This document shows, piece by piece, positions 1 to 64,000 of a DNA stretch of 64,000 nt (positions are counted from its first letter, which is position 1; each line of letters opens with the position of its first letter). The translations under genes were made by a program, and so were the position numbers. A model generated the notes under the pieces. That model was not told where the DNA came from. It saw nothing but the letters and a program-made list of their open reading frames with translations, and ran no database searches. The stretch is from the NCBI GenBank assembly GCA_907163375.1, contig CAJQUW010011299.1, positions 124,001-188,000 of the forward strand. The letters run 5' to 3'. This stretch comes from Prostheceraeus crozeri. Its lineage: Eukaryota; Platyhelminthes; Polycladida; Euryleptidae.

Positions 1-1425
1 ATCGAAGCTTTTAATTGGTTCTTCATGCCCCAACTTAGTTCCCCCGGATGTGCCGCGACCTTGAGTCAATTTCCATTCTAGTCCACTTCAGATAAACAGT
101 TTATTTCTATGCCTTAACCTAACCGTGTAAGCACACGCACGAGCGTGTAAGACACGCGAGGCAAATGCAACACACGATAGTCAAACACACGCCATTGTAA
201 ATGCAGCTTAAGATCCATTTCTGCAATGCGCGCGCTTGGCCAATCACTCAAGTCAAAGAGAGACGAATATCTATGTTAACCATTGCTACCATTGCATACA
301 ATGGCTAAGATAGAATTATGTCCACTCTAGACTAACCTACACGCAAATGAAACTATTTCTGATCTGTGGTCTATCTAGACTACACATGCGAACATGCAGG
401 ATTCATGTAGACAAAATGAAGCAGTATATCTACAACTTCTCTACAGAATTTTTACCGTAGCACAGCAACGAGCTGTGAGCGAAGCTAGATGCTTATCAAA
501 TAAATTCTCTATTCTGAAACTTCTTCGTTCGTCACTTGAGAGCTTGGAAAAGGAGGGATAAAGGAAATGATAAGTGCCTCGCCACCTTTTCGATCGAGCC
601 ACAACCCGCGTGCAGAGGTGGGTATTTGCCAACTTCCCGAGGTGATGTTCAGAAAAAATGAGCTCCGACCTCAAGGAAAGCAATCCCGGAAGTTTGCGCA
701 ATAATACTCCTAGCATGACCGTAACGGGTGCACTTCACTAGTCTTGGTGATCGTTGTCCCGAGCAAGAGATTCGATTAATAGTTTTCGTAGTGCATGGAA
801 AGAAGTGCATTGAGACATCTCTTCGACCTCGTGAAAGCCTGAGACATTTAATTGCGTACTGATGGAGTTGTCGATACGGGAGGTCAGTCATGATGATTAA
901 GAAAAAGCAGGTTCTCCTCCAAATTTTCAATTTTTTTTTCAAATTTTCAGGGTCTATAACCCTTGATGCTGTCTGTGTATATACGAAACGCGTCGGGTGA
1001 CTCGTTCTTTTATTTACTGAAATGAAAGTCGTAGAAATTGGGAGAGAACCTGCTTTTCTTAATTTAATTGTATAATTAAATGATTGTTATGTCAGCAGCA
1101 AAATTTCGATTACCCTGCCTTTCTGATCATTTGAAGACATGCGGATTTCCGGATGTCTAACTACAGGGTGTTCAGCAAAAAACGCAAGGATTGCAAATAT
1201 CATCAAATTATTGTACTGTCATATCCTTCTTCAGTTTGTTCAAATGAAAATTCAACTTTAATTCTAGCCAATTTAAGCATGCTCGATGGCCTACATCGAT
1301 CCATAATGGCTTCGAGTGGACATATAGACATCGAACAAAAAGCGAAGGACTACAAGTGATTTTAATTTTTCAATCAAAGAATCAAACTTGATTGAATGTT
1401 TTCATTATGCAACATATATCTGAAA
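1..1425. other. Non-coding stretch, no gene recognised
   Basis: No reading frame here resembles a known protein. A 23-25 bp inverted repeat lies at about 895-920 and 1038-1064 (core GCAGGTTCTC with flanking A/T) and would make a hairpin with a loop of about 120 bases. The rest is AT-rich unique-looking sequence. Confidence 0.5.
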
Positions 1426-1870
1426 TCACTTTATATGCCACGCTTGCTGTATATGCTCGTAATTCCCCCGCGCTCGCATGCATTGATTGAGTCTTTTGAT
1501 CCACGATTTCGTAGGGTTTTGTAAAGTTTCTTGTGAAATGGAATTCCACGCAGTCGTCAAAACGTCCTTAAGATCCTCTGCTGATCTGATTATCCAACGA
1601 CTTCTCTGCGGGCCATCTACTCGTAAAAGAATGCTCCATATGCAGTAGTCAAGAACAGTTATATCCGCACTTTTCGCAGGCCATTGTGTTGGAGTAATGA
1701 AATCAACGATATTTCTTTGCAACAATCTGACGGATTTTCAAGCAGTAGGGGCTGCTGCACCATCTTGTTGCCATCACATCATCAATAGCAATTATTCATT
1801 ATTCTGTTGATATCACCAAACATGGCTGGTAGCATTTCTTCGGCGTAAACGTCCTTATTTACTGTATTTT
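1426..1870 (-). pseudogene. Mariner/Tc1-type transposase C-terminal fragment, decayed
   Basis: The minus strand encodes the last third of an IS630/Tc1/mariner DDE transposase. Near 1790 the frame reads QQDGAAAPTA, the equivalent of the family motif QQDGAPAHTA, which carries the second catalytic Asp. Near 1680 it reads WPAKSADITVLDY, equivalent to WPPNSPDLNPLDY, which carries the third Asp of a mariner-type DD34D triad. Downstream residues (EDLK, AWNSI, SWIKRLNQCMRARG) follow the usual C-terminal pattern. At about 1800-1870 a frame with NKDVYAEEMLPAMF resembles the preceding block. At least one frame change and a stop separate the blocks, and no N-terminal half or TIRs were recognised. In these elements the enzyme cuts out and reinserts its own TIR-flanked copy; this one is dead. 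Confidence 0.75.
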
Positions 1871-2690
1871 CTTTTCTGTCAAGTTCGTTGCTGATCTTTG
1901 GCTGCTGATTTATGTGGCCGATCTCGGATTAGATATTTACTTTTGAATTTGAAGACAAATCAATAGAGATGCTGTTAATTGAAGAAATGGCATAATTGTC
2001 GATCTCGGTTTAGAAATCTATATTTCAATGCAAAGATAAAACATAAGTTAATCTAATTTGGTTGCAATGCAAACTAATGCACGAATGAAATAGCAGCTCA
2101 AATAGCTTGCTTTTTCCACCTATACGAGCTATAAATCTGGCGATTTGCAATCCTTACATTGACACCTTGTATATCGTGTCAGCACATTCCTATGCATATC
2201 AGGCATTATGTTCAATCCTTTATAACTTCCTAGAAAGTATGACTCAAGCCCAACTTTCACCGTCTAAAATTACATGGATAAGGATAATAAAAAACGTCAA
2301 TCTACCACAAACACGTGCGTATGTATTCGGCCAATGACAATAGAGGTGGGATTAACTCCCCACAATGATCAACAATGCATCTCCAGCATGTCGGTGCACA
2401 AAGTCGATTATGTACAGTGCCGAGCAGGATATGTACACGAGGGCGAAATACAAGACAAGTACATGGGATATGCTGCATGAGAAGGGCGTATTAGAGATAG
2501 AATCAACATAAAAGAAGGTAACAAATGGCACACAAGTGGAAGATCTGAGAGAAGAAATAGAGGAACGCAGTGTCCCGATTCGCGCCCAATGTCGTAACAA
2601 TCACCACATCAAGAGCTCTCTTCATAATCCACGATAAAATATGTTTCTTCCATCATAACCCACATGTTTGCGGTGGATTCACAGCCTTTG
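1871..2690. other. No gene recognised
   Basis: Short open frames only, none resembling a known family. This could include the decayed 5' part of the mariner-like element to its left, but no motif was recognised. Confidence 0.4.
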
Positions 2691-2696
2691 TCAGTG

Positions 2697-3148
2697 CACA
2701 CGTGGGAGAACAATAAATTTACAAATCGTCGGAAGTAATTACCACATAGCTACTTGCGCAGTTCGGTCTGTACATTCAGGAAGTTTCTAGTGTTGAACTC
2801 TTTGATGAATAAGGCTTCAGCCAGCTAGGTTAGCCACGCTATTGACATTAGCGTCGTCAGGTAAGTGCAAATGCATATTAATTTCAGACGGAGGATTGCA
2901 GACGTCAGGAAATGAACGCACAAAAGGTAATCCGCCATCTGAAATTAACAAACACTTGCACTTTCCTATCGGCAGCAAAACCGTAGCTAACCAAGATGGT
3001 TGGAGCGTTTTTCATCTAAGAATTCAACTCCAGCAACCTATTGAATGTCCAAACCCGAACTGCGCAATTGACTTTGTGGTAATCACTTTTAACGAATTGA
3101 ACTCTGTATGTTAATATTGTAAATTTATTGTTCTCTCACGTGTACGCC
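2697..3148. repeat. Foldback (long inverted repeat) element
   Basis: The left arm starts with ACGTGGGAGAACAATAAATT (about 2699). It is matched in reverse complement by AATTTATTGTTCTCTCACGT near 3123-3142. Matching continues inward through ATTACCAC, TGCGCAGTTCGG, ACATTCA and GTTGAA blocks, and near the centre through AGTGCAA and TTAATTTCAGA. The two arms, each about 200 bp and imperfect, therefore meet around position 2920 with a very short loop. It looks like a MITE or foldback DNA element; no coding capacity. Confidence 0.65.
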
Positions 3149-3649
3149 GATGAAGGTGGAGAATTCACCGGAAACGTGTGTGGGTGTTTCCACGTGAGTA
3201 GCTTTTTTCTGACAACAATGAATCTGGGCATTGTTGCTTTTGTTTTCACTTGCTCAGTATTCTACAGCATGCATCGTGATCTGACTGTCTCAGGGGAAGC
3301 CACGAGATAACATTTCAATGACAGCAACGTACTTGACAACATTTAAGACCTTTGTTTCTGTTGAAATTTTAACCGGGTAGTCATGTGCCTCGTACAGTTT
3401 GAATGTGGACTTATTTAGGCCTGCTTCGACGAACAATAAGGGACCCTTGATCTTCCGGCTTAAATTTCCATAGAACCATAGGCTTTAGATACTACTACGA
3501 ACGCTGCTGTTATTCAAATTTCATTTCACACCGTCCCCGAGACAGCTTCAGGACGATTTTTCAAGAAGACCATTTTGATGAAGAACCGGCAACGTTCAGA
3601 ATTCGCGTAATTATAAATAAAATAAATCAACGTTATTTACGCTCAGAAA

Positions 3650-3845
3650 CACATTAGGCACGGTGCCTTTCTTCGACGTGGCCAAATTGCTATTTATCTC
3701 ACTCTCATTCTGTTTGTGCTGAGTGTTAAGCAAGAATGCAGAGTGTACCTTATCTAAAAGTCTTAGACTTGACCTGGCCAAGGTTTGAACCCACGTTTGC
3801 CAGACGCAGTGCGAAAACTCTACCACAAGGCCACAGCGCCGGTCA
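3650..3845 (-). repeat. tRNA-derived SINE
   Basis: Read on the minus strand, 3844-3771 has a polymerase III promoter layout: an A-box-like block (TGTGGCCTTGTGGTAGAG) and a B box (GGGTTCAAACC), about 35 bases apart. The following body (AAGTCTAAGACTTTTAGATA and onward) resembles the tRNA-unrelated region of a widely dispersed invertebrate SINE type. The cloverleaf is too mismatched for a working tRNA. Such elements are moved by LINE machinery. Confidence 0.65.
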
Positions 3846-4960
3846 GCAGATTATAAATCAGAATTAGAGCTTCCAATTTACATGATTTAAATGGTGATTT
3901 TCGCACCAAGTGCATTATTGGCATTCGTATCGGGACACTGTAAATCGAGGAAGAATTAAAGAATTAAAACCGCTAACTCCGATAAAGCGAAGAAACGTTC
4001 TCCAAATGACTGTAAAATGACCAAAATTGGATTAAAAATGGCAAAAATGATACGTTGACGACCACGTGAACAATAGCTGCTCATGTTTAGTGGAGGATGA
4101 AGGACATGGAAAGCTTACCTGCATCGAAAGTGGAGGAAAGGAACACTTGATGGATACCAGTGCGGCAGATCGTGACATCAGAGCCGAGGAGGAGCTGATG
4201 CAACCCGACTAATGGTCACCGAAGTGACGATATGTACAGTGTCGGACCAACCAACGATGACCAACGCTTTACAATAATATGTATAAAAAGAAACAAAAAG
4301 AAAAAATATACCAATTCACAAAAAACACGAAGAAAAATAGTTGCGCAACCACCGCATGCAGTCTTGAACAATGTAGCCGCACACATATGATTGACAAATG
4401 AGGTTCTAGAAACACTTGAATGCAAAAATGAGAAATGTCAGACATTCCTGATGTCCAGAACAGAAAATTCGAACGAGAAATGATGCCTCCCCGCTTTTGT
4501 CAACAACTCTAAAGCTTGAACAATCATTCATAGATTATCCTAACTAATACCACAATGAAGGATCAAAATCTATGAAGAAGTAATTAAATAAATATAACTG
4601 TGTAACATACTAGTGAACTGCATATTACCTTTGACAAGACAAGTCAATGAAGAGATGAAATTTCGGTATTTGCTCGCCTTGCCGCATTCCTTCATCTTTA
4701 GCCTTCGAAATAATACTATAGTTTAAAGTCATCACTGAGAGAAAATACACGAAATAGATAGGATATCCAAGTTCAAGATACAGAGAGAAGACATCCGTCA
4801 TTCAATTAAATAACAATTGTAATTACGTATTTCCTTAATCCTAAGATACAATCTTCGATGTCTTCAAAGGACAGATACAGACCGCACGTAAGAGATGCTC
4901 TAAACTAAGAAAATATTGCCGTCAAGGGACATATTCAACACTATCTTCACAGTTTTCACA
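3846..4960. other. No gene recognised
   Basis: AT-rich, with only short unconvincing frames. I see no RNA gene, TIR pair or conserved protein block. Confidence 0.45.
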
Positions 4961-4964
4961 ATTC

Positions 4965-6235
4965 AATCTTCGAGAAGACGATTGAGATCATCAAGATAGC
5001 CAATGCTTTCAAGAGTATGACAACATCTTTTAGAGAGCGATATAGTGCTTCAAGAAACGATACTATCATCAAGAGAACGAATATGTCTCCAGGAGAGTGA
5101 TGGACGATTCCCCTTTCAAAAGGACAACACCTGCTTCAAACAATGTCACTGAGAGGACGATGCTTTCCTCATGGAAAAATTCATGTCATCAAAGACTACA
5201 CCGTTTAGAAACCCAGGGCATATTCAAGAGGACCCTGATTCTATCTTCAAGACAACGAAGACACTTCTATGAAATGAGAGTGTCTTCAAGAAAAATTGAG
5301 TGTTTCCGAGATAACGATGGTGTCTCCAAGATAACGATAGCAACATTTAAGTGAACGATTGTGTCTTCAAGATAACGACTGTACCTTCAATATATCGATA
5401 GTATCTCCGAGCTGACGATAGTGTCTTCAAGATAACGACTGTACCTTCAAGATAGCGATAGTGTCTCCGAGATAACGATAGCGACATTTAGGTATCGATT
5501 CCGTCTTCAAGATAACAGTAGTGTCTTCAAGATAACGACTGTACCTTCAATATATCGATAGTATCTCCGAGATGACGATAGTGTCTTCAAGATAACGACT
5601 GCACCTTCAAGATAGCGATAGTGTCTCCGAGATAACGATAACGACATTTAGGTATCGATTCCGTCTTCAAGATAACGACTGCACCTTCAATATATCGATA
5701 GTGTCTCCGAGATGACGATAGTGCATCCAAGATAGCGATAGTGTCTTCAAGATAACGATAGCGACATTTAGGTATCGATTCCGTCTTCAAGATAACAGTA
5801 GTGTCTTCAAGATAACGACTGTACCTTCAATATATCGATAGTATCTCCGAGCTGACGATAGTGTCTTCAAGATAACGATTCCGTTTTCAAGATAACAGTA
5901 GTGTCTTCAAGATAACGATGGCGACATTTGGGTAACGGTAGTGTCTCCGAGATGATGATAGTGTCTCCAAGATAACGACGGTGTCTCCGAGATAACGATG
6001 CTGTCTTCAAGATAACGATAGCGACACTTGGGTAACGGCAGTGTCTCCAAGATAGCGATAGTGTCTTCAAGACAGCGATGGTGTCTCCGAGATAGCGATA
6101 GTGTATTCAAGATAGTGATCTTGTCTTCAAGATAACGATAGTCTCTTCAAGATAACGTTAGTTTCTCCAAGATAGCGACAGTGTCTTCAAGACAGCGATG
6201 GTGTCTCCGAGATAGCGATAGTGTATTCAAGATGA
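4965..6235. repeat. Minisatellite, ~20-bp unit, with higher-order repeats
   Basis: Roughly sixty head-to-tail units with consensus GTGTCTTCAAGATAACGATA. They are degenerate at the left edge and clean from about 5290. Groups of several variant units recur as blocks: a run containing GGTATCGATTCCGTCTTCAA followed by a unit with ATATATCGATAG appears near 5491, 5661 and 5781. This indicates higher-order duplication. The unit is not a multiple of three, so the repetitive open frames crossing it on the minus strand are by-products, not protein evidence. It begins about 325 bp beyond the YPEL stop codon. Confidence 0.92.
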
Positions 6236-6559
6236 TGATGAAATCTGATTCCATTTAGCATGACTTCAATCAGCTTGACAGCAATTACCAAGTAAGAAGA
6301 GCAAATGTTTCAAAAAGCTTCCTAAAGATCATCGAAACAAATGTTGACATGCTCCGGAGAGAGAGCAGCTAGGAGAGGCATCATTTTCTGGTCGACATCA
6401 GCTCAGGGCCGTCGTGGGACGGTAATCGTCAAGGCTCGGTGTGCAGGGGCACAGAATTGTTATTCTTCCCCTTTCCTCCTCCCACGCCGACAACGAGCAG
6501 GCAACAAGCAAGGACACGACGAGACGCGAGTCCAGGAGGGGATCGGGAAACATAGTGTG

Positions 6560-9500
6560 TCAAGGATTGGCCGGTGGAGAAGACGGAGGCATAGAGCCAC
6601 CATCAGAACTAGCTGAGCCGGCAGTGAAACTGTCCCAGCCATTGTCTTTGATCAGGTGGGCCAGTTCAATGATATACTTGCCCTCCTTGTATTTCTGACT
6701 GGACTCGAAAGCATGTTCATATTTCCAGCCCAACGTTGTCTTGCAACAATCGCAGAATATGTCAGCGACTGAATGCAAGCCGGTGAGAAGGATGCGTTCC
6801 TCAGGAGAGCCACAACCAACATTGACAACACGATCGAAGAGATACGCCCTTCCTTGAGCGCCCTGGAACGACTTGGAGATGAGATCAGCATGGCGAGCCA
6901 AGTGTGCACGACAATGTACGCATGAATATGTTCGATCATCCTCGGTGTTGAGATACACCTGTAGAGCAAATTTGATCATTTAGTCAAGCACAAGGCAATT
7001 GTTAAACGCACATACATAGAATATTGTAATTCAGATAAAAGCACGGATTTTCATAGATTATACATTATGTAGATCAATGTTTCTCAACTTTAATTCGCTT
7101 CTGCCCGCAATTATTGAAATTTCTTCTAGTTGCCCAACAGAATTAGATTCATCTGCGCGCGCGGCTTCGGTTTCTAGAATGGAAATATCGCATATGTTCT
7201 TAACATTGAAATTGCACATCACCAAATTAGACAACTTGCTTATTCAGTGTTTTTCGAATGGATAATTCGTATATTGCCTACTACTGGAAATGACAAACAA
7301 TAAGCTGTCAGCCAGTTTTAAACACCAGAGCCAGTGAGTGAGTGGCGTGCGTTGTGTGATATCACTTCAGACACACCAAAACACACATCGCTGTCTAGCT
7401 ACTATCAGTGTATGCAGTGAGGAATGCTGAGAAGAGGATGGTGAAATCATCAGGTGAACCAATTTTCATGCGCCTGCTATTTTCTTTAATAATGATCGAA
7501 AGGACCGATATTATGGAAAAGCTTGCACACAATGATCTGAATTCTTCGAATCTGCAGCAATCGTGGCAATAGAAGCACTTTGATGGAATTTACAGTAATC
7601 CGCAAGCGACGCACGACTTTTTCCTACCTCTGTAAGGTATTAGGAATTCCTTTTTGCCCACTTACTAAGTTCCAACGTGCGCCATCGTTTTAAATTAGTC
7701 CTCGATTCTAGTGAACTGAAAGAGTAAAACAATCTAATTCTATGGGTTACCCCTCCACATACTTTTTCCAAATGTCATATGTAGGTCATTGAAAAAACGC
7801 GACATGTGAGGCAAAGTCTAAAAAGCATTTTACGAAAACTTCGAATTATCACCTCATTCGAGGTTTGAGCTCCGTGCGTCATGTTAAGGTTGGACTTGAT
7901 GATTTGACATTAAAGCTTTCATACACGCTTGCAGAGGCTGCTTTACACTGGCAGTTCACGTGCTGTGCAGTAGATGACGAAAATGACCTCGTTATGACGT
8001 TTATCGCAATTTCTTCTAATAGAGAACGTGATGTCAGTGTTGCAGAGGCAGTTCAGGTACAATTTATTTATTTTATTTTATTTATTCAGTACATTTATAT
8101 TGCGCTGTACCCAAGTGGCCAAGTTCAGCGAATAGACCGAAGTTCATTTCTTTGCACCGTACTGGAATGATTGTCATCTGATTGGTTACTCTTCTATATC
8201 TAATCTACCAGGGGCGACCGCAGAAAAACAGAGCTAGATAGTGAGTTGTTAGCGTCCAACAAATCTCTAGCAATTGTTAGAGATTTATAAGTCCCGAACC
8301 GCATGGTGCACACAGAAGAGTTGTTGGAGTTTCGTTTCAATTACTGCATGACAACCCCTTTGAGTGACAGTTTGTACGGAAAGGAACTCCGTTTTTAGCA
8401 TCAGTTGCTATGTGATAAACTGAAACTCTATAAAACGCATTAACCTTCTGATGTTGGCAAAGTGTGTAACAATAACGATTGTGGCTGCTGATCATAGGCA
8501 ATGTATGACACCATATAAATCCAAAACTATAATAATAAAAGACTAGAACGGCCATTGACATTGAAGATGATAGTACGTCGTGGACATGCTATGACACCGG
8601 GGTGACGATTATTAAATAGTGTATGTAGTGTATATTTTTCAGTATACATGAAAATCGAACAGATCCGAGAGAGTTACAAGCAATCGCTATTCGTTTATGT
8701 GTTGACTGCCTGCGTGATAAATCAGTGCTATCTTTATGACAATGAAACTTTCTAATAATCAAGTCAAAGACAATTGCGGCATGAAGCATAGATTTATAAA
8801 TAGCACATGTATATTGACGGAGATAACTAGTTCCCCAATTCACACATGCCCACTATATCAGCAACCACATAGCAGAAACACAATGAGTGCTGTTGTCATT
8901 GCCATGCAGCGCATAATAACAGCTATTGTTATTCTTCTTTTCAATGCAGTGGTCACGAAAGCTTTGCGTAGGCAAGTGCACGTGCTTTAGGGAAGTCATC
9001 GATCTCTTGCTTTTAGATCAATGCATAAAGGTGGCACGATTTCTAATTTCGGATCAGTCGGATGACAAAGCGAACGTCATTTGCAATGAATTCACTACTG
9101 AGTACAAGGCAACCAACAATAGTGGCCTCTTGATGTTTACAGAGACCAATCACAGATAGGATGTCATAAAGTTAGCGATCACTAACCAAGACCGTAACCA
9201 AGACTGACTTCACAGTCCTTCTGTGCGCACCCCACAAGGGTTAGCGAGGTTGTTAGTGATTCGTTAGCCTAGCAATGTTTCTGTGCAGTCGCCCCAGGTC
9301 TTGTCACAGTAACCTGACAGGTCATCGTCCATCATGTCAGCGCATCAGGTTTTTCTCTTTACGTTCCATGTGCCATTTTGGTTGGACAGTGCTGACTTGC
9401 TGTTCGTAATGCAAATTAGTTGCTGTACATGCAGTTTTGTTTCATGGCTATATCATCCTATGTTTTAATTACATGACGAAAGTGTCACTCGCCTGCTGCA

Positions 9501-11569
9501 CCTGCCAGTGTAAAGTAGGCCTAAGTGCTTCAGATTCAAACCTTATTCCCAAGGCAGCAAATAACAGGATTCCTGAGATTTCTTGCAAGAATGGCGATAA
9601 CTGGAATGAAGCTGTATTCTCTTCTATGTTGTCGGGTTTCCTTGCTTTTATAGTTAGGGTTAGATACTGCTCCGCCACTTGTTTGTTACACCACATCCGC
9701 TGTTTCGTTACCTCAGGGTCCCTGAGATAAATTCTCTGTCTATAATAAGTTTTATAGACTCCAAAGTCTCAATGAGCCGGGGTCTGAGATTAAAAAACTG
9801 TAAAGCTTTCTGTCTTGGATCAACCTACGTCCGTCAACTCCTTGACTTGCGGCTTGAAGGCTCAAAAGGGGTCATTTATAAAAATCACCCATGAAATGAC
9901 TCTATAAGCTGTGTGAATAAATCATTAAGACCCTTCTACCACTGCTCGTCCCCCTCTATCCGCCTGGGCCCAGCAGTGACGACCAGGGAATACTTATTCG
10001 GCGCTTGACTATGTCTTACGGTGTGGATGGATGTTATTGGCTGATTCCGGTCGCACCTGACTGACCGTGTACAGCAGGTTTGTTCCGGTTCTAGCAGCTC
10101 GTGTTCGCTGTCGGTGTTATGTGGGGTTCCACATGAGTCGGTCCTGGGACCAATCCTGCTCCTGTTGTACACGTCGGATTTGCTGCAGCTGATACAGCGA
10201 CATCACCTGGTGCCGCACGCATACGTTGATGATGCTCAAATTTATGGGTTCTGCCTGCCATCCACCAGTAGTGAGCTCGTTCAGCCGGTGTCTGCCTGCG
10301 TGGCTGATGAATCTACGTGGATGGCTTCCAACAGGCTCCTCCAGCTAAGACTGAGGTTCTCTGGTGAGCTCCTGTGAGAAGGCAACATCTAATCCCAACT
10401 GGACCGGTCATCGTCGCCGGTTCATCACTCAGGCCTGTGACTTCAGTCCATGACCTTGGGGTTCGGATTGATGCAGGTGTTACCATGAAAGCGCATGTTA
10501 ACAATGCAGTGGTGTCGTGCTTCGCAGTGTTGCGTCAAATTCGCAGTTACGATTTCACGTATGTCCATTGGTGACCGCGCTTTTCCTGCTTCGGCATAGA
10601 GTGCATGGAACAGTCTTCCTTTGGATATTAGATCGTGTGAATCACTTTTGGTTTTCCGACTGCGGCTGAAAACGTATCTGTTCGCCTGCAATGGTTGAAT
10701 AATATCAAAGCTGCGTCACTTTGGATGGTACATTCGCAACTGCATGTTTCTTTTGTAAAGTGCTCCAGAAGCAAATTTTTGCACTGCAGCACTATAATCC
10801 TGACAATAAATAAACCAATAAAATAAATAAAACTAGCAGCTCCTTACCCACTGGAGGCTGAGAGACACTAATCTAGACAATCTTATGATAAGTTCACGAA
10901 GATGCCAATCACAATTTCACAGAAGCACTTTAATATCAAATTGCCGCCCAATATGTGCATGAAACTTTGATTTATTTGTGAACGATATCTAACCTCCCTT
11001 ACCTGCGTGACCAATTAATTAAGGAATTTCAAATTTCACATACCATACATTTTATACTACAGCATCGTCATGGCGAGGCTGCATTCTGACTAGATTGATG
11101 ACAATAAACTCGCAGTTTATATTGACTCTAAGGAGAAGGAACTTGATATTTTAAGGGTGCTAGTTGTCTCACTGTCTCATCTGCGTCGAGTCAAATGGTG
11201 ATTTATGTCTACGGAACACTAAAAGTCCGGAAAACGGTATATTGAAAAACGTTGGCTCAAAGCGGCCATCACCTCAAGATCCCTTTTTCTTCAAACTATT
11301 TGGGTAAACTACCACTTGTGTGTGACTGGCGTAGTCAGATCTGGAAGAGCGCAGCGGCACTTCGGAGGACCTTCATGCCGACCACTAATATTTTCTAGGA
11401 CTCGATCACACGACTAAAAGACAGCAAGGCCGAATATTAAGCTGTAATAGATCACCCTCTTTAACCCTTCATTTGAACTTGATACGTTTTCATAATCATT
11501 GCTTACCTGGAACATCTTGAACTTCCCTAGATCGCTTTGATCTTGCATCAGGGCGATTGCTGGGGCCAT
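6560..11569 (-). CDS. YPEL: Yippee-like zinc-binding protein (YPEL1-4 type), two coding exons
   Basis: Exon 1 is 11569-11507 (21 codons, ending KFKMFQ) and exon 2 is 6958-6560. The donor CCAG|GTAAGC and the acceptor CTCTACAG|GTG join in phase 0, giving about 153 residues. The Yippee domain is almost unchanged from vertebrate YPEL1-4: [71 protein letters not shown]. The two zinc-binding CxxC pairs are C34/C37 and C90/C93. The first ATG of exon 1 is preceded in frame by TGA two codons upstream. Oddities are a divergent N-terminus ([12 protein letters not shown]) and a Ser/Pro/Gly-rich tail of about 23 residues after the point where vertebrate YPELs stop. Family members are small conserved proteins reported at centrosomes or nucleoli; the precise role is unsettled. 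The intron carries a TIR-like repeat and an antisense LINE. Confidence 0.9.
6980..8210. other. Intronic sequence of YPEL, no further gene
   Basis: Part of the YPEL intron. There is no convincing exon or RNA gene. A CTTTACACTGGCAG block at about 7938 recurs inverted near 9500 and again near 50,910 (see findings). Confidence 0.5.
8211..9295. mobile_element. Candidate non-autonomous DNA transposon
   Basis: The ends are imperfect inverted repeats: GGGGCGACCGCAGAAAAACA on the left against GGGGCGACTGCACAGAAACA on the right (reverse-complemented). No transposase frame lies between them and no clear target-site duplication is visible. It sits in the YPEL intron. The superfamily is unresolved. Confidence 0.4.
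9955..10830 (+). pseudogene. 5'-truncated non-LTR retrotransposon (LINE), reverse transcriptase and 3' end
   Basis: Protein blocks run in order but in shifting frames. First come LTDRVQQV and the RT motif [20 protein letters not shown] (10,117 on). Then comes [11 protein letters not shown], which contains the catalytic YxDD variant as YVDD. After that come WMASNRL, the thumb block [12 protein letters not shown]...[10 protein letters not shown], and the C-terminal block GDRAFPA...AWNSLP...[10 protein letters not shown] followed by a stop. The 3' end is rich in AATAAA-type units (10,803-10,830). The arrangement fits a Jockey/I-type ORF2. Frameshifts, internal stops and 5' truncation make it inactive. 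It lies inside the YPEL intron, antisense to that gene. Confidence 0.82.
10831..11506. other. YPEL intron, no feature recognised
   Basis: AT-rich sequence between the LINE tail and YPEL exon 1. No open frame of note. Confidence 0.45.
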
Positions 11570-11714
11570 CAATCAGTCAAGAAAGCATAATGGAGACTGT
11601 TGACTCCAGAAGCGGGATACAGGCAGATCTGCAGAGAAAATTCTATCTTAGAGACATTTCGATACTACTACTTGTGAGACCAAATGCAAGCTGATAATGC
11701 GGTCGTACCATCGT

Positions 11715-11935
11715 CAGTTACAATTGTAACGAAATATTTATTCACTGATCGTAATTACTATGACAACTGATGCGTGATGGTGAGAGCTTGGTCCTGCCCA
11801 CTGACACGGTAGCATGTAAGCAGCTCGTAGCTCAGCAGGTAGAGAACAGGTCTAATTATCCTCGGGTCGCAGGTTCGAGTCCTAACAGTCGCACATCTTT
11901 TGCATGGAAACTTGATCGATCATTGGCTTCATTTC
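11715..11935 (+). repeat. tRNA-like repeat, copy 1 (SINE-like)
   Basis: Positions 11820-11893 form a tRNA-like core with an A-box block (TAGCTCAGCAGGTAGAG) and a B box (GGTTCGAGTCC). The core and its flanks match a second copy at 56348-56570: GACAACTGATG upstream and CACATCTTTTGCATGG downstream are shared. Shared flanks show this is a dispersed repeat rather than an independent tRNA gene. Several stem positions are mismatched. Confidence 0.6.
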
Positions 11936-11939
11936 ATAA

Positions 11940-12943
11940 TTCTTCTTCTTTATGTAATGTCCAGGAAAAAGAAATCACAGAATAAAGGATATAATATGGG
12001 GACCAGCTCTAGAGACTATCTCGAAACTTGATTTTAGAATTCCTACAAAATCTGTATTAAGGCAACATTTTTACTAATGTACATTACCATTGGAACCAGC
12101 AAGAAATTATTACGACTGACTATACTTTTGCACTTTTGAAGAGTAATGTTTTCGATCGTTTAATCACACAAAATAATACACAGGGATATATCAAGCTCCT
12201 ATTATCAGATATTTGACAGTTATATCCACTTTTATCAGTTATTGAATGTACTCTTCTAGATATATTCAAAAGCATAAACAGAGTTGCCACTGATAACCAT
12301 AGGACAAAGCTGTTATGCACTTATCAACTATCTAAGGCACTAATACAAACAAGTGAAGCCTGAAGGACACTTCAAGACAACGGAAATTTTCGCCTTCATA
12401 TCCTGGATTAATCGGTTCATGACCCGCAGCATTGTAATAGAAGGAACCAGACGGCCATGCAGACGTATTGTCAGAAACCCTTCAGTGTAAACTATCCGGT
12501 GTATCCCTGAAGACAATGCATAAAAGAAGAGAAAAGGTGTTGACGTGTTGCTTTTGATCAACATTCAAATTTCACATTATCCCGATCTCGTCGTCTATCC
12601 TTGTGCAGCTGCATCATTATTGAATCTTACAGCACAAATGAAAATTTTATGTGATCTTCTAACGCTCATATTTCTAGTATTAACTACGGAATATGATGAA
12701 AGTTGACAGTTACAAGAAGTCATTCAAGTAAATGAGCGACATATGCAGCTCCTCGATATCGTAATAATTCAATACAACAGACACGAATTACACACATGTG
12801 ATAAATCAACAAGATTATAGATCCGAAATCACGCACTTACTCGCACAAAGCTGATTGTTTTAGTTCCGGACAATTACGAGATATATTGACACAAGCAAAA
12901 TAGAAAGGGAGAAATACTAGAAAGCAGAATGCTTGTATAATGC
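11940..12943. other. No gene recognised; region upstream of YPEL
   Basis: Lies 5' of YPEL exon 1 on the minus strand and so may hold its promoter or untranslated exons. I cannot point to a specific motif. Confidence 0.35.
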
Positions 12944-12949
12944 AGGATA

Positions 12950-15183
12950 CAGGCCTGTGATTAGCCTATGAAAAAAATTGAGGATTTTTTGTGAAAAATT
13001 TGAGGAATGGAAACGGAGTCTAATATGACATTTGCAAGAAAACTACAAATTTTAGCACGGATTTTGGGCCACACTTCAAATCATGAAAGTCACAACGAAG
13101 AAAGTAACCGAAGGGTTGACCACACCACACTTTTTGAAGTTGTGTATATTGCGAAGGAATACTGACTTGGTCATAATCACTTCCCGCGTTGTTACGAAAT
13201 TAAGTTGTTCGCTCAAGTATTATCTGCTTAAAATGTGTCGAACAGAGGATGTCGGCTCAAGCTGCTGATATCGCTCTGCTTCACGCTATCGTCTCCAATT
13301 CAATGATGCTTGTCAGAATTGTATACTGTAATTTTTTGAGTGTAGGATATATCCTCAACCACATGCATCTGGGGCTTTGCAACGATTGATTTTTGCGGAC
13401 TTTAGACAAATTTGGGAGGAGAGTAACCCATAAGTATAGAAAGCTTAAATCGTTGACGGAATGCTTGTGACTTAAAAAAGTCAGTAATTTATCATGAAGG
13501 ATACGTCACATTACACACTAATTTATTAATATTACTTTATGCTACAAGTTTTGGTGGGTTTTGTTTACTTGTTAGCGTTTGATCATATCGCTCCGATCTA
13601 CATTCAAATGAACATGAATTCTCTCATACAACACAAAACAAGTGTCGGGAACAGGCTTGCCAGTTGAGTTGTTGGTCTCATGCAGGCAAAGAGTGAAAGA
13701 TTATCACCTCTATTCGCATGAAATTGCGCAGAGATATTGACGTCCACATCTTGCAGCAGACCCAGGTTGAAAATCTACCAACCCAGTACTATGTGGTTCA
13801 ATGTCTTAATTAATCTAAGTTCAAATACAACGATAAGCAATGTGTGCACTAGTTTCACACCAACCTGTGTTCAGCAAATTATGAAAACGATCTATACGTG
13901 AATAATTCATCCAGGATAAATGTCGGTCAGCAGACCCTGGAAAATGTAGCTGCAAAAGGCTCATGAGATAGCAGAGCTTCATACGCTTCCAACCCCCGCA
14001 CGCTAGTGACCAGGAGGCAGGTAGACACGAAATTTAGGGACCATCCGCTTTACACGTCGAATGTGTTCATGTTCAGCGGAAATAAAATGGAAGTGAGTGA
14101 GTGAAACAAACGCTTCAGTTGATAAGAGCACTGAAATCCAAGTGGGCTGGGCTACCTATATGTTATCATATAATGGATATGGAAGATCGATATCCTTAAG
14201 TTCTTTAAGAAGTACAGGCATGCATTTTGCAGCCATATAGTCGCACAAACAAGGTTGTGAAACAGGTCAAGATAATTAATGAAAATAATTGAATGTGCAT
14301 TTTATTGTTGAATTCTAAGCAATATTGTGAAATTAGAAGTAAAAAATTGCAGTGTTCAAATACACAATTTCTGTAGGTTGATCGCAGTGTTTCACTCATT
14401 AAATACGTGAAAGCATTTAATGAGTGAGTTCGACAGACAATAACTTCGGACAACTTTTCTGCTTAGCAAAATAAGTCCAGACGAACCGGAACATCTGCAG
14501 CCTTGCAGCTTGCAGAAATGAAAACAACATTCAACGTATTCAACGTAACTAAGTGCGTCAAGGGCAACAAAATTAAAAAAAACAAGCTACCGACTGGTTA
14601 ATTTTTGATGTGCTAAATATGACATGGCTAAAAGAAAATCATTATATCCTAAAATGTCTAGAAATTTTAAAATACTTACTAGAAGGACAAGCAAGGGTTC
14701 TCCTCTCATGTGGAATGAATTGGTGAGTAAGTCGCTCTTTGAAAATTATGTTTATCACTTATATATTGAAAAGATTCTATTTAACAGTCTGCCCATTCAG
14801 ATGATAAAAATGATAAAAGGACAGGTCTGTTTCCAATCTAGCTGGCACAGCGGGATTACGCTATCTAAAATCTACCAGGTGTGTGAGAGAAACGTTATTA
14901 AGTTATAAATCATGAGAGAAGAAAAAGAAGAGAAATAAATCATGAGTGATTCATGATTAGCAGCATGGATGTAGGGTACAAGTTACAGGATTCTATCTTA
15001 ACTTCTTGTTTGGAAGTTTACATATCATCGCCATTCGCCGAAAAACAACACATTATCCGACATTTAGTGTGTAGTGTGTCGTATTTGAGGAATTTCTCAT
15101 AGTTAAGCTATATTTGAGGAATTTTTGAGGATTTGAGGAGTAATAAACAAATTTGAGGAATTTGAGGAGTAATCACAGGCCTG
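12950..15183. mobile_element. Non-autonomous DNA transposon with 14-bp TIRs (hAT-like ends)
   Basis: Perfect inverted ends CAGGCCTGTGATTA lie at 12950-12963 and, reverse-complemented, at 15170-15183. The six bases AGGATA flank it directly on both sides (12944-12949 and 15184-15189), consistent with a target-site duplication. TTGAGGA units crowd both ends (about 12,978-13,010 and 15,090-15,170), like the subterminal transposase-binding repeats of hAT elements. The hAT family usually duplicates 8 bp, so the 6-bp match leaves the assignment open. No transposase frame was recognised in the 2.2-kb interior. Confidence 0.65.
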
Positions 15184-15189
15184 AGGATA

Positions 15190-18100
15190 TTTGTCTTTTA
15201 TGTGTGATCTTACCTTGTAGATAATATGTGACACATCTCAACGCACTCGCTTGATATCTTTTGGAGCAGCGAGAGTAACTTCTAGCATACATGTATAACA
15301 TGCACAATTTGTGATATGCGCAGGCAGTAGAAAAGTTTATCTAAAATCATGAAAATCACAATACACACGCTACGCAATTATGAAATAGGCAAAACATTAC
15401 ACATGACAAAAGCAAATGAGGTCACACGATGCAATTAAAAATATAATCATACTTTTTGAATTATAGAAAAAATTAAAAATTCATAATTTTGAATTATAAA
15501 GCACCATTGGTCAGGCAGAGCTCACTACTGCTGGCAAACTCTATAGGTTTTAACCTAGTCTTCCACTTTTCTAAATGGTGCATGCCACATTTTACAACTA
15601 AAAAAATGTTAGCAGATTGTCATCTTAGAAGGACAAGGATTAGACAATTCATAGCTAATCATGACATCGCAAGATATCGTACTACGCAGCCTTGACTTCT
15701 CTTGGAATTAAACACTGTGATGATCCAAGGAAAAATAATGCCAAGCACACACTTGCAAGAGAAGGATGCTTCAATCAATAATGTAATGAATATAGTTGGC
15801 CAGTTTGTTCGGGAGAAAATTTTTTAGCAGCAAAAAATTTTTAAAAAAATTTCTATGAATTGAAATTGTTGTCTTTACTTCACAGCTTTTCAGCATGCTT
15901 AGTAGATATCTACGTCTCACTTTGAACTATGCGGGTTCTCTTCGAGGTTGAGGAGCTATGGAGTTTAACAAGGAACATTTCCAAGCTTACAAGCTTCTCA
16001 AATCGTAACGTTGCAATCCTGTGAAAGTTTTTACCACTTCAGTAGAATTCCTTTTCCGAATGCAAGTTTCCGAAGGGTACAAACGATTTATGGAGGAAAG
16101 CTTTTTTCGAAGCACCGACTATCGTGCGCTAAGAAGGCGCCAATGCTTCGGCCTTTTCTTACGGGCGATTGAAAAAGCATGTGTCGATAATGGTGTGCCG
16201 TACCGACCAAACGGTGAGATAACGTAAAGAAATCGTTCGTGCCATTGATGAATATTAATAATGGTAAACATCCTTGTCAATTGAACAGTGGTGACACGTC
16301 CTATCAAGATTGAATAATGTATGGTTGAAGGAGAAGTTTTGACAGATGGCGGTTTCTTTTGTAACGCACACATCAATATTTGGCACTAGTAACTTTCGAA
16401 GTGTAATTTCTATGGATTGATAGTGAATGTATATATATATATGAGTGTCTTCCATATTCTCACCTATCATAAATTATAAGCATATTGTTTGCTTCTCTCG
16501 GATAAATATTGTATAGAAATATCGTAGCGCACACACCAAATTGAGCCCCAATTTTCGTCAGCCGTGGAAAACTAGAAAATTCTGCTCGATTACTTACGTT
16601 ATAGACTTATGTCAGTTTTGTTGTCAATTTTGCCATATTTCTTAGTTGCACAGATTTCAGGAATGATTCCCGCAACTATCAATTGCTTATTTGTTTTTGA
16701 CAAGGTTAAAAATTCAATCGTAACGCACACACTTTATTTCGTCCCAATTGTTTTTGAAAATCATGCTGATACTGGTGAATTCCTTTTCGAGAAGTTGGTA
16801 GAATAGTTCCCAGAGTTCCTACGGCTTGTGAAAGTTTGCAAACGTTTGTGAATTGGAAAAGAAGTTTGTGAATTTCACGATTTTTCAGATAGGTTTGTGA
16901 AAGTTTGTGAAAGCATAACTAATCACACAATTTTTCACAAGGTAAGAACAAAATCGCTCCTTCAATTTGAAGACGATTTTATATTTGTTTCCAAAGTAAA
17001 ATTCCCCGACGAGTTTCCTCTTGATGGATGGTCTCAAGAAGTGATGAGACAACGAAAGCGCTTAACTGAATCTCTGAGGACGATTTGCTTTCACGACTTT
17101 ATGCAACATGAAGCCTTTCCGTGTCATTAAATTCGATTGTTCGTCATAAAGTCATAAAAGTCGTGAAAAATAAAAGCTTCACGAAAATCATAAATTAATT
17201 TGTGTCATGTCCTTTGTCCAAATGTTGACGTCTTTTGAATCGGAACTATTGCAGCAACTTAAATCCAAGTTTGGAACCACGTTCTTGGAAATAGGATCAT
17301 GCCCCTTGCACAAAATGCGTGAATGCTTCAAGAAAGATGTGAAGACACTTGATGAGTTGGACATCCAGCGATTCATTGCAGATCTGAGAATGTACACAAA
17401 GTTATATCGATGAAATAACTGGTTTACCACATAATTTATATTTCGGCTTGTTTCCTCACAGTAGCTAAGCCATAAGCCATCCTTACTTCAACTTTTTGGA
17501 TCAATGAGAATGCTTGAAACTGCATTTTCTCAAATATCTTCCGTCACAGAAAAAAATTAAAAGTGCTGTCTATTCAGGTGACCTCTACGAACGGTTCTCC
17601 GCAACACTTCATCGCAAGTTGCATACATAGCTTTCTTGACATTCATGAACCAACATTCTGAGGTTCTGAGGCACTATAGCTGAATTTCCAAAGAAGATAA
17701 CATATGATTCATGACTTGCATGCAGCGCTGACATCTCTTACCGGAATTGATGTAGAAGTTTGTCATTAATTGGGCAAAAATCAATGCAACAAGGCCATGT
17801 CATTAAGAATTAAGTTTGTGAAAGTTACGTGGAGAAATTCAAGCTTGCATATGTTGATGTCATTGTGGTAGCTGTTTGCAACTTACGAAGGTCTGTGTTT
17901 TGAATACATTGTGTAGAAAGATGCAAGCATGCTTCACCCAGATGGCCGTCATGATCCGAATTCTCTACCCTCAGTATCCCATTTGTCCCTAACATATCTG
18001 GAACGACTGGTCTGTTTTGAGCACTACATTCACACGTTCGGCTGAACTACCAGGATCTGAGATGAAACGAGGACTGAATTGGTACTTTGTCAGGTTGAAG

Positions 18101-18275
18101 CCGACATACCATCGTCCCTCCGATGTCCAAATGAATTACGAGAAAAGCCTCAAAATGCATACACATATTAGATACGTGTTCCCGAAGAACGTCACAATAA
18201 ATCATCAGGTTCACTTCATTCTGCACGAGCACAAGCTTTCAAAGAACTTCACGCTACGTAAAATGACTTTAACCT
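15190..18275. other. No gene recognised; repeat-derived AT-rich sequence
   Basis: Frames of 60-80 residues occur (for example 16021-16227, 16897-17130 and 17207-17413) but I do not recognise any as a family. TTTGTGAA units recur at 16,820-16,925. A GTAACGCACACA-type block recurs from 16,363 onward (see findings). These suggest decayed transposons. Confidence 0.4.
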
Positions 18276-18278
18276 TAA

Positions 18279-19022
18279 TTGAGGCATGTAAAATTGACCG
18301 GTTTATGCAAACTCATTTGCGAGAGATGTGTTAAGTCGGTAAGAGACGATGTGGTGGAAACTGAGGAGCAGTGCGAAGGTATAGAGACAGTAGATGGATT
18401 CTGCATTTTGGGGAGCATAATGAATGCAAAGGGAGGATGCGAGGCGGAAGTAACAGCGAGAGTACGGCTTGGATGGATGAAATTTCGAGAGATAGGTGAA
18501 CTGTTACTTGGATGTAGATTCTCACTGAAAATGAAAGGGATAGTATATCGGAGTTGCGCAAGGCCATTCATGGTAGTGAGACTTGGTGCTTGCGAGAGGT
18601 TGAAATGAATATTTTGAGGACTAAGAGGGCGACGATCAGAGCAATGTGTGGGACGAAACTCATGGAGAGAAAGAATAGCAACGTTTTGATGAGAATGCTT
18701 AGGTTGAATGACGAAATCGGGCAGTTGGCGAAATCGAATGCAGTCCGCTGGTACGGTCACGTTTTGTGGAGGGAAGAGGGCGACATTCTCTAGAAGGCAC
18801 TTTTCTTTGAAGTTCAGAGACAGCGGAAGAGGGACCGGCCAAGACGCATGTGGCGAAAACAACTTGAGGAAGAGGTGAAGAAGATCGGATTTAGAAAAGA
18901 TGCCCAAAACAGGTCAAATGGAGAGCTGTGAGAAGGGTTTCTGTGCTATGAGGTACATCTGACCACCCTCGCTCGTCGGAGACAAAACCGGATTCAAACT
19001 GGTTTGATGATGATGATGATGA
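18279..19022 (+). pseudogene. LINE ORF2 C-terminal fragment with (TGATGA)n tail
   Basis: Frames 18279-18608 and 18554-18793, and their continuation to about 18,960, carry the C-terminal signature of a LINE ORF2 protein. The blocks are GFCILGSIMNAKGGCEAEV, SETWCLREVEMNILR, IRAMCGTKLMERKN, VRWYGHVLWREE and RQRKRDRPRRMWRKQLEEE. The copy ends in a short TGATGA repeat (19,008-19,021), a typical simple 3' tail of CR1/L2-like elements. The reverse-transcriptase core is absent (5' truncation) and the frame changes once. Confidence 0.8.
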
Positions 19023-19379
19023 ACTCAAGCACAAATCAATTAACAAATACACGGAATTCAATTTTTCGTAAACCACACACAGCTCATTTTTTCTTAACGC
19101 ACACACATTATCTGATTGAGTTCAGCAGGTCCTGTATTCGGACTAGTTGGTACAAACTGAAGAATTACAGTATTTGAATGGTTTAATAACTAGAGATTTT
19201 ACTTTAGCGCTCTGACCATTTTGCACACTTTCTTCACAGAACTAAATGTGTTTTTTTCTGTAACACACACACAAATCATATAACTGTGTCACATATTTAA
19301 TATCCGATTCGATCATCAGCGTTTGTGCTGGTCGGTCGGATTTGCAAGCGCTCGCGTGAAATTTGTTCATCGCGGCGTT

Positions 19380-20770
19380 GACTGCTAGCTGGCTTGTGTC
19401 GATATGTTCACCGTGCGTACATCTAACATCATCCGAATGTCCAGGCGTCAATACTCTCGCGAAGCTATTATGTCAATGAGATCGGTGACCTTGCTACCCA
19501 GGAGCATTAGACGGAGATTGTGGTTGTACAAAATTTTAAGAGCACCTTCAACTCGGCGTAGTACTAATATATTCAGTGATGCAGTTAAATCAATACCTGA
19601 ACGCATTACTACATCCTTGTGTACAGCCAAAGTGACTCCATCTCACCATCAGCATTCGCGTCAACGATTTCTGCGCGTTTTGCCACGCACGGACCGTCAT
19701 CAACTTCGGGCTTCAAAATGTTTGAATTTTGGGTTGCTCAATGTCCGATCGCTCATTAACAAAGTCGACGATGTTGTTGAACTATGTCGTGATCATTCTG
19801 TCCATGTCTTCCTTGTGACCGAATCGTGCCATGTCTCAGATTCAGCCTGCATTGATCGACTTTGCCAGCTTGGGTACAACGTCATAGATCGTCCTAGACC
19901 AAGATCTGACTCTCAACTGAACACTATGAGAGTAAACCACGGTGGACTCGTTGCCTTCTCTAGTAACAATATTAGACTCACCACCATTCGACTCCGCATG
20001 TCTTCAACTACTTTTGAGCATCTGTATTTTCGTGTTACCAGCCATTCTTCATCCATCGTAGTCCTACTCGTCTATCGGACTGGAGGAAAATCATCGCTAT
20101 TCTTTGAAGAACTTGCAAACATCCTCGATTGTGTAGCTACGTACTCGGCACCATTAACTGTCGCTGGGGACTTCAACATCCATATTGAATAAGACAATGA
20201 TGCCAATGCGCAAAGATTCCTCGATATCATGTCTACTTACGGACTATCTTGTAGGGTCCAGCAAGCCACTCACAATATGGAAGGTAGCCTACTCTCGATC
20301 TTGTCTTCACGACCAGCTCATGTCCATAAACAGTCTCTGTGACGGATCCCGACATCTCCGATCACTTTTTCTTGTTGTGGAAAACTATCTTACAACTTCC
20401 TCCGCTGATTTACGTCACAACGACATATCATCCGTGGAATAAACTTTGCATCACTAATTTTCGTATTTGTCTGAAAAACTCCATCCTCGCCGAACCAGAA
20501 AAAAATTGTGATATGAATGCCGATCAACTCGCTGACATCTATGACGAAACCATTCAAAGTATTCTTAATCAACTTCTTCCATTGAAAAATGCAAGGTGCC
20601 CTCGAAGAATGTCCAGCCCATGGTACGATGATGAAAGTCGCACATTGAATAAGTTTATTCGGAAAATCGAACGCTATCTGTCCAGATGCCTTTCCAAACC
20701 ACCAGAGCTTATTCGCCTACACCAAGTTGCTACTTTCAAGTGATTTTAGAATGATTCAATCGTTGCGGAA
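19380..20770 (+). pseudogene. LINE ORF2 N-terminal part: AP endonuclease domain
   Basis: The long frame 19404-20192 opens a LINE ORF2. A basic leader (MRSVTLLPRSIRRRLW) is followed by the endonuclease/exonuclease/phosphatase fold: LNVRSLINKVDDVVEL, LVTESCH, GYNVIDRPRPR, VNHGGLVAFSS, VVLLVYRTGGKSS and VAGDFNIH (the catalytic Asp/Asn motif). After a stop and frame changes it continues with PDISDHFFLLW (the SDH motif) and the linker block RRMSSPWYDDESRTLNKFIRKIERY (20,600-20,690). The reverse transcriptase is missing; the sequence stops at the TIR of the next transposon. Its subtype resembles the LINE at 9955-10830, so the two may be halves of the same family. Confidence 0.8.
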
Positions 20771-23333
20771 CATAATATCTGGAGCTTGGTGCTAAAAGGG
20801 CCTATGTCCAATTTGATCGATTTTGAGATTTACACACCACTATATAGTGTGACTTGATATGCAGCTTCTGTGTGATTATCATTCCCGAATGACCCAATCC
20901 TGCTTCACCAAATAAAATTTCCAAATGCCTATGTCCAAGCAACTGCAACAAGCTTTAGTGCTAAAAGGGCCTATGTCCTTGAAAATCTTATGTGAGTGCT
21001 ATTGCACTGCAGTGAGAGGCTATTATCGAAAACCATGTGTGTGGACAGCTCAGAAGCTTGTCGTCATTGTCAGCAGAAGCTTCGATTCCCCTTCTTTGCT
21101 CCACTATGATTGGCATTATGAAGAGACGTCGAATATCGCTTGATAATATCGTCGAATTGTGTGTCCATTCGTCGTCCGAAGACAATGAATCACTTGACTC
21201 TGATGCTGAGAATACACTACCTCAGCCCGATCATCAAAGCCCTAATGAAATTCCCACATCACCAGTAACTGAGACCATTGAACGTCGAAGAAGTAGAAAG
21301 AGACTTCGGTGGCCTTCGACGTGGAGAAGAAACGTTATTAAGTCACAAAGAGCGCAAGGACTGAAGTATGTAAATCATAGTGGAAAGATCGTGATTGAGA
21401 AGACTATGGCAGTCCATGTGGGGAAGCGTGTCGCATGAAAATGTTATGAAGCAGTAATTGAAGAAAACAGAGAAAATATTTTTAGTGACTTTTACGAACA
21501 TTCCTCTGAGCAGCAAGACCAACTGTTGGCTAGCTGATCGAGGAGACTACAAAGCTGCGAGAACGAATGAGAATCGATTCACATAATGCAAGCAGACGAC
21601 CCTTTACAAGAAAATATTATCTTCTAGTTGAAGTCAGCCAACTGAAGCTTGTCTGCCTATGTTCTGCGCTACTTTTGGAATATCACGGAAAAAGGCAAGG
21701 GTAATTTCTGAAAGAAAGAGATTCAGTGGTAGCAGCAATATCATCCCAAAAGACAAGAGAGGCAGGCATGGTCAGCAGCCAAAAATCGCGGAAGTGGATC
21801 TTGACAATATTCGTGATCACATTAAGATGTTTCCAGCATACGAAAGTCATTACAGTCGTGAAAAATCTACGAAAAAGTACCTGAACCCTCATCTATCCAT
21901 CGAGCATATGTATCGGCTTTATGAAGAACACTGTGAAGCAAAGAACATCCCACCACAAAAAAAGCCATCTTTATCGAAAAATCTTCGTCGAGGAGTTCAA
22001 TTTATCATTTCACCCACCAGCTAGCGACACATGTGAAAAATGCGATGCATTTAAAGCTTCGTTAATTGATGCGACGAACGAAGAGAAGGTACAGATCGAA
22101 CAGGCAAGGAGTGCACATCACGCGGAAGCAGAACTTGCCTACTCTTTGAAACGCAATGATAAAATTGAATCTTCGACTTCACAACATGTGGTGACAGCTT
22201 CATTCGATCTGCAAAAAGTTCTTCAGTGTCCCTTCATCCAAACGGGTATAGCCTTCTACAAGCGGCAGCTGGCCGTGTATAATTCAACAGTTATGAAACA
22301 CACAACAACAAATCCCGGTCAATTTGTTATATGTGGGACCAAACCATAGCTGGACGGGGCTCACAAGAAATTGGATCGTGTCTACTAAGATACATCGACA
22401 GCCTTCCATCTTCAGTGAAAGATGTTCGCCTGTGGAGTGACAGCTGCGGAGGCCAAAATCGAAACATGCAAGTTTCTGCGATGCTCATGAGTGCTGCAGC
22501 ATCACGAGGTATACAGATAACGCAGAGATTCCTCATTCCGGGCCACACACTCATGGAGGCAGATACTATTCATGCCGCTATAGAAAGACAGAAAAAGGCC
22601 ACCAATTCAATTATCGAGATACCAAGAGACTGGTATAATATTGTACGTAGAATTCCCCGGAAACCAAGAATCCAAGTTGTTGAAATGCATCAGGATCATT
22701 TCAAAAATTCGAAGAATCTGTTCCAAGGTCCCCTTGTGAAAAGGAAGCATGACATTGAAGGAAAACCAGTAAACTGGCTGACTGTGAGGGAGTTGCAGTA
22801 CAACTCAGAAGCAGGTATCTTTACATACCGCTCGTCTTTCGACTCTGAATCTGCTCCATGTGAAGTGGATTTTCGTAGAAAGGCCAAAGGAAGACCACTA
22901 TTATGGAATTTGGAATCGCTTTACAATGAACAAAGACCTGTCACTCCAAACGTCTTGACTGACCTCCAAGATCTTCTACCATATATTTCTCGTTCATCGC
23001 AATACTTTTATCAAATTCTGACTGCAGGGGAAGCAGTGGATGAATAGTAGCACTTCGCCAACTGACTCATCTTTAGTGCTAAAAGGGCGTAAGTCCAGGA
23101 TTTTCACTACAATCAACTTTTTGATGCATCGTATTTCCGCTGAATAAAGAGAAAATTTGTTTACAAACGATGGTTTTATATCATAAATATGCCAAGGTAC
23201 ATAAACGATGGCATTTATATTGGAGTTTTGGCTTTACCTAATTTTCAGAGACAATCTAAATCTTATATTCCAATTTACGGGAAACAGTGTTTTTGGACAT
23301 AGGCCCTTTTAGCACCAAGCTCCAGATATTATG
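20771..23333 (+). mobile_element. DDE-type DNA transposon with perfect 41-bp TIRs (Sola-like?)
   Basis: Positions 20771-20811 and 23293-23333 are perfect reverse complements over 41 bp, starting CATAATATCTGGAGCTTGGT. The core GTGCTAAAAGGGC recurs as a direct copy near 20,957 and again near 23,075, so each end carries a TIR copy plus a subterminal copy. The interior encodes one transposase-like protein in broken frames. A flanking direct repeat is ambiguous: if the outer bases are host sequence, an ATAT duplication is possible (CTGGAG... ...CTCCAG). Perfect TIRs suggest fairly recent insertion. Confidence 0.85.
21118..23047 (+). pseudogene. Transposase-like protein of the 41-bp-TIR element, frame-broken
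   Basis: Four plus-strand blocks lie in order: 21118-21438 (basic RRRSRKRLRWPSTWRRNVIK, then a KYVNHSGKIV block), 21659-22024 (KDKRGRHGQQPKI), 21921-22349 (DTCEKCDAF, with a zinc-knuckle-like CxxC) and 22331-23047. The last block carries RLWSDSCGGQNRN and PGHTLMEADTIHAAIE, paired motifs seen in a broad animal family of DDE transposase-like proteins; the Asp and Glu are plausible metal ligands. The order matches one protein of roughly 600 residues. It is split by about three frame changes near 21,440-21,650, 22,000 and 22,340. Superfamily Sola is my best guess, not proven. The 3' part is intact to the stop at 23,047. Confidence 0.7.
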
Positions 23334-23558
23334 GCACACAAGCTTCTATTACGTGGTGTTTGATGTTCTAATGAGATTTCACGCAATATAAAATATTTGT
23401 ATTACAAATTACACCTCAAACCACTTCAAAATGTACATTAAAAATGGTACCGCTATTTTACATGTGATTGTCATAATATATGGAATTTCAGTGTAGCATG
23501 CTTGAGAATTCCCTAAATTATATTTTGAGTCTATTGCACTTCATGAAATACATAGTAT

Positions 23559-23655
23559 ATTAATATCTTCATCATTTTACTATATTTCAATATAGTAAAA
23601 TGATAATATAGTTAAATGATATAGTAAAGTATAGTAAAATGATGAAAATATTAAT
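23559..23655. repeat. AT-rich inverted repeat
   Basis: Arms of about 25 bp (23559-23584 and 23631-23655, core TATAGTAAAATGATGAA) match in reverse complement with one mismatch. A second inner copy of ATAGTAAAATGAT lies in the loop. It would extrude a strong AT-rich hairpin. Confidence 0.7.
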
Positions 23656-23689
23656 AGTGAAGATATTTCAGGGAGTAATCGATGATGGT

Positions 23690-25180
23690 GGTTTGCTGTC
23701 TCAATGGCAAAGAAGCCTGACTATGCAAATTGGAGTGCGGCAATTACAGAGGGATTCTCCGTCTAGAGCATGGTATGAAAGTGTTTGAGAAGGTCATACA
23801 GACGAGGTTGCGGAAGTTCGTCGACATCAATTGCCGGCAGTTTATAGTTTCCGAAGAGGGAAATCTACAACTGATGCCGTCTTCATCCTTCGACAATTGC
23901 AAGAAAAGTACAGCCAAAGGAAGAAGAAGCCCTACCATGTGTTCGTCGATCTCGAAAAGGCTTTGGACAGAGTCCTCCGGAAAATCATCGAATGTGCATT
24001 ACGCAGACAATGAGTTCCTGAGCGATTGGTTGCGATGGTAATGCCCAAGCATCGGAGTTAAACAACGCAAATCATGACGGTCATAGATGAGTTTGGTCTA
24101 TCGGAGGAACTGGACGTTGTCATGGGGATACAATAGAAGGTCAGCGCTTAGACCTTTACTGTTAATTACAGTGATGGGTGAAGCGTCCAAAGAGTGCTGG
24201 GGATCTGGCCCATGGGAGCTACTGCATGTTGATGATTTCGTTTTAAGGGCTACCTCCAAGCAAGAAGGATGGTTTAGAGCGGTGTAGTTTGAAGATCAAC
24301 GTGAAGAAATCCAAGGTCATGGTAACTCGGAAGAATAACGCACCAAGTCTGGAAAGTGCCATTGCTGTTGTTGCAGCAACGGAGTCGGCGCAAACTCTAT
24401 CTTCTATGTTTCCTGCGAACTGTGGTGTCATAAAAAGTGCTCCCGATTGTGATCATTTCAAGGGGTAAGGAAGTTCCGCAGTTCGAGGTGCACCGACGCT
24501 TCCCGCTCGCCCGATAATGATTCACTCAAAGTGAATGGGATCACCCTAGAAGAGGTCCAAGAATTTTGCTACTTCGGAGATGTCGTGGACTAAGAGGCAG
24601 GTGTAGAAGGAGCGGTTCAGAATCGCATCGCAGCTTCGTGGACGAAGTAGAGAGAACTGGACAGTCTTCTTACCAACTAAGATATTCCATTGAAGTGTAG
24701 AACCAAAGTGCATGAGATGTGTTTAAGATGTGTATAAGATCGATCCTCATCTATTGCGCGGAAACGTGGCCACTCAGCCTGAAGATGGTCGGGCCTCTGA
24801 GAAGTGCTGACAGAAGAATGATGAGGTGCATGGCAAATATCAGGTTGAAAGATAGGGTTTCAAGCAAGGAAGTAGCGAGACGCTGTGGCTTGCCCGAACT
24901 TACAATTCGTCTGCGGCGAAGACGTCTATGCTGGTTTGGCCATGTGAATAGGGGCACGGATGACAGAATCAGTGAAGTTTGCCACTTGCCGGTCGATCGT
25001 AGACGACCACCGGATGACCGAAAAAGACTTGGCAAGCCTGTACCAAAGAAGAGCTGGAGTCTCTAGAGGTGTCGGAAGACGTTGCTCTAGATCGCTCAAA
25101 CTGGAAACGGGTCATCGCAACTTCGTCCATCCCCGGGACCGGGAAAAAGAGACGTAAACCGAAGAAGTAAGTTTAAAGAA
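23690..25180 (+). pseudogene. LINE reverse transcriptase, second type, decayed
   Basis: RT blocks occur in order across several frames. They are CGNYRGIL followed by KVFEKVIQTRLRKFVD, then FRRGKSTTDAVFILRQLQEKY, VFVDLEKALDRV (the first catalytic Asp region) and ALRPLLLITVMGE. Next comes WELLHVDDFVL (the YADD motif altered to HVDD). The C-terminal block reads RSILIYCAETWPL, MMRCMANIRLKDRVS, LRRRRLCWFGHVNRG. The layout is that of craniofacial-development-protein-like LINE ORFs common in invertebrates. Many frameshifts and stops make it non-functional. It differs in sequence from the LINE pieces at 9.9 and 19.4 kb. Confidence 0.8.
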
Positions 25181-28100
25181 TCTGAAGGGTCTCAAACTCA
25201 GCCATGCCAAAATCATTCAATTCATCAAATTATCCTGAAGCGGAATTGTAAACTTAAAACCATCAATCTGCGATCAAATAGGTTGGAGACAAGTTCAAAG
25301 AGGGTTTTAGTAATACCCTACAAAAATTCGAGAAAGTGGATTTGGGAGACAATCCGTTGAGATGCAGTTGCAGTTGCAGCTTGCACTGGCATTTGGAACA
25401 TACAAACAGATTCAACAAATTCATTCACTGCGATTCACGAAATCTGTGCACTGGTTCAACAAGGGGATAGTCCTAGCTGAGAACATCGCATTCAGAATAT
25501 CAGTGAGCGCTTCATAATCTGACAGTGTTTGACAATCAGCGTGCTTTTCGCTGAGTCGGTAATGAATAGGCGACTGGTTGATTCAAATTTCGACGATTTT
25601 GCAATCTCCATAATAATTTGACCAGTCAGAAGAATAACATACAAATTTTGCATTAATTTTCATCTACATAGAGCTTTGAATTTGTGGGTGAATTTACCAG
25701 CGGCTTCCCTCGTTGTTGCTTTTTGGACCTCTGCAAGAGTTTATCAAAATGTTTCTGCTTCTTTTACTTTGTCATGCACACCATCAAACATTGTCTATAA
25801 TTTGCACGTAATTGGTTGGAATTGAGTGATACCGCAAGACGGGGACTTTGGACAGTTCTGAAGTTCAACTCAAATTTTTAAATTCTTTAAAGTAGAAAAA
25901 TTGGAAACAATTGACATCAAAAGTTGCATCTGCATTAGTACAACGTGTTTACCAAGAAGCACTTCTATCAAACATTTGCCACGGTATCCTTTTTTAACAA
26001 AACCGGTGAGTCAAAGTCACCCCGGGATGAGGTGACTTTGGGCACTCGATAAAATAGAACAGATTGCCATGAAATATCGACATGAAACACTTTTATTTTG
26101 CAGTGTACTACAAAAGTGAGTTCGGAATGTTCAGTCACACATAACATCATGCTTCTTTTAACTCATGCTCAACGTCGTCTTATTGAAAAAAATCGCATTA
26201 CCGAGTGTCCGAGTCAATTTCAATGATTTAGTTTGAAGAATTTGTACCGTTCCGTGAGATGAATTGTCGCACCTTGTGCGTTGCCTACTGGCCTTAATGT
26301 AAGCCTCAAGGATTATCTTGTGCGCATCTAACCCGACTCAAATTTGGATCTAAGAGGATGCTAGTCGATTTTAATAAAGCTTGCATAAATATAATACGAA
26401 GTATGAATTCATTAGACAGCTTCACACGGATGTATTGACAACAGCAGTTGCCAATGATCGCACTGCCTTCTTAACATTAACAGTAATCCATTACCTTGGC
26501 TTATTTTCTTCAATTCAATATCATTCAATTCCGAATAAATAGATATAAGGGTTTGATGGTGAGCGTGGCAAAGTAAAAGAAACATACATTTGACTAGGTC
26601 CAAAATGCAACAACGATGGAAACTGCTACGATAAATTCAATCATAAATTCAAGGCTCAACGTGGATGAAAATGTCTTCAAAAATTTGCATGCATTGTACT
26701 TTTCTTCTGACTGATCTAGTTGTTTTGGGGATTCGAATCAAGTAGTCGCTTATTTATCAACAAGTTAACGGAATGTACACTGTTTGTCAACAAGCATTGA
26801 CTGAATATGGAAGCACTCACAACATAATCAATCATCAAAATTCCTTTTTCTTATTACACACAATATGAAATGCGATGATACTATGATGCATTTGCATGCT
26901 GCCATAGGTCAGGTAGTTACCAGAGAACATCCTGAATTGCATCTCGCTACCTTTTATCTGTCAACACTTGATTGTAAATTGTGATTTTCATTCTCAATAT
27001 AAACACTATTCTATTCTATCTTTAAGAAAAATTAGACCTACAAGATAAAATTCAAAGAAAGCCTATTTGATAAAATACTAGTATCAAAGAAGCAATAAAG
27101 CTAAGGAATGAACATCTGCGACGATTCAAGAACCGCTGAAACCATGCAAGTAGCAAAAGTCAATGTCTGATTCCATTATTGAATAGAAAATATATGCTTT
27201 ATGGCTTTAGTTGCCCTAGTAAGTGCAGTCATGTCGGCACCTCTGCTGTCCAAAGTCACCCCAAATTGCCCATTTTAAGTGGGATGACTATGGACAGGCA
27301 TTTTGCTATACTTGTGATCACTATTCTAGGAAATGCAATAGACTCAAACCATACTTTAGGCAATTCTCATGCATGCTACACTAAGATTCTACATTTTATG
27401 ACAATCACATGTGAAATAGATGTGCCATTTTTTAAAGTACATTTTTGGAATGATTTGTAATGTACTTTATAAGTTGAAAATTTTATAACATATGAAATCT
27501 TATGAGAGCATCAAACGCCATGCAAAAATAGCTTGTGCAACCATACTAGTTTATTCCACAACGACTAAATTGTTCTGAAACCATTTGAAAGCAGCAACGT
27601 GGTGTAATGGACAGATTTTGATTATATCCAAAGACACCCCGCTGTGCATAGTCAGCACATCTTACGGTACCGGCATTGAATTGAAAAAAGCCATGCTATT
27701 GGATTACTGTTAATATCGAAAAAGTATAATGTGAGCACTGTTTACTACTGGCGTCAATACATCCGTCTGAAACTGTTCAATGAATTCATAGTTTGTATAT
27801 TATTTTTACAAGCTATAATCAAATCGACATGAGTTCCCTTAGATCTATATCAGTCGTGCTAGATGCTCACAAGTCAATTCTCTTGGCCTACATTTAGGCC
27901 TATAGGCCATATGTAAAAGGCGCGACAAAAATTCCTCAAACTAACGCCTTGGAATTTGATCACCATTGCTAACTCCAATTAGACCTGTGTGAAGAGATCA
28001 AAAGAAAGCATAATGATATGAATGAATGAACATTCCAAACTCACTTTATACACAAGAAAATAGAAGTGCTTCTTGTCGATGACCTCATAACAGCTTGCAC

Positions 28101-29621
28101 TATGTCATCGCGAATGTCCAAAGTCACCGCATCCCGGGGTGAAATTGCACAGGTTATTTTTCTAGAAAGCAATTGCCGCAAATAATGTCTGATAGTTGTG
28201 ATTATTGGTAAACTTGATGCAGCCTGCCCACTAGAGCAGATGCAAGTTTTGATATCAAATAATGATAGCTTTTCCCATTTTAGGATATCAAAGATTTGTG
28301 TTCAGCTTCAAAATTGTAAAAAGACATGCCGCCGCAAAGGATGTATGTGCAAGAGAAGAGAAGCTTTGTACTAGTACAACGCGGTTGCGATTTACAAAAG
28401 GGGTAGACAGGTTAAGTGTGAAGGCATAATAGTGCAGACATTCTTTTCAGAAGGGATTTAGTCGGTGCTCCGGTGGTCAAAGTCAAAAAAACACAAGAAT
28501 TCTTATTAGTATGTACCTAGATAGTGGCACTTAGCGAGTCCTCAGTCTGCGTTTATGCGATTATTTCTCAACCCTGACACACTAAATGCATCAAGTCATG
28601 CTTGCAAGTCACGTACATTGAAGTCTTCAAACACTCGCACTCTCATCTCTAATTCTGTTTGAAGTAGTTCACTTAGCTTAGAAGCAGCGATCCTAAAAAC
28701 TCATACTCGAGACTAAAAGACGCAATAGTCAGCATTCTTTCACATAGAAAATCATTGATTGTGGCCGCAGCTAATCCGGTGCCACTACTGCCACATTGCT
28801 GGAGCCTGATCAGTAACATTTTTCAACCGAGTGCAATCAGCTGATGTTGAATGATTGTAAACAATCAGTATAACAGACACTTTTTTTAGAATTGTGCTTT
28901 TAGTTGATCTTATAAAAATTTGTGAGAACAAACACATGTCAGACTTATCCACATCTGTCTACATAATTCTGACTTGCTTTCTACAATTTATCAATCCTCA
29001 TCTGGTTTCAAATTAAAGCGCACCTTAAAAATAAAGAATATTCCAACAGAAAGTTTCAATCTGTAGGGTAGCGTCAAACATATTTGTATTTCACGCTGAC
29101 TTGTATAACGTTTATCGAAAATCAACACATTCCATACCTCATCGATCAAAAAAAACATGCCTCATGTCATGTATTCCAAAGATGCAACAACACTGAGGTT
29201 GTGAATTAAATTGCTCACGTAAATAATTGTCGAAGTATAGAGTTGACCAAATTTTGAATGGGTGCATTGAAATGTGTGACATTTGCGAAATTATGCAGGA
29301 AGCATAGGTTGAGGACCTAACATAGACATCGGATTACATCATTATCCTAATTGCTCGTCAGGGTTTCATTGAAATTTCTTATTTTATCATCAATCTCCAA
29401 GGTTCTAGAGAGCACGAAATCGCGCTGCAGATGATTGCCAAATTCAGGCATATATCCTTGAGACATTCCCCAGAGACAGTTAAATCTCAGTAATAGTACA
29501 ACTCTGAATGAATTTTTGAGAATGCATTTCATTGTTTGTATCGCTAATTTATGACATCTACAAGTTCATGTAACATTTTGACCTTCATCAGCTGTAAACT
29601 TCCTTCAGGCTGTCATCCAGA
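25181..29621. other. No gene recognised; dispersed ACTTTGGACA motifs
   Basis: Over 4 kb of AT-rich sequence without a convincing coding frame. The motif TGTCCAAAGTCACCCC or its complement recurs near 25,845, 26,015, 27,250 and 28,113. This suggests ends of decayed non-autonomous DNA transposons. At 26,015-26,041 it forms a local palindrome around CCCGGGATGAGG. Confidence 0.45.
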
Positions 29622-29627
29622 ATGCCG
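29622..29627 (+). CDS. ARPC3: Candidate ARPC3 coding exon 1 (Met-Pro)
   Basis: The secure exon 2 starts with the codon for Ala3 (AYHSEF), so exon 1 must end ATG CCN followed by GT. At 29622 the sequence reads ATGCCG|GTAAGG, an exact fit with a consensus donor in phase 0, and in other animals this exon also encodes only Met-Pro. No other ATGCCN-GT was noticed between here and exon 2. The resulting intron would be 13.5 kb, most of it a Ty3/gypsy insertion. Six coding bases are weak evidence, so a different upstream exon cannot be excluded. Confidence 0.5.
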
Positions 29628-29766
29628 GTAAGGAATACTGTATTTATGATATATTGTGCACCAAGGAATAGATAAGATAAGATATATGAATCCATGCACA
29701 CATCTGAAGAATTAGATTTGATCGTAAGACAGCGTAGCTGCTATGTTGTGTTAGCAGGCATAGCTG

Positions 29767-30871
29767 TGAAACAAACGCGTTAATGAACGATTGTTATTTA
29801 GGTTATTACTTACCGATACTGGAAGGTCCTGCGTATTGGTAGCGTGGCCCTGAAGATACCGCTAGAGAATGGCACCAATCCCCAATATTTGAGTTACGCC
29901 CAAACTTAGTGAAGCCTATAGATGTAACCCATAGTGTATCGATTTCCACCTCCAAGCCGATACTAGGAATATCCACCAATGCGAATGCAACTAGCAATCT
30001 CAAGGACCAGTTACACCCAAACTTAGGAAAGTCTATAGGTGCAACTAAGGAATATCAATTCACCACTAATTCAATAACTTATAGAAATGTCCGCCAGTCA
30101 GAATCTAACTATCAATTCCAATGACTAGTTACACCCAAACTAAGAAAAGTCTATAGGTGCAAACTAAGGAATATCAATTCACAACTAATTCAATAACTTA
30201 TGGAAATGTCCACCGGTCAGAATCCAACATCAATTCCAATGACTAATTACACACCCAAACTCAGAAGAGTCTATAGGTGCAAACTAAGGAATATCAATTC
30301 ACAACTAATTCAACAACTTATGGAAATGTCCGCCAGACAGAATCCAACTATTAATTCCAATGACTGGCCTAGTTACACCCAAACTTAGAAGAGTCTATAG
30401 GTATAAAACTATCAATCAAGTCCGACGGAATTTATTTTATGATCTCTATATCATGTATATTTATTATCCTATTATATGTTATCCATTCGTGAGAAGGAGA
30501 GCATAATCAACTATAATTCTACAGACTTACTTACTCATTTACTTATCCTTCATAGGAAATAGGTTCATAACTCACCAATAGATTTTGCTTGCACGAACAC
30601 AACCTTAAGTCTCTCACACAAGCGAAACTACTGCACGGAGCTTACTCCTAAATCCAAAATTCAAATTTCATTTCAAATCTTAATTTACAATATTCTTATT
30701 GGTCCACAACTACAGTGTGGACACTTCCTATTGGTTAAAAATTTACTTAAATCATTTCGAAAACTAATCTAATTAATTTAATATCCAACCGTTATATTCC
30801 TATACTTAAAACACATGCTGAGTTCAAACAAAAATAAACAACTAGTAACTAATTTAATATGGACCGTTATA
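29767..30871 (-). repeat. 3' LTR (left copy)
   Basis: 1105 bp, nearly identical to 37651-38748. It contains about four tandem units of roughly 120 bp (29,890-30,400), each with GTTACACCCAAACT, GTCTATAGGTGCAA and AATATCAATTCAC. In element orientation the LTR starts TATAACGG next to the polypurine tract and ends GTTTCA. Confidence 0.93.
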
Positions 30872-30888
30872 CTTCTCTTCTCCCCCCC
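30872..30888 (-). other. Polypurine tract
   Basis: On the minus strand this reads GGGGGGGAGAAGAGAAG and abuts the 3' LTR. This is the expected primer for plus-strand DNA synthesis and fixes the LTR edge. Confidence 0.85.
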
Positions 30889-31090
30889 ACGAAGAAGAAT
30901 CGACCAGATTCTCATCACAAATACTATCATATATTTTCGGTTTTTATCGTCCGAAGAATGCACGATTTTAAGAATATTTTATTTTCTAGGTTATTACATA
31001 ACATTCAAGGACAATTCCAGGATAATAAAGGATATTCCAGGACATTCCCAGACTGCGGTTACCTAAAGTCCGTAAAAATCATAATGTAGA

Positions 31091-32125
31091 CTATAGCGGG
31101 AATACTCTTCGAAAATTTTGTTCAACTATATCACGCAGAGTATTCTCCGCTATGCTCCGGCGCAAGGAGATCCTCGAAATGACAGAATCAGTTCTGGTCG
31201 GATACCGTGCTAAGTGCGGTGCGTCGGTTTCTACAAGCAACCGTTCTATTGGTATCGCTCGCAGAGTCTGATTCTTCGGATCATTTCGCCTATTGGGATC
31301 ACTGTCCACTAGAATCGGAGCGACTGAAAAGTACATTCGCGGGAAGTAGTCGGCGAACGATCGTACTATATGCCGGCCAACGAACGTGCAATGTAAAATC
31401 ATTTTTACATTGCTGTTCACCGTATATAGGAGAACCTCGGCCAAGCGTTGATGTGCCTCGTCTTCTCCCCACTCCCTCTCTCTGCAATGCAGGATCAGGG
31501 GCAGATGGAGTTCCTCGGCCAATTGTGCTTGATCCGCTAAGGCGTGGCACTGGATATCGAGTGAGATGTTCCACTTCATATCCAGGCCAGTCTCACCGAT
31601 CGCGCGGACATTTCCCCGTTCCCGGATATGTCTTCTCAGTCTGGCTTCCAAGGTTGGTGACCAATCCTGAGCATGGCGAGGATGAAGGCCCAAGGATAGG
31701 AGAATATAGACTTCAGGAAAATCTTCCTGAATGTCACTTTCTCCCCACAAGGAAACCTTATCCCTGATGTCTACCATGGCAGACATCAATGAGATCTCGT
31801 TGTGCCATCTCATTCAAGGGTACCATTCTGTCTCAGCTCTCCGACAACTATCAAATAGGTGGATATGCGAATCACACCTCCAAATCGCACGCGGACTATC
31901 GTCGATCTGATTCGCGATAGCCGGTGGTAGACGTCTCTTGACCCTCGGTGAGATCCGCTCTACATCTCCTTCGGGGTCTTGCCTTTCCAGGGATAGCTTC
32001 CGCCCCGGCAAACAGATATAGATGGTCTGATGATAGGAATCCAGAAGATTCCCACGGTCAGACCGCCCATCCGCTGGCGACGCTTCTTGCCCCCTGTCCG
32101 ACAGACTCCATGAGATCAGGATCGA
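31091..32125 (-). CDS. TatD-family metal-dependent nuclease ORF inside the retrotransposon (one in-frame TGA)
   Basis: A single minus-strand frame runs from after the TGA at 32128-32126 to the TAG at 31093-31091. It is broken once by TGA at 31816-31814. All motifs expected for the TatD metal site are present in order: CDSHIHLFD (HxH, near 31,867), GLHPRH, AIGETGLD (Glu, near 31,594), LILHCRE (His), MILHCTFVG (His) and LLVETDAPH (Asp). The C-terminal VEQNFRRVF is also typical. The catalytic part is about 290 residues, full length for the family, with a basic leader (SPRVKRRLPPA). No ATG lies in frame before HxH, so it may be expressed by splicing or as part of a longer product. TatD proteins are TIM-barrel DNases/RNases; the closest animal type would be TATDN2-like. 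GC content here looks higher than in pol and the LTRs. I do not know such an ORF as a standard part of Ty3/gypsy elements. Confidence 0.85.
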
Positions 32126-32600
32126 TCAACCCCCCTGGCCTCTTCCTCACTGACACTGACTACGTTCACCGAACCGATAACCTCCTTCTCACTTTCCTCT
32201 CTTCAACTTATCCTGGCGTGCTCTCATTTTTTTTTGGTTTCTGACCTGCTTTGGTTCGAGGTTTTCCTTCTCTAGGTCTCGGTGAGTACGATATAATTTC
32301 AAAGCTTGCCTAGCGGGAATTGACCAGTGATTAGCGAGACTCTCAATCTTATTCCCATAGTCCTCCATCTGATGTTCATTGGCCTCTTAAAGTGGCCTCT
32401 ATAGTCGCTTGGTTAATAACGGGCATCTTTCTCTCATCCTACTGATGTCAGGTTTTTGTGGCATGTCAATACTTACGAGTAAATATTCCACGACGGCGTC
32501 TTTGCGATTCATATTCTGAACAAGAAAGAACATTTATTTCTACTTCCGCTCGCGATTTCGGGTACATCATCACTACGTAATTACGTATCTAGTGTCGTAA
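32126..32600 (-). other. Spacer between pol and the TatD-like ORF
   Basis: Broken basic and acidic frames occur on the minus strand: KPRTKAGQKPKK, KRGK and SVSEEEARG. They could be a disordered N-terminal extension of the TatD-like protein in other frames. No known domain was recognised. Confidence 0.35.
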
Positions 32601-35600
32601 AAACTTATCATCCTCACTTGTAGATAATATATCATTTCCGTCTTGATTGATGATTTCTGTCTCATTTATATCTATTTCTTCTCCAATTCGTCATTGTAAA
32701 CATAGTTTCTTGTTGAGATTCTGACCAGGGTTTTAGTCTGTCTAACATTAAACTACCTAATACTTTTCTTCCATGTTTAATTTCACGTATTAGGTAGGTA
32801 TCATCTGAATATTTCTTTCTCTACTTTCCATGGTCCCAGTCCAAGGTCTTGTAAATAATTCCTAACTTTTTCCTTCATGTTAGCGGTTTCTCAGAAACAT
32901 TACCTTGTCTCCTACCTCGTATCGTTGGTCACTTGTCGCTTTTTTACAATCATAATTACTGTTTTTGAATTTGATGCTGTCTAGTGCATTATTAGCTGTT
33001 GCGTCCCAAATATTCATCAATGTCTCTTGCAAATCATAAACATGTTCTGAGGTCTCCTTTTCCGATACTGTCTGATAGTCCAAGTTCCGAAATCAACTGG
33101 TAATCTCATTTCTCTACCAATAGATTGCTGCGGAAGGGGAAAATCCCGTTGTTACAATGTGTACTAGATCTATATGCCCACAGACAATATGATAATGTTA
33201 AGTCCCAGTTTTCTCTATCAGATTCTTCATGTGACATCATCATTTGTTTTCACAGTTCTGTTGAATCTCTCTACTCCACCATTCCCCTGAGGATGGAACG
33301 ATGTCGTTCTTGACTTCATCATTCCCACCAGGTTTACACAGTTCGCTAAATAATTTTGATTCGAATTCTTTTCCTTGATCACTATGTATTCGATCAGGAA
33401 CTCCATGACGACCAAATCCATTCTCGTAAAAGTGCTTGAGCTACAGTTAAACTAGTTTTATCTGGTATTGCAATAGCTTCTGCCCATTTAGTAAAAAGGT
33501 CAACCATCGTCAATATATATTTATTACCTCGCTTAGTTTTGCGTAGAGGTCCCACTAAATCAATCTCGATACACTCCATAGGTTTTCCGACCACGATAGG
33601 TGTCATTGGAGTTCTGATTTTTTGGTATTGGTTCCTTTGAAAGTAACGCATATCTCGCAATCATTCAGAAATGTTGAGACATCGTCGCGTATATTTGGCC
33701 ACCAAAATCTTGTTCGTAATTTGTGATATGTTTTGTCTCGACCTAAATGTGAGGATCCCACATCACTGTGACATTTTTGTATCATTTTCAGTCTTTCTTC
33801 TTTTGGAACTATTATTTTCTTATCTTTGCCATCTATTTTATATAGAATATCATCTTCCACAATTAGCATTTCCCATAATTTCATTATTTGTTTGATTTCT
33901 TGGGTACAATTTTCTAATCGTTTAGAAGATGGTTTGTCGTTCGAATTTCGGTTCTTAACCCATGAAATTATTTGTGCGAGATCTGTATCCTCCTTAGTTC
34001 TTGCTTTCATTTCTTCTATTCTGGAACCTGCTGTCCATAAGTTATAAATCATTATGTCGTCATCTTCATCCAATCTTTTAGAATTGTTCTCCGACTCGTT
34101 GGCTATTACAGTCGGAATCCTGGAGAGGCGTCAGCATTTTTATGTGAAGTGCCTGCTCTGTAGATACAATCAAAATTGAATTCTTCCATCACTTGTAGCC
34201 ACCTCGCCAAAATTCCTCTTGGTTCTTTAAAACTACGTAGCCATTCCAGAGCTTTATGATCTACCCTTGCGATAAATTTTTTTCCCGATAGGTATACATT
34301 GAAGTAATCCATAAATGTAACCAAAGCTAACATCTCCCTTTTCGTTGGTGCGTAATTGCACTGGCCCCTGTTTAAAGATTTACTGGCGTATGCTATGACT
34401 TTTTCATTGCCGTCTTCTTGAATTTGGGATAGCACAGCACCCATAGCATATCCTGAAGCATCAGTGTCTAATATAAATTTGCCGGCACCCTCTGAAAAGT
34501 CAGGCATTGTCAGAATAGGTGTAGACGTTAGTAAATTTTTTAGTTCTGTGAATGATTCTTGGCATCTTGCCGTCCATATAAATTGGCCCTCTTTTTTTGT
34601 TAATTCATTCAATGGTCGGGCTATATGTGCGAAATTCCTGATAAATCGACGGTAGTATGATGCTAACCCCAGAAATTCCCTTACTTGCCTAGCCGTGGTA
34701 GGTTTTGGCCAGTGTTTAACTTTTTCAATTTTTTCTGGATCTGTTTGATATCCCTTCTGGATTTACAATATGTCCAAGATATTTCACTGTGTCCAATCCC
34801 CATTGACATTTTTTTGTATTAAGTTGTAAATTTGATTCTCTCAGTCTCTGTAACACTAACTGAATGTCAGTTAAATGATCTTCCCACGATTTACTGAAAA
34901 TGATAATATCATCTAAATACACAAGACAAATCTTTCCGGACAAACCTCTGAGTTTGTCGTCCATCATTCGCTGAAATGTGGCTGGTGCAGAAGATAGTCC
35001 GAAGGGAAGGACATTAAATTCAAAAAGACCTTGTGGGCAAATAAATGCTGATTTCTGTTTGTCGTTTTCTGCTAGGGGTATCTGCCAATAGCCCGATTTT
35101 AGATCTAAAACGGAAAAATGTTTGGCTCCACACATGGCATCCAGTGCGGTGTCAACTCTGGGTAAAGGATATGAATCATATTCACAGGACCTGATTCAAT
35201 TTTCTGAAATCTACACAGAACCTTAGAGTGCCGTCTTTTTTTTGAACTAGCACAATAGGACTCGCCCATGGACTGTTGCTGTAGGATATGACGCCATGTT
35301 GTAGCATTTCTTCAATTTGTTTATCGACTTCGGCTCTTTGATATGGAGGAATTCGTCTGCACGGTTGTCTTACAGGTTTCTGCGTATTTGTATTTATTTT
35401 GTGTTCTACTCCGATGGCTCGTCCCAGAGGTTTCCCTTCTTCCATAAAAATATCATAGTATTCTGAAAGCAATTCATTGAGTTGTGACATTTCCTTCACG
35501 TTTAACCTGGCGTTTTGGTTCACGATCGTATTAGAGTTAATATGACTTATATCTTTGTCTTCCGTTACATCACTAGATCTTGTTTGAATTCTAAATTTTC

Positions 35601-36354
35601 CATATCACATGTAGATGATATTTGTTCGAACTGACCGATGATTTGATTTTGAGAATTATGTCCTCTGTGCTGTTATTTATGACTGATATCATAATATCCT
35701 TGTTTTCTACACATGTCAGTACAGGTAATAATGAAATACCTAATTCATCGCTTTCAATCGATTGTGTTATCATTCCCGTTTTTGGTTCTATCAGTTTACC
35801 TTTAAATCTCAATCTCCCTTTCACAATGTGTTCTGTTTTTGGTTCTATTACCGTTTTATCTTCAATCCCGATTTTGATGACTTCTACTTCTTTGACATTA
35901 CGCCTTCGAAGTGGCAAAGATACTCCTGTATCCGGGAATGTCAGTATTTTAGCTTTCAGATTTATAATAGCTCCGTGATCTTCTAGACAATCCATTCCGA
36001 ATATCAACTTTGCTGACAAATTTTCAGCGACTAAAAATTTTTGTCTGATTGTACAAACTCCAAATTTACAAACTACTTCTGTCAACCCAATGAGGTGAAC
36101 TTTTTCGCCAGATGGTCCTAATAATTTGGCTGGTGGTGTAAAGGTATCATTGTTTCTTCATCTATAACATCGCGGTTACATACACAATAATCTGCACCTG
36201 TGTCTATCAAAGCTGTTATTTTATTGTCACCAATCCAAACATCCACTAAATTAATAGAGTCCCTTTTTGTGACAATACCGGCGATAGGACGGGACTCTTC
36301 TACCGCCTCATTGCGTTTCCCATGGGCAAAATCGAGCGACGTGCCCTTTTTCAA
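32601..36354 (-). pseudogene. Ty3/gypsy pol (protease, RT, RNase H, integrase), frame-broken
   Basis: Minus-strand blocks, in order: protease active site ALIDTGADYCV (36,200) and the flap-side FGMDCLEDHGAI (36,000); RT from 35523 (SPWASPIVLVQKKDGTLRFC, then VLDLKSGYWQIPL) with catalytic VYLDDIIIF near 34,915; RNase H ILDTDASGYAMGAVLSQ, KREMLAL and VDHKALEWL (34,480-34,250); integrase zinc finger HSDVGSSHLG...CEIC; catalytic core IEIDLVGPL (Asp, 33,570) and FHPQGNGGVERFNRT (Glu, 33,290); and C-terminal YEVGDKVMFL and DRLKPW. These blocks lie in alternating frames, so several one-base changes separate them. The first pol block is in the +1 frame relative to gag and overlaps its end. The domain order defines Ty3/gypsy. 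Confidence 0.9.
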
Positions 36355-37624
36355 AACAATTGTAGCATGTAATCTCCGAATTAGTTTTTCCTAATTGTAC
36401 GTTTGCTTGGATGGATCCAGCGTTTTGACTAGTCCTAGATGCACTCGATGGTGCTGTCGTTTCTAGAACTTCTATGCCCGTAGATGTCGTGTAAATATGA
36501 TTGTCTCCTAGTTGTGAGTTATTTGATCGATTTCCAACATTGGAAGTATCCTGATTATTAGGAGTTCGAGTCATTTGCATATCCCCTCTGACAATCCGTG
36601 GGACTGTTGAGGTTGGAATGGCATTTGACCATCTAATTCGATTTTTGTTGGAAGTATTCTGAAAACGCTGATTTTCGGATTGTTCTCCCCACAATCCGCC
36701 ACTTATCGGCGTAGTTTGGCGTACCATATCAGGTTTATAATTTCCTGATTTACTAGATGGACAATATACTGCGATATGTCCCAGACCATTACATTTGAAA
36801 CATCGTGTATTCGAGTTTGTAGATGGCAAGAATTGAGTGGGTTTAATCGTGTTGGTTCCAGCAGCTTTATCAACACGTTCGAAGCTATCGACTATATCCA
36901 AATATTCTGTCAACGAATTTGGAGGAAAACGGCTCATTGATAACTTCACAATCTCGACTAGTTTCCCTTGCCATCAAGTGTTGAGAACTTTCTGTTCGAG
37001 TCCTGTTTCATTAAGCTCTGTAAAAGCTTGGGCTCCTATTCGTAAAAGAGCATCGGAATAATCTCTAATATTTTCCCCTGCTTTCCTTCGCCTATTATCA
37101 TATGACGTCTCCGCCTCGACTGAAGAGCGGAATGTTGAGAACCGACATTTCAAATCGCGTACAACTTCTTGAAATGTGTAAGTTCCAGCTCTGTCTACGA
37201 CAATTTCATTTGGGCGTCCGGATGTCTTAACTAATAACAAACGTAACTTTTTGTTCTCAGAGAGACCATCTGTGAGAACATTGAATGATTTGATCCAGCG
37301 TTCAATATCACCAGATCCGTCATATTTTTGTAAGCAATGAATCTCATCAGGAATTTTCTCGTGAGATCTTTTGTCGTGCATGACTTGGTTGAGTTTATCT
37401 TCAATTTGACTAATGCTATGTTTTAGATCCGTAGAATTGTGCAATTCTTCAGGTTTCAACCAGCTGGTATGAGGACTTAGCAGTGGTTGCATTTTCTGTT
37501 CATTAATAACCGGATCGTCAACATCTAGTATAGATTTTTCAACCCAATTCAAGAAATTACTCTCCGATACGTGTGTAATAGTATCGTTTACAAAATAATT
37601 GTCGTTTACGGCTCGCTGTTCCAT
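36308..37624 (-). pseudogene. Ty3/gypsy gag with two zinc knuckles, one in-frame TGA
   Basis: The frame starts at ATG 37624, 13 bases inside the primer-binding site, and stays open to 36308 except for TGA at 36976-36974 in the same frame. The N-terminal part has the retrotransposon capsid character (VRDLKCRFSTFRSS, RKAGENIRDYSDALL). The C-terminal part has two CCHC knuckles, CFKCNGLGHIAVYC and CYNCFEKGHVARFC, for RNA binding. The product would be about 438 residues if the TGA were read through or is an error. Gag packages the element RNA in cytoplasmic particles. Confidence 0.87.
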
Positions 37625-37636
37625 AATGGTTCGTTT

Positions 37637-37648
37637 CCGCTGCCACCA
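37637..37648 (-). other. tRNA primer-binding site
   Basis: On the minus strand, two bases after the 5' LTR end, the sequence is TGGTGGCAGCGG. It begins with the TGG expected to pair with a tRNA CCA end. The specific tRNA was not determined. Confidence 0.8.
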
Positions 37649-37650
37649 AA

Positions 37651-38748
37651 TGAAACAAACGCGTTAATGAACGATTGTTATTTAGGTTATTACTTACCGA
37701 TACTGGAAGGTCCTGCGTATTGGTAGCGTGGCCCTGAAGATACCGCTAGAGAATGGCACCAATCCCCAATATTTGAGTTACGCCCAAACTTAGTGAAGCC
37801 TATAGATGTAACCCATAGTGTATCGATTTCCACCTCCAAGCCGATACTAGGAATATCCACCAATGCGAATGCAACTAGCAATCTCAAGGACTAGTTACAC
37901 CCAAACTTAGGAAAGTCTATAGGTGCAACTAAGGAATATCAATTCACCACTAATTCAATAACTTATAGAAATGTCCGCCAGTCAGAATCTAACTATCAAT
38001 TCCAATGACTAGTTACACCCAAACTTAGAAAAGTCTATAGGTGCAAACTAAGGAATATCAATTCACAACTAATTCAATAACTTATGGAAATGTCCACCGG
38101 TCAGAATCCAACTATCAATTCCAATGACTAATTACACCCAAACTCAGAAGAGTCTATAGGTGCAACTAAGGAATATCAATTCACAACTAATTCAACAACT
38201 TATGGAAATGTCCGCCAGACAGAATCCAACTATTAATTCCAATGACTAGTTACACCCAAACTCAGAAGAGTCTATAGGTATAAACTATCAATCAAGTCCG
38301 ACGGAATTTATTTTATGATCTCTATATCATGTATATTTATTATCCTATTATATGTTATCCATTCGTGAGAAGGAGAGCATAATCAACTATAATTCTACAG
38401 ACTTACTTACTCATTTACTTATCCTTCATAGGAAATAGGTTCATAACTCACCAATAGATTTTGCTTGCACGAACACAACCTTAAGTCTCTCACACAAGCG
38501 AACTACTGCACGGAGCTTACTCCTAAATCCAAAATTCAAATTTCATTTCAAATCTTAATTTACAATATTCTTATTGGTCCACAACTACAGGTGTGGACAC
38601 TTCCTATTGGTTAAAAATTTACTTAAATCATTTCGAAAACTAATCTAATTAATTTAATATCCAACCGTTATATTCCTATACTTAAAACACATGCTGAGTT
38701 CAAACAAAAATAAACTAACTAGTAACTAATTTAATATGGACCGTTATA
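37651..38748 (-). repeat. 5' LTR (right copy)
   Basis: 1098 bp, the direct partner of 29767-30871, with the same internal ~120-bp tandem units. Differences from the left copy are mostly one-base insertions or deletions (for example CGAACT against CGAAACT, and CAGGTG against CAGTG). Confidence 0.93.
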
Positions 38749-39035
38749 GCTGTCTGATATTTTTAAGTCGAAATCCTGAGCTTGTCTGTGATCTGTTGCA
38801 TAGCAAGAATTACGAAGGGTGTTTCTCCTACCAATTAGTTGCTTCAGCCGAGGAATCGCATTGACTGATGGTAGCCGGCCCAATTCTCGGAACATTAGTT
38901 CCCGTGCTCATTATTCGATCACAGTTTGCATTCAGGCCTGCCACTCTTCCGGTTTTAACCGGATTTCCGGTTTGTTTCAGACATAACTAAGTAGTGAGAA
39001 AATGTTTTTCCAAGGAACAAATAATTTGGATTTTT

Positions 39036-39450
39036 GAAGGTGGCCCTTTTGAAATATTAGAGGTGCCGTTTTGATACCCCTTTAAGATTGCGAGGGAGGG
39101 GGCCGTTTTGAGATTGTGAGAGGCAGTTTATTATCGTGAGGGGGCCCTTCAAGAGTATGAGGTGGCCCTTTAGGATCATGAGGGGTCCAATTCAGATTGT
39201 GAATGGCTCATTAAGATTGTGAGGGACCCTCCTGAAATTGTGGAGTGGCATTTTAAGATTGTGAGGGGGTCCTTTATTGAGATTGTGCAGTGTCACTTTA
39301 AGATTTTGAGGGGCCCTTTTATATTTTGAAGCGGAGGACTCTTAAATAAATGAACCTTTTGAGATTGTAGGGGACCTATAAGATTGAGACAGGGACCTTT
39401 GAAGATTGAGTACGGGGCCTTCTTAGATTAAGTAAAGGCCTTTTAGAATT
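39036..39450. repeat. Degenerate ~30-bp tandem repeat
   Basis: About a dozen imperfect units built on GAGGGGCCCTTTTGAGATTG (variants ATTGTGAG, ATTTTGAA). Unit length varies around 28-33 bp. No coding potential. Confidence 0.75.
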
Positions 39451-39564
39451 GTAAGAAATGCAAGAGATGGTTTGATTTGAATCATTGCCGGAGCCACAAG
39501 CACTGTTGAATTTTTTTGGGCTGAACTTCAAGCGTTTTTCTGGGGCATTGCTTTGCGTTTAGTC

Positions 39565-41007
39565 CAGGGTTGGTCAAAACCCACCCGGTCAGAAAAAAAA
39601 ACCGATTTCACCCGCCCGGCGGTCGAAACCGGACGGGTGAAATCGGGCGAAATCGGGTGAAATAGATTTTTCCATATTATGTCATTTTTTCGATGCTTCT
39701 AATTAAAATACAGTAATGCCAATTCATTTTTCTGATTTATTGACTCTGCCTCTTCTCAAAAATCATCGTATGGAATGTATACAATTCCGTAATCTACATG
39801 TTTCTTACTACAACACCAAATATTGAAAAGGAAAAGGAAAACCGAATAATATGTCAACGTCCGATGTTTTCATTGCGCAAGAAACGTAACGCCTATGCTG
39901 ATATGATGCCCATATACCATCCCTGACTCGCCGGACATCAGACAGCCTGGATTTGTCAACAGCGGACTGTGGTGATGCATTCGTGAGATGATGAGGAATT
40001 CGGGAGAGCGCACGCATATTGGTTGACGCTGCTGGTCGCATGTCATTGGGTGGCTGGTACAGTCGAAAGTGCGTAAGATACGATCGATAGTGGCAAACAA
40101 TGATTTAAAGCCACTGCCCACAAGTCTGGTCATTAATGTTATTATCGCATGCAAAAGACACTCGGAAATGATGGGGAGTTCGGGGTGGCGCGTACGTGGT
40201 ACGCGCGCGTCATTACTGATACCGCAGCAGGCTGCAAGTCTGCGACGGACTCTTCGGACCATAAGAAAGAGCATGCGTCCTCGATTTCACATATTAGGAC
40301 GAGTTCTTTCGACCACACCAAACGACCATCCTCAGGTAATCAAAAAAAAAATAAAATGAATCGAAATTATGATATGAAAGTTCGACGAAACGATCTGCGT
40401 ATTATTTAGCTTTAGTATCAGTAATACTGCTAACAGTTGGGCCTATATTTTTGTCTAGGCCTGTATTTTCTTACTTTTTGAATACCGGTATAACAAACAG
40501 ATATTTGGTGATCGATGTTTAGATGACTCATTAGATCTTCCCCGTTTTGACCATATTTTTTATATAAAGTTCAATTTATAGACCTCTACACATGTGTTTT
40601 CTCTCTGATAATACAATAATAGAAAAAACTTATAAATTTTAGATAACAGCCAATCTTGTGTAAAGTATACTATTCGTAAATGTAGGTGAGAGAATAACTA
40701 TATATGATTCCTTATTTAGATAGCCTGCAATTATCTGAATATTTGGTACGGCTAAAATACAGTAACCTATGCTAAGTACTCACCGATATTTTTTCATGAT
40801 ATTGTATTTTAATCATGGTTTACATTACACTGATGTGTGCAATGTAGTTTGATTTTTCAATAAAATGATAATTATAAAATAAGAGATTACCTCTTAATTT
40901 CAAGAAAATCGAAATGACTAGACTAAACCCGAAAAAACCCGGTATAAAAAACCCGCCCGGATATAACCCGATAAAACCCCGGGTGGTTTTTTTGCCGACC
41001 AACCCTG
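39565..41007. mobile_element. Candidate non-autonomous hAT-like element with CAGGGTTGGTC ends
   Basis: CAGGGTTGGTC at 39565 is matched in reverse complement by GACCAACCCTG ending at 41007. Both ends are followed inward by A-runs and CACCCGG blocks. Next to the ends lie short repeated modules (CGGGTGAAATCGGG on the left; AACCCG/AACCCGG on the right). The CAGGG start is typical of hAT-like elements, but no matching 8-bp flanking repeat is visible. Interior frames (39870-40274 minus, 40069-40409 plus) are not recognised. Located in ARPC3 intron 1. Confidence 0.55.
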
Positions 41008-41226
41008 GCGAACACTGGGGCAGGACACCCTATCGTAAAAAAATCGACAGCTCACTCCACAAACCATCGGTAAATGGATGTGCTTGGAAATCCGGGGGCT
41101 CACTTTTCTGCGAGAAGCGCAAACACGAATTAGTTATGCGCATTGGTGTTCGCAAATTTCACATTTTGGAAGCGAGCTCTAGACAATAAGATTTAAAATG
41201 CATGTGTTTCATTAATTGTAGATCAA

Positions 41227-41328
41227 AATTTGAGATAGTTATCAATGTTTTTGTGATTTCAGTCAATAATGATTTGAATAATAATTTGAGATAGTTATCA
41301 ATGTTTTTGTGATTTCAGTCAATAATGA
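41227..41328. repeat. 56-bp tandem duplication
   Basis: The block starting AATTTGAGATAGTTATCAAT (41227) is repeated exactly for about 46 bases at 41283, giving a period of 56. Two copies only. Confidence 0.85.
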
Positions 41329-41329
41329 A

Positions 41330-43135
41330 TATGCTTTAACTTGTAACGCGCAGTCCTGCAGCCCACCAAAAGTTTTTTTCTAAATTGTTCTGTCCACCCA
41401 CATTTAGCTAGACAAGTATAACAAGTTTTCAATGTAATCACAAATTGTTCTTATTAGCCTATCAGAATTTTGCTTGTGATTTGATTATAATGGTTTTCAT
41501 GTCATAAAAAGAATTTTACAAATTTTCATTAAAAGGAAAAAATGTTCATTCGTGTACATGTATATATAAAAATCACATTCAGATCTCAAAAAAACTGATC
41601 ATGTTGGAAGAGTCAAATGTTTTTTGGTATCTTTTATGTTGTATTTTATATTGTATATTATAACTACTTGTGTTTTCAAATGCCCTATTTAAAAATTGAT
41701 AATTAGTTCTTAGTCAGGTGAAACAAGGGAAATTAGGGTCTACTCGGGACTTCTTCCATGATAGTAATAATGGATGATTTATTTTAAGCAACATTATCAA
41801 TTTATTCGCTAACTTAAATTATTTAAGCCATGCTGCTGAAACATTATATATTTACTAGTTCTTTAAACGAAATTTTTCATCGTAGTGCGACCTTATCAAG
41901 CGAGATGCTACATAAAATGGATTTCTAGAAGTTCATATGAAAAATTTCAATTATGAGTGGTGATGAAATAACATATATCAATAGATTGATCTTTGATATT
42001 GAGTGCGCTTCTTAGTTACTATTACTTCTCGTTTATTGTATCTTCTTGCCCAGGTTTTAGGTTTAGACACAGAGGTTGTGTCGATTGTCGCCGGGATAGA
42101 TGCGCCGTCTCCATTCACCTTGGTCATCCGTCAATTGAAGGTCCAGATGGAGCGCTATTTATGGCTGTTGTTGACGGATAATCATAGATTCTCTTAGTCT
42201 TAAATTGATATCATCATGATCTCCACCTAAAATAGTTATAAATCAGCATTACTTTTACAATGTTCTAAATGCTTTTAGTGTATTATTCCGTTACATTTTC
42301 GTAAATACTTTTGTTATGCCAGAAGCCTCTCGTACCTGGCGGAAATTATTTTTAGCATTTCGGGAAACGTTTTGTTCATAGATAACTGCTACCTGATTGG
42401 ACACTCAGAAAAACATGGCTGTGGGATGATTTATGTAGCCTTTTTTGTCAAACAGAAAAAATGACCTTTATTACGCAATAATGACCATAAGTATCTGTAA
42501 TCAGTGGCATTCATAATATGATCACACACACTGCACCTATTATTCACGTATTGTTACATCAATGCAATCTTGGTTTAATGCTCAGGCATCATCACTGATA
42601 CCAATCCTCTATTAATTAATTTCATAGTGCAAGGCATCATTCATTTTTTGTGCATCGGCTTTTATGTTTGTAGCAACTAGTGAGCCTTACACTAGTAACA
42701 CGGTTGGCTTATGAGAACATAGCCGGCTTTAAAACGTCCCACATAAATCATTAGAAGACAGTTAAATTCTAGCCTAAATATCTTAACTGCGTCAATTCAA
42801 CAACGAAAAATATAAAGATTGTTTACTCATTGTAATTGTTGCAGTCAAGTTTATTGAAATACACCTAAGCTAATATAGCAATATTCTTGCATTTATGCAC
42901 AAGCCCAGTATGGTATTTTTACCATTAATATTGCCATGCTTCTAATGACGGAAATCCTTTATAGGCAGCGGATTTTTTTGGAACATTTCCGTCAATTGGC
43001 AGAGAGCTCAGCAGCCAAAAACCTTGTATCTATTAGTGTGACCTATTCTTAGGTTGTACAAATTCTTAGATTTTACTATAGAACTCGTAATATTTTCAAT
43101 AGGCATCTTGATAATTGAATTTCTTATCGTTTCAG
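41330..43135. other. ARPC3 intron 1, 3' part; one orphan exon-like island
   Basis: AT-rich intronic sequence. At 42,053-42,181 a more GC-rich island follows TCTTGCCCAG (acceptor-like) and stays open (GLDTEVVSIVAGIDAPSPFT), but I do not recognise the peptide and it has no ARPC3 counterpart. Confidence 0.4.
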
Positions 43136-46100
43136 GCATATCATTCAGAATTCCTTGATCCAATCAAAAGTATTGGTAACATGGCTCTTTTGCCATTGCG
43201 AACCAAGTTCCATGGTCCTGCTCCATCTAGCAGTAAGTATTCAGTGTTGCAATTATTCATATTCTTTTAATTTTTGTGAGTAGCTTTTGCTGACAATGAA
43301 TTGCGACTTGCATTAATGTGTTTGCGGATGCAATATGGTACCAGAAGTCATTTTATAGTGTTTTATATTTTGCGATGCTTTTTGATCCATTCTTCCATCT
43401 CCTAGTTACACTTTTTCCGTGATCGAATTCCTCGAATTATTTATCGATTTGGGTACTAAGTCCTTCCTTCCTTCTTGGAACAACCCGATGCCCATTTTCC
43501 TCGACATGTCTGACATGGCACACTTTGTATTTTCTTCTTTGAATCTTGTTTTGTTATCTTAGAGGTGGACCTTCTCATTCTGTTGATGAAGCATCTCAAT
43601 CTTCTCCTATAGACATACACTTTGAGTGGGTTTTTATTTGCAAAATATAAAAAGCCAAAATTGTTTCATATGAGACAAAATTCAATAACCATATCAGTTC
43701 TCTTGTGTGGCATTCACACTGTGTCACGGCATGCGGCACCGGGCGATGTGTATTTTCGACTTACTAAGAAGAAGATATCAAACTTCGGACAACTCTTAAC
43801 TTCATAGTTGTATGAATATAAGTTGCATGAATTGTAGTGTTATTGTTTATGGTACTTATATTATGGAGCATTCGACCTCTTTAACTATCTAGTAGTACAA
43901 CACATGTCAGCAAGGAATATGTTTTAACTGACAAAAGAAAGGATTGAAAATAAGAGTAACTCCTTTCAAAAAGCACTGCGTTTCTATACTTCAGTAATCA
44001 CATTAATATCTCGTAAACTGCATGTTCATGGTCTGTTGTCAAACTTTTAAACCTCCACATGCATCTAGATAACTTGATCAGAATCTCTGAAGTCACTTAG
44101 ACAGTTCTTTTTCACTAGTAAACTTTGTGTAAAGCTAAAAACTTAATTTCGAAAAGTAAACTACCGTGGTTAATTCTATTTGTTTGCAATTGTTTTCTCA
44201 ATCCGAAACTTCAAGCTTATAGAAAAGCTGTAAAGTGATATTTTATATTATTTTTCAGATATAGAAAAAGATGTAATCGACGAGGCACTATTTTACTTCA
44301 AAGCGAACGTTTACTTTCGAAACTTCGTGATCAAGGTAAGTAATTTGATTTTAAATATCACAACATACACAGACGCTACAGACGTTGGCGTGCTACTGTA
44401 GATTCTTGAGATGTTTTGCTTCTGAATAATCCGGCAATTTGAAATAAATTGGATTAACACTACATTCATGAATTTTTGCATTTACTCCTTAAAAGAAATT
44501 TTAGCGAATTATCACTTGCGTTAATCAAGACGTAGGATGTTTTATATTTAAGTGCCGTCATTTAGGAGCTTTAATCAAATATCTGAAGATTTTTCCCCAT
44601 CTATAATTTCTTTGATCTGCAATAATGATCAGTTTTGCCAACACTCGACGTGAGAGGAATCAGTTGGCAAATGAGTAATCATCAGTCAAAGTTGGACGAT
44701 TCTAGTCCAAAGTTATATCTGCAGAGATTCTAAATGTTGGAAATACTATGCAAATAATATGTTTCGATAAACCGGAAAATTTGCTAATCCGAAAATATTC
44801 TCCGGAACCTTAGTGTCTGGATTAACGAGATCTAGCAGCAATCGACATTTTTCACAAAATTAAATTGATAGTAGATAGCAGTAGTTTAATAGTAGCAGCA
44901 CAGATTGAGTTAAAGGCACAAAACTCTTGTAAGTTTATGTTTTCCACTCAGTTTATAAATAAATAAAGCCACTAAAATTCATTTTGATGAAATTAAAGAC
45001 TAATTCTTGAACAATGCATCTCGTCCACTCTTATTCAAGTGTGAACATGGACTGAATATGAAATCCAAAATCTGAAATCACGTAATGTACTTCTACAGTG
45101 ATAAATCTATGAACAAAATTGAGAGCATGCAAACCTATGATCTATTTGACTTAAGAGATGTGAACTAATAACAATTGAGTAAATAACGTGTAGAGAGTTT
45201 CGGAACACCTTCCAAAGTGGTTAGCCAACCCTTTAAAGTGTCCATCAAGGTCCACTGCAATTCTGCCTATCAGTATCACAATACATTTACAAGTCTGTAA
45301 TAATGAGAGACAAACTGCTGTGAACAATTTTAGTATTAAGTACCATATCAACAACAAACACACATTAGGAATCACAGAGTATCTCGTTATTTTGCGCGAG
45401 AATCCCGACTTATGTTCGCAAAACGATTTTATTTCCACCCTTTACTTACCTTAGTAGCCTTAGTCCATGTTTTGCTTCTTCTAATTCTTGGTTATTTGCT
45501 TAAATAGTTATTAAGTTCATATCTCTTAAGTCAAATAGATCATAGGTTTGCATGCTTTCAATTTTGTTCCTAAATTTATTACTGTAGAAGTATATGATTT
45601 CAGATTTTGTATTTTATATTCAGTTCATGCACTTGAATAAGTGTGGACGAAATGCACAGTGCAAGAATTAGTTTTTAATTTTATCAAATGAATTTAGTGT
45701 CATTATTTATTTATGAACTAAGTGAAAGGGAATCATTTTTTAAAGGTTTTCCACTCACTATATTTGCAGTCTGGAAAATTCATGACTTTTGTTATTTTTT
45801 GTTTTGTTTTTTTTTACTTTTTTTATCTCGATTAAATGCTTAAATAAACTTTGAATCTTTTTCAGTCGGAGGCGGATCGTGTATTGATTTACATCACTCT
45901 CTACATCATTGAATGTCTAAAGAAGCTTCAGCGAGTAAGTTCGAATATTTTCAATGTATGAATAATTCGATAATAAGTTAAGGCCAATTTTAGAATTTTT
46001 CAATTTCGTTACCCAATATCATCGAATCACCATGAAAGCTGATGGTATTCATCCTAGCCATGGACTCTTGATCAAGTGATAGGTTATATATCTGTCTCTT

Positions 46101-49100
46101 CACTTTTCCAAACATTTTCCTGACAAGTTCCTGTTTTCAGCATATACATGTATTTTCTGTTTTATTCTACTCAGATATACACTATACATATATGAGTTAT
46201 CTTATTCTGTGATGCCAATTTCTTCTTTATAATTCCATTGTCATCTGCTCTTTTTTTGTCTTCATTATTCTGCTTCCTTGTCCTTAATCTTCAGCTGAGG
46301 GACTCCTTTGTTCTCTTCCTTTAAGCTCTGATGAAAAGGTTGAGTTCGTTTGATATGACTCCGGCTTTAAGACCCTGATGCCTGTGCATCAGCATTGTGT
46401 TGACGATGCTACCGTAATGCGTATTTATGCAAAGCTTCTCGTGTCATAATTTTTTAGTCCTTCGTAATTGTTTGACTCAGTTCTGGCTCTACCACAATAT
46501 TACGCTTACTTCACAATCATATATGCACGCTTGCAATCTGATTGTGATGATGATAGGTGTTTTATCACCTAAGATAATTTGTATGACAACAGAATCTCGT
46601 TGAGCATATAATCGTCTACATACTGATTTGAAGTAATTATCTCGGAACTACGTAAGCGGATGTGTATCATTTGCAAATGGATAGGTGTGTGATTCTACAA
46701 CAGTGTTATCTACTGGTAGTTCGTGTGTTTCTTAAGAGAATCAATGCCATTTTTGAAACTGTCAGCTCCTCACAACATGAATTGCAACATGGAATTTGTC
46801 GCCAATTGTATTTGCACATGGTTTCGTACATAATTGCATTCTCTCCACTGTTTTTATAAGAAGATATAAATGTAAAATTTTTCAACAAGAAAACTTGTGA
46901 ATACGATTAATGACTCATCTACTCGGGGAGCAGTTTCTGTACATTTAGTTGATGTATTTGTTCGCTAATTTAAGTCCGTGGAAAAAGAGAAATTGTGATT
47001 GCATTGGCTCATCAGATTTTGTAATCATTAAGAAAACGCATAATCGACTCCTGACTTTTGTCCCTAAAGATGGCTAAAACACTACAATCCTTTCTATTAA
47101 GTGTATTTTAAATAGTACATCAAACATCAGTTTTATCGTGACCGTTAAACGATTAACCAATTCAAGATTAAAACGGATAGTCATTACTTTGTTGTCTCCA
47201 TTCACAGGCGTTCTCTGTTCATGTTCATCCTATAGTCGAGAACAATGTTGAGTCTTTTTCAGTCGTGAGAAACTAATGTTGGAGAAGTTTGAAAAATAAC
47301 AATTGACCTGATTATAACATAACTAGATGGAACACTTAAAGCGTACGCGAAATGTTTGGAAGACTGTACAATTTAGTGGATTTTGACCCTAACTTAAGGG
47401 CAACTGTGGTTATAATACTCGTAGTTAAAGATGAGCGTCAGGCCGGATCGGGTTCATTTGGGTTGGGTCTCTGGTAGAATCACTCATCTTTAGCAGAAGT
47501 GCCGTACAAATGAGTTATACAGTAATTTTGCTAGAATTTCAACCTGCAACAAATTTCGATTGCTTTTCGTGTTACTTCAACCATCTCAACTTGGAAAGTA
47601 GTACACATTGGTTTACCGTCTTAATCTTTAACGTGTTCGAATGCATTTAATACTGCACGTTGTCATTTATTGAATAAGCGTGAATAATCACATCCATTAA
47701 ATCCAATCCTACATTCGTCACAGATGCCTAAAACTGCACTCGACTCCTTGTGTTGTTAATGGTGCTATTTTTAGTGGTCTTCTGTCTCTTGATCTTACTT
47801 GTTAAGCCAGTGGTTCTCCCTCTGGAATTCAAGGATCGGATTAACAGACATAGTTTCTTTGCCATTACTTTAACATGTTCTGCCTCAATTCTTGAATTAT
47901 TCTTTATTCGCATTTCTTCGATTGAATAGTCATAATTCTAGATGCACAGCATTCACCGACCAAAAAAGTTCAGGCCCACTTACGAGTATGATCTCGTACC
48001 ACTTATATCATCTGAATTCGACAAGGCAGACATCACACCGCTTCAGAAAGGCAGATATCGCCCCGTTGTAGCGTATTTTCCAGTTCATGACATATTCATT
48101 TCCAGGAGTGAAAATTCTAAATCCAGTCGGAGCCAGATGTGAAAAATATAGCGAATCCTCACATTTTGATTCGATTTTAATACTTTTAAAGCATGCCCCG
48201 TATTCATAAATAATTAGATCCCCTTGTTTTGGAAACGTTGCTGTGAATTGCTTTAACTTCAGTTCATGCAGTTTAACCGTGGAGCTTTTATTCAATTAAT
48301 ATTGTACATAGAAACTAATCGCTCGAATTGTCTTCATCTCGCAGACATGCACTATGTAAGGTTGTTATGCTCTTAATGCTTGTGATGAAAAAAATGTGAA
48401 ATTTGTTGGTTTTAGTTTGCACAATATGCGAGATTTCAAAATTTATGGAAAATTTTCGCATGTTAAACAACCGTAGACAACTCGAGAACAAGTATTGTGT
48501 GGTCTTTTGTGACTCTACTGCGCATTGTAAAGCTGAAGACATGTGATATTGATAACTATCGAATCAGACGAAGCGGTGATGCTATTTTTGTCATAAGGCA
48601 TTGATAATAATAACGATCGATAGGATAAATGGCATTCAGTAGGAATATCGGGCTTTGGTCATGCGAGGAAGATTAATTAAATCGAACATATCTGATATAA
48701 TTCTACGATGTACATAATAGTGGCCAGATGAACTTCATTGTAAATCAAAATGTTCTAATGATTTTTATCGTATTTAAACAGTAACAAGTAATGTAAACAT
48801 CCGGTAAACCCCTATTCATTTCATGATGAATAATAAATTATTCTTTTCTTTCAACAGTGTCCTTCGAAGAATCAAGGATTTAAGGAGATGCAAGCTCTCG
48901 CCATTGCTCACTTTGATATTCCTGGCGACCCGGGATTCCCTCGGGGCCTCAATGCGATGTATGTGAAGCCGAAAAACGAAGGAGAACGGGATGAGATGAG
49001 GCGGTACATCCAACAACTTCGTCAAGAGACCGGAATGCGCCTGTTGGACCGCGTCTATGATCCTCAGACCGACAAACCAAGCAAATGGTGGCTCTGTTTT

Positions 49101-49151
49101 GCAAGGAAGAAGTTCTTGGAACAATCCCTGAGTGCACCTGGACATTATTGA
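43136..49151 (+). CDS. ARPC3: Actin-related protein 2/3 complex subunit 3 (ARPC3, p21-Arc), exons 2-5
   Basis: Exons 43136-43232, 44259-44335, 45866-45934 and 48858-49151 all have GT-AG borders and join in phase. With Met-Pro from exon 1 the protein is 180 residues (vertebrate ARPC3: 178). Conserved blocks are [94 protein letters not shown] and [19 protein letters not shown]3 is one of the five scaffold subunits of the Arp2/3 complex, which nucleates branched actin filaments at the cell cortex. Exon 5 also holds the stop and is followed by ATAAATA near 49,194 and AATAAA near 49,815 as possible polyadenylation signals. Nothing looks damaged. Introns carry a retrotransposon, a CAGGG-ended repeat and a foldback. 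Confidence 0.95.
43233..44258. other. ARPC3 intron 2
   Basis: AT-rich intron with GTAAGT donor and TTTTTCAG acceptor. No element recognised inside. Confidence 0.85.
44940..45740. repeat. Long foldback element in ARPC3 intron 3
   Basis: The left arm (about 44,940-45,172) and right arm (about 45,507-45,740) are reverse complements at high identity. Shared blocks from outside in include TTTATAAATAAATAA-like, GACTAATTCTTG, CACTTATTCAAGTG-like, GTACTTCTACAGT-like and GCATGCAAACCTATGATCTA; the last continues perfectly through TTTGACTTAAGAGAT. The loop is about 330 bp. In the ARPC3 pre-mRNA the arms would pair into long double-stranded RNA. No protein is encoded. Probably a MITE-type insertion. Confidence 0.85.
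45935..48857. other. ARPC3 intron 4
   Basis: 2.9-kb AT-rich intron with GTAAGT donor and TTTCAACAG acceptor. Only short unconvincing frames occur, and no transposon protein was recognised. Confidence 0.8.
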
Positions 49152-50940
49152 ATCTAGGAAATTTTCCAATGACCAGCCTTGGTCATTCGCTGCATAAATA
49201 ATCGCATCCTGAAATTCTCATCTCGTATCACTGACCGCTTTGTAAATTCTTTCTATACAAATGAATATTAGAAATATACTTAAAAGACACTCGATTTACA
49301 CGTCATTGCTTTGACCCCATTGGATTGACAGTTGAGGTTTTGCAACAAGGTGTTCCATTTTCCGTGAATTAAAATCTAGAGTTTCATTGGGAATTGCAGT
49401 TTGCGTTCAAAATGTTAAGAGTTGGGCATCAGAATTTGTGTTTTCCATCTTGAATTTCGTCAATTCGGTAAATTCCACCTTAATGGACGCATCAAATTTT
49501 ATTTTAAATTTTTAGAGAAGTGACTTCACCGTTTGTTTATGTATGACGTGGATAGTCCACTCCAACATCAATTTCGCTAAAGACTAAATTTTGTGTTGCG
49601 CGTGAATGATATTCCATGACTTGGTTACTTAAATTGATATTTAATACGATACAACATTTAGATTTCACATAAATATCTTATCCTTTTATTTGGGATGCAA
49701 ACATTAATAACTTATGTTTGTGGTGGATTCTCCACTCCGTGTGCATTATCGCTTTTAAACATTCAGATAAGGACCTGTACGGATGTGCTTCATGTGGGAC
49801 TGTGCATGCCAATGAAATAAATGTAATATATTTGGAAATCATTCTAACAATCTTACATAGGTAGGCTTACATGCTGTCTTTTGCATGTATAAAATTCATC
49901 TCAACAGAATTCGACTCTTAGGCCAATAGGCAGTATAGGCTTCATTAATAGTCCTATTTTCGGATTCTTTACCGTATTCACTGCACGATCCTGATGATCC
50001 ATCTTTGAGTCCAGCAGGACAATTAGCCTATGGAGTAAGTTGGATAAGACACTGTCTCAATTTTGCACTCACAAACCCATATGCTGACGATTGATGAACA
50101 ACAATCAGCCGTAGATCGCATCAAAACCAGGTAAAAATGGTAAAAAATAATTTGGCTATGTAAAGCTAATGCCAGTTGCATTTTACAAGAAATGCTGTAG
50201 GAGAGCGCAGATTGCCACGTGAGGATAGAAAGGATGCCATAGCATTGGCATGCATATTTTTGACAATGCTGACATCTACTCTTACAATGTATGTTTTCTC
50301 CTGATATGGATTCGATTGCTTTCGCAGATTAATAGCATGATGTATTAGTAGGGTCTGGATTAGCAAACGCATGTAGGCACTGCCGTTTGTTCTTTTGAAC
50401 TTCGTGTAAGTTTCAACTCCTCCGCGAAGGCTTCGGTGATGTAGGAACTGCTGCTCAAAGTGTCAAACGCAATCCTGCATTGTCGGTTGATTTAACACTA
50501 CAAGCGCCCACTTATTGACTTATTGCTTATCTTAGCCACAATTTATATATTTTTTCTGTTCAAGAATACTGTACAACATCCATTTTCTGAAGAACTGACA
50601 CCCATACTACATAAAACAAATGAAAATAATACAATTTAATTTGTTCAAGAGGATTTATTATATTGATTGCTGAATTTGAATAATATTATCCCATCTCATC
50701 AGTCAGATTTCCTTATCTTATTTTCGAACGTTACCGCATGTACGACATTCATGATGTCGAGAGTTATATAGATTTCTGGTAACTCGATCGCTACAACAGA
50801 CCGGACACAATGCAACTAGGCGTACAACGGTCTATGACACTGTCGAATCATTGCAACATCGACGTATTCATAGATATCATGGCTTCATGCGTCAGTTGCT
50901 CCACAACTGCCAGTGTAAAGCCTCAAATTTGAAGACGCAG
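49152..50940. other. ARPC3 3' UTR and intergenic DNA
   Basis: The first several hundred bases probably include the 3' UTR (AATAAA near 49,815). The remainder shows nothing recognisable apart from a CTGCCAGTGTAAAG block near 50,910 shared with the YPEL intron. Confidence 0.45.
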
Positions 50941-50980
50941 CTCAATGAATTGTTAATGAAATGCAATCAGCGTTCTCATA

Positions 50981-52290
50981 ATGTTGAATTGCATTAATGG
51001 AAAGAAGACTCTACAAGACAAGTATTCGAGAGGATTACAGATCTCCACATTGATGAGTTCGCGGATGAGTCTGACCGAGATTCAATCGACGATGAACGCG
51101 AAATGGCCTCATATTGTTCGAGCAGTAGGAATGAAGAAGTTGATAGCAGTGAATATAGTCAGATACAAGGACGAGACCGGACGCCTTGGGATATTATTCA
51201 AGATGCTACTGGAGCTAGGCGAGGCAGGGCGCCGAAACAAAATGTCTTTTGTGAACGTGTAGGTGTGTCGAATACGTGTGTTGGCACTCAGACGCCTGGC
51301 ATCTCCTTTTGATGAGCGGCTCTTGAATTTCATTGTTGAATGGTCAAATGATTACGCCAATTCAGTTATTGAAAATTGGAATATGACTAAAGACGAACTA
51401 GAGAAATGCATTGGGCTCATTTATCTAAGAGGAGTTATGAAGCAACGTAATTATCCATTCGAAATGCTCTGGTCCAAGACGTATGGATGTCATGTATTTA
51501 ACATGAGTCGTCAAAGAATGCGAGATATCAAGAAATTTTTGAGATTTGATCGCCGACAAGATCACCGCCGTAATCTACAGCATGACTAATTTTGCCTGAT
51601 CTCAACAATTTTGAATCGTTTTGTTACTAATTCTTAACGTTGATATCGTCACTGACAATAGATGAACAATTATTTCCAACAAAACGCGCTGCTGTTTTAC
51701 GCAGTACACTTCAAAACCCAACAAATTCGGGGAAAATTTTGGATTCTGGCCGACGTTCCAACTAATTTTTCATACAATATCAAACCATATCTTGGACGTG
51801 ACGATACTCGGTGTGAATCACTTGCAACTCACGTTGCTGAAACACTTATGGAACGTCTTTATAACAAGGGATACAATGTGACCATTGACAATTTTTTTAC
51901 TTCCAAACAACTGGCCAATCTGGACTTGCTCAAGGTTCGAACAACTATCGCAAGAGCCTACAGCCGCGAATTACCCAACGCCTCTAACTCTGCAGCTTCA
52001 TGACTCGACCGTATTCTACGAAAGTGATGATCTACACAAAGACAATGGATCTACACCTTACGAGGTGCCAAAGAAATCGAAGAAGGTTGTGCATATCCTG
52101 TCAACTCAACAACACGGAGCAGCTTGTCAAGAAAGTGGTAAGAAAAAGCCAGAAACGGTTCTTTATTATAACAACAACAAGTATGGAGTAGATATGCTTG
52201 ACCAAATGTGCCGGCAGTTATCAATGAAGGCTGGTTGTCGTCGCTATGGCCATTGGCAGTATTCAGTGGCGTCGCGTGCTCCCTGACCAT
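50981..52290 (+). pseudogene. piggyBac-like transposase, frame-broken
   Basis: Blocks of the DDE_Tnp_1_7 (piggyBac) transposase occur in order. The N-terminal region has RTPWDIIQDATG and FDERLLNFIVEWSN...CIGLIYLRGVMKQRN and LWSKTYGCHVFNMSRQRM (51,330-51,530). The catalytic domain has RGKFWILADVPTNFSYNIKP, YLGRDDT, VAETLMERLYNKGYNV and TIDNFFTS (a catalytic Asp, 51,885). After another frame change come VPKKSKKVVHILSTQQH and NNNKYGVDMLDQMCRQLS (catalytic Asp pair, 52,185). Frames change at about 51,250, 51,590-51,660 and 51,960, and a stretch after 51,589 appears deleted, including the first part of the catalytic core. TTAA target sites and TIRs were not identified. Confidence 0.88.
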
Positions 52291-52559
52291 AGGCCTTCAC
52301 TCGGCATTGGAATACTATTTCTATACAAAGCACTTTTATGTTACAACATTAATTTTCATAAAAGCTGAATTTTTAATAACAATTTTCCGAACATTTTTTA
52401 AGGTCAAGTGAAAGTACACATGAGAAGTGGTTGCCCAATGCTCATGTCGCTTAACCGCCTTACTCAAGGAGCTGAGATCACTATATCCCCTTTCTGTCCA
52501 GACCACATTTCCTCGAGAAAAAAGGAGGCAAGGCCAACAGTTTCTTGTGTTTCTCACGG

Positions 52560-52830
52560 CCCCTGTGGTAAAGGCGACGTCGGCTCGAGGTCGCACGATC
52601 GACCAAATCGACTTTCTGCCGACGTTGGTAGACAGTTGGCCAGTGAGTCGGTGGCCGCTGATATGCCGACGGTTGGCGAATGGTCGCATTGCGATCCAAA
52701 GCCGACGTCGGCTCACAGTTGGCCAGTATGTCTGTGACCACCAATTTGCCGACCATCGACCAATCGTTGGCTCATAGTTGGCCAGTGAGTCGGTGACGAC
52801 CAATTTGCCGACCATCAATCTAAAGTCAAG
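52560..52830. repeat. GC-rich degenerate tandem repeat
   Basis: Units share GTTGGCCAGTGAGTCGGTG, ACCAATTTGCCGACCATC and GCCGACGT-type blocks in about 4-5 imperfect copies of 50-65 bp. It is markedly GC-richer than its surroundings. The alternating CCGAC and GTTGG elements make it partly self-complementary. Confidence 0.65.
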
Positions 52831-55800
52831 CATGCGGTTCGTGGAACAATAACTAGTTAGTGTAATGAAAAGCCGTGGCCAAATAGAGTTAAATCCATGC
52901 AACTTGAGTGAAATATTACACTCTCTTTTCATCTTTTTTCTACATCATCATTTTGCCTGCAGTTTCTGATGAAACTAACTATCTTTCGTCCTTGTCTCCA
53001 AATGGTTGATAGTTAGTTTTATCAGAAACGTATGAAAAAATTTGTCAAAATATAATTCAAAAAACATTAGCACATCCGTGCATCTTTGTGAAACACGGTG
53101 AGCAGTATCTGTTCTTTGATGATATTTTACTAAAGTTGCATGAATTTGCCTTCATTTTACCAAAGCTTTTTATTACACTTACTACATATTGTTGTTCTAA
53201 CTACATGCTTGACTTGGATTGATCATCGACACACTGGTGGTCACCGACTCAATTGGCTTGGCCTTCGTGAAACCCCATGGCACAGACTACAAATGAGAAT
53301 TACCAAGTTAGGAAATATACACTCACCTTGTTATGATTGTCATGTGTTCTGGAGTCGAACTCCAAATTGTTGTTTTGAGATTTCATCGCGATGGGTTTTG
53401 TTTGCTGAAGATATGAATAAGTACATTTTCGGTGTATTGAAATTCATTCATAAATTATTCTACAATTGCAAGAAAATCCGTTAAAGTTGACACATGATGA
53501 ATAATAGGCTCAAGCTCACCAGAATTAGATAATGACATTCATCTTTCGTAAGACTGGATTCATGAAATTGATGTTGATTTTTCCAAAAGCAATTATTGGC
53601 AACTGTACCAAATAGACACATCTGTCAGAAATAATACAGAGACATATAATTGTTTGGAAAGAAATCTCGCAGATTTTGGAGGATCTGAAACTAGGTGTAA
53701 TGAATAGCAAAAGAATGTCTTACAAGTCTATTCAGTTTGTAAATATAAGGCTTGAAGGGTTAAGTTAAACATATTAAATCATATTAAACATTTAATCATA
53801 TATTATATTATCATATTAGTCAATAGTAAAAGTAAATAATTCCAACTTTGCTTGTGGAGACAGTGTAAGAATAGATAGATAAAATGAATTCACTATTGCT
53901 TTATTTTGTTAAATTTCAACAATACTTTCATTTTAATATACAGTATCTATTAATTAAAATGAAGTGAAATCTGCAAATGAAATACCCACTTGACAACCGC
54001 TTATGTGAGGACATATTTTGATGTACATGAAATTCATGGTGATACAGTATATATGCACCAGCTAGACCAAGACCTAAGTAAAATACCAATAATAATTTCA
54101 GATCAAGAATCACTTTTTGAGATGAAAGAGTAGCAGTGAGTTAACATGTAAACAAACTTTCTAGTTATCATAAAACGTCAAAATTATTTTTCTAAATTGC
54201 GTAACAGAATCTAGCTCTGTAACAAAAAGTAAGTTTTAAATGATTACACTGATAATACACTGCACAATTTATAAGGCACGTCAATCAGTTTCAAAAATGA
54301 AGTAATTGAGAAGAATGAAGCCTATACTTAATTAGTAGCATAAATTTTAAAGTCGTAATAACGAAATTACAAGAGCAGATAAAGATAATCAGGAGCAGAT
54401 GCGGAAGGTCTCTACATGATCATGATCCATGAATCCAAATAGCATTCAAATTTGTTGATTTGAGTCTTCAAAAAACATGTTGGTACTTGATACCTCGATC
54501 CCCCACGTTTAGAAATGTGTGTAAAATCAACAAAAGTGAATGAATCGTCACAAATCTTGCAGTAAACTTAGTTGAGCATATTTTCTACCTGCATACCAAA
54601 ATTCATGCAAATTGGGCAAGTACTTTTTGATTGAGAGAAGATAACTTGAAATGTAGCGATGTCACAGCTTGATCTGTATCATGATATGTATCTTCTGAAT
54701 CATCTCAGCCAAGCACTAGATTTGAGATATTCGTGAAGTAACAATTATGACCAGAGCCACATCCCGCACACTTGAATATTTAACTTAAAAAAGTGTGGTC
54801 GGATAGTAGTCGCGGGAAGATTTGAAATAGCAGTGGATGAGACGAAAACAGAGAGAACAATGCACACAGTACACGAATGTAAAATGCATCGAACAGACGA
54901 AATCAGAACAACCTGCATGTTGACATTGGGACATTTGACTTTATTGTCTCTAGTTTAAAAGTAGGCTACTTGTACGATTTGCATAAATATTTTTTTTCTG
55001 TGGGTGGAAAATATACCCAACTACGTTGGCATGACGAAGTTTTGTGACAATTGGTTCATTTTAAAAGTTTTAGAGAAATTTGAGAACTGGGGGTGATATA
55101 ACCCATAAGTTGCTGCATGCAGACTACATGTTGACTTGCAAGTAAAAATTGAGCTTGCATTTTGAAACTTACCCTTTCTATGTAGTTTGATGCACAATAA
55201 CATGAGATGCATGGTTTAAATCCTGATGCATAAATAAATTGAGAGGGAATTTGATTGCTTCCTTGCATAGAAAATCTCTCATACACGTGATAACTGACTA
55301 CACACGAGCGTTCATAATTTTCGAGTTATCATGATAATTCAGTATCGTTGAAAGAGTTATCTATCACTTCGATACGTCAATAATGCTGTAGTTCAGTGAG
55401 GTAGTCTTGTAGGTAGCATTCCATGTACTGTGATGGATAAAGTAAGTAAATGACAAAAGCACAGGTGCGATCACGAAACTGATGACAGATGAAGAAAGAA
55501 GGCGCATATATGTATTTAAATATCCTTTGCTGCGTCGGCGCTTGATGCTAATATTTGTGAATGAAAACACTGGGCTCGTTGTGCGGTTTGCTGTGATAGA
55601 CCATGCAAGAGACTGAACGAGCAGTCAAGCTATTGCGCAGCTTTCCACTTGACGGCGAGGACACTAATACTCGCACGAAGTGTAAGTCTATGTCCTCGGT
55701 TCTCTGACCTGGAAATCTATGTCATTACAAACATGAGCGATCTCGGGCAAACTGACGTACGTTGGATACTAAAGATGACAATCAATTATTTTTGATATAT

Positions 55801-56347
55801 TTTACTCAAATACACACGCTAACTTACAGTTATGGACTGTTTTGGATTTTGTAATTGACCAGTAAGTCTATGTCATTACATGAACTCTTTTACACACATA
55901 CCAAAGAAAAAAGCGGCAAGTCTATGTCTTCGATTTTCATACATTAGGATTCCATGGAGGAATTGGAGAACGGATCGAGTCAAATGTTATTTTGCTAAAT
56001 TCTTCAGCAAACAGAAATAATGATGCAATTGAGAACTAATTTCGTACCGTAGTATCATGCTTTTAACTAAACGGTAAGTCTATGTCTCGATTTAACAGGA
56101 ACTGTAAGAGAATCTGGATCATCTCTGGGCAAAACTGCATTCCCAGCAAAGATGATAACTTGAAATTTATAATTAATTAATTCTTGTGTGCATTTTTCCT
56201 TCACGAACGATTTTTCCGTCGATTAAGGTCAACTCATAGTAAAATAGACCTATTGTAATTTAAGTCTTTGTATAATTAATCTATTAATTACGACATGGCT
56301 TTAAGATGCTTTGGTGGACAATCGATCCACGCTACTCGCCTTAATGT
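52831..56347. other. No gene recognised
   Basis: Long AT-rich interval with short frames only. An AAGTCTATGTC motif recurs four times between 55,683 and 56,085. Imperfect ATTAAA/ATCATATT runs lie at 53,760-53,820. Confidence 0.45.
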
Positions 56348-56570
56348 CGGCGGTCACAATTGTGACGTGTTACTTGTCCATTGATTATTATTGCCTTGAC
56401 AACTGATGTGTGGCGGTGAGGGTTTGATACTGCCAATTGACAGAGTCGCGTAAGTGGCTCGTAGCTCAGTTGGTTAGAGCACTGGTCTAGTTAACCTTGG
56501 TCGTAGGTTCGAATCCTACCAGCCGCACATCTTTTGCATGGCAATTTGATCTATTGTTTATTTAATTTCA
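56348..56570 (+). repeat. tRNA-like repeat, copy 2 (SINE-like)
   Basis: Positions 56454-56527 form the better of the two tRNA-like copies. They show a D arm GCTC...GAGC, an anticodon-loop sequence CTAGTTA (AGT, Thr-like), a perfect T arm GTAGG TTCGAAT CCTAC and an acceptor with one mismatch. The anticodon stem has two mismatches at its base. The flanks (ACAACTGATG upstream; CACATCTTTTGCATGG downstream) match copy 1 at 11.7 kb. It could be a real tRNA-Thr in a duplicated segment, but a tRNA-derived dispersed repeat is more likely. Confidence 0.6.
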
Positions 56571-57446
56571 TTGTTGCTAATTGTCTCTGATTGTAAAACA
56601 TTTGTACTGTTCGCTTTCTTTTATCTGAAAATATAAACATTCGTCGTATTATAAGTTAATATGATTTGTTTCACAGGGGCCTTAATACCGTCTTTAGGTC
56701 TACAATTTCCGAACCATTAAAGCTGCCCATAACCGGCTATAGTCCTAATCAGATATAGCCTAGATGTCTCACATATATTGGGTGAGAACTATAGCTTATC
56801 TTTTGATGAATCTCGATAACAAACTTGGCCCTATATAAGATCGAGCAATTTGGTACCGGTAGTTTTGGCCATATATATATTATCCATTAATTTTACAATA
56901 GATAACTCAATGCATCATAACATGGACGATTAATATCATCGTTAATCAACCATTATGGGATAGGTCTACACTTGGCAGCTTTAGTATATCTACAAAGTTC
57001 AATTTTCTCCAGAAACAATTACAAGGAACTTTCAAACCAGCATAACAAATGAGTAGAACTGGCACTTAAAGCTCATTCGCAAGGCTGTTTCTTAAAGATC
57101 TAAGAGTATACTTATTATTCTATTTCTAAATTGGAAAATTACTGTAGAGATTTACGTACTTAGGCCACCATCAACCCTAACGATAGGAATTTCATGAAGT
57201 CATCGAAAGATCAGGAGGTATTTTCTCTATGGCTGCAGACAATGACTATGAACCCACAGTCTTTGACTGCAGAGGTCGAACTATATGCATACTGATTCAT
57301 TTTAAAAGTTGCTCATCATCACATTGAGATTTGAATTATAAAGTTGCGTTATTTATAAGATAGCTGAAAACCCAGTGTAAAAGAAAAACAACGATCTTAT
57401 AATAACAAGTGAAACGTATGTGCTAAACATAGGGGGTCATGGATTG
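56571..57446. other. No gene recognised; downstream flank of the recombinase-domain gene
   Basis: AT-rich; probably includes the 3' UTR of the minus-strand gene ending at 57447. No protein or RNA gene seen. Confidence 0.45.
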
Positions 57447-60400
57447 TTAATTCTTCAGTTCATGAATTCGTTCTCTATTCCTTGCCAATCGTGTACTTTC
57501 ATTGCGAACCTGAAACAATAAATAATGGTAAATTTTAGTAACGACTAATAGTGTCATATGACTAAATAAGGGATACCACATGCACCAAGAAGACTAAACA
57601 TTTTCACTGCCTGATACAACAAATTATCAGCCTTCATGCCGATAATATTTAGAAAGTATGACGATTTTCGTTCTTTGATTTCTTAATTAAAAAGTCGTGT
57701 GACATCGACTTACTGTATTAATTCTCATCACGTGAAAAAATATAAAAGATGTTTGTATTATTCTATCTTCAACTTTACATCCACCATTGTCTCAAATATT
57801 GAAGTATTCGAATAATAACAATCAATAATCATTATAGTGAGGGCATGATAATTTTATTTCGATTATATTTTATTACATTTCTCTAAATCTTTGCGTAGTA
57901 TCAGCTTAACGTATTGATTCTCAACATGAGTGAAAATCAAATTTGGACCAGTCTATTACTGCTTACCACCTGTGAACAACCCTTCATAAGTCTTTCGCAA
58001 ACATATTTGGCTAATTATTGATAAATCTGAATTTTGACAAAGACTGATAGACCTGACCGCGCTCAGCTCTGATAACATTATTAAGTTTCATTTCGTTTCT
58101 TTGAATCTGATATAATGACACGCCATATCTATTATACATAGATATAATAGTATTTAATCTTTCTATATTATCTAATTGCTATATCGTATATATACATACA
58201 ACCAGTAGGCTGTATTTTATTTTGCTTGATAATGATTTTCCTTACTTTGAAATATATAATTATACTAAATCCAGGGACCAGAATGGAATAACGGGGGACA
58301 CAGCTGAAATTGAAATTTAGAGGGTCTCAGATAGAAATAATTAGATAATACATATTAGCATAATCTATAGGGACCCCAGTGGAATTCCGCGGATCCGCAG
58401 AAAATTCTCATCCCTGTTAATCATTAATCAAATGAACAGATAACCAGAATTGATGACATAATTCTACAAATTTGTTTAAATTCATGACATAAATAGGACG
58501 TCGATTGTTGATGATGTAAAGCTGATGAGCTTATTTCCCCAGAATGACATGTAAATATTTAGAAGAATTACAAGAAGGATATATATAATTCTAACTGATT
58601 ATTCATGATACTAGTCAATCATGAAAGAGAACAGAAAATAGTTGATAAGAGAAGATTCGCGATCATCGATGTAAATTTTAATGTACGATTTCGATATTAA
58701 GTTTAATGAAACAGAACAGTGCAGCGACTATAGTTCAGCAAAAACTTAAATCATTACTTAAGTCATAGCACCATAACAAATAAAATTCAAAGATTGGATC
58801 AGGACCGTAAGAACATTTCTAGAATCAACCGTCGCTCCATTTGAATGGGTTAAAAAAACTCCCGAACAACTGTGGCAGAATTAAGATAATAATTAGAGCC
58901 GGCGAAATTTTTTTACTCTTTAAACTTAATGATAATGCTTTACAATACTGAATTAAAGCACGTATTAAACAAAGAAAACATACCTTATCTGTCACATCCT
59001 TCCACGTCCTCTTTTTCAGGAGCAGTGGCATTTGTTTTACAGCCTCCATTGCTTTCACTTTACTGATTGATGTATTAGAATTGATTTCTTTTGAAAATTT
59101 CATTTTGAGGTACATTGTTTGGTCTTTCGTCCATCGCGTAGCTGAATAATAGAACGAATTACGTAAACACAACCTTGATATTATAAATATATATATTTGG
59201 ATGAATACTTTTTGTCGACATGTCCATTTCATCGACACCCATTTTCAAGAAAAACTTTCATTTCGTCGACTAACTGAATTACATCTATGTAAAATCTCTT
59301 GAAATAATATATATCCATTTTTTATCGAAATGGTATCGATTGAAATCTATGCCAGATAACAGCACAGGAAAATGCTATGCTGCAAATCCTTAAGTAAAGC
59401 AATAATTACATAGATTTGTCAGACATATAGACATGATTTAGGAGACTTTTCCATAGAAATTACTTCAAGTTTTCTCATTTCATCCTCGACGATATGAACG
59501 ATAATGGTGTTGACGAAACGTACCACTCCTAATAATATATCTAGTAGATATATCAATTAACGCAAGCTTTCAGATACTCTGTTTTACGAGTACGTTAACC
59601 GAACTGTGGTGATCGTTTAATGCTTCAAAAAAGGTTCAGTCGACGAAAACCATCAAAAAAGTCAAAAGAACATTTCTCCTCCTTTTCACTATAAGTCCTA
59701 TTATACCATTGTTCATTAGTTGTTGACGAAATATGAAATACAAACAAATGATCATACCTGCTTTTTTGTTGATATTTTTTTCTGAGATATTCCTGAAAGT
59801 GAAAAAAATCAGTGAGTCACGTTTTACTAGAAACTAACAGCGCTGCATTTGAAGATTAAACTTATTAGCCATTTCTATAGTATTACGGTACTCAAAAAAA
59901 CATACAGACAAAAAGTTGTTCCAGTTTGAAACAGAATTTTATCTTTTTTACAACACTTGATACCCAATCACAAAGATACTTGTTATCAAAATAATGGCAA
60001 ATCTAAGCCAAATGATTATTACAAAATTCATTAAAGAAATGCTAATAAGAACATGTTCGGGATCAGCCAGATGGAAACAAAGATAGTGTTTTATAAAAAT
60101 ACTCTATACTACACGGTTATCATGGCTCCTTAATGAAGTTTACAATTCATGAGGGAATTAATCAAAGTTAATGTCGAACTCACTTTTGATCGATCTTTCC
60201 GTCCCTGTCATTGCTGATGTTCATATAGTCTTTGCGTAAGATATCCGCAACTTTGGTCATTTCTACCGCTGTTCCTCGCAATCTGTAGAACCGTTCATGT
60301 ACGTTCAAAGTATGACCAAGGTGGTTACATATGAAGCGGTATTCGCTCTCTGAGTAATTTTGAAGCTGAAAGAAGTGTGACATGTGTTATGAAAATAATC

Positions 60401-63400
60401 TATATAAATGAACATAAGTGTAATTGGTAACTGCCATTGGCCTATGTGATTGTTAATTTAAAGAAAAAGGACTTTGAAGGTGTAAGTTATTGATTAGCCT
60501 CAAAGTCCTTTTTCTTTCAATTGTACACAGGTGCCTCAATAGATGTATAATATGCAATGTACACTACACCATAAAAATAGCGTAGGACACCATAATTCCA
60601 GTCTTTGATAAACATTCGTTGTATCACTAACCTTGACAGAAAACATTTGCGGTATAACGTCAGTTCACTGCGCCCTCAGGATTGGTCAGACTGTTTGGTG
60701 CATATTCATTTTAGGATATACCTTACATACAACGTTTGTCGATTTACGTAGTTAAAATTTACGGTATGATAGGCCCCTAGTTCATTCTGAATGCCGAATA
60801 ATGTACCTTATTAATGTGAGTTTTAGCACATTATCGCATTGAAATTGCGATAGTTCATGAATGAATTTGAGGTCATAATAGAACTTTTGAACCGAAGCAT
60901 CTGTTTCTCTTTTTTTCTTTTTGTATGCAACTCCCATTGCTTCGAATATCAACTCCTTAGTCAATATAACCTCTTGACCACGTAAATTCTACGCCTAAAC
61001 CACTGTATAGACTTACTGTATAGATTCTCGACATGCGTAAAATCGATTTTCGACGTATTTATCTACGTATGTAACTCTAACTACTTCAAATATCAACTCC
61101 TTGGTCAATAAAACCTCTTGCTGAAGCCAATTCAACGCCCCAATCCCATTTGGCTTATTCCAGCTCTCTAACTGTTGGTGAGACATTGACTTACTGTACA
61201 GATCCTCGACATGCGTGAAATTCGAATTTGCACGCATCTATATTTTAGTATGTAACTCCAACTGCTTCAAATATCAAGTACTTTGTCAATATACCGGTAA
61301 CCTCTTGCCGAAGCCAATTCAACGCCCCAATCCCATTTGGTTTATTCCAGCTCTCTAACTGTTGGTGAGACATTGACTTACTGTACAGATCCTCGACATG
61401 CGTGAAATTCGACTTTGGACGCATTTACCTCTTTGTATGTATGGTGAGAACTGTATGTACTGTTTCGAATATCAACTCCTTTTTGGACAACCAAATTTGT
61501 TTTATTGGAGATAGCAAATATACCATTATATTCTTATTTTTCCAGGAGTTATTGGTTAGATGCAGATGGAGATATTTGTTAAATGTAATCATTTTTGTCA
61601 TAAATTCAAATTTTTGGGAATAATTCGTGAGATTCAACAAAGGAGTGCGGACAACTGTATATTTCAAGGTAATATATAAATTAATCCCTCGAGACTTCGG
61701 CTCTCGGAATTTATCTACTTATCACCCTAAATATCCTTGAATATCTTATACATAACACATAAAAGATAACAGATAAGTTATCCTAAAACATGACAGAAAA
61801 ACTGTGTCCTAATTTCCATGCATTACGTACATAACAAACGGAAATTTTGAATATCACACTTTGATTCGCGAGAAAGCTATGCGTTAAAATAGATATTGTA
61901 TGATATTTAAAAGCATTATTCTATAACAAAATCCAGTCTTCGGCAGTCGTTTGTTATGTTGATAATTCTTTCAAATATCATACGATATCCTATACGTATA
62001 ATTGCTAATTTTTTTTTATAATTTATCTCGATCAACAAACTATGCACTCGCCCTTTGGGCTCGTGCATAGACATATTGATCTCGAGAAATGCAAGAAAGA
62101 TGGATATTTTGCACTAGTTGTGTAAATAACTATTAAAGAGATAGGAAAAATGAATATACCAGTTAAACAGACATGGTTTAACCAGTGTAAACTTAACATC
62201 GATTTACAACATAATAAGTGATATCAAGAATGATAACCTGTGGTCGTAGACATCGTACACAAGTCAAGTATTTTATTTTAGACATCGTACACAAGTCATG
62301 CATCAGGGACGACTCGAACAGATATAGGCGTTAGATCTAGTTTTAGTAGTCCCTGTCATGTATTATCTCTTTATAATTTCAAAATGCAATGACATTCTAT
62401 GCCAATAATTCAAATACCGATACACGTACAGTGTCCAACACATAGCTTCCTGTAATTGGCGAAATCTCACCTGCAAAGTTGTGGCTGCCAACTTTCGATA
62501 TTTCGTACTGGTTATCAAAGATACATCCTCGACTTCAGCCAATAATCCAACCTTTCTGATGGCATCATGACCTCGAATAAAATTCCCCGCTTTATTTTCG
62601 AAGATATACTTTTTCGTCAGAGTTGTGAGCCTTTGGATAACCGGAATAATTTCCTTTGGAAACAGTATCGGCACGAACTTATTACACTTCCCACGAACGT
62701 AAACCAGCTCCAGTGACTCCAGGGTTTTTCTCTCTTCTTCGCTTAGTTTTTTCCACTCCTCGCGGGCATTTTCTTTCCATTTCTCACGATCATCCCAAGT
62801 TTTCTTCTCGAGTTTGGCAACCTCCGAGGAACGCCTTCTATTAAACAAAATCAAGAAAGCTAGGGTTACTTCCTTCAGAAGTCTGGCGTTTTCCGTCGTT
62901 TGTTCGGTTGATACGATTGTGTCAGTCATATATTCTTTCAACTTGGCTATATCAACCTTTTTCGGCAAAGTTTGTGGCATTCCTGACTGAGAGCACTTCA
63001 TGTAAACATGGGCATTAGTCATAAGGGGCGTTATTTCGTAATGAAATAACTTAAAAAAAGCTTTCACCTCCCTGGCCTTTTCAAAATCTAACGTCCGGTA
63101 GGCCTCGTTCTGAATTTCTTCTGCTACTTGAGAAATGGTTTGTCCAAGTCGTTTAAGGGCAGATGGTCGCTCCATTGATCTATCCGTTTCATTGGATGAC
63201 AATTTAATCTTGTAATTAAACATCTTGATGAAGGCATTTTTCATAAGTTTGAATTTTGCGGGCTGAATCAACTCCGTATATGAAATTTCCGGATTACCTG
63301 CGAAATCTCTGACGAATTTAAGAAAGTTACACAAGCTGCGCACCTTCTGAGAAATAGAAAAATACTTATTCATGCCCTTCTTTAAAATCATACTTGATAT

Positions 63401-64000
63401 CAATTTCAACAAAGCGTTGTCATTTTTTGCTATCTCGGAAAGGGGATCTGTTTTCATTCTTTTGAAGAACATATTTTGCTCCTCCGTGAATGACAAATCA
63501 GATAAATCGATCAATGAGACCCTTCGTACTTTCGTTTCCTTCCTTACTTCAATTGCCGGACATACATGTCTCCACATTTCTGTTGACGAATAGTATCCTG
63601 CGCACTCTTTACACATCGCATAAGAATCCAAATTACGAGATATATCAATATTGTTTGCTGGTCTTTGTACAACTATCAAGTGACCCCCATGCTTCAACAC
63701 TTTTTGGTTGTTTATATGGTTTCCCTTGTTTCGTAACAACTGTGTCGATTTACGCTTACCAAGCGATCCTTTAAGAAAAGTGTTGATATGCTGTACCTCT
63801 TTTTCTCGGCTGTGCTGGCTGTTTAGGTGACGCAAAAAGCTTGTGCTAAGAACGAACTTTTGGCAATATGGACAGCAATCTTTTTTATCGAATTTCTGCC
63901 GTGGTTTATTATTACACCCTAAAACGACAATTGAACTTTTGTTTTCGACATCTTCAAAGCACTGAGTTCGATTATCATTCAAGCTGCACTCAGTATCTGT
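57447..64000 (-). CDS. Zinc-finger tyrosine-recombinase-domain protein, five exons, 5' end beyond window
   Basis: Exons (minus): 64000-62471 (open to the edge, no ATG seen), 60365-60184, 59792-59758 (35 bases), 59141-58984 and 57509-57447 (stop TAA). Every border is GT-AG and all phases fit, giving at least 655 residues. The N-terminus has a C2H2 finger (CPYCQKFVLSTSFLRHLNSQ, then H) and a second CKEC...WRHVC cluster. The C-terminal half has tyrosine-recombinase motifs: LFNRRRSSEV (Arg I), STKYRKLAATTLQ (Arg II; the usual HxxR His is Thr) and, across the exon 1-2 junction, NHLGHTLNVHERFYRL (LGH His, Tyr nine residues later). A last block, TRWTKDQTMYLKMKF...RTWKDVTDK, resembles the tail found in related animal proteins. 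Phage-type recombinases cut DNA with the Tyr; Crypton transposons use the same fold. With four introns and a motif set complete except His, this may be a domesticated or multicopy host gene. Function unknown. Confidence 0.85.
57510..58983. other. Intron 4 of the recombinase-domain gene
   Basis: AT-rich. Two weak copies of an ACTTACTGTAT...TTCTCA...ACGTGAAAA-like block (57,708 and 57,912) resemble the tandem block in intron 1. No exon seen. Confidence 0.6.
60460..60517. repeat. Perfect 18-bp stem hairpin
   Basis: AAAGAAAAAGGACTTTGA (60460-60477) is perfectly complementary to 60500-60517, with a loop of 22 bases. It lies in intron 1 of the recombinase-domain gene. It is not followed by features of a known small RNA. 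Confidence 0.85.
60780..61670. repeat. Tandem ~180-bp repeat in intron 1 of the recombinase-domain gene
   Basis: Blocks containing GACTTACTGTACAGATCCTC and CATGCGTGAAATTCGA recur at about 61,010, 61,186 and 61,375. The segment AACGCCCCAATCCCATTTGG is shared by the two right-hand copies. On the minus strand each copy has an open stretch with KELIFE followed by a variable V/M-G-V-A/T-Y segment (also near 60,950 and 61,480). This may be a decayed duplicated exon or simply repeat sequence. Confidence 0.7.
61671..62362. other. Intron 1, exon-proximal part; nested hairpins
   Basis: Contains palindromic blocks (for example TATGCACTCGCCC with GGGCTCGTGCATA near 62,040-62,070, and ATGATATTT with AAATATCAT near 61,900-61,985). 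It may be a small MITE. No exon recognised. Confidence 0.4.

Follow-up and report, generated by a model that had tools for sequence, protein, structure and literature searches.

What is a nuclease of the TatD family doing behind the integrase of a retrotransposon? An earlier note on this locus had described such a gene in a Ty3/gypsy element within the 64,000-nucleotide stretch of Prostheceraeus crozeri DNA analysed here (the window), raising the question of whether it is a single accidental capture, a separate accessory gene, or a working part of the element. The core of that description is borne out, in that Pfam profile PF01026 matches the region, a pair of LTRs encloses it, and the strand that encodes it has reverse transcriptase (RT), RNase H and integrase upstream. 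The features of the element, from its 5′ side to its 3′ side, are as follows.

29767..38748, minus strand: whole Ty3/gypsy-type LTR element, about 9 kb (LTR pair, target duplication, pol domains)
38748..38752, no strand: target site duplication AGCTG (or GCTG) on the 5′ side of the element (flanking letters)
37651..38748, minus strand: 5′ LTR, with internal tandem repeats of about 119 bp (LTR comparison)
37631..37648, minus strand: putative primer-binding-like site, TGGTGGCAGCGGAAACGA, separated from the LTR by 2 nt (by position)
36974..37624, minus strand: gag ORF, 216 aa, homologous to gag ORFs of related copies, with no Pfam match
36308..36949, minus strand: gag zinc knuckles (zf-CCHC; PF00098, E 4e-8)
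35591..36085, minus strand: protease region, assigned from its position and from homology to related copies, with no Pfam match
34725..35523, minus strand: reverse transcriptase in two frames (PF00078, E 7.4e-35, for 34725-35135; 35182-35523 by homology between copies)
34106..34612, minus strand: RNase H (PF17917, E 4.1e-31)
33603..34073, minus strand: integrase zinc-binding domain (PF17921, E 5.2e-20)
33227..33660, minus strand: integrase core, split over two frames (33394-33660 matches rve, E 1.6e-8; 33227-33421 assigned from homology to related copies)
32665..33092, minus strand: integrase C-terminal region in three frames (frames read; 32880-33083 homologous to related copies)
32012..32664, minus strand: linker between integrase and TatD, split into several frames in this copy (frames read)
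31814..32011, minus strand: first part of the TatD domain, which includes the HxH strand and stops at TGA (same frame as 31091-31813)
31091..31813, minus strand: TatD domain, 240-aa open frame with site residues E, H, H and D (PF01026, E 2.8e-35)
30872..30890, minus strand: polypurine tract adjoining the 3′ LTR (sequence)
29767..30871, minus strand: 3′ LTR (LTR comparison)
29762..29766, no strand: target site duplication AGCTG (or GCTG) on the 3′ side of the element (flanking letters)

The LTR pair with its target duplication of 4–5 bp and the order RT, RNase H, integrase are those of the Ty3/gypsy group. Because the two LTRs differ by only 3 substitutions and 8 indels across about 1.1 kb, the insertion is recent. 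The excess of indels may reflect assembly error, which may also lie behind part of the frame changes in the RT, RNase H and integrase ORFs, which number seven between about 36085 and 32880 in ORF coordinates. The tandem repeats of about 119 bp occupy 29968-30365 and 37852-38287 in the two LTRs, and the repeat pairs of L016, the other copy of its subfamily, show a similar step of 118-119 bp.

The TatD domain itself is confirmed at the level of the profile. On the ORF at 31091-31813 (minus strand) the match covers positions 54-252 of the 253 in PF01026 and scores 122.4 bits, against a curated cut-off of 27; three related copies score 124.7-132.5 bits, and a profile search of the whole genome extends the window match to profile positions 2-252, with one TGA. 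The domain has the TIM-type barrel of the TatD fold, and its distance from the 3′ LTR, 220 bp, is the value that had been reported. The claim that it is full-length with HxH, E, H, H and D motifs stands as far as the residues go, all six of the metal-site positions (H, H, E, H, H, D) being present, but not as one open frame, for the HxH motif sits before an in-frame TGA. As L016, 99% identical to the window TatD over the rest, reads differently around that TGA, the window copy is damaged there. The earlier note's contrast between conserved TatD motifs and a broken pol thus does not survive, since the TatD frame and the linker are broken too, and a reading of selection from the window copy alone was ruled out on the same ground. 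The higher GC content on which a capture had been proposed is real (0.495 in TatD, with GC3 0.53, against 0.34-0.41 in the pol pieces, with GC3 0.29-0.38), but it is a weak sign of recent capture, because the contrast is greatest in the window subfamily and smaller in three others (one copy each; TatD 0.52-0.53, pol 0.44-0.49).

Whether the arrangement is peculiar to one element can be judged from the rest of the genome (2.05 Gb in 14165 contigs). With PF01026 as the query there were 229 candidates, of which 150 were scored, and 150 matches were listed; with the TatD of one copy as a protein query there were 320, of which 146 were scored, and 151 matches were reported. Merging 150 rows from each gives at least 161 distinct TatD loci on 144 contigs. 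An integrase-core query, which scored 150 of 21151 candidates and of whose 151 rows 150 were used, allows the linkage to be followed with increasing divergence. Among the matches listed, TatD lies downstream, on the same strand, of 18 out of 22 integrases that share at least 90% identity with the query; the figures are 48 of 55 for 70-89%, 33 of 55 for 57-69% and 1 of 18 for less than 57%. Taken at 70% or more to one family member, the fraction is 66 of 77, so that the same slot is indeed occupied in other copies, as the earlier note had proposed to check. TatD stood on the opposite strand in none of these 150 listed matches and upstream in two. For 61 of the 161 TatD loci, including the window copy, L021, L024 and L025, no upstream integrase is among the matches listed; L021 and L025 do hold integrase pieces once fetched, so the integrase matches listed miss some loci.

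These counts bear directly on the outcome that had been named as fatal to the proposal, namely that a single element captured a host transcript just once. The GC contrast in the window copy would suit such an event, but at least 161 loci in a shared position, four subfamilies and the coherence of the element TatDs as one group contradict it, and an exon at L039, which from one motif we take to belong to host TATDN1, is only 23-30% identical in the TatD comparison; we regard it as next to impossible and have ruled it out on copy number and shared position. A later retrocopy inserted into the element was likewise rejected, no poly-A tail being visible by eye beside TatD and other subfamilies sharing the domain. 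At least two TatD loci are not element-borne, namely L039 and L001, the latter a bacterial-looking TatD on contig C8477 (906246 bp). The ORFs beside it we read as rho and a BPL_N-type protein, and it is likely to represent endosymbiont or contaminant sequence in the assembly. On contig C10044, at 35122-58937, seven partial matches to TatD follow one another at intervals of about 3.8 kb; the fetched member, L038, is 89% identical to the TatD of B-type elements (defined below), and the array, a tandem one built from an element fragment, has possibly been amplified or domesticated.

The structure of related copies shows where the domain belongs. Twenty loci were fetched, chosen non-randomly from three length classes in this one genome, and in 19 of them pieces of integrase precede TatD in the same orientation (about 6 kb away in L017), the exception being L024, with TatD alone. 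In L011 and L020, single open frames of 1816 and 1780 aa respectively hold RT, RNase H, integrase and TatD, with gag overlapping the Pol frame in the -1 frame; an open frame of at least 1700 aa occurs in 7 of the 150 TatD matches listed. In the related copies the reading frame passes from the integrase C-terminal region through a linker into TatD. Because the frames of L011 and L020 run unbroken from RT to TatD, the domain is the C-terminal part of the polyprotein rather than a third gene of the env or accessory type, as had been supposed. No envelope family was found by Pfam in the window ORFs or in the linkers of L011 and L020; the slot behind pol, where env-bearing retroviruses and errantiviruses have an envelope ORF, holds TatD. 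Its presence across the family in the same position argues against chance insertion, and we consider it almost certain that TatD is a conserved Pol domain of a lineage of elements. Within the stretches fetched, direct-repeat pairs flank pol and TatD in 12 of the 20 loci (L026 was left out of the count, as its pair is 2.4 kb past TatD), and since the best pair per locus is 93.7%-100% identical, several subfamilies have moved recently.

Outside this genome, we found no Pol-TatD fusion among 1683 protein database candidates of about 597-1900 aa; only 4 proteins came up, and by their Pfam accessions these look to us like tRNA-synthetase-TatD fusions. The matches obtained from that database (120 of 672 and 120 of 7519) are of limited length and cannot reveal fusions to a full Pol, and our impression is that the database is poor in animal sequences. 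In viral contigs TatD had no match, and of 8 pattern matches to RT none was confirmed.

If the domain is kept because it works, this should be visible in its residues and its codons. By sequence the copies fall into four subfamilies: W (the window copy and L016), A, B and C, with TatD identities to the window of 62-65% for A and C and 32% for B. Of 21 rows, 18 have all six metal-site residues, in all four subfamilies and down to 32% identity; the exceptions are all in A, where L018 has Y in place of one site H and L024 and L025 have the HxH stretch out of frame. Besides HxH, the residues counted here are those of the TatD metal site, and they are invariant or nearly so in the alignment. For the selection counts, single-step variants were scored against the majority codon, excluding multi-step codons (2 in A, 1 in B), the broken copies L024 and L025, the window copy, and L016, which is alone in its subfamily. 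Subfamily B (5 copies, 264 codons) has 49 synonymous and 10 nonsynonymous changes, a ratio of 0.060 (bootstrap 0.022-0.114), and C (3 copies) has 12 and 3, a ratio of 0.076 (bootstrap 0-0.245), whereas A (9 copies) has 24 and 47, a ratio of 0.577 (bootstrap 0.357-0.981). Synonymous sites are saturated between subfamilies, so these ratios hold only within them.

Comparison with the other domains, by pairwise-sum pN/pS ratios of which some rest on few changes, points the same way: TatD gives 0.474 in A, 0.068 in B and 0.076 in C, RT 0.175, 0.103 and 0.092, RNase H 0.359, 0.067 and 0.211, and the integrase-core piece 0.509, 0.000 and 0.301. In B and C, then, TatD is constrained like the rest of Pol, while in A it is loose, near relaxed, in the manner of integrase and RNase H but not of RT. 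The dN/dS comparison between copies that had been proposed for this locus accordingly gives a divided answer, with clear purifying selection in two of the three countable subfamilies and near relaxation in the third.

It is also worth considering the elements that lack TatD. Copies L034 and L035, 98.8% identical to each other and about 96% to L020 outside the gap, have in common a single deletion, about 970 bp long, that spans TatD and leaves the 3′ LTR. In L030 and L037 (92.6% identical), the peptide ends show the linker joined to the last TatD residues with the core gone; an L020-like LTR (81%) follows in L037 and was not found in the fetched stretch of L030. These four are the ones fetched out of the 22 of 55 integrases at 57-69% identity for which no TatD is among the matches listed, and as all four prove truly TatD-less, the figure for this band is not merely an effect of what was listed. 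In addition, L036, whose integrase is 99% identical, stops after integrase, with no TatD within 3.1 kb. TatD-less forms thus multiply, there being two deletion forms with two copies of each, and because both have spread, TatD is dispensable in cis. The more distant copies L029, L031, L032 (partly masked) and L033 gave no TatD match. In L029 the Pol slot shows GDSN...GxN...DxH motifs, in L031 the same motifs lie across two frames, and in L033 the first, GDSN, is broken; in these motifs, which are unconfirmed, the slot resembles an SGNH hydrolase. This SGNH-like domain had no Pfam match, its best E against the PDB was 0.13 (for a piece that begins after the GDS motif), and its AF2 pLDDT was 42.7.

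The trees permit more than one account of how the domain was gained. Six element TatD rows form one group among 31 (support 100/98) in a tree that left out L001, P0050, P0064, P0086 and P0220, some of them flagged for length or make-up. In a TatD tree of an earlier row set B falls outside W, C and A, and the unrooted integrase tree sets W, C and A against B together with the TatD-less L029 and L031-L033 (branch 99), the window row there being partly out of frame and its placement not readable. A single gain before the subfamilies split would fit if the root lies on the branch of the sister elements; the integrase tree would also fit two gains, or one gain followed by replacement. As to the source, the top database match of the window ORF has 42% identity over 71%, and among the best 120 matches listed the top ones are bacterial by name or look. 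The element TatD does not join the eukaryotic proteins that we label TATDN2-like from their motifs in the best tree, but a single clade of the two has a p-AU of 0.257, so a link to TATDN2 is possible. A quick tree joined the window row to the long branch P0115, a placement that we distrust.

Extra enzymes in LTR elements are already known, and the closest precedent appears to be in bdelloid rotifers, where the ORF3 of LTR retrotransposons encodes a DEDDy exonuclease or a GDSL esterase (Rodriguez, Kenefick and Arkhipova 2017, PMC5408684). As far as the available text of that study goes, the two systems have in common an acquired enzyme behind pol, one bdelloid type being a 3′-5′ exonuclease, the sharing of enzyme types among lineages, and a function that is putative in both (PMC5408684). 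They differ in the fold, a TatD barrel here and DEDDy there, and in that TatD occupies the same open frame as Pol whereas the bdelloid enzyme is described as an ORF3; moreover, the env-like and GDSL-like ORF3s are said there to show mostly neutral variation within genomes, in contrast to the purifying selection seen here in two subfamilies (PMC5408684). No DEDDy exonuclease was detected in the window slot, whose domain matches TatD only (Pfam, default threshold), and the slot in related copies yields TatD and one weak amidohydrolase row under its cut-off (Pfam). Plant LTR retrotransposons may have extra sense ORFs between pol and the 3′ LTR (PMC7264820), and orchid Ty3/gypsy elements have an m6A demethylase domain (PMC9289625); like TatD, these are kept in many copies, but the enzymes and hosts are others, and the available portions of the two papers mention no TatD (PMC7264820, PMC9289625). 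In domain, fold and metal-site residues the element TatD resembles cellular TATDN1/2/3, bacterial TatD, YcfH and YjjV, sharing the class II HxH motif with TATDN2/3, YcfH and YjjV; unlike them, it sits in a retroelement Pol and forms its own group. By title or start of abstract, we found no description of TatD in a retroelement, and as far as our searches reach, a Pol-fused TatD kept under selection in divergent subfamilies appears to be unreported.

What the domain does is a matter of analogy. TATDN1 and TATDN3 are described as 3′-5′ exonucleases, mainly on ssDNA, and as AP endonucleases on dsDNA, the HxH motif marking class II (PMC10085689), and E. coli TatD is described as active on RNA too (PMC12709183). 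We envisage that an ancestor of the observed subfamilies gained a class II (HxH) TatD behind integrase, probably once. Selection has since preserved it in some of these subfamilies, if not all, as is shown by its presence, position, frame and site residues and by the low pN/pS of two of them. Made with Gag-Pol and packaged in the particle, it would either be released by the protease or stay attached to integrase and, once delivered with Pol, would meet the products of reverse transcription; there, as a 3′-5′ exonuclease, it could trim 3′ ends, whether of cDNA or of template RNA, that are single-stranded or wrongly extended, or, alternatively, nick abasic sites in those products, so that, judging by the activities published for other TatD enzymes, clean ends would be handed to integrase. 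We prefer trimming or nicking because a 3′-5′ exonuclease, though of another fold, has been gained behind pol by other LTR elements. A role in processing nucleic-acid ends, while reverse transcription is under way or once it is complete, is nonetheless a tentative assignment, which we would put somewhat short of even, whereas a conserved Pol domain with an end-processing role is, taken as a whole, the explanation that we think probably the best. Several findings pull against it: the spread of TatD-less forms, which speaks against necessity; the ratio of 0.577 in A, where TatD is looser than RT; the site histidine lost in L018 and the out-of-frame HxH of L024 and L025; and the grouping of B with TatD-less elements (99) in the unrooted integrase tree.

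The alternatives concern what TatD is for, and the weight given to them is not exclusive of its being a conserved Pol domain. It might face the host, removing R-loop RNA as a TATDN2-like enzyme or degrading small RNAs or defence intermediates of the host, and so ease germ-line expression or escape from silencing. The class II HxH site is that of TATDN2/3, TATDN2 has been linked to the resolution of R-loops and to the stability of the genome in germ cells (PMC12709183), and a clade with TATDN2-like proteins is not rejected; but that clade has no support, a place within Pol would suit the particle better than free expression, and forms without TatD spread as well, so that we find both the host-facing activity and its supposed benefit unlikely. 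Those same TatD-less forms, together with the 22 of 55 integrases among the matches listed and the near-relaxed ratio of A, lend some colour to the idea that TatD is an optional passenger of Pol, once useful, shared in trans and now being lost, with the deleted copies riding on the TatD of others or needing none. Ratios of 0.06-0.08 indicate, however, that TatD is still selected in B and C, and it is present behind 66 of the 77 closest integrases among the matches listed; we doubt that it is now on its way out, and think it no likelier that deleted copies live in either of these ways. Its position, in frame after the integrase C-terminal region and linker, would also be a natural one for a non-catalytic module, for example one that binds nucleic acid or tethers integrase at the end of Pol, yet the retention of all six metal-site residues in 18 of 21 rows and four subfamilies, down to 32% identity, makes this quite improbable.

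With the Pol-fused TatD, an exonuclease/AP-endonuclease fold joins the possible contents of a retroelement replicase, and the acquisition of an exonuclease by rotifer elements is repeated with another fold. The natural TatD-less forms open the effect of TatD to a comparison of natural variants. One could speculate further that the Pol-borne TatD is a repair-type domain that removes faulty 3′ ends from the element's own cDNA, or cleaves it at abasic sites, ahead of integration, the end of Pol being an exchangeable socket for enzymes that holds an SGNH-like hydrolase in the sister elements, although we hold this as doubtful. On the side of the host genomes, TATDN2 annotations in invertebrates may in part be remains of such elements; a figure legend on the giant squid Hox cluster is a mere lead to one such annotation (PMC6962438).

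The remainder of the window holds features of other kinds. A repeat array with a 20-bp period occupies 5286-6165, and at 6560-6979 on the minus strand a Yippee-type ORF (PF03226, E 1.7e-10) is probably a host gene or retrocopy. An intact 539-aa ORF at 62363-63982 (minus strand), with two Pfam rows both below their cut-offs, may at a guess be the recombinase of a DNA element. The remains of a transposase, which we take to be of piggyBac type, lie at 51662-52003 on the plus strand (DDE_Tnp_1_7, E 4.3e-7).
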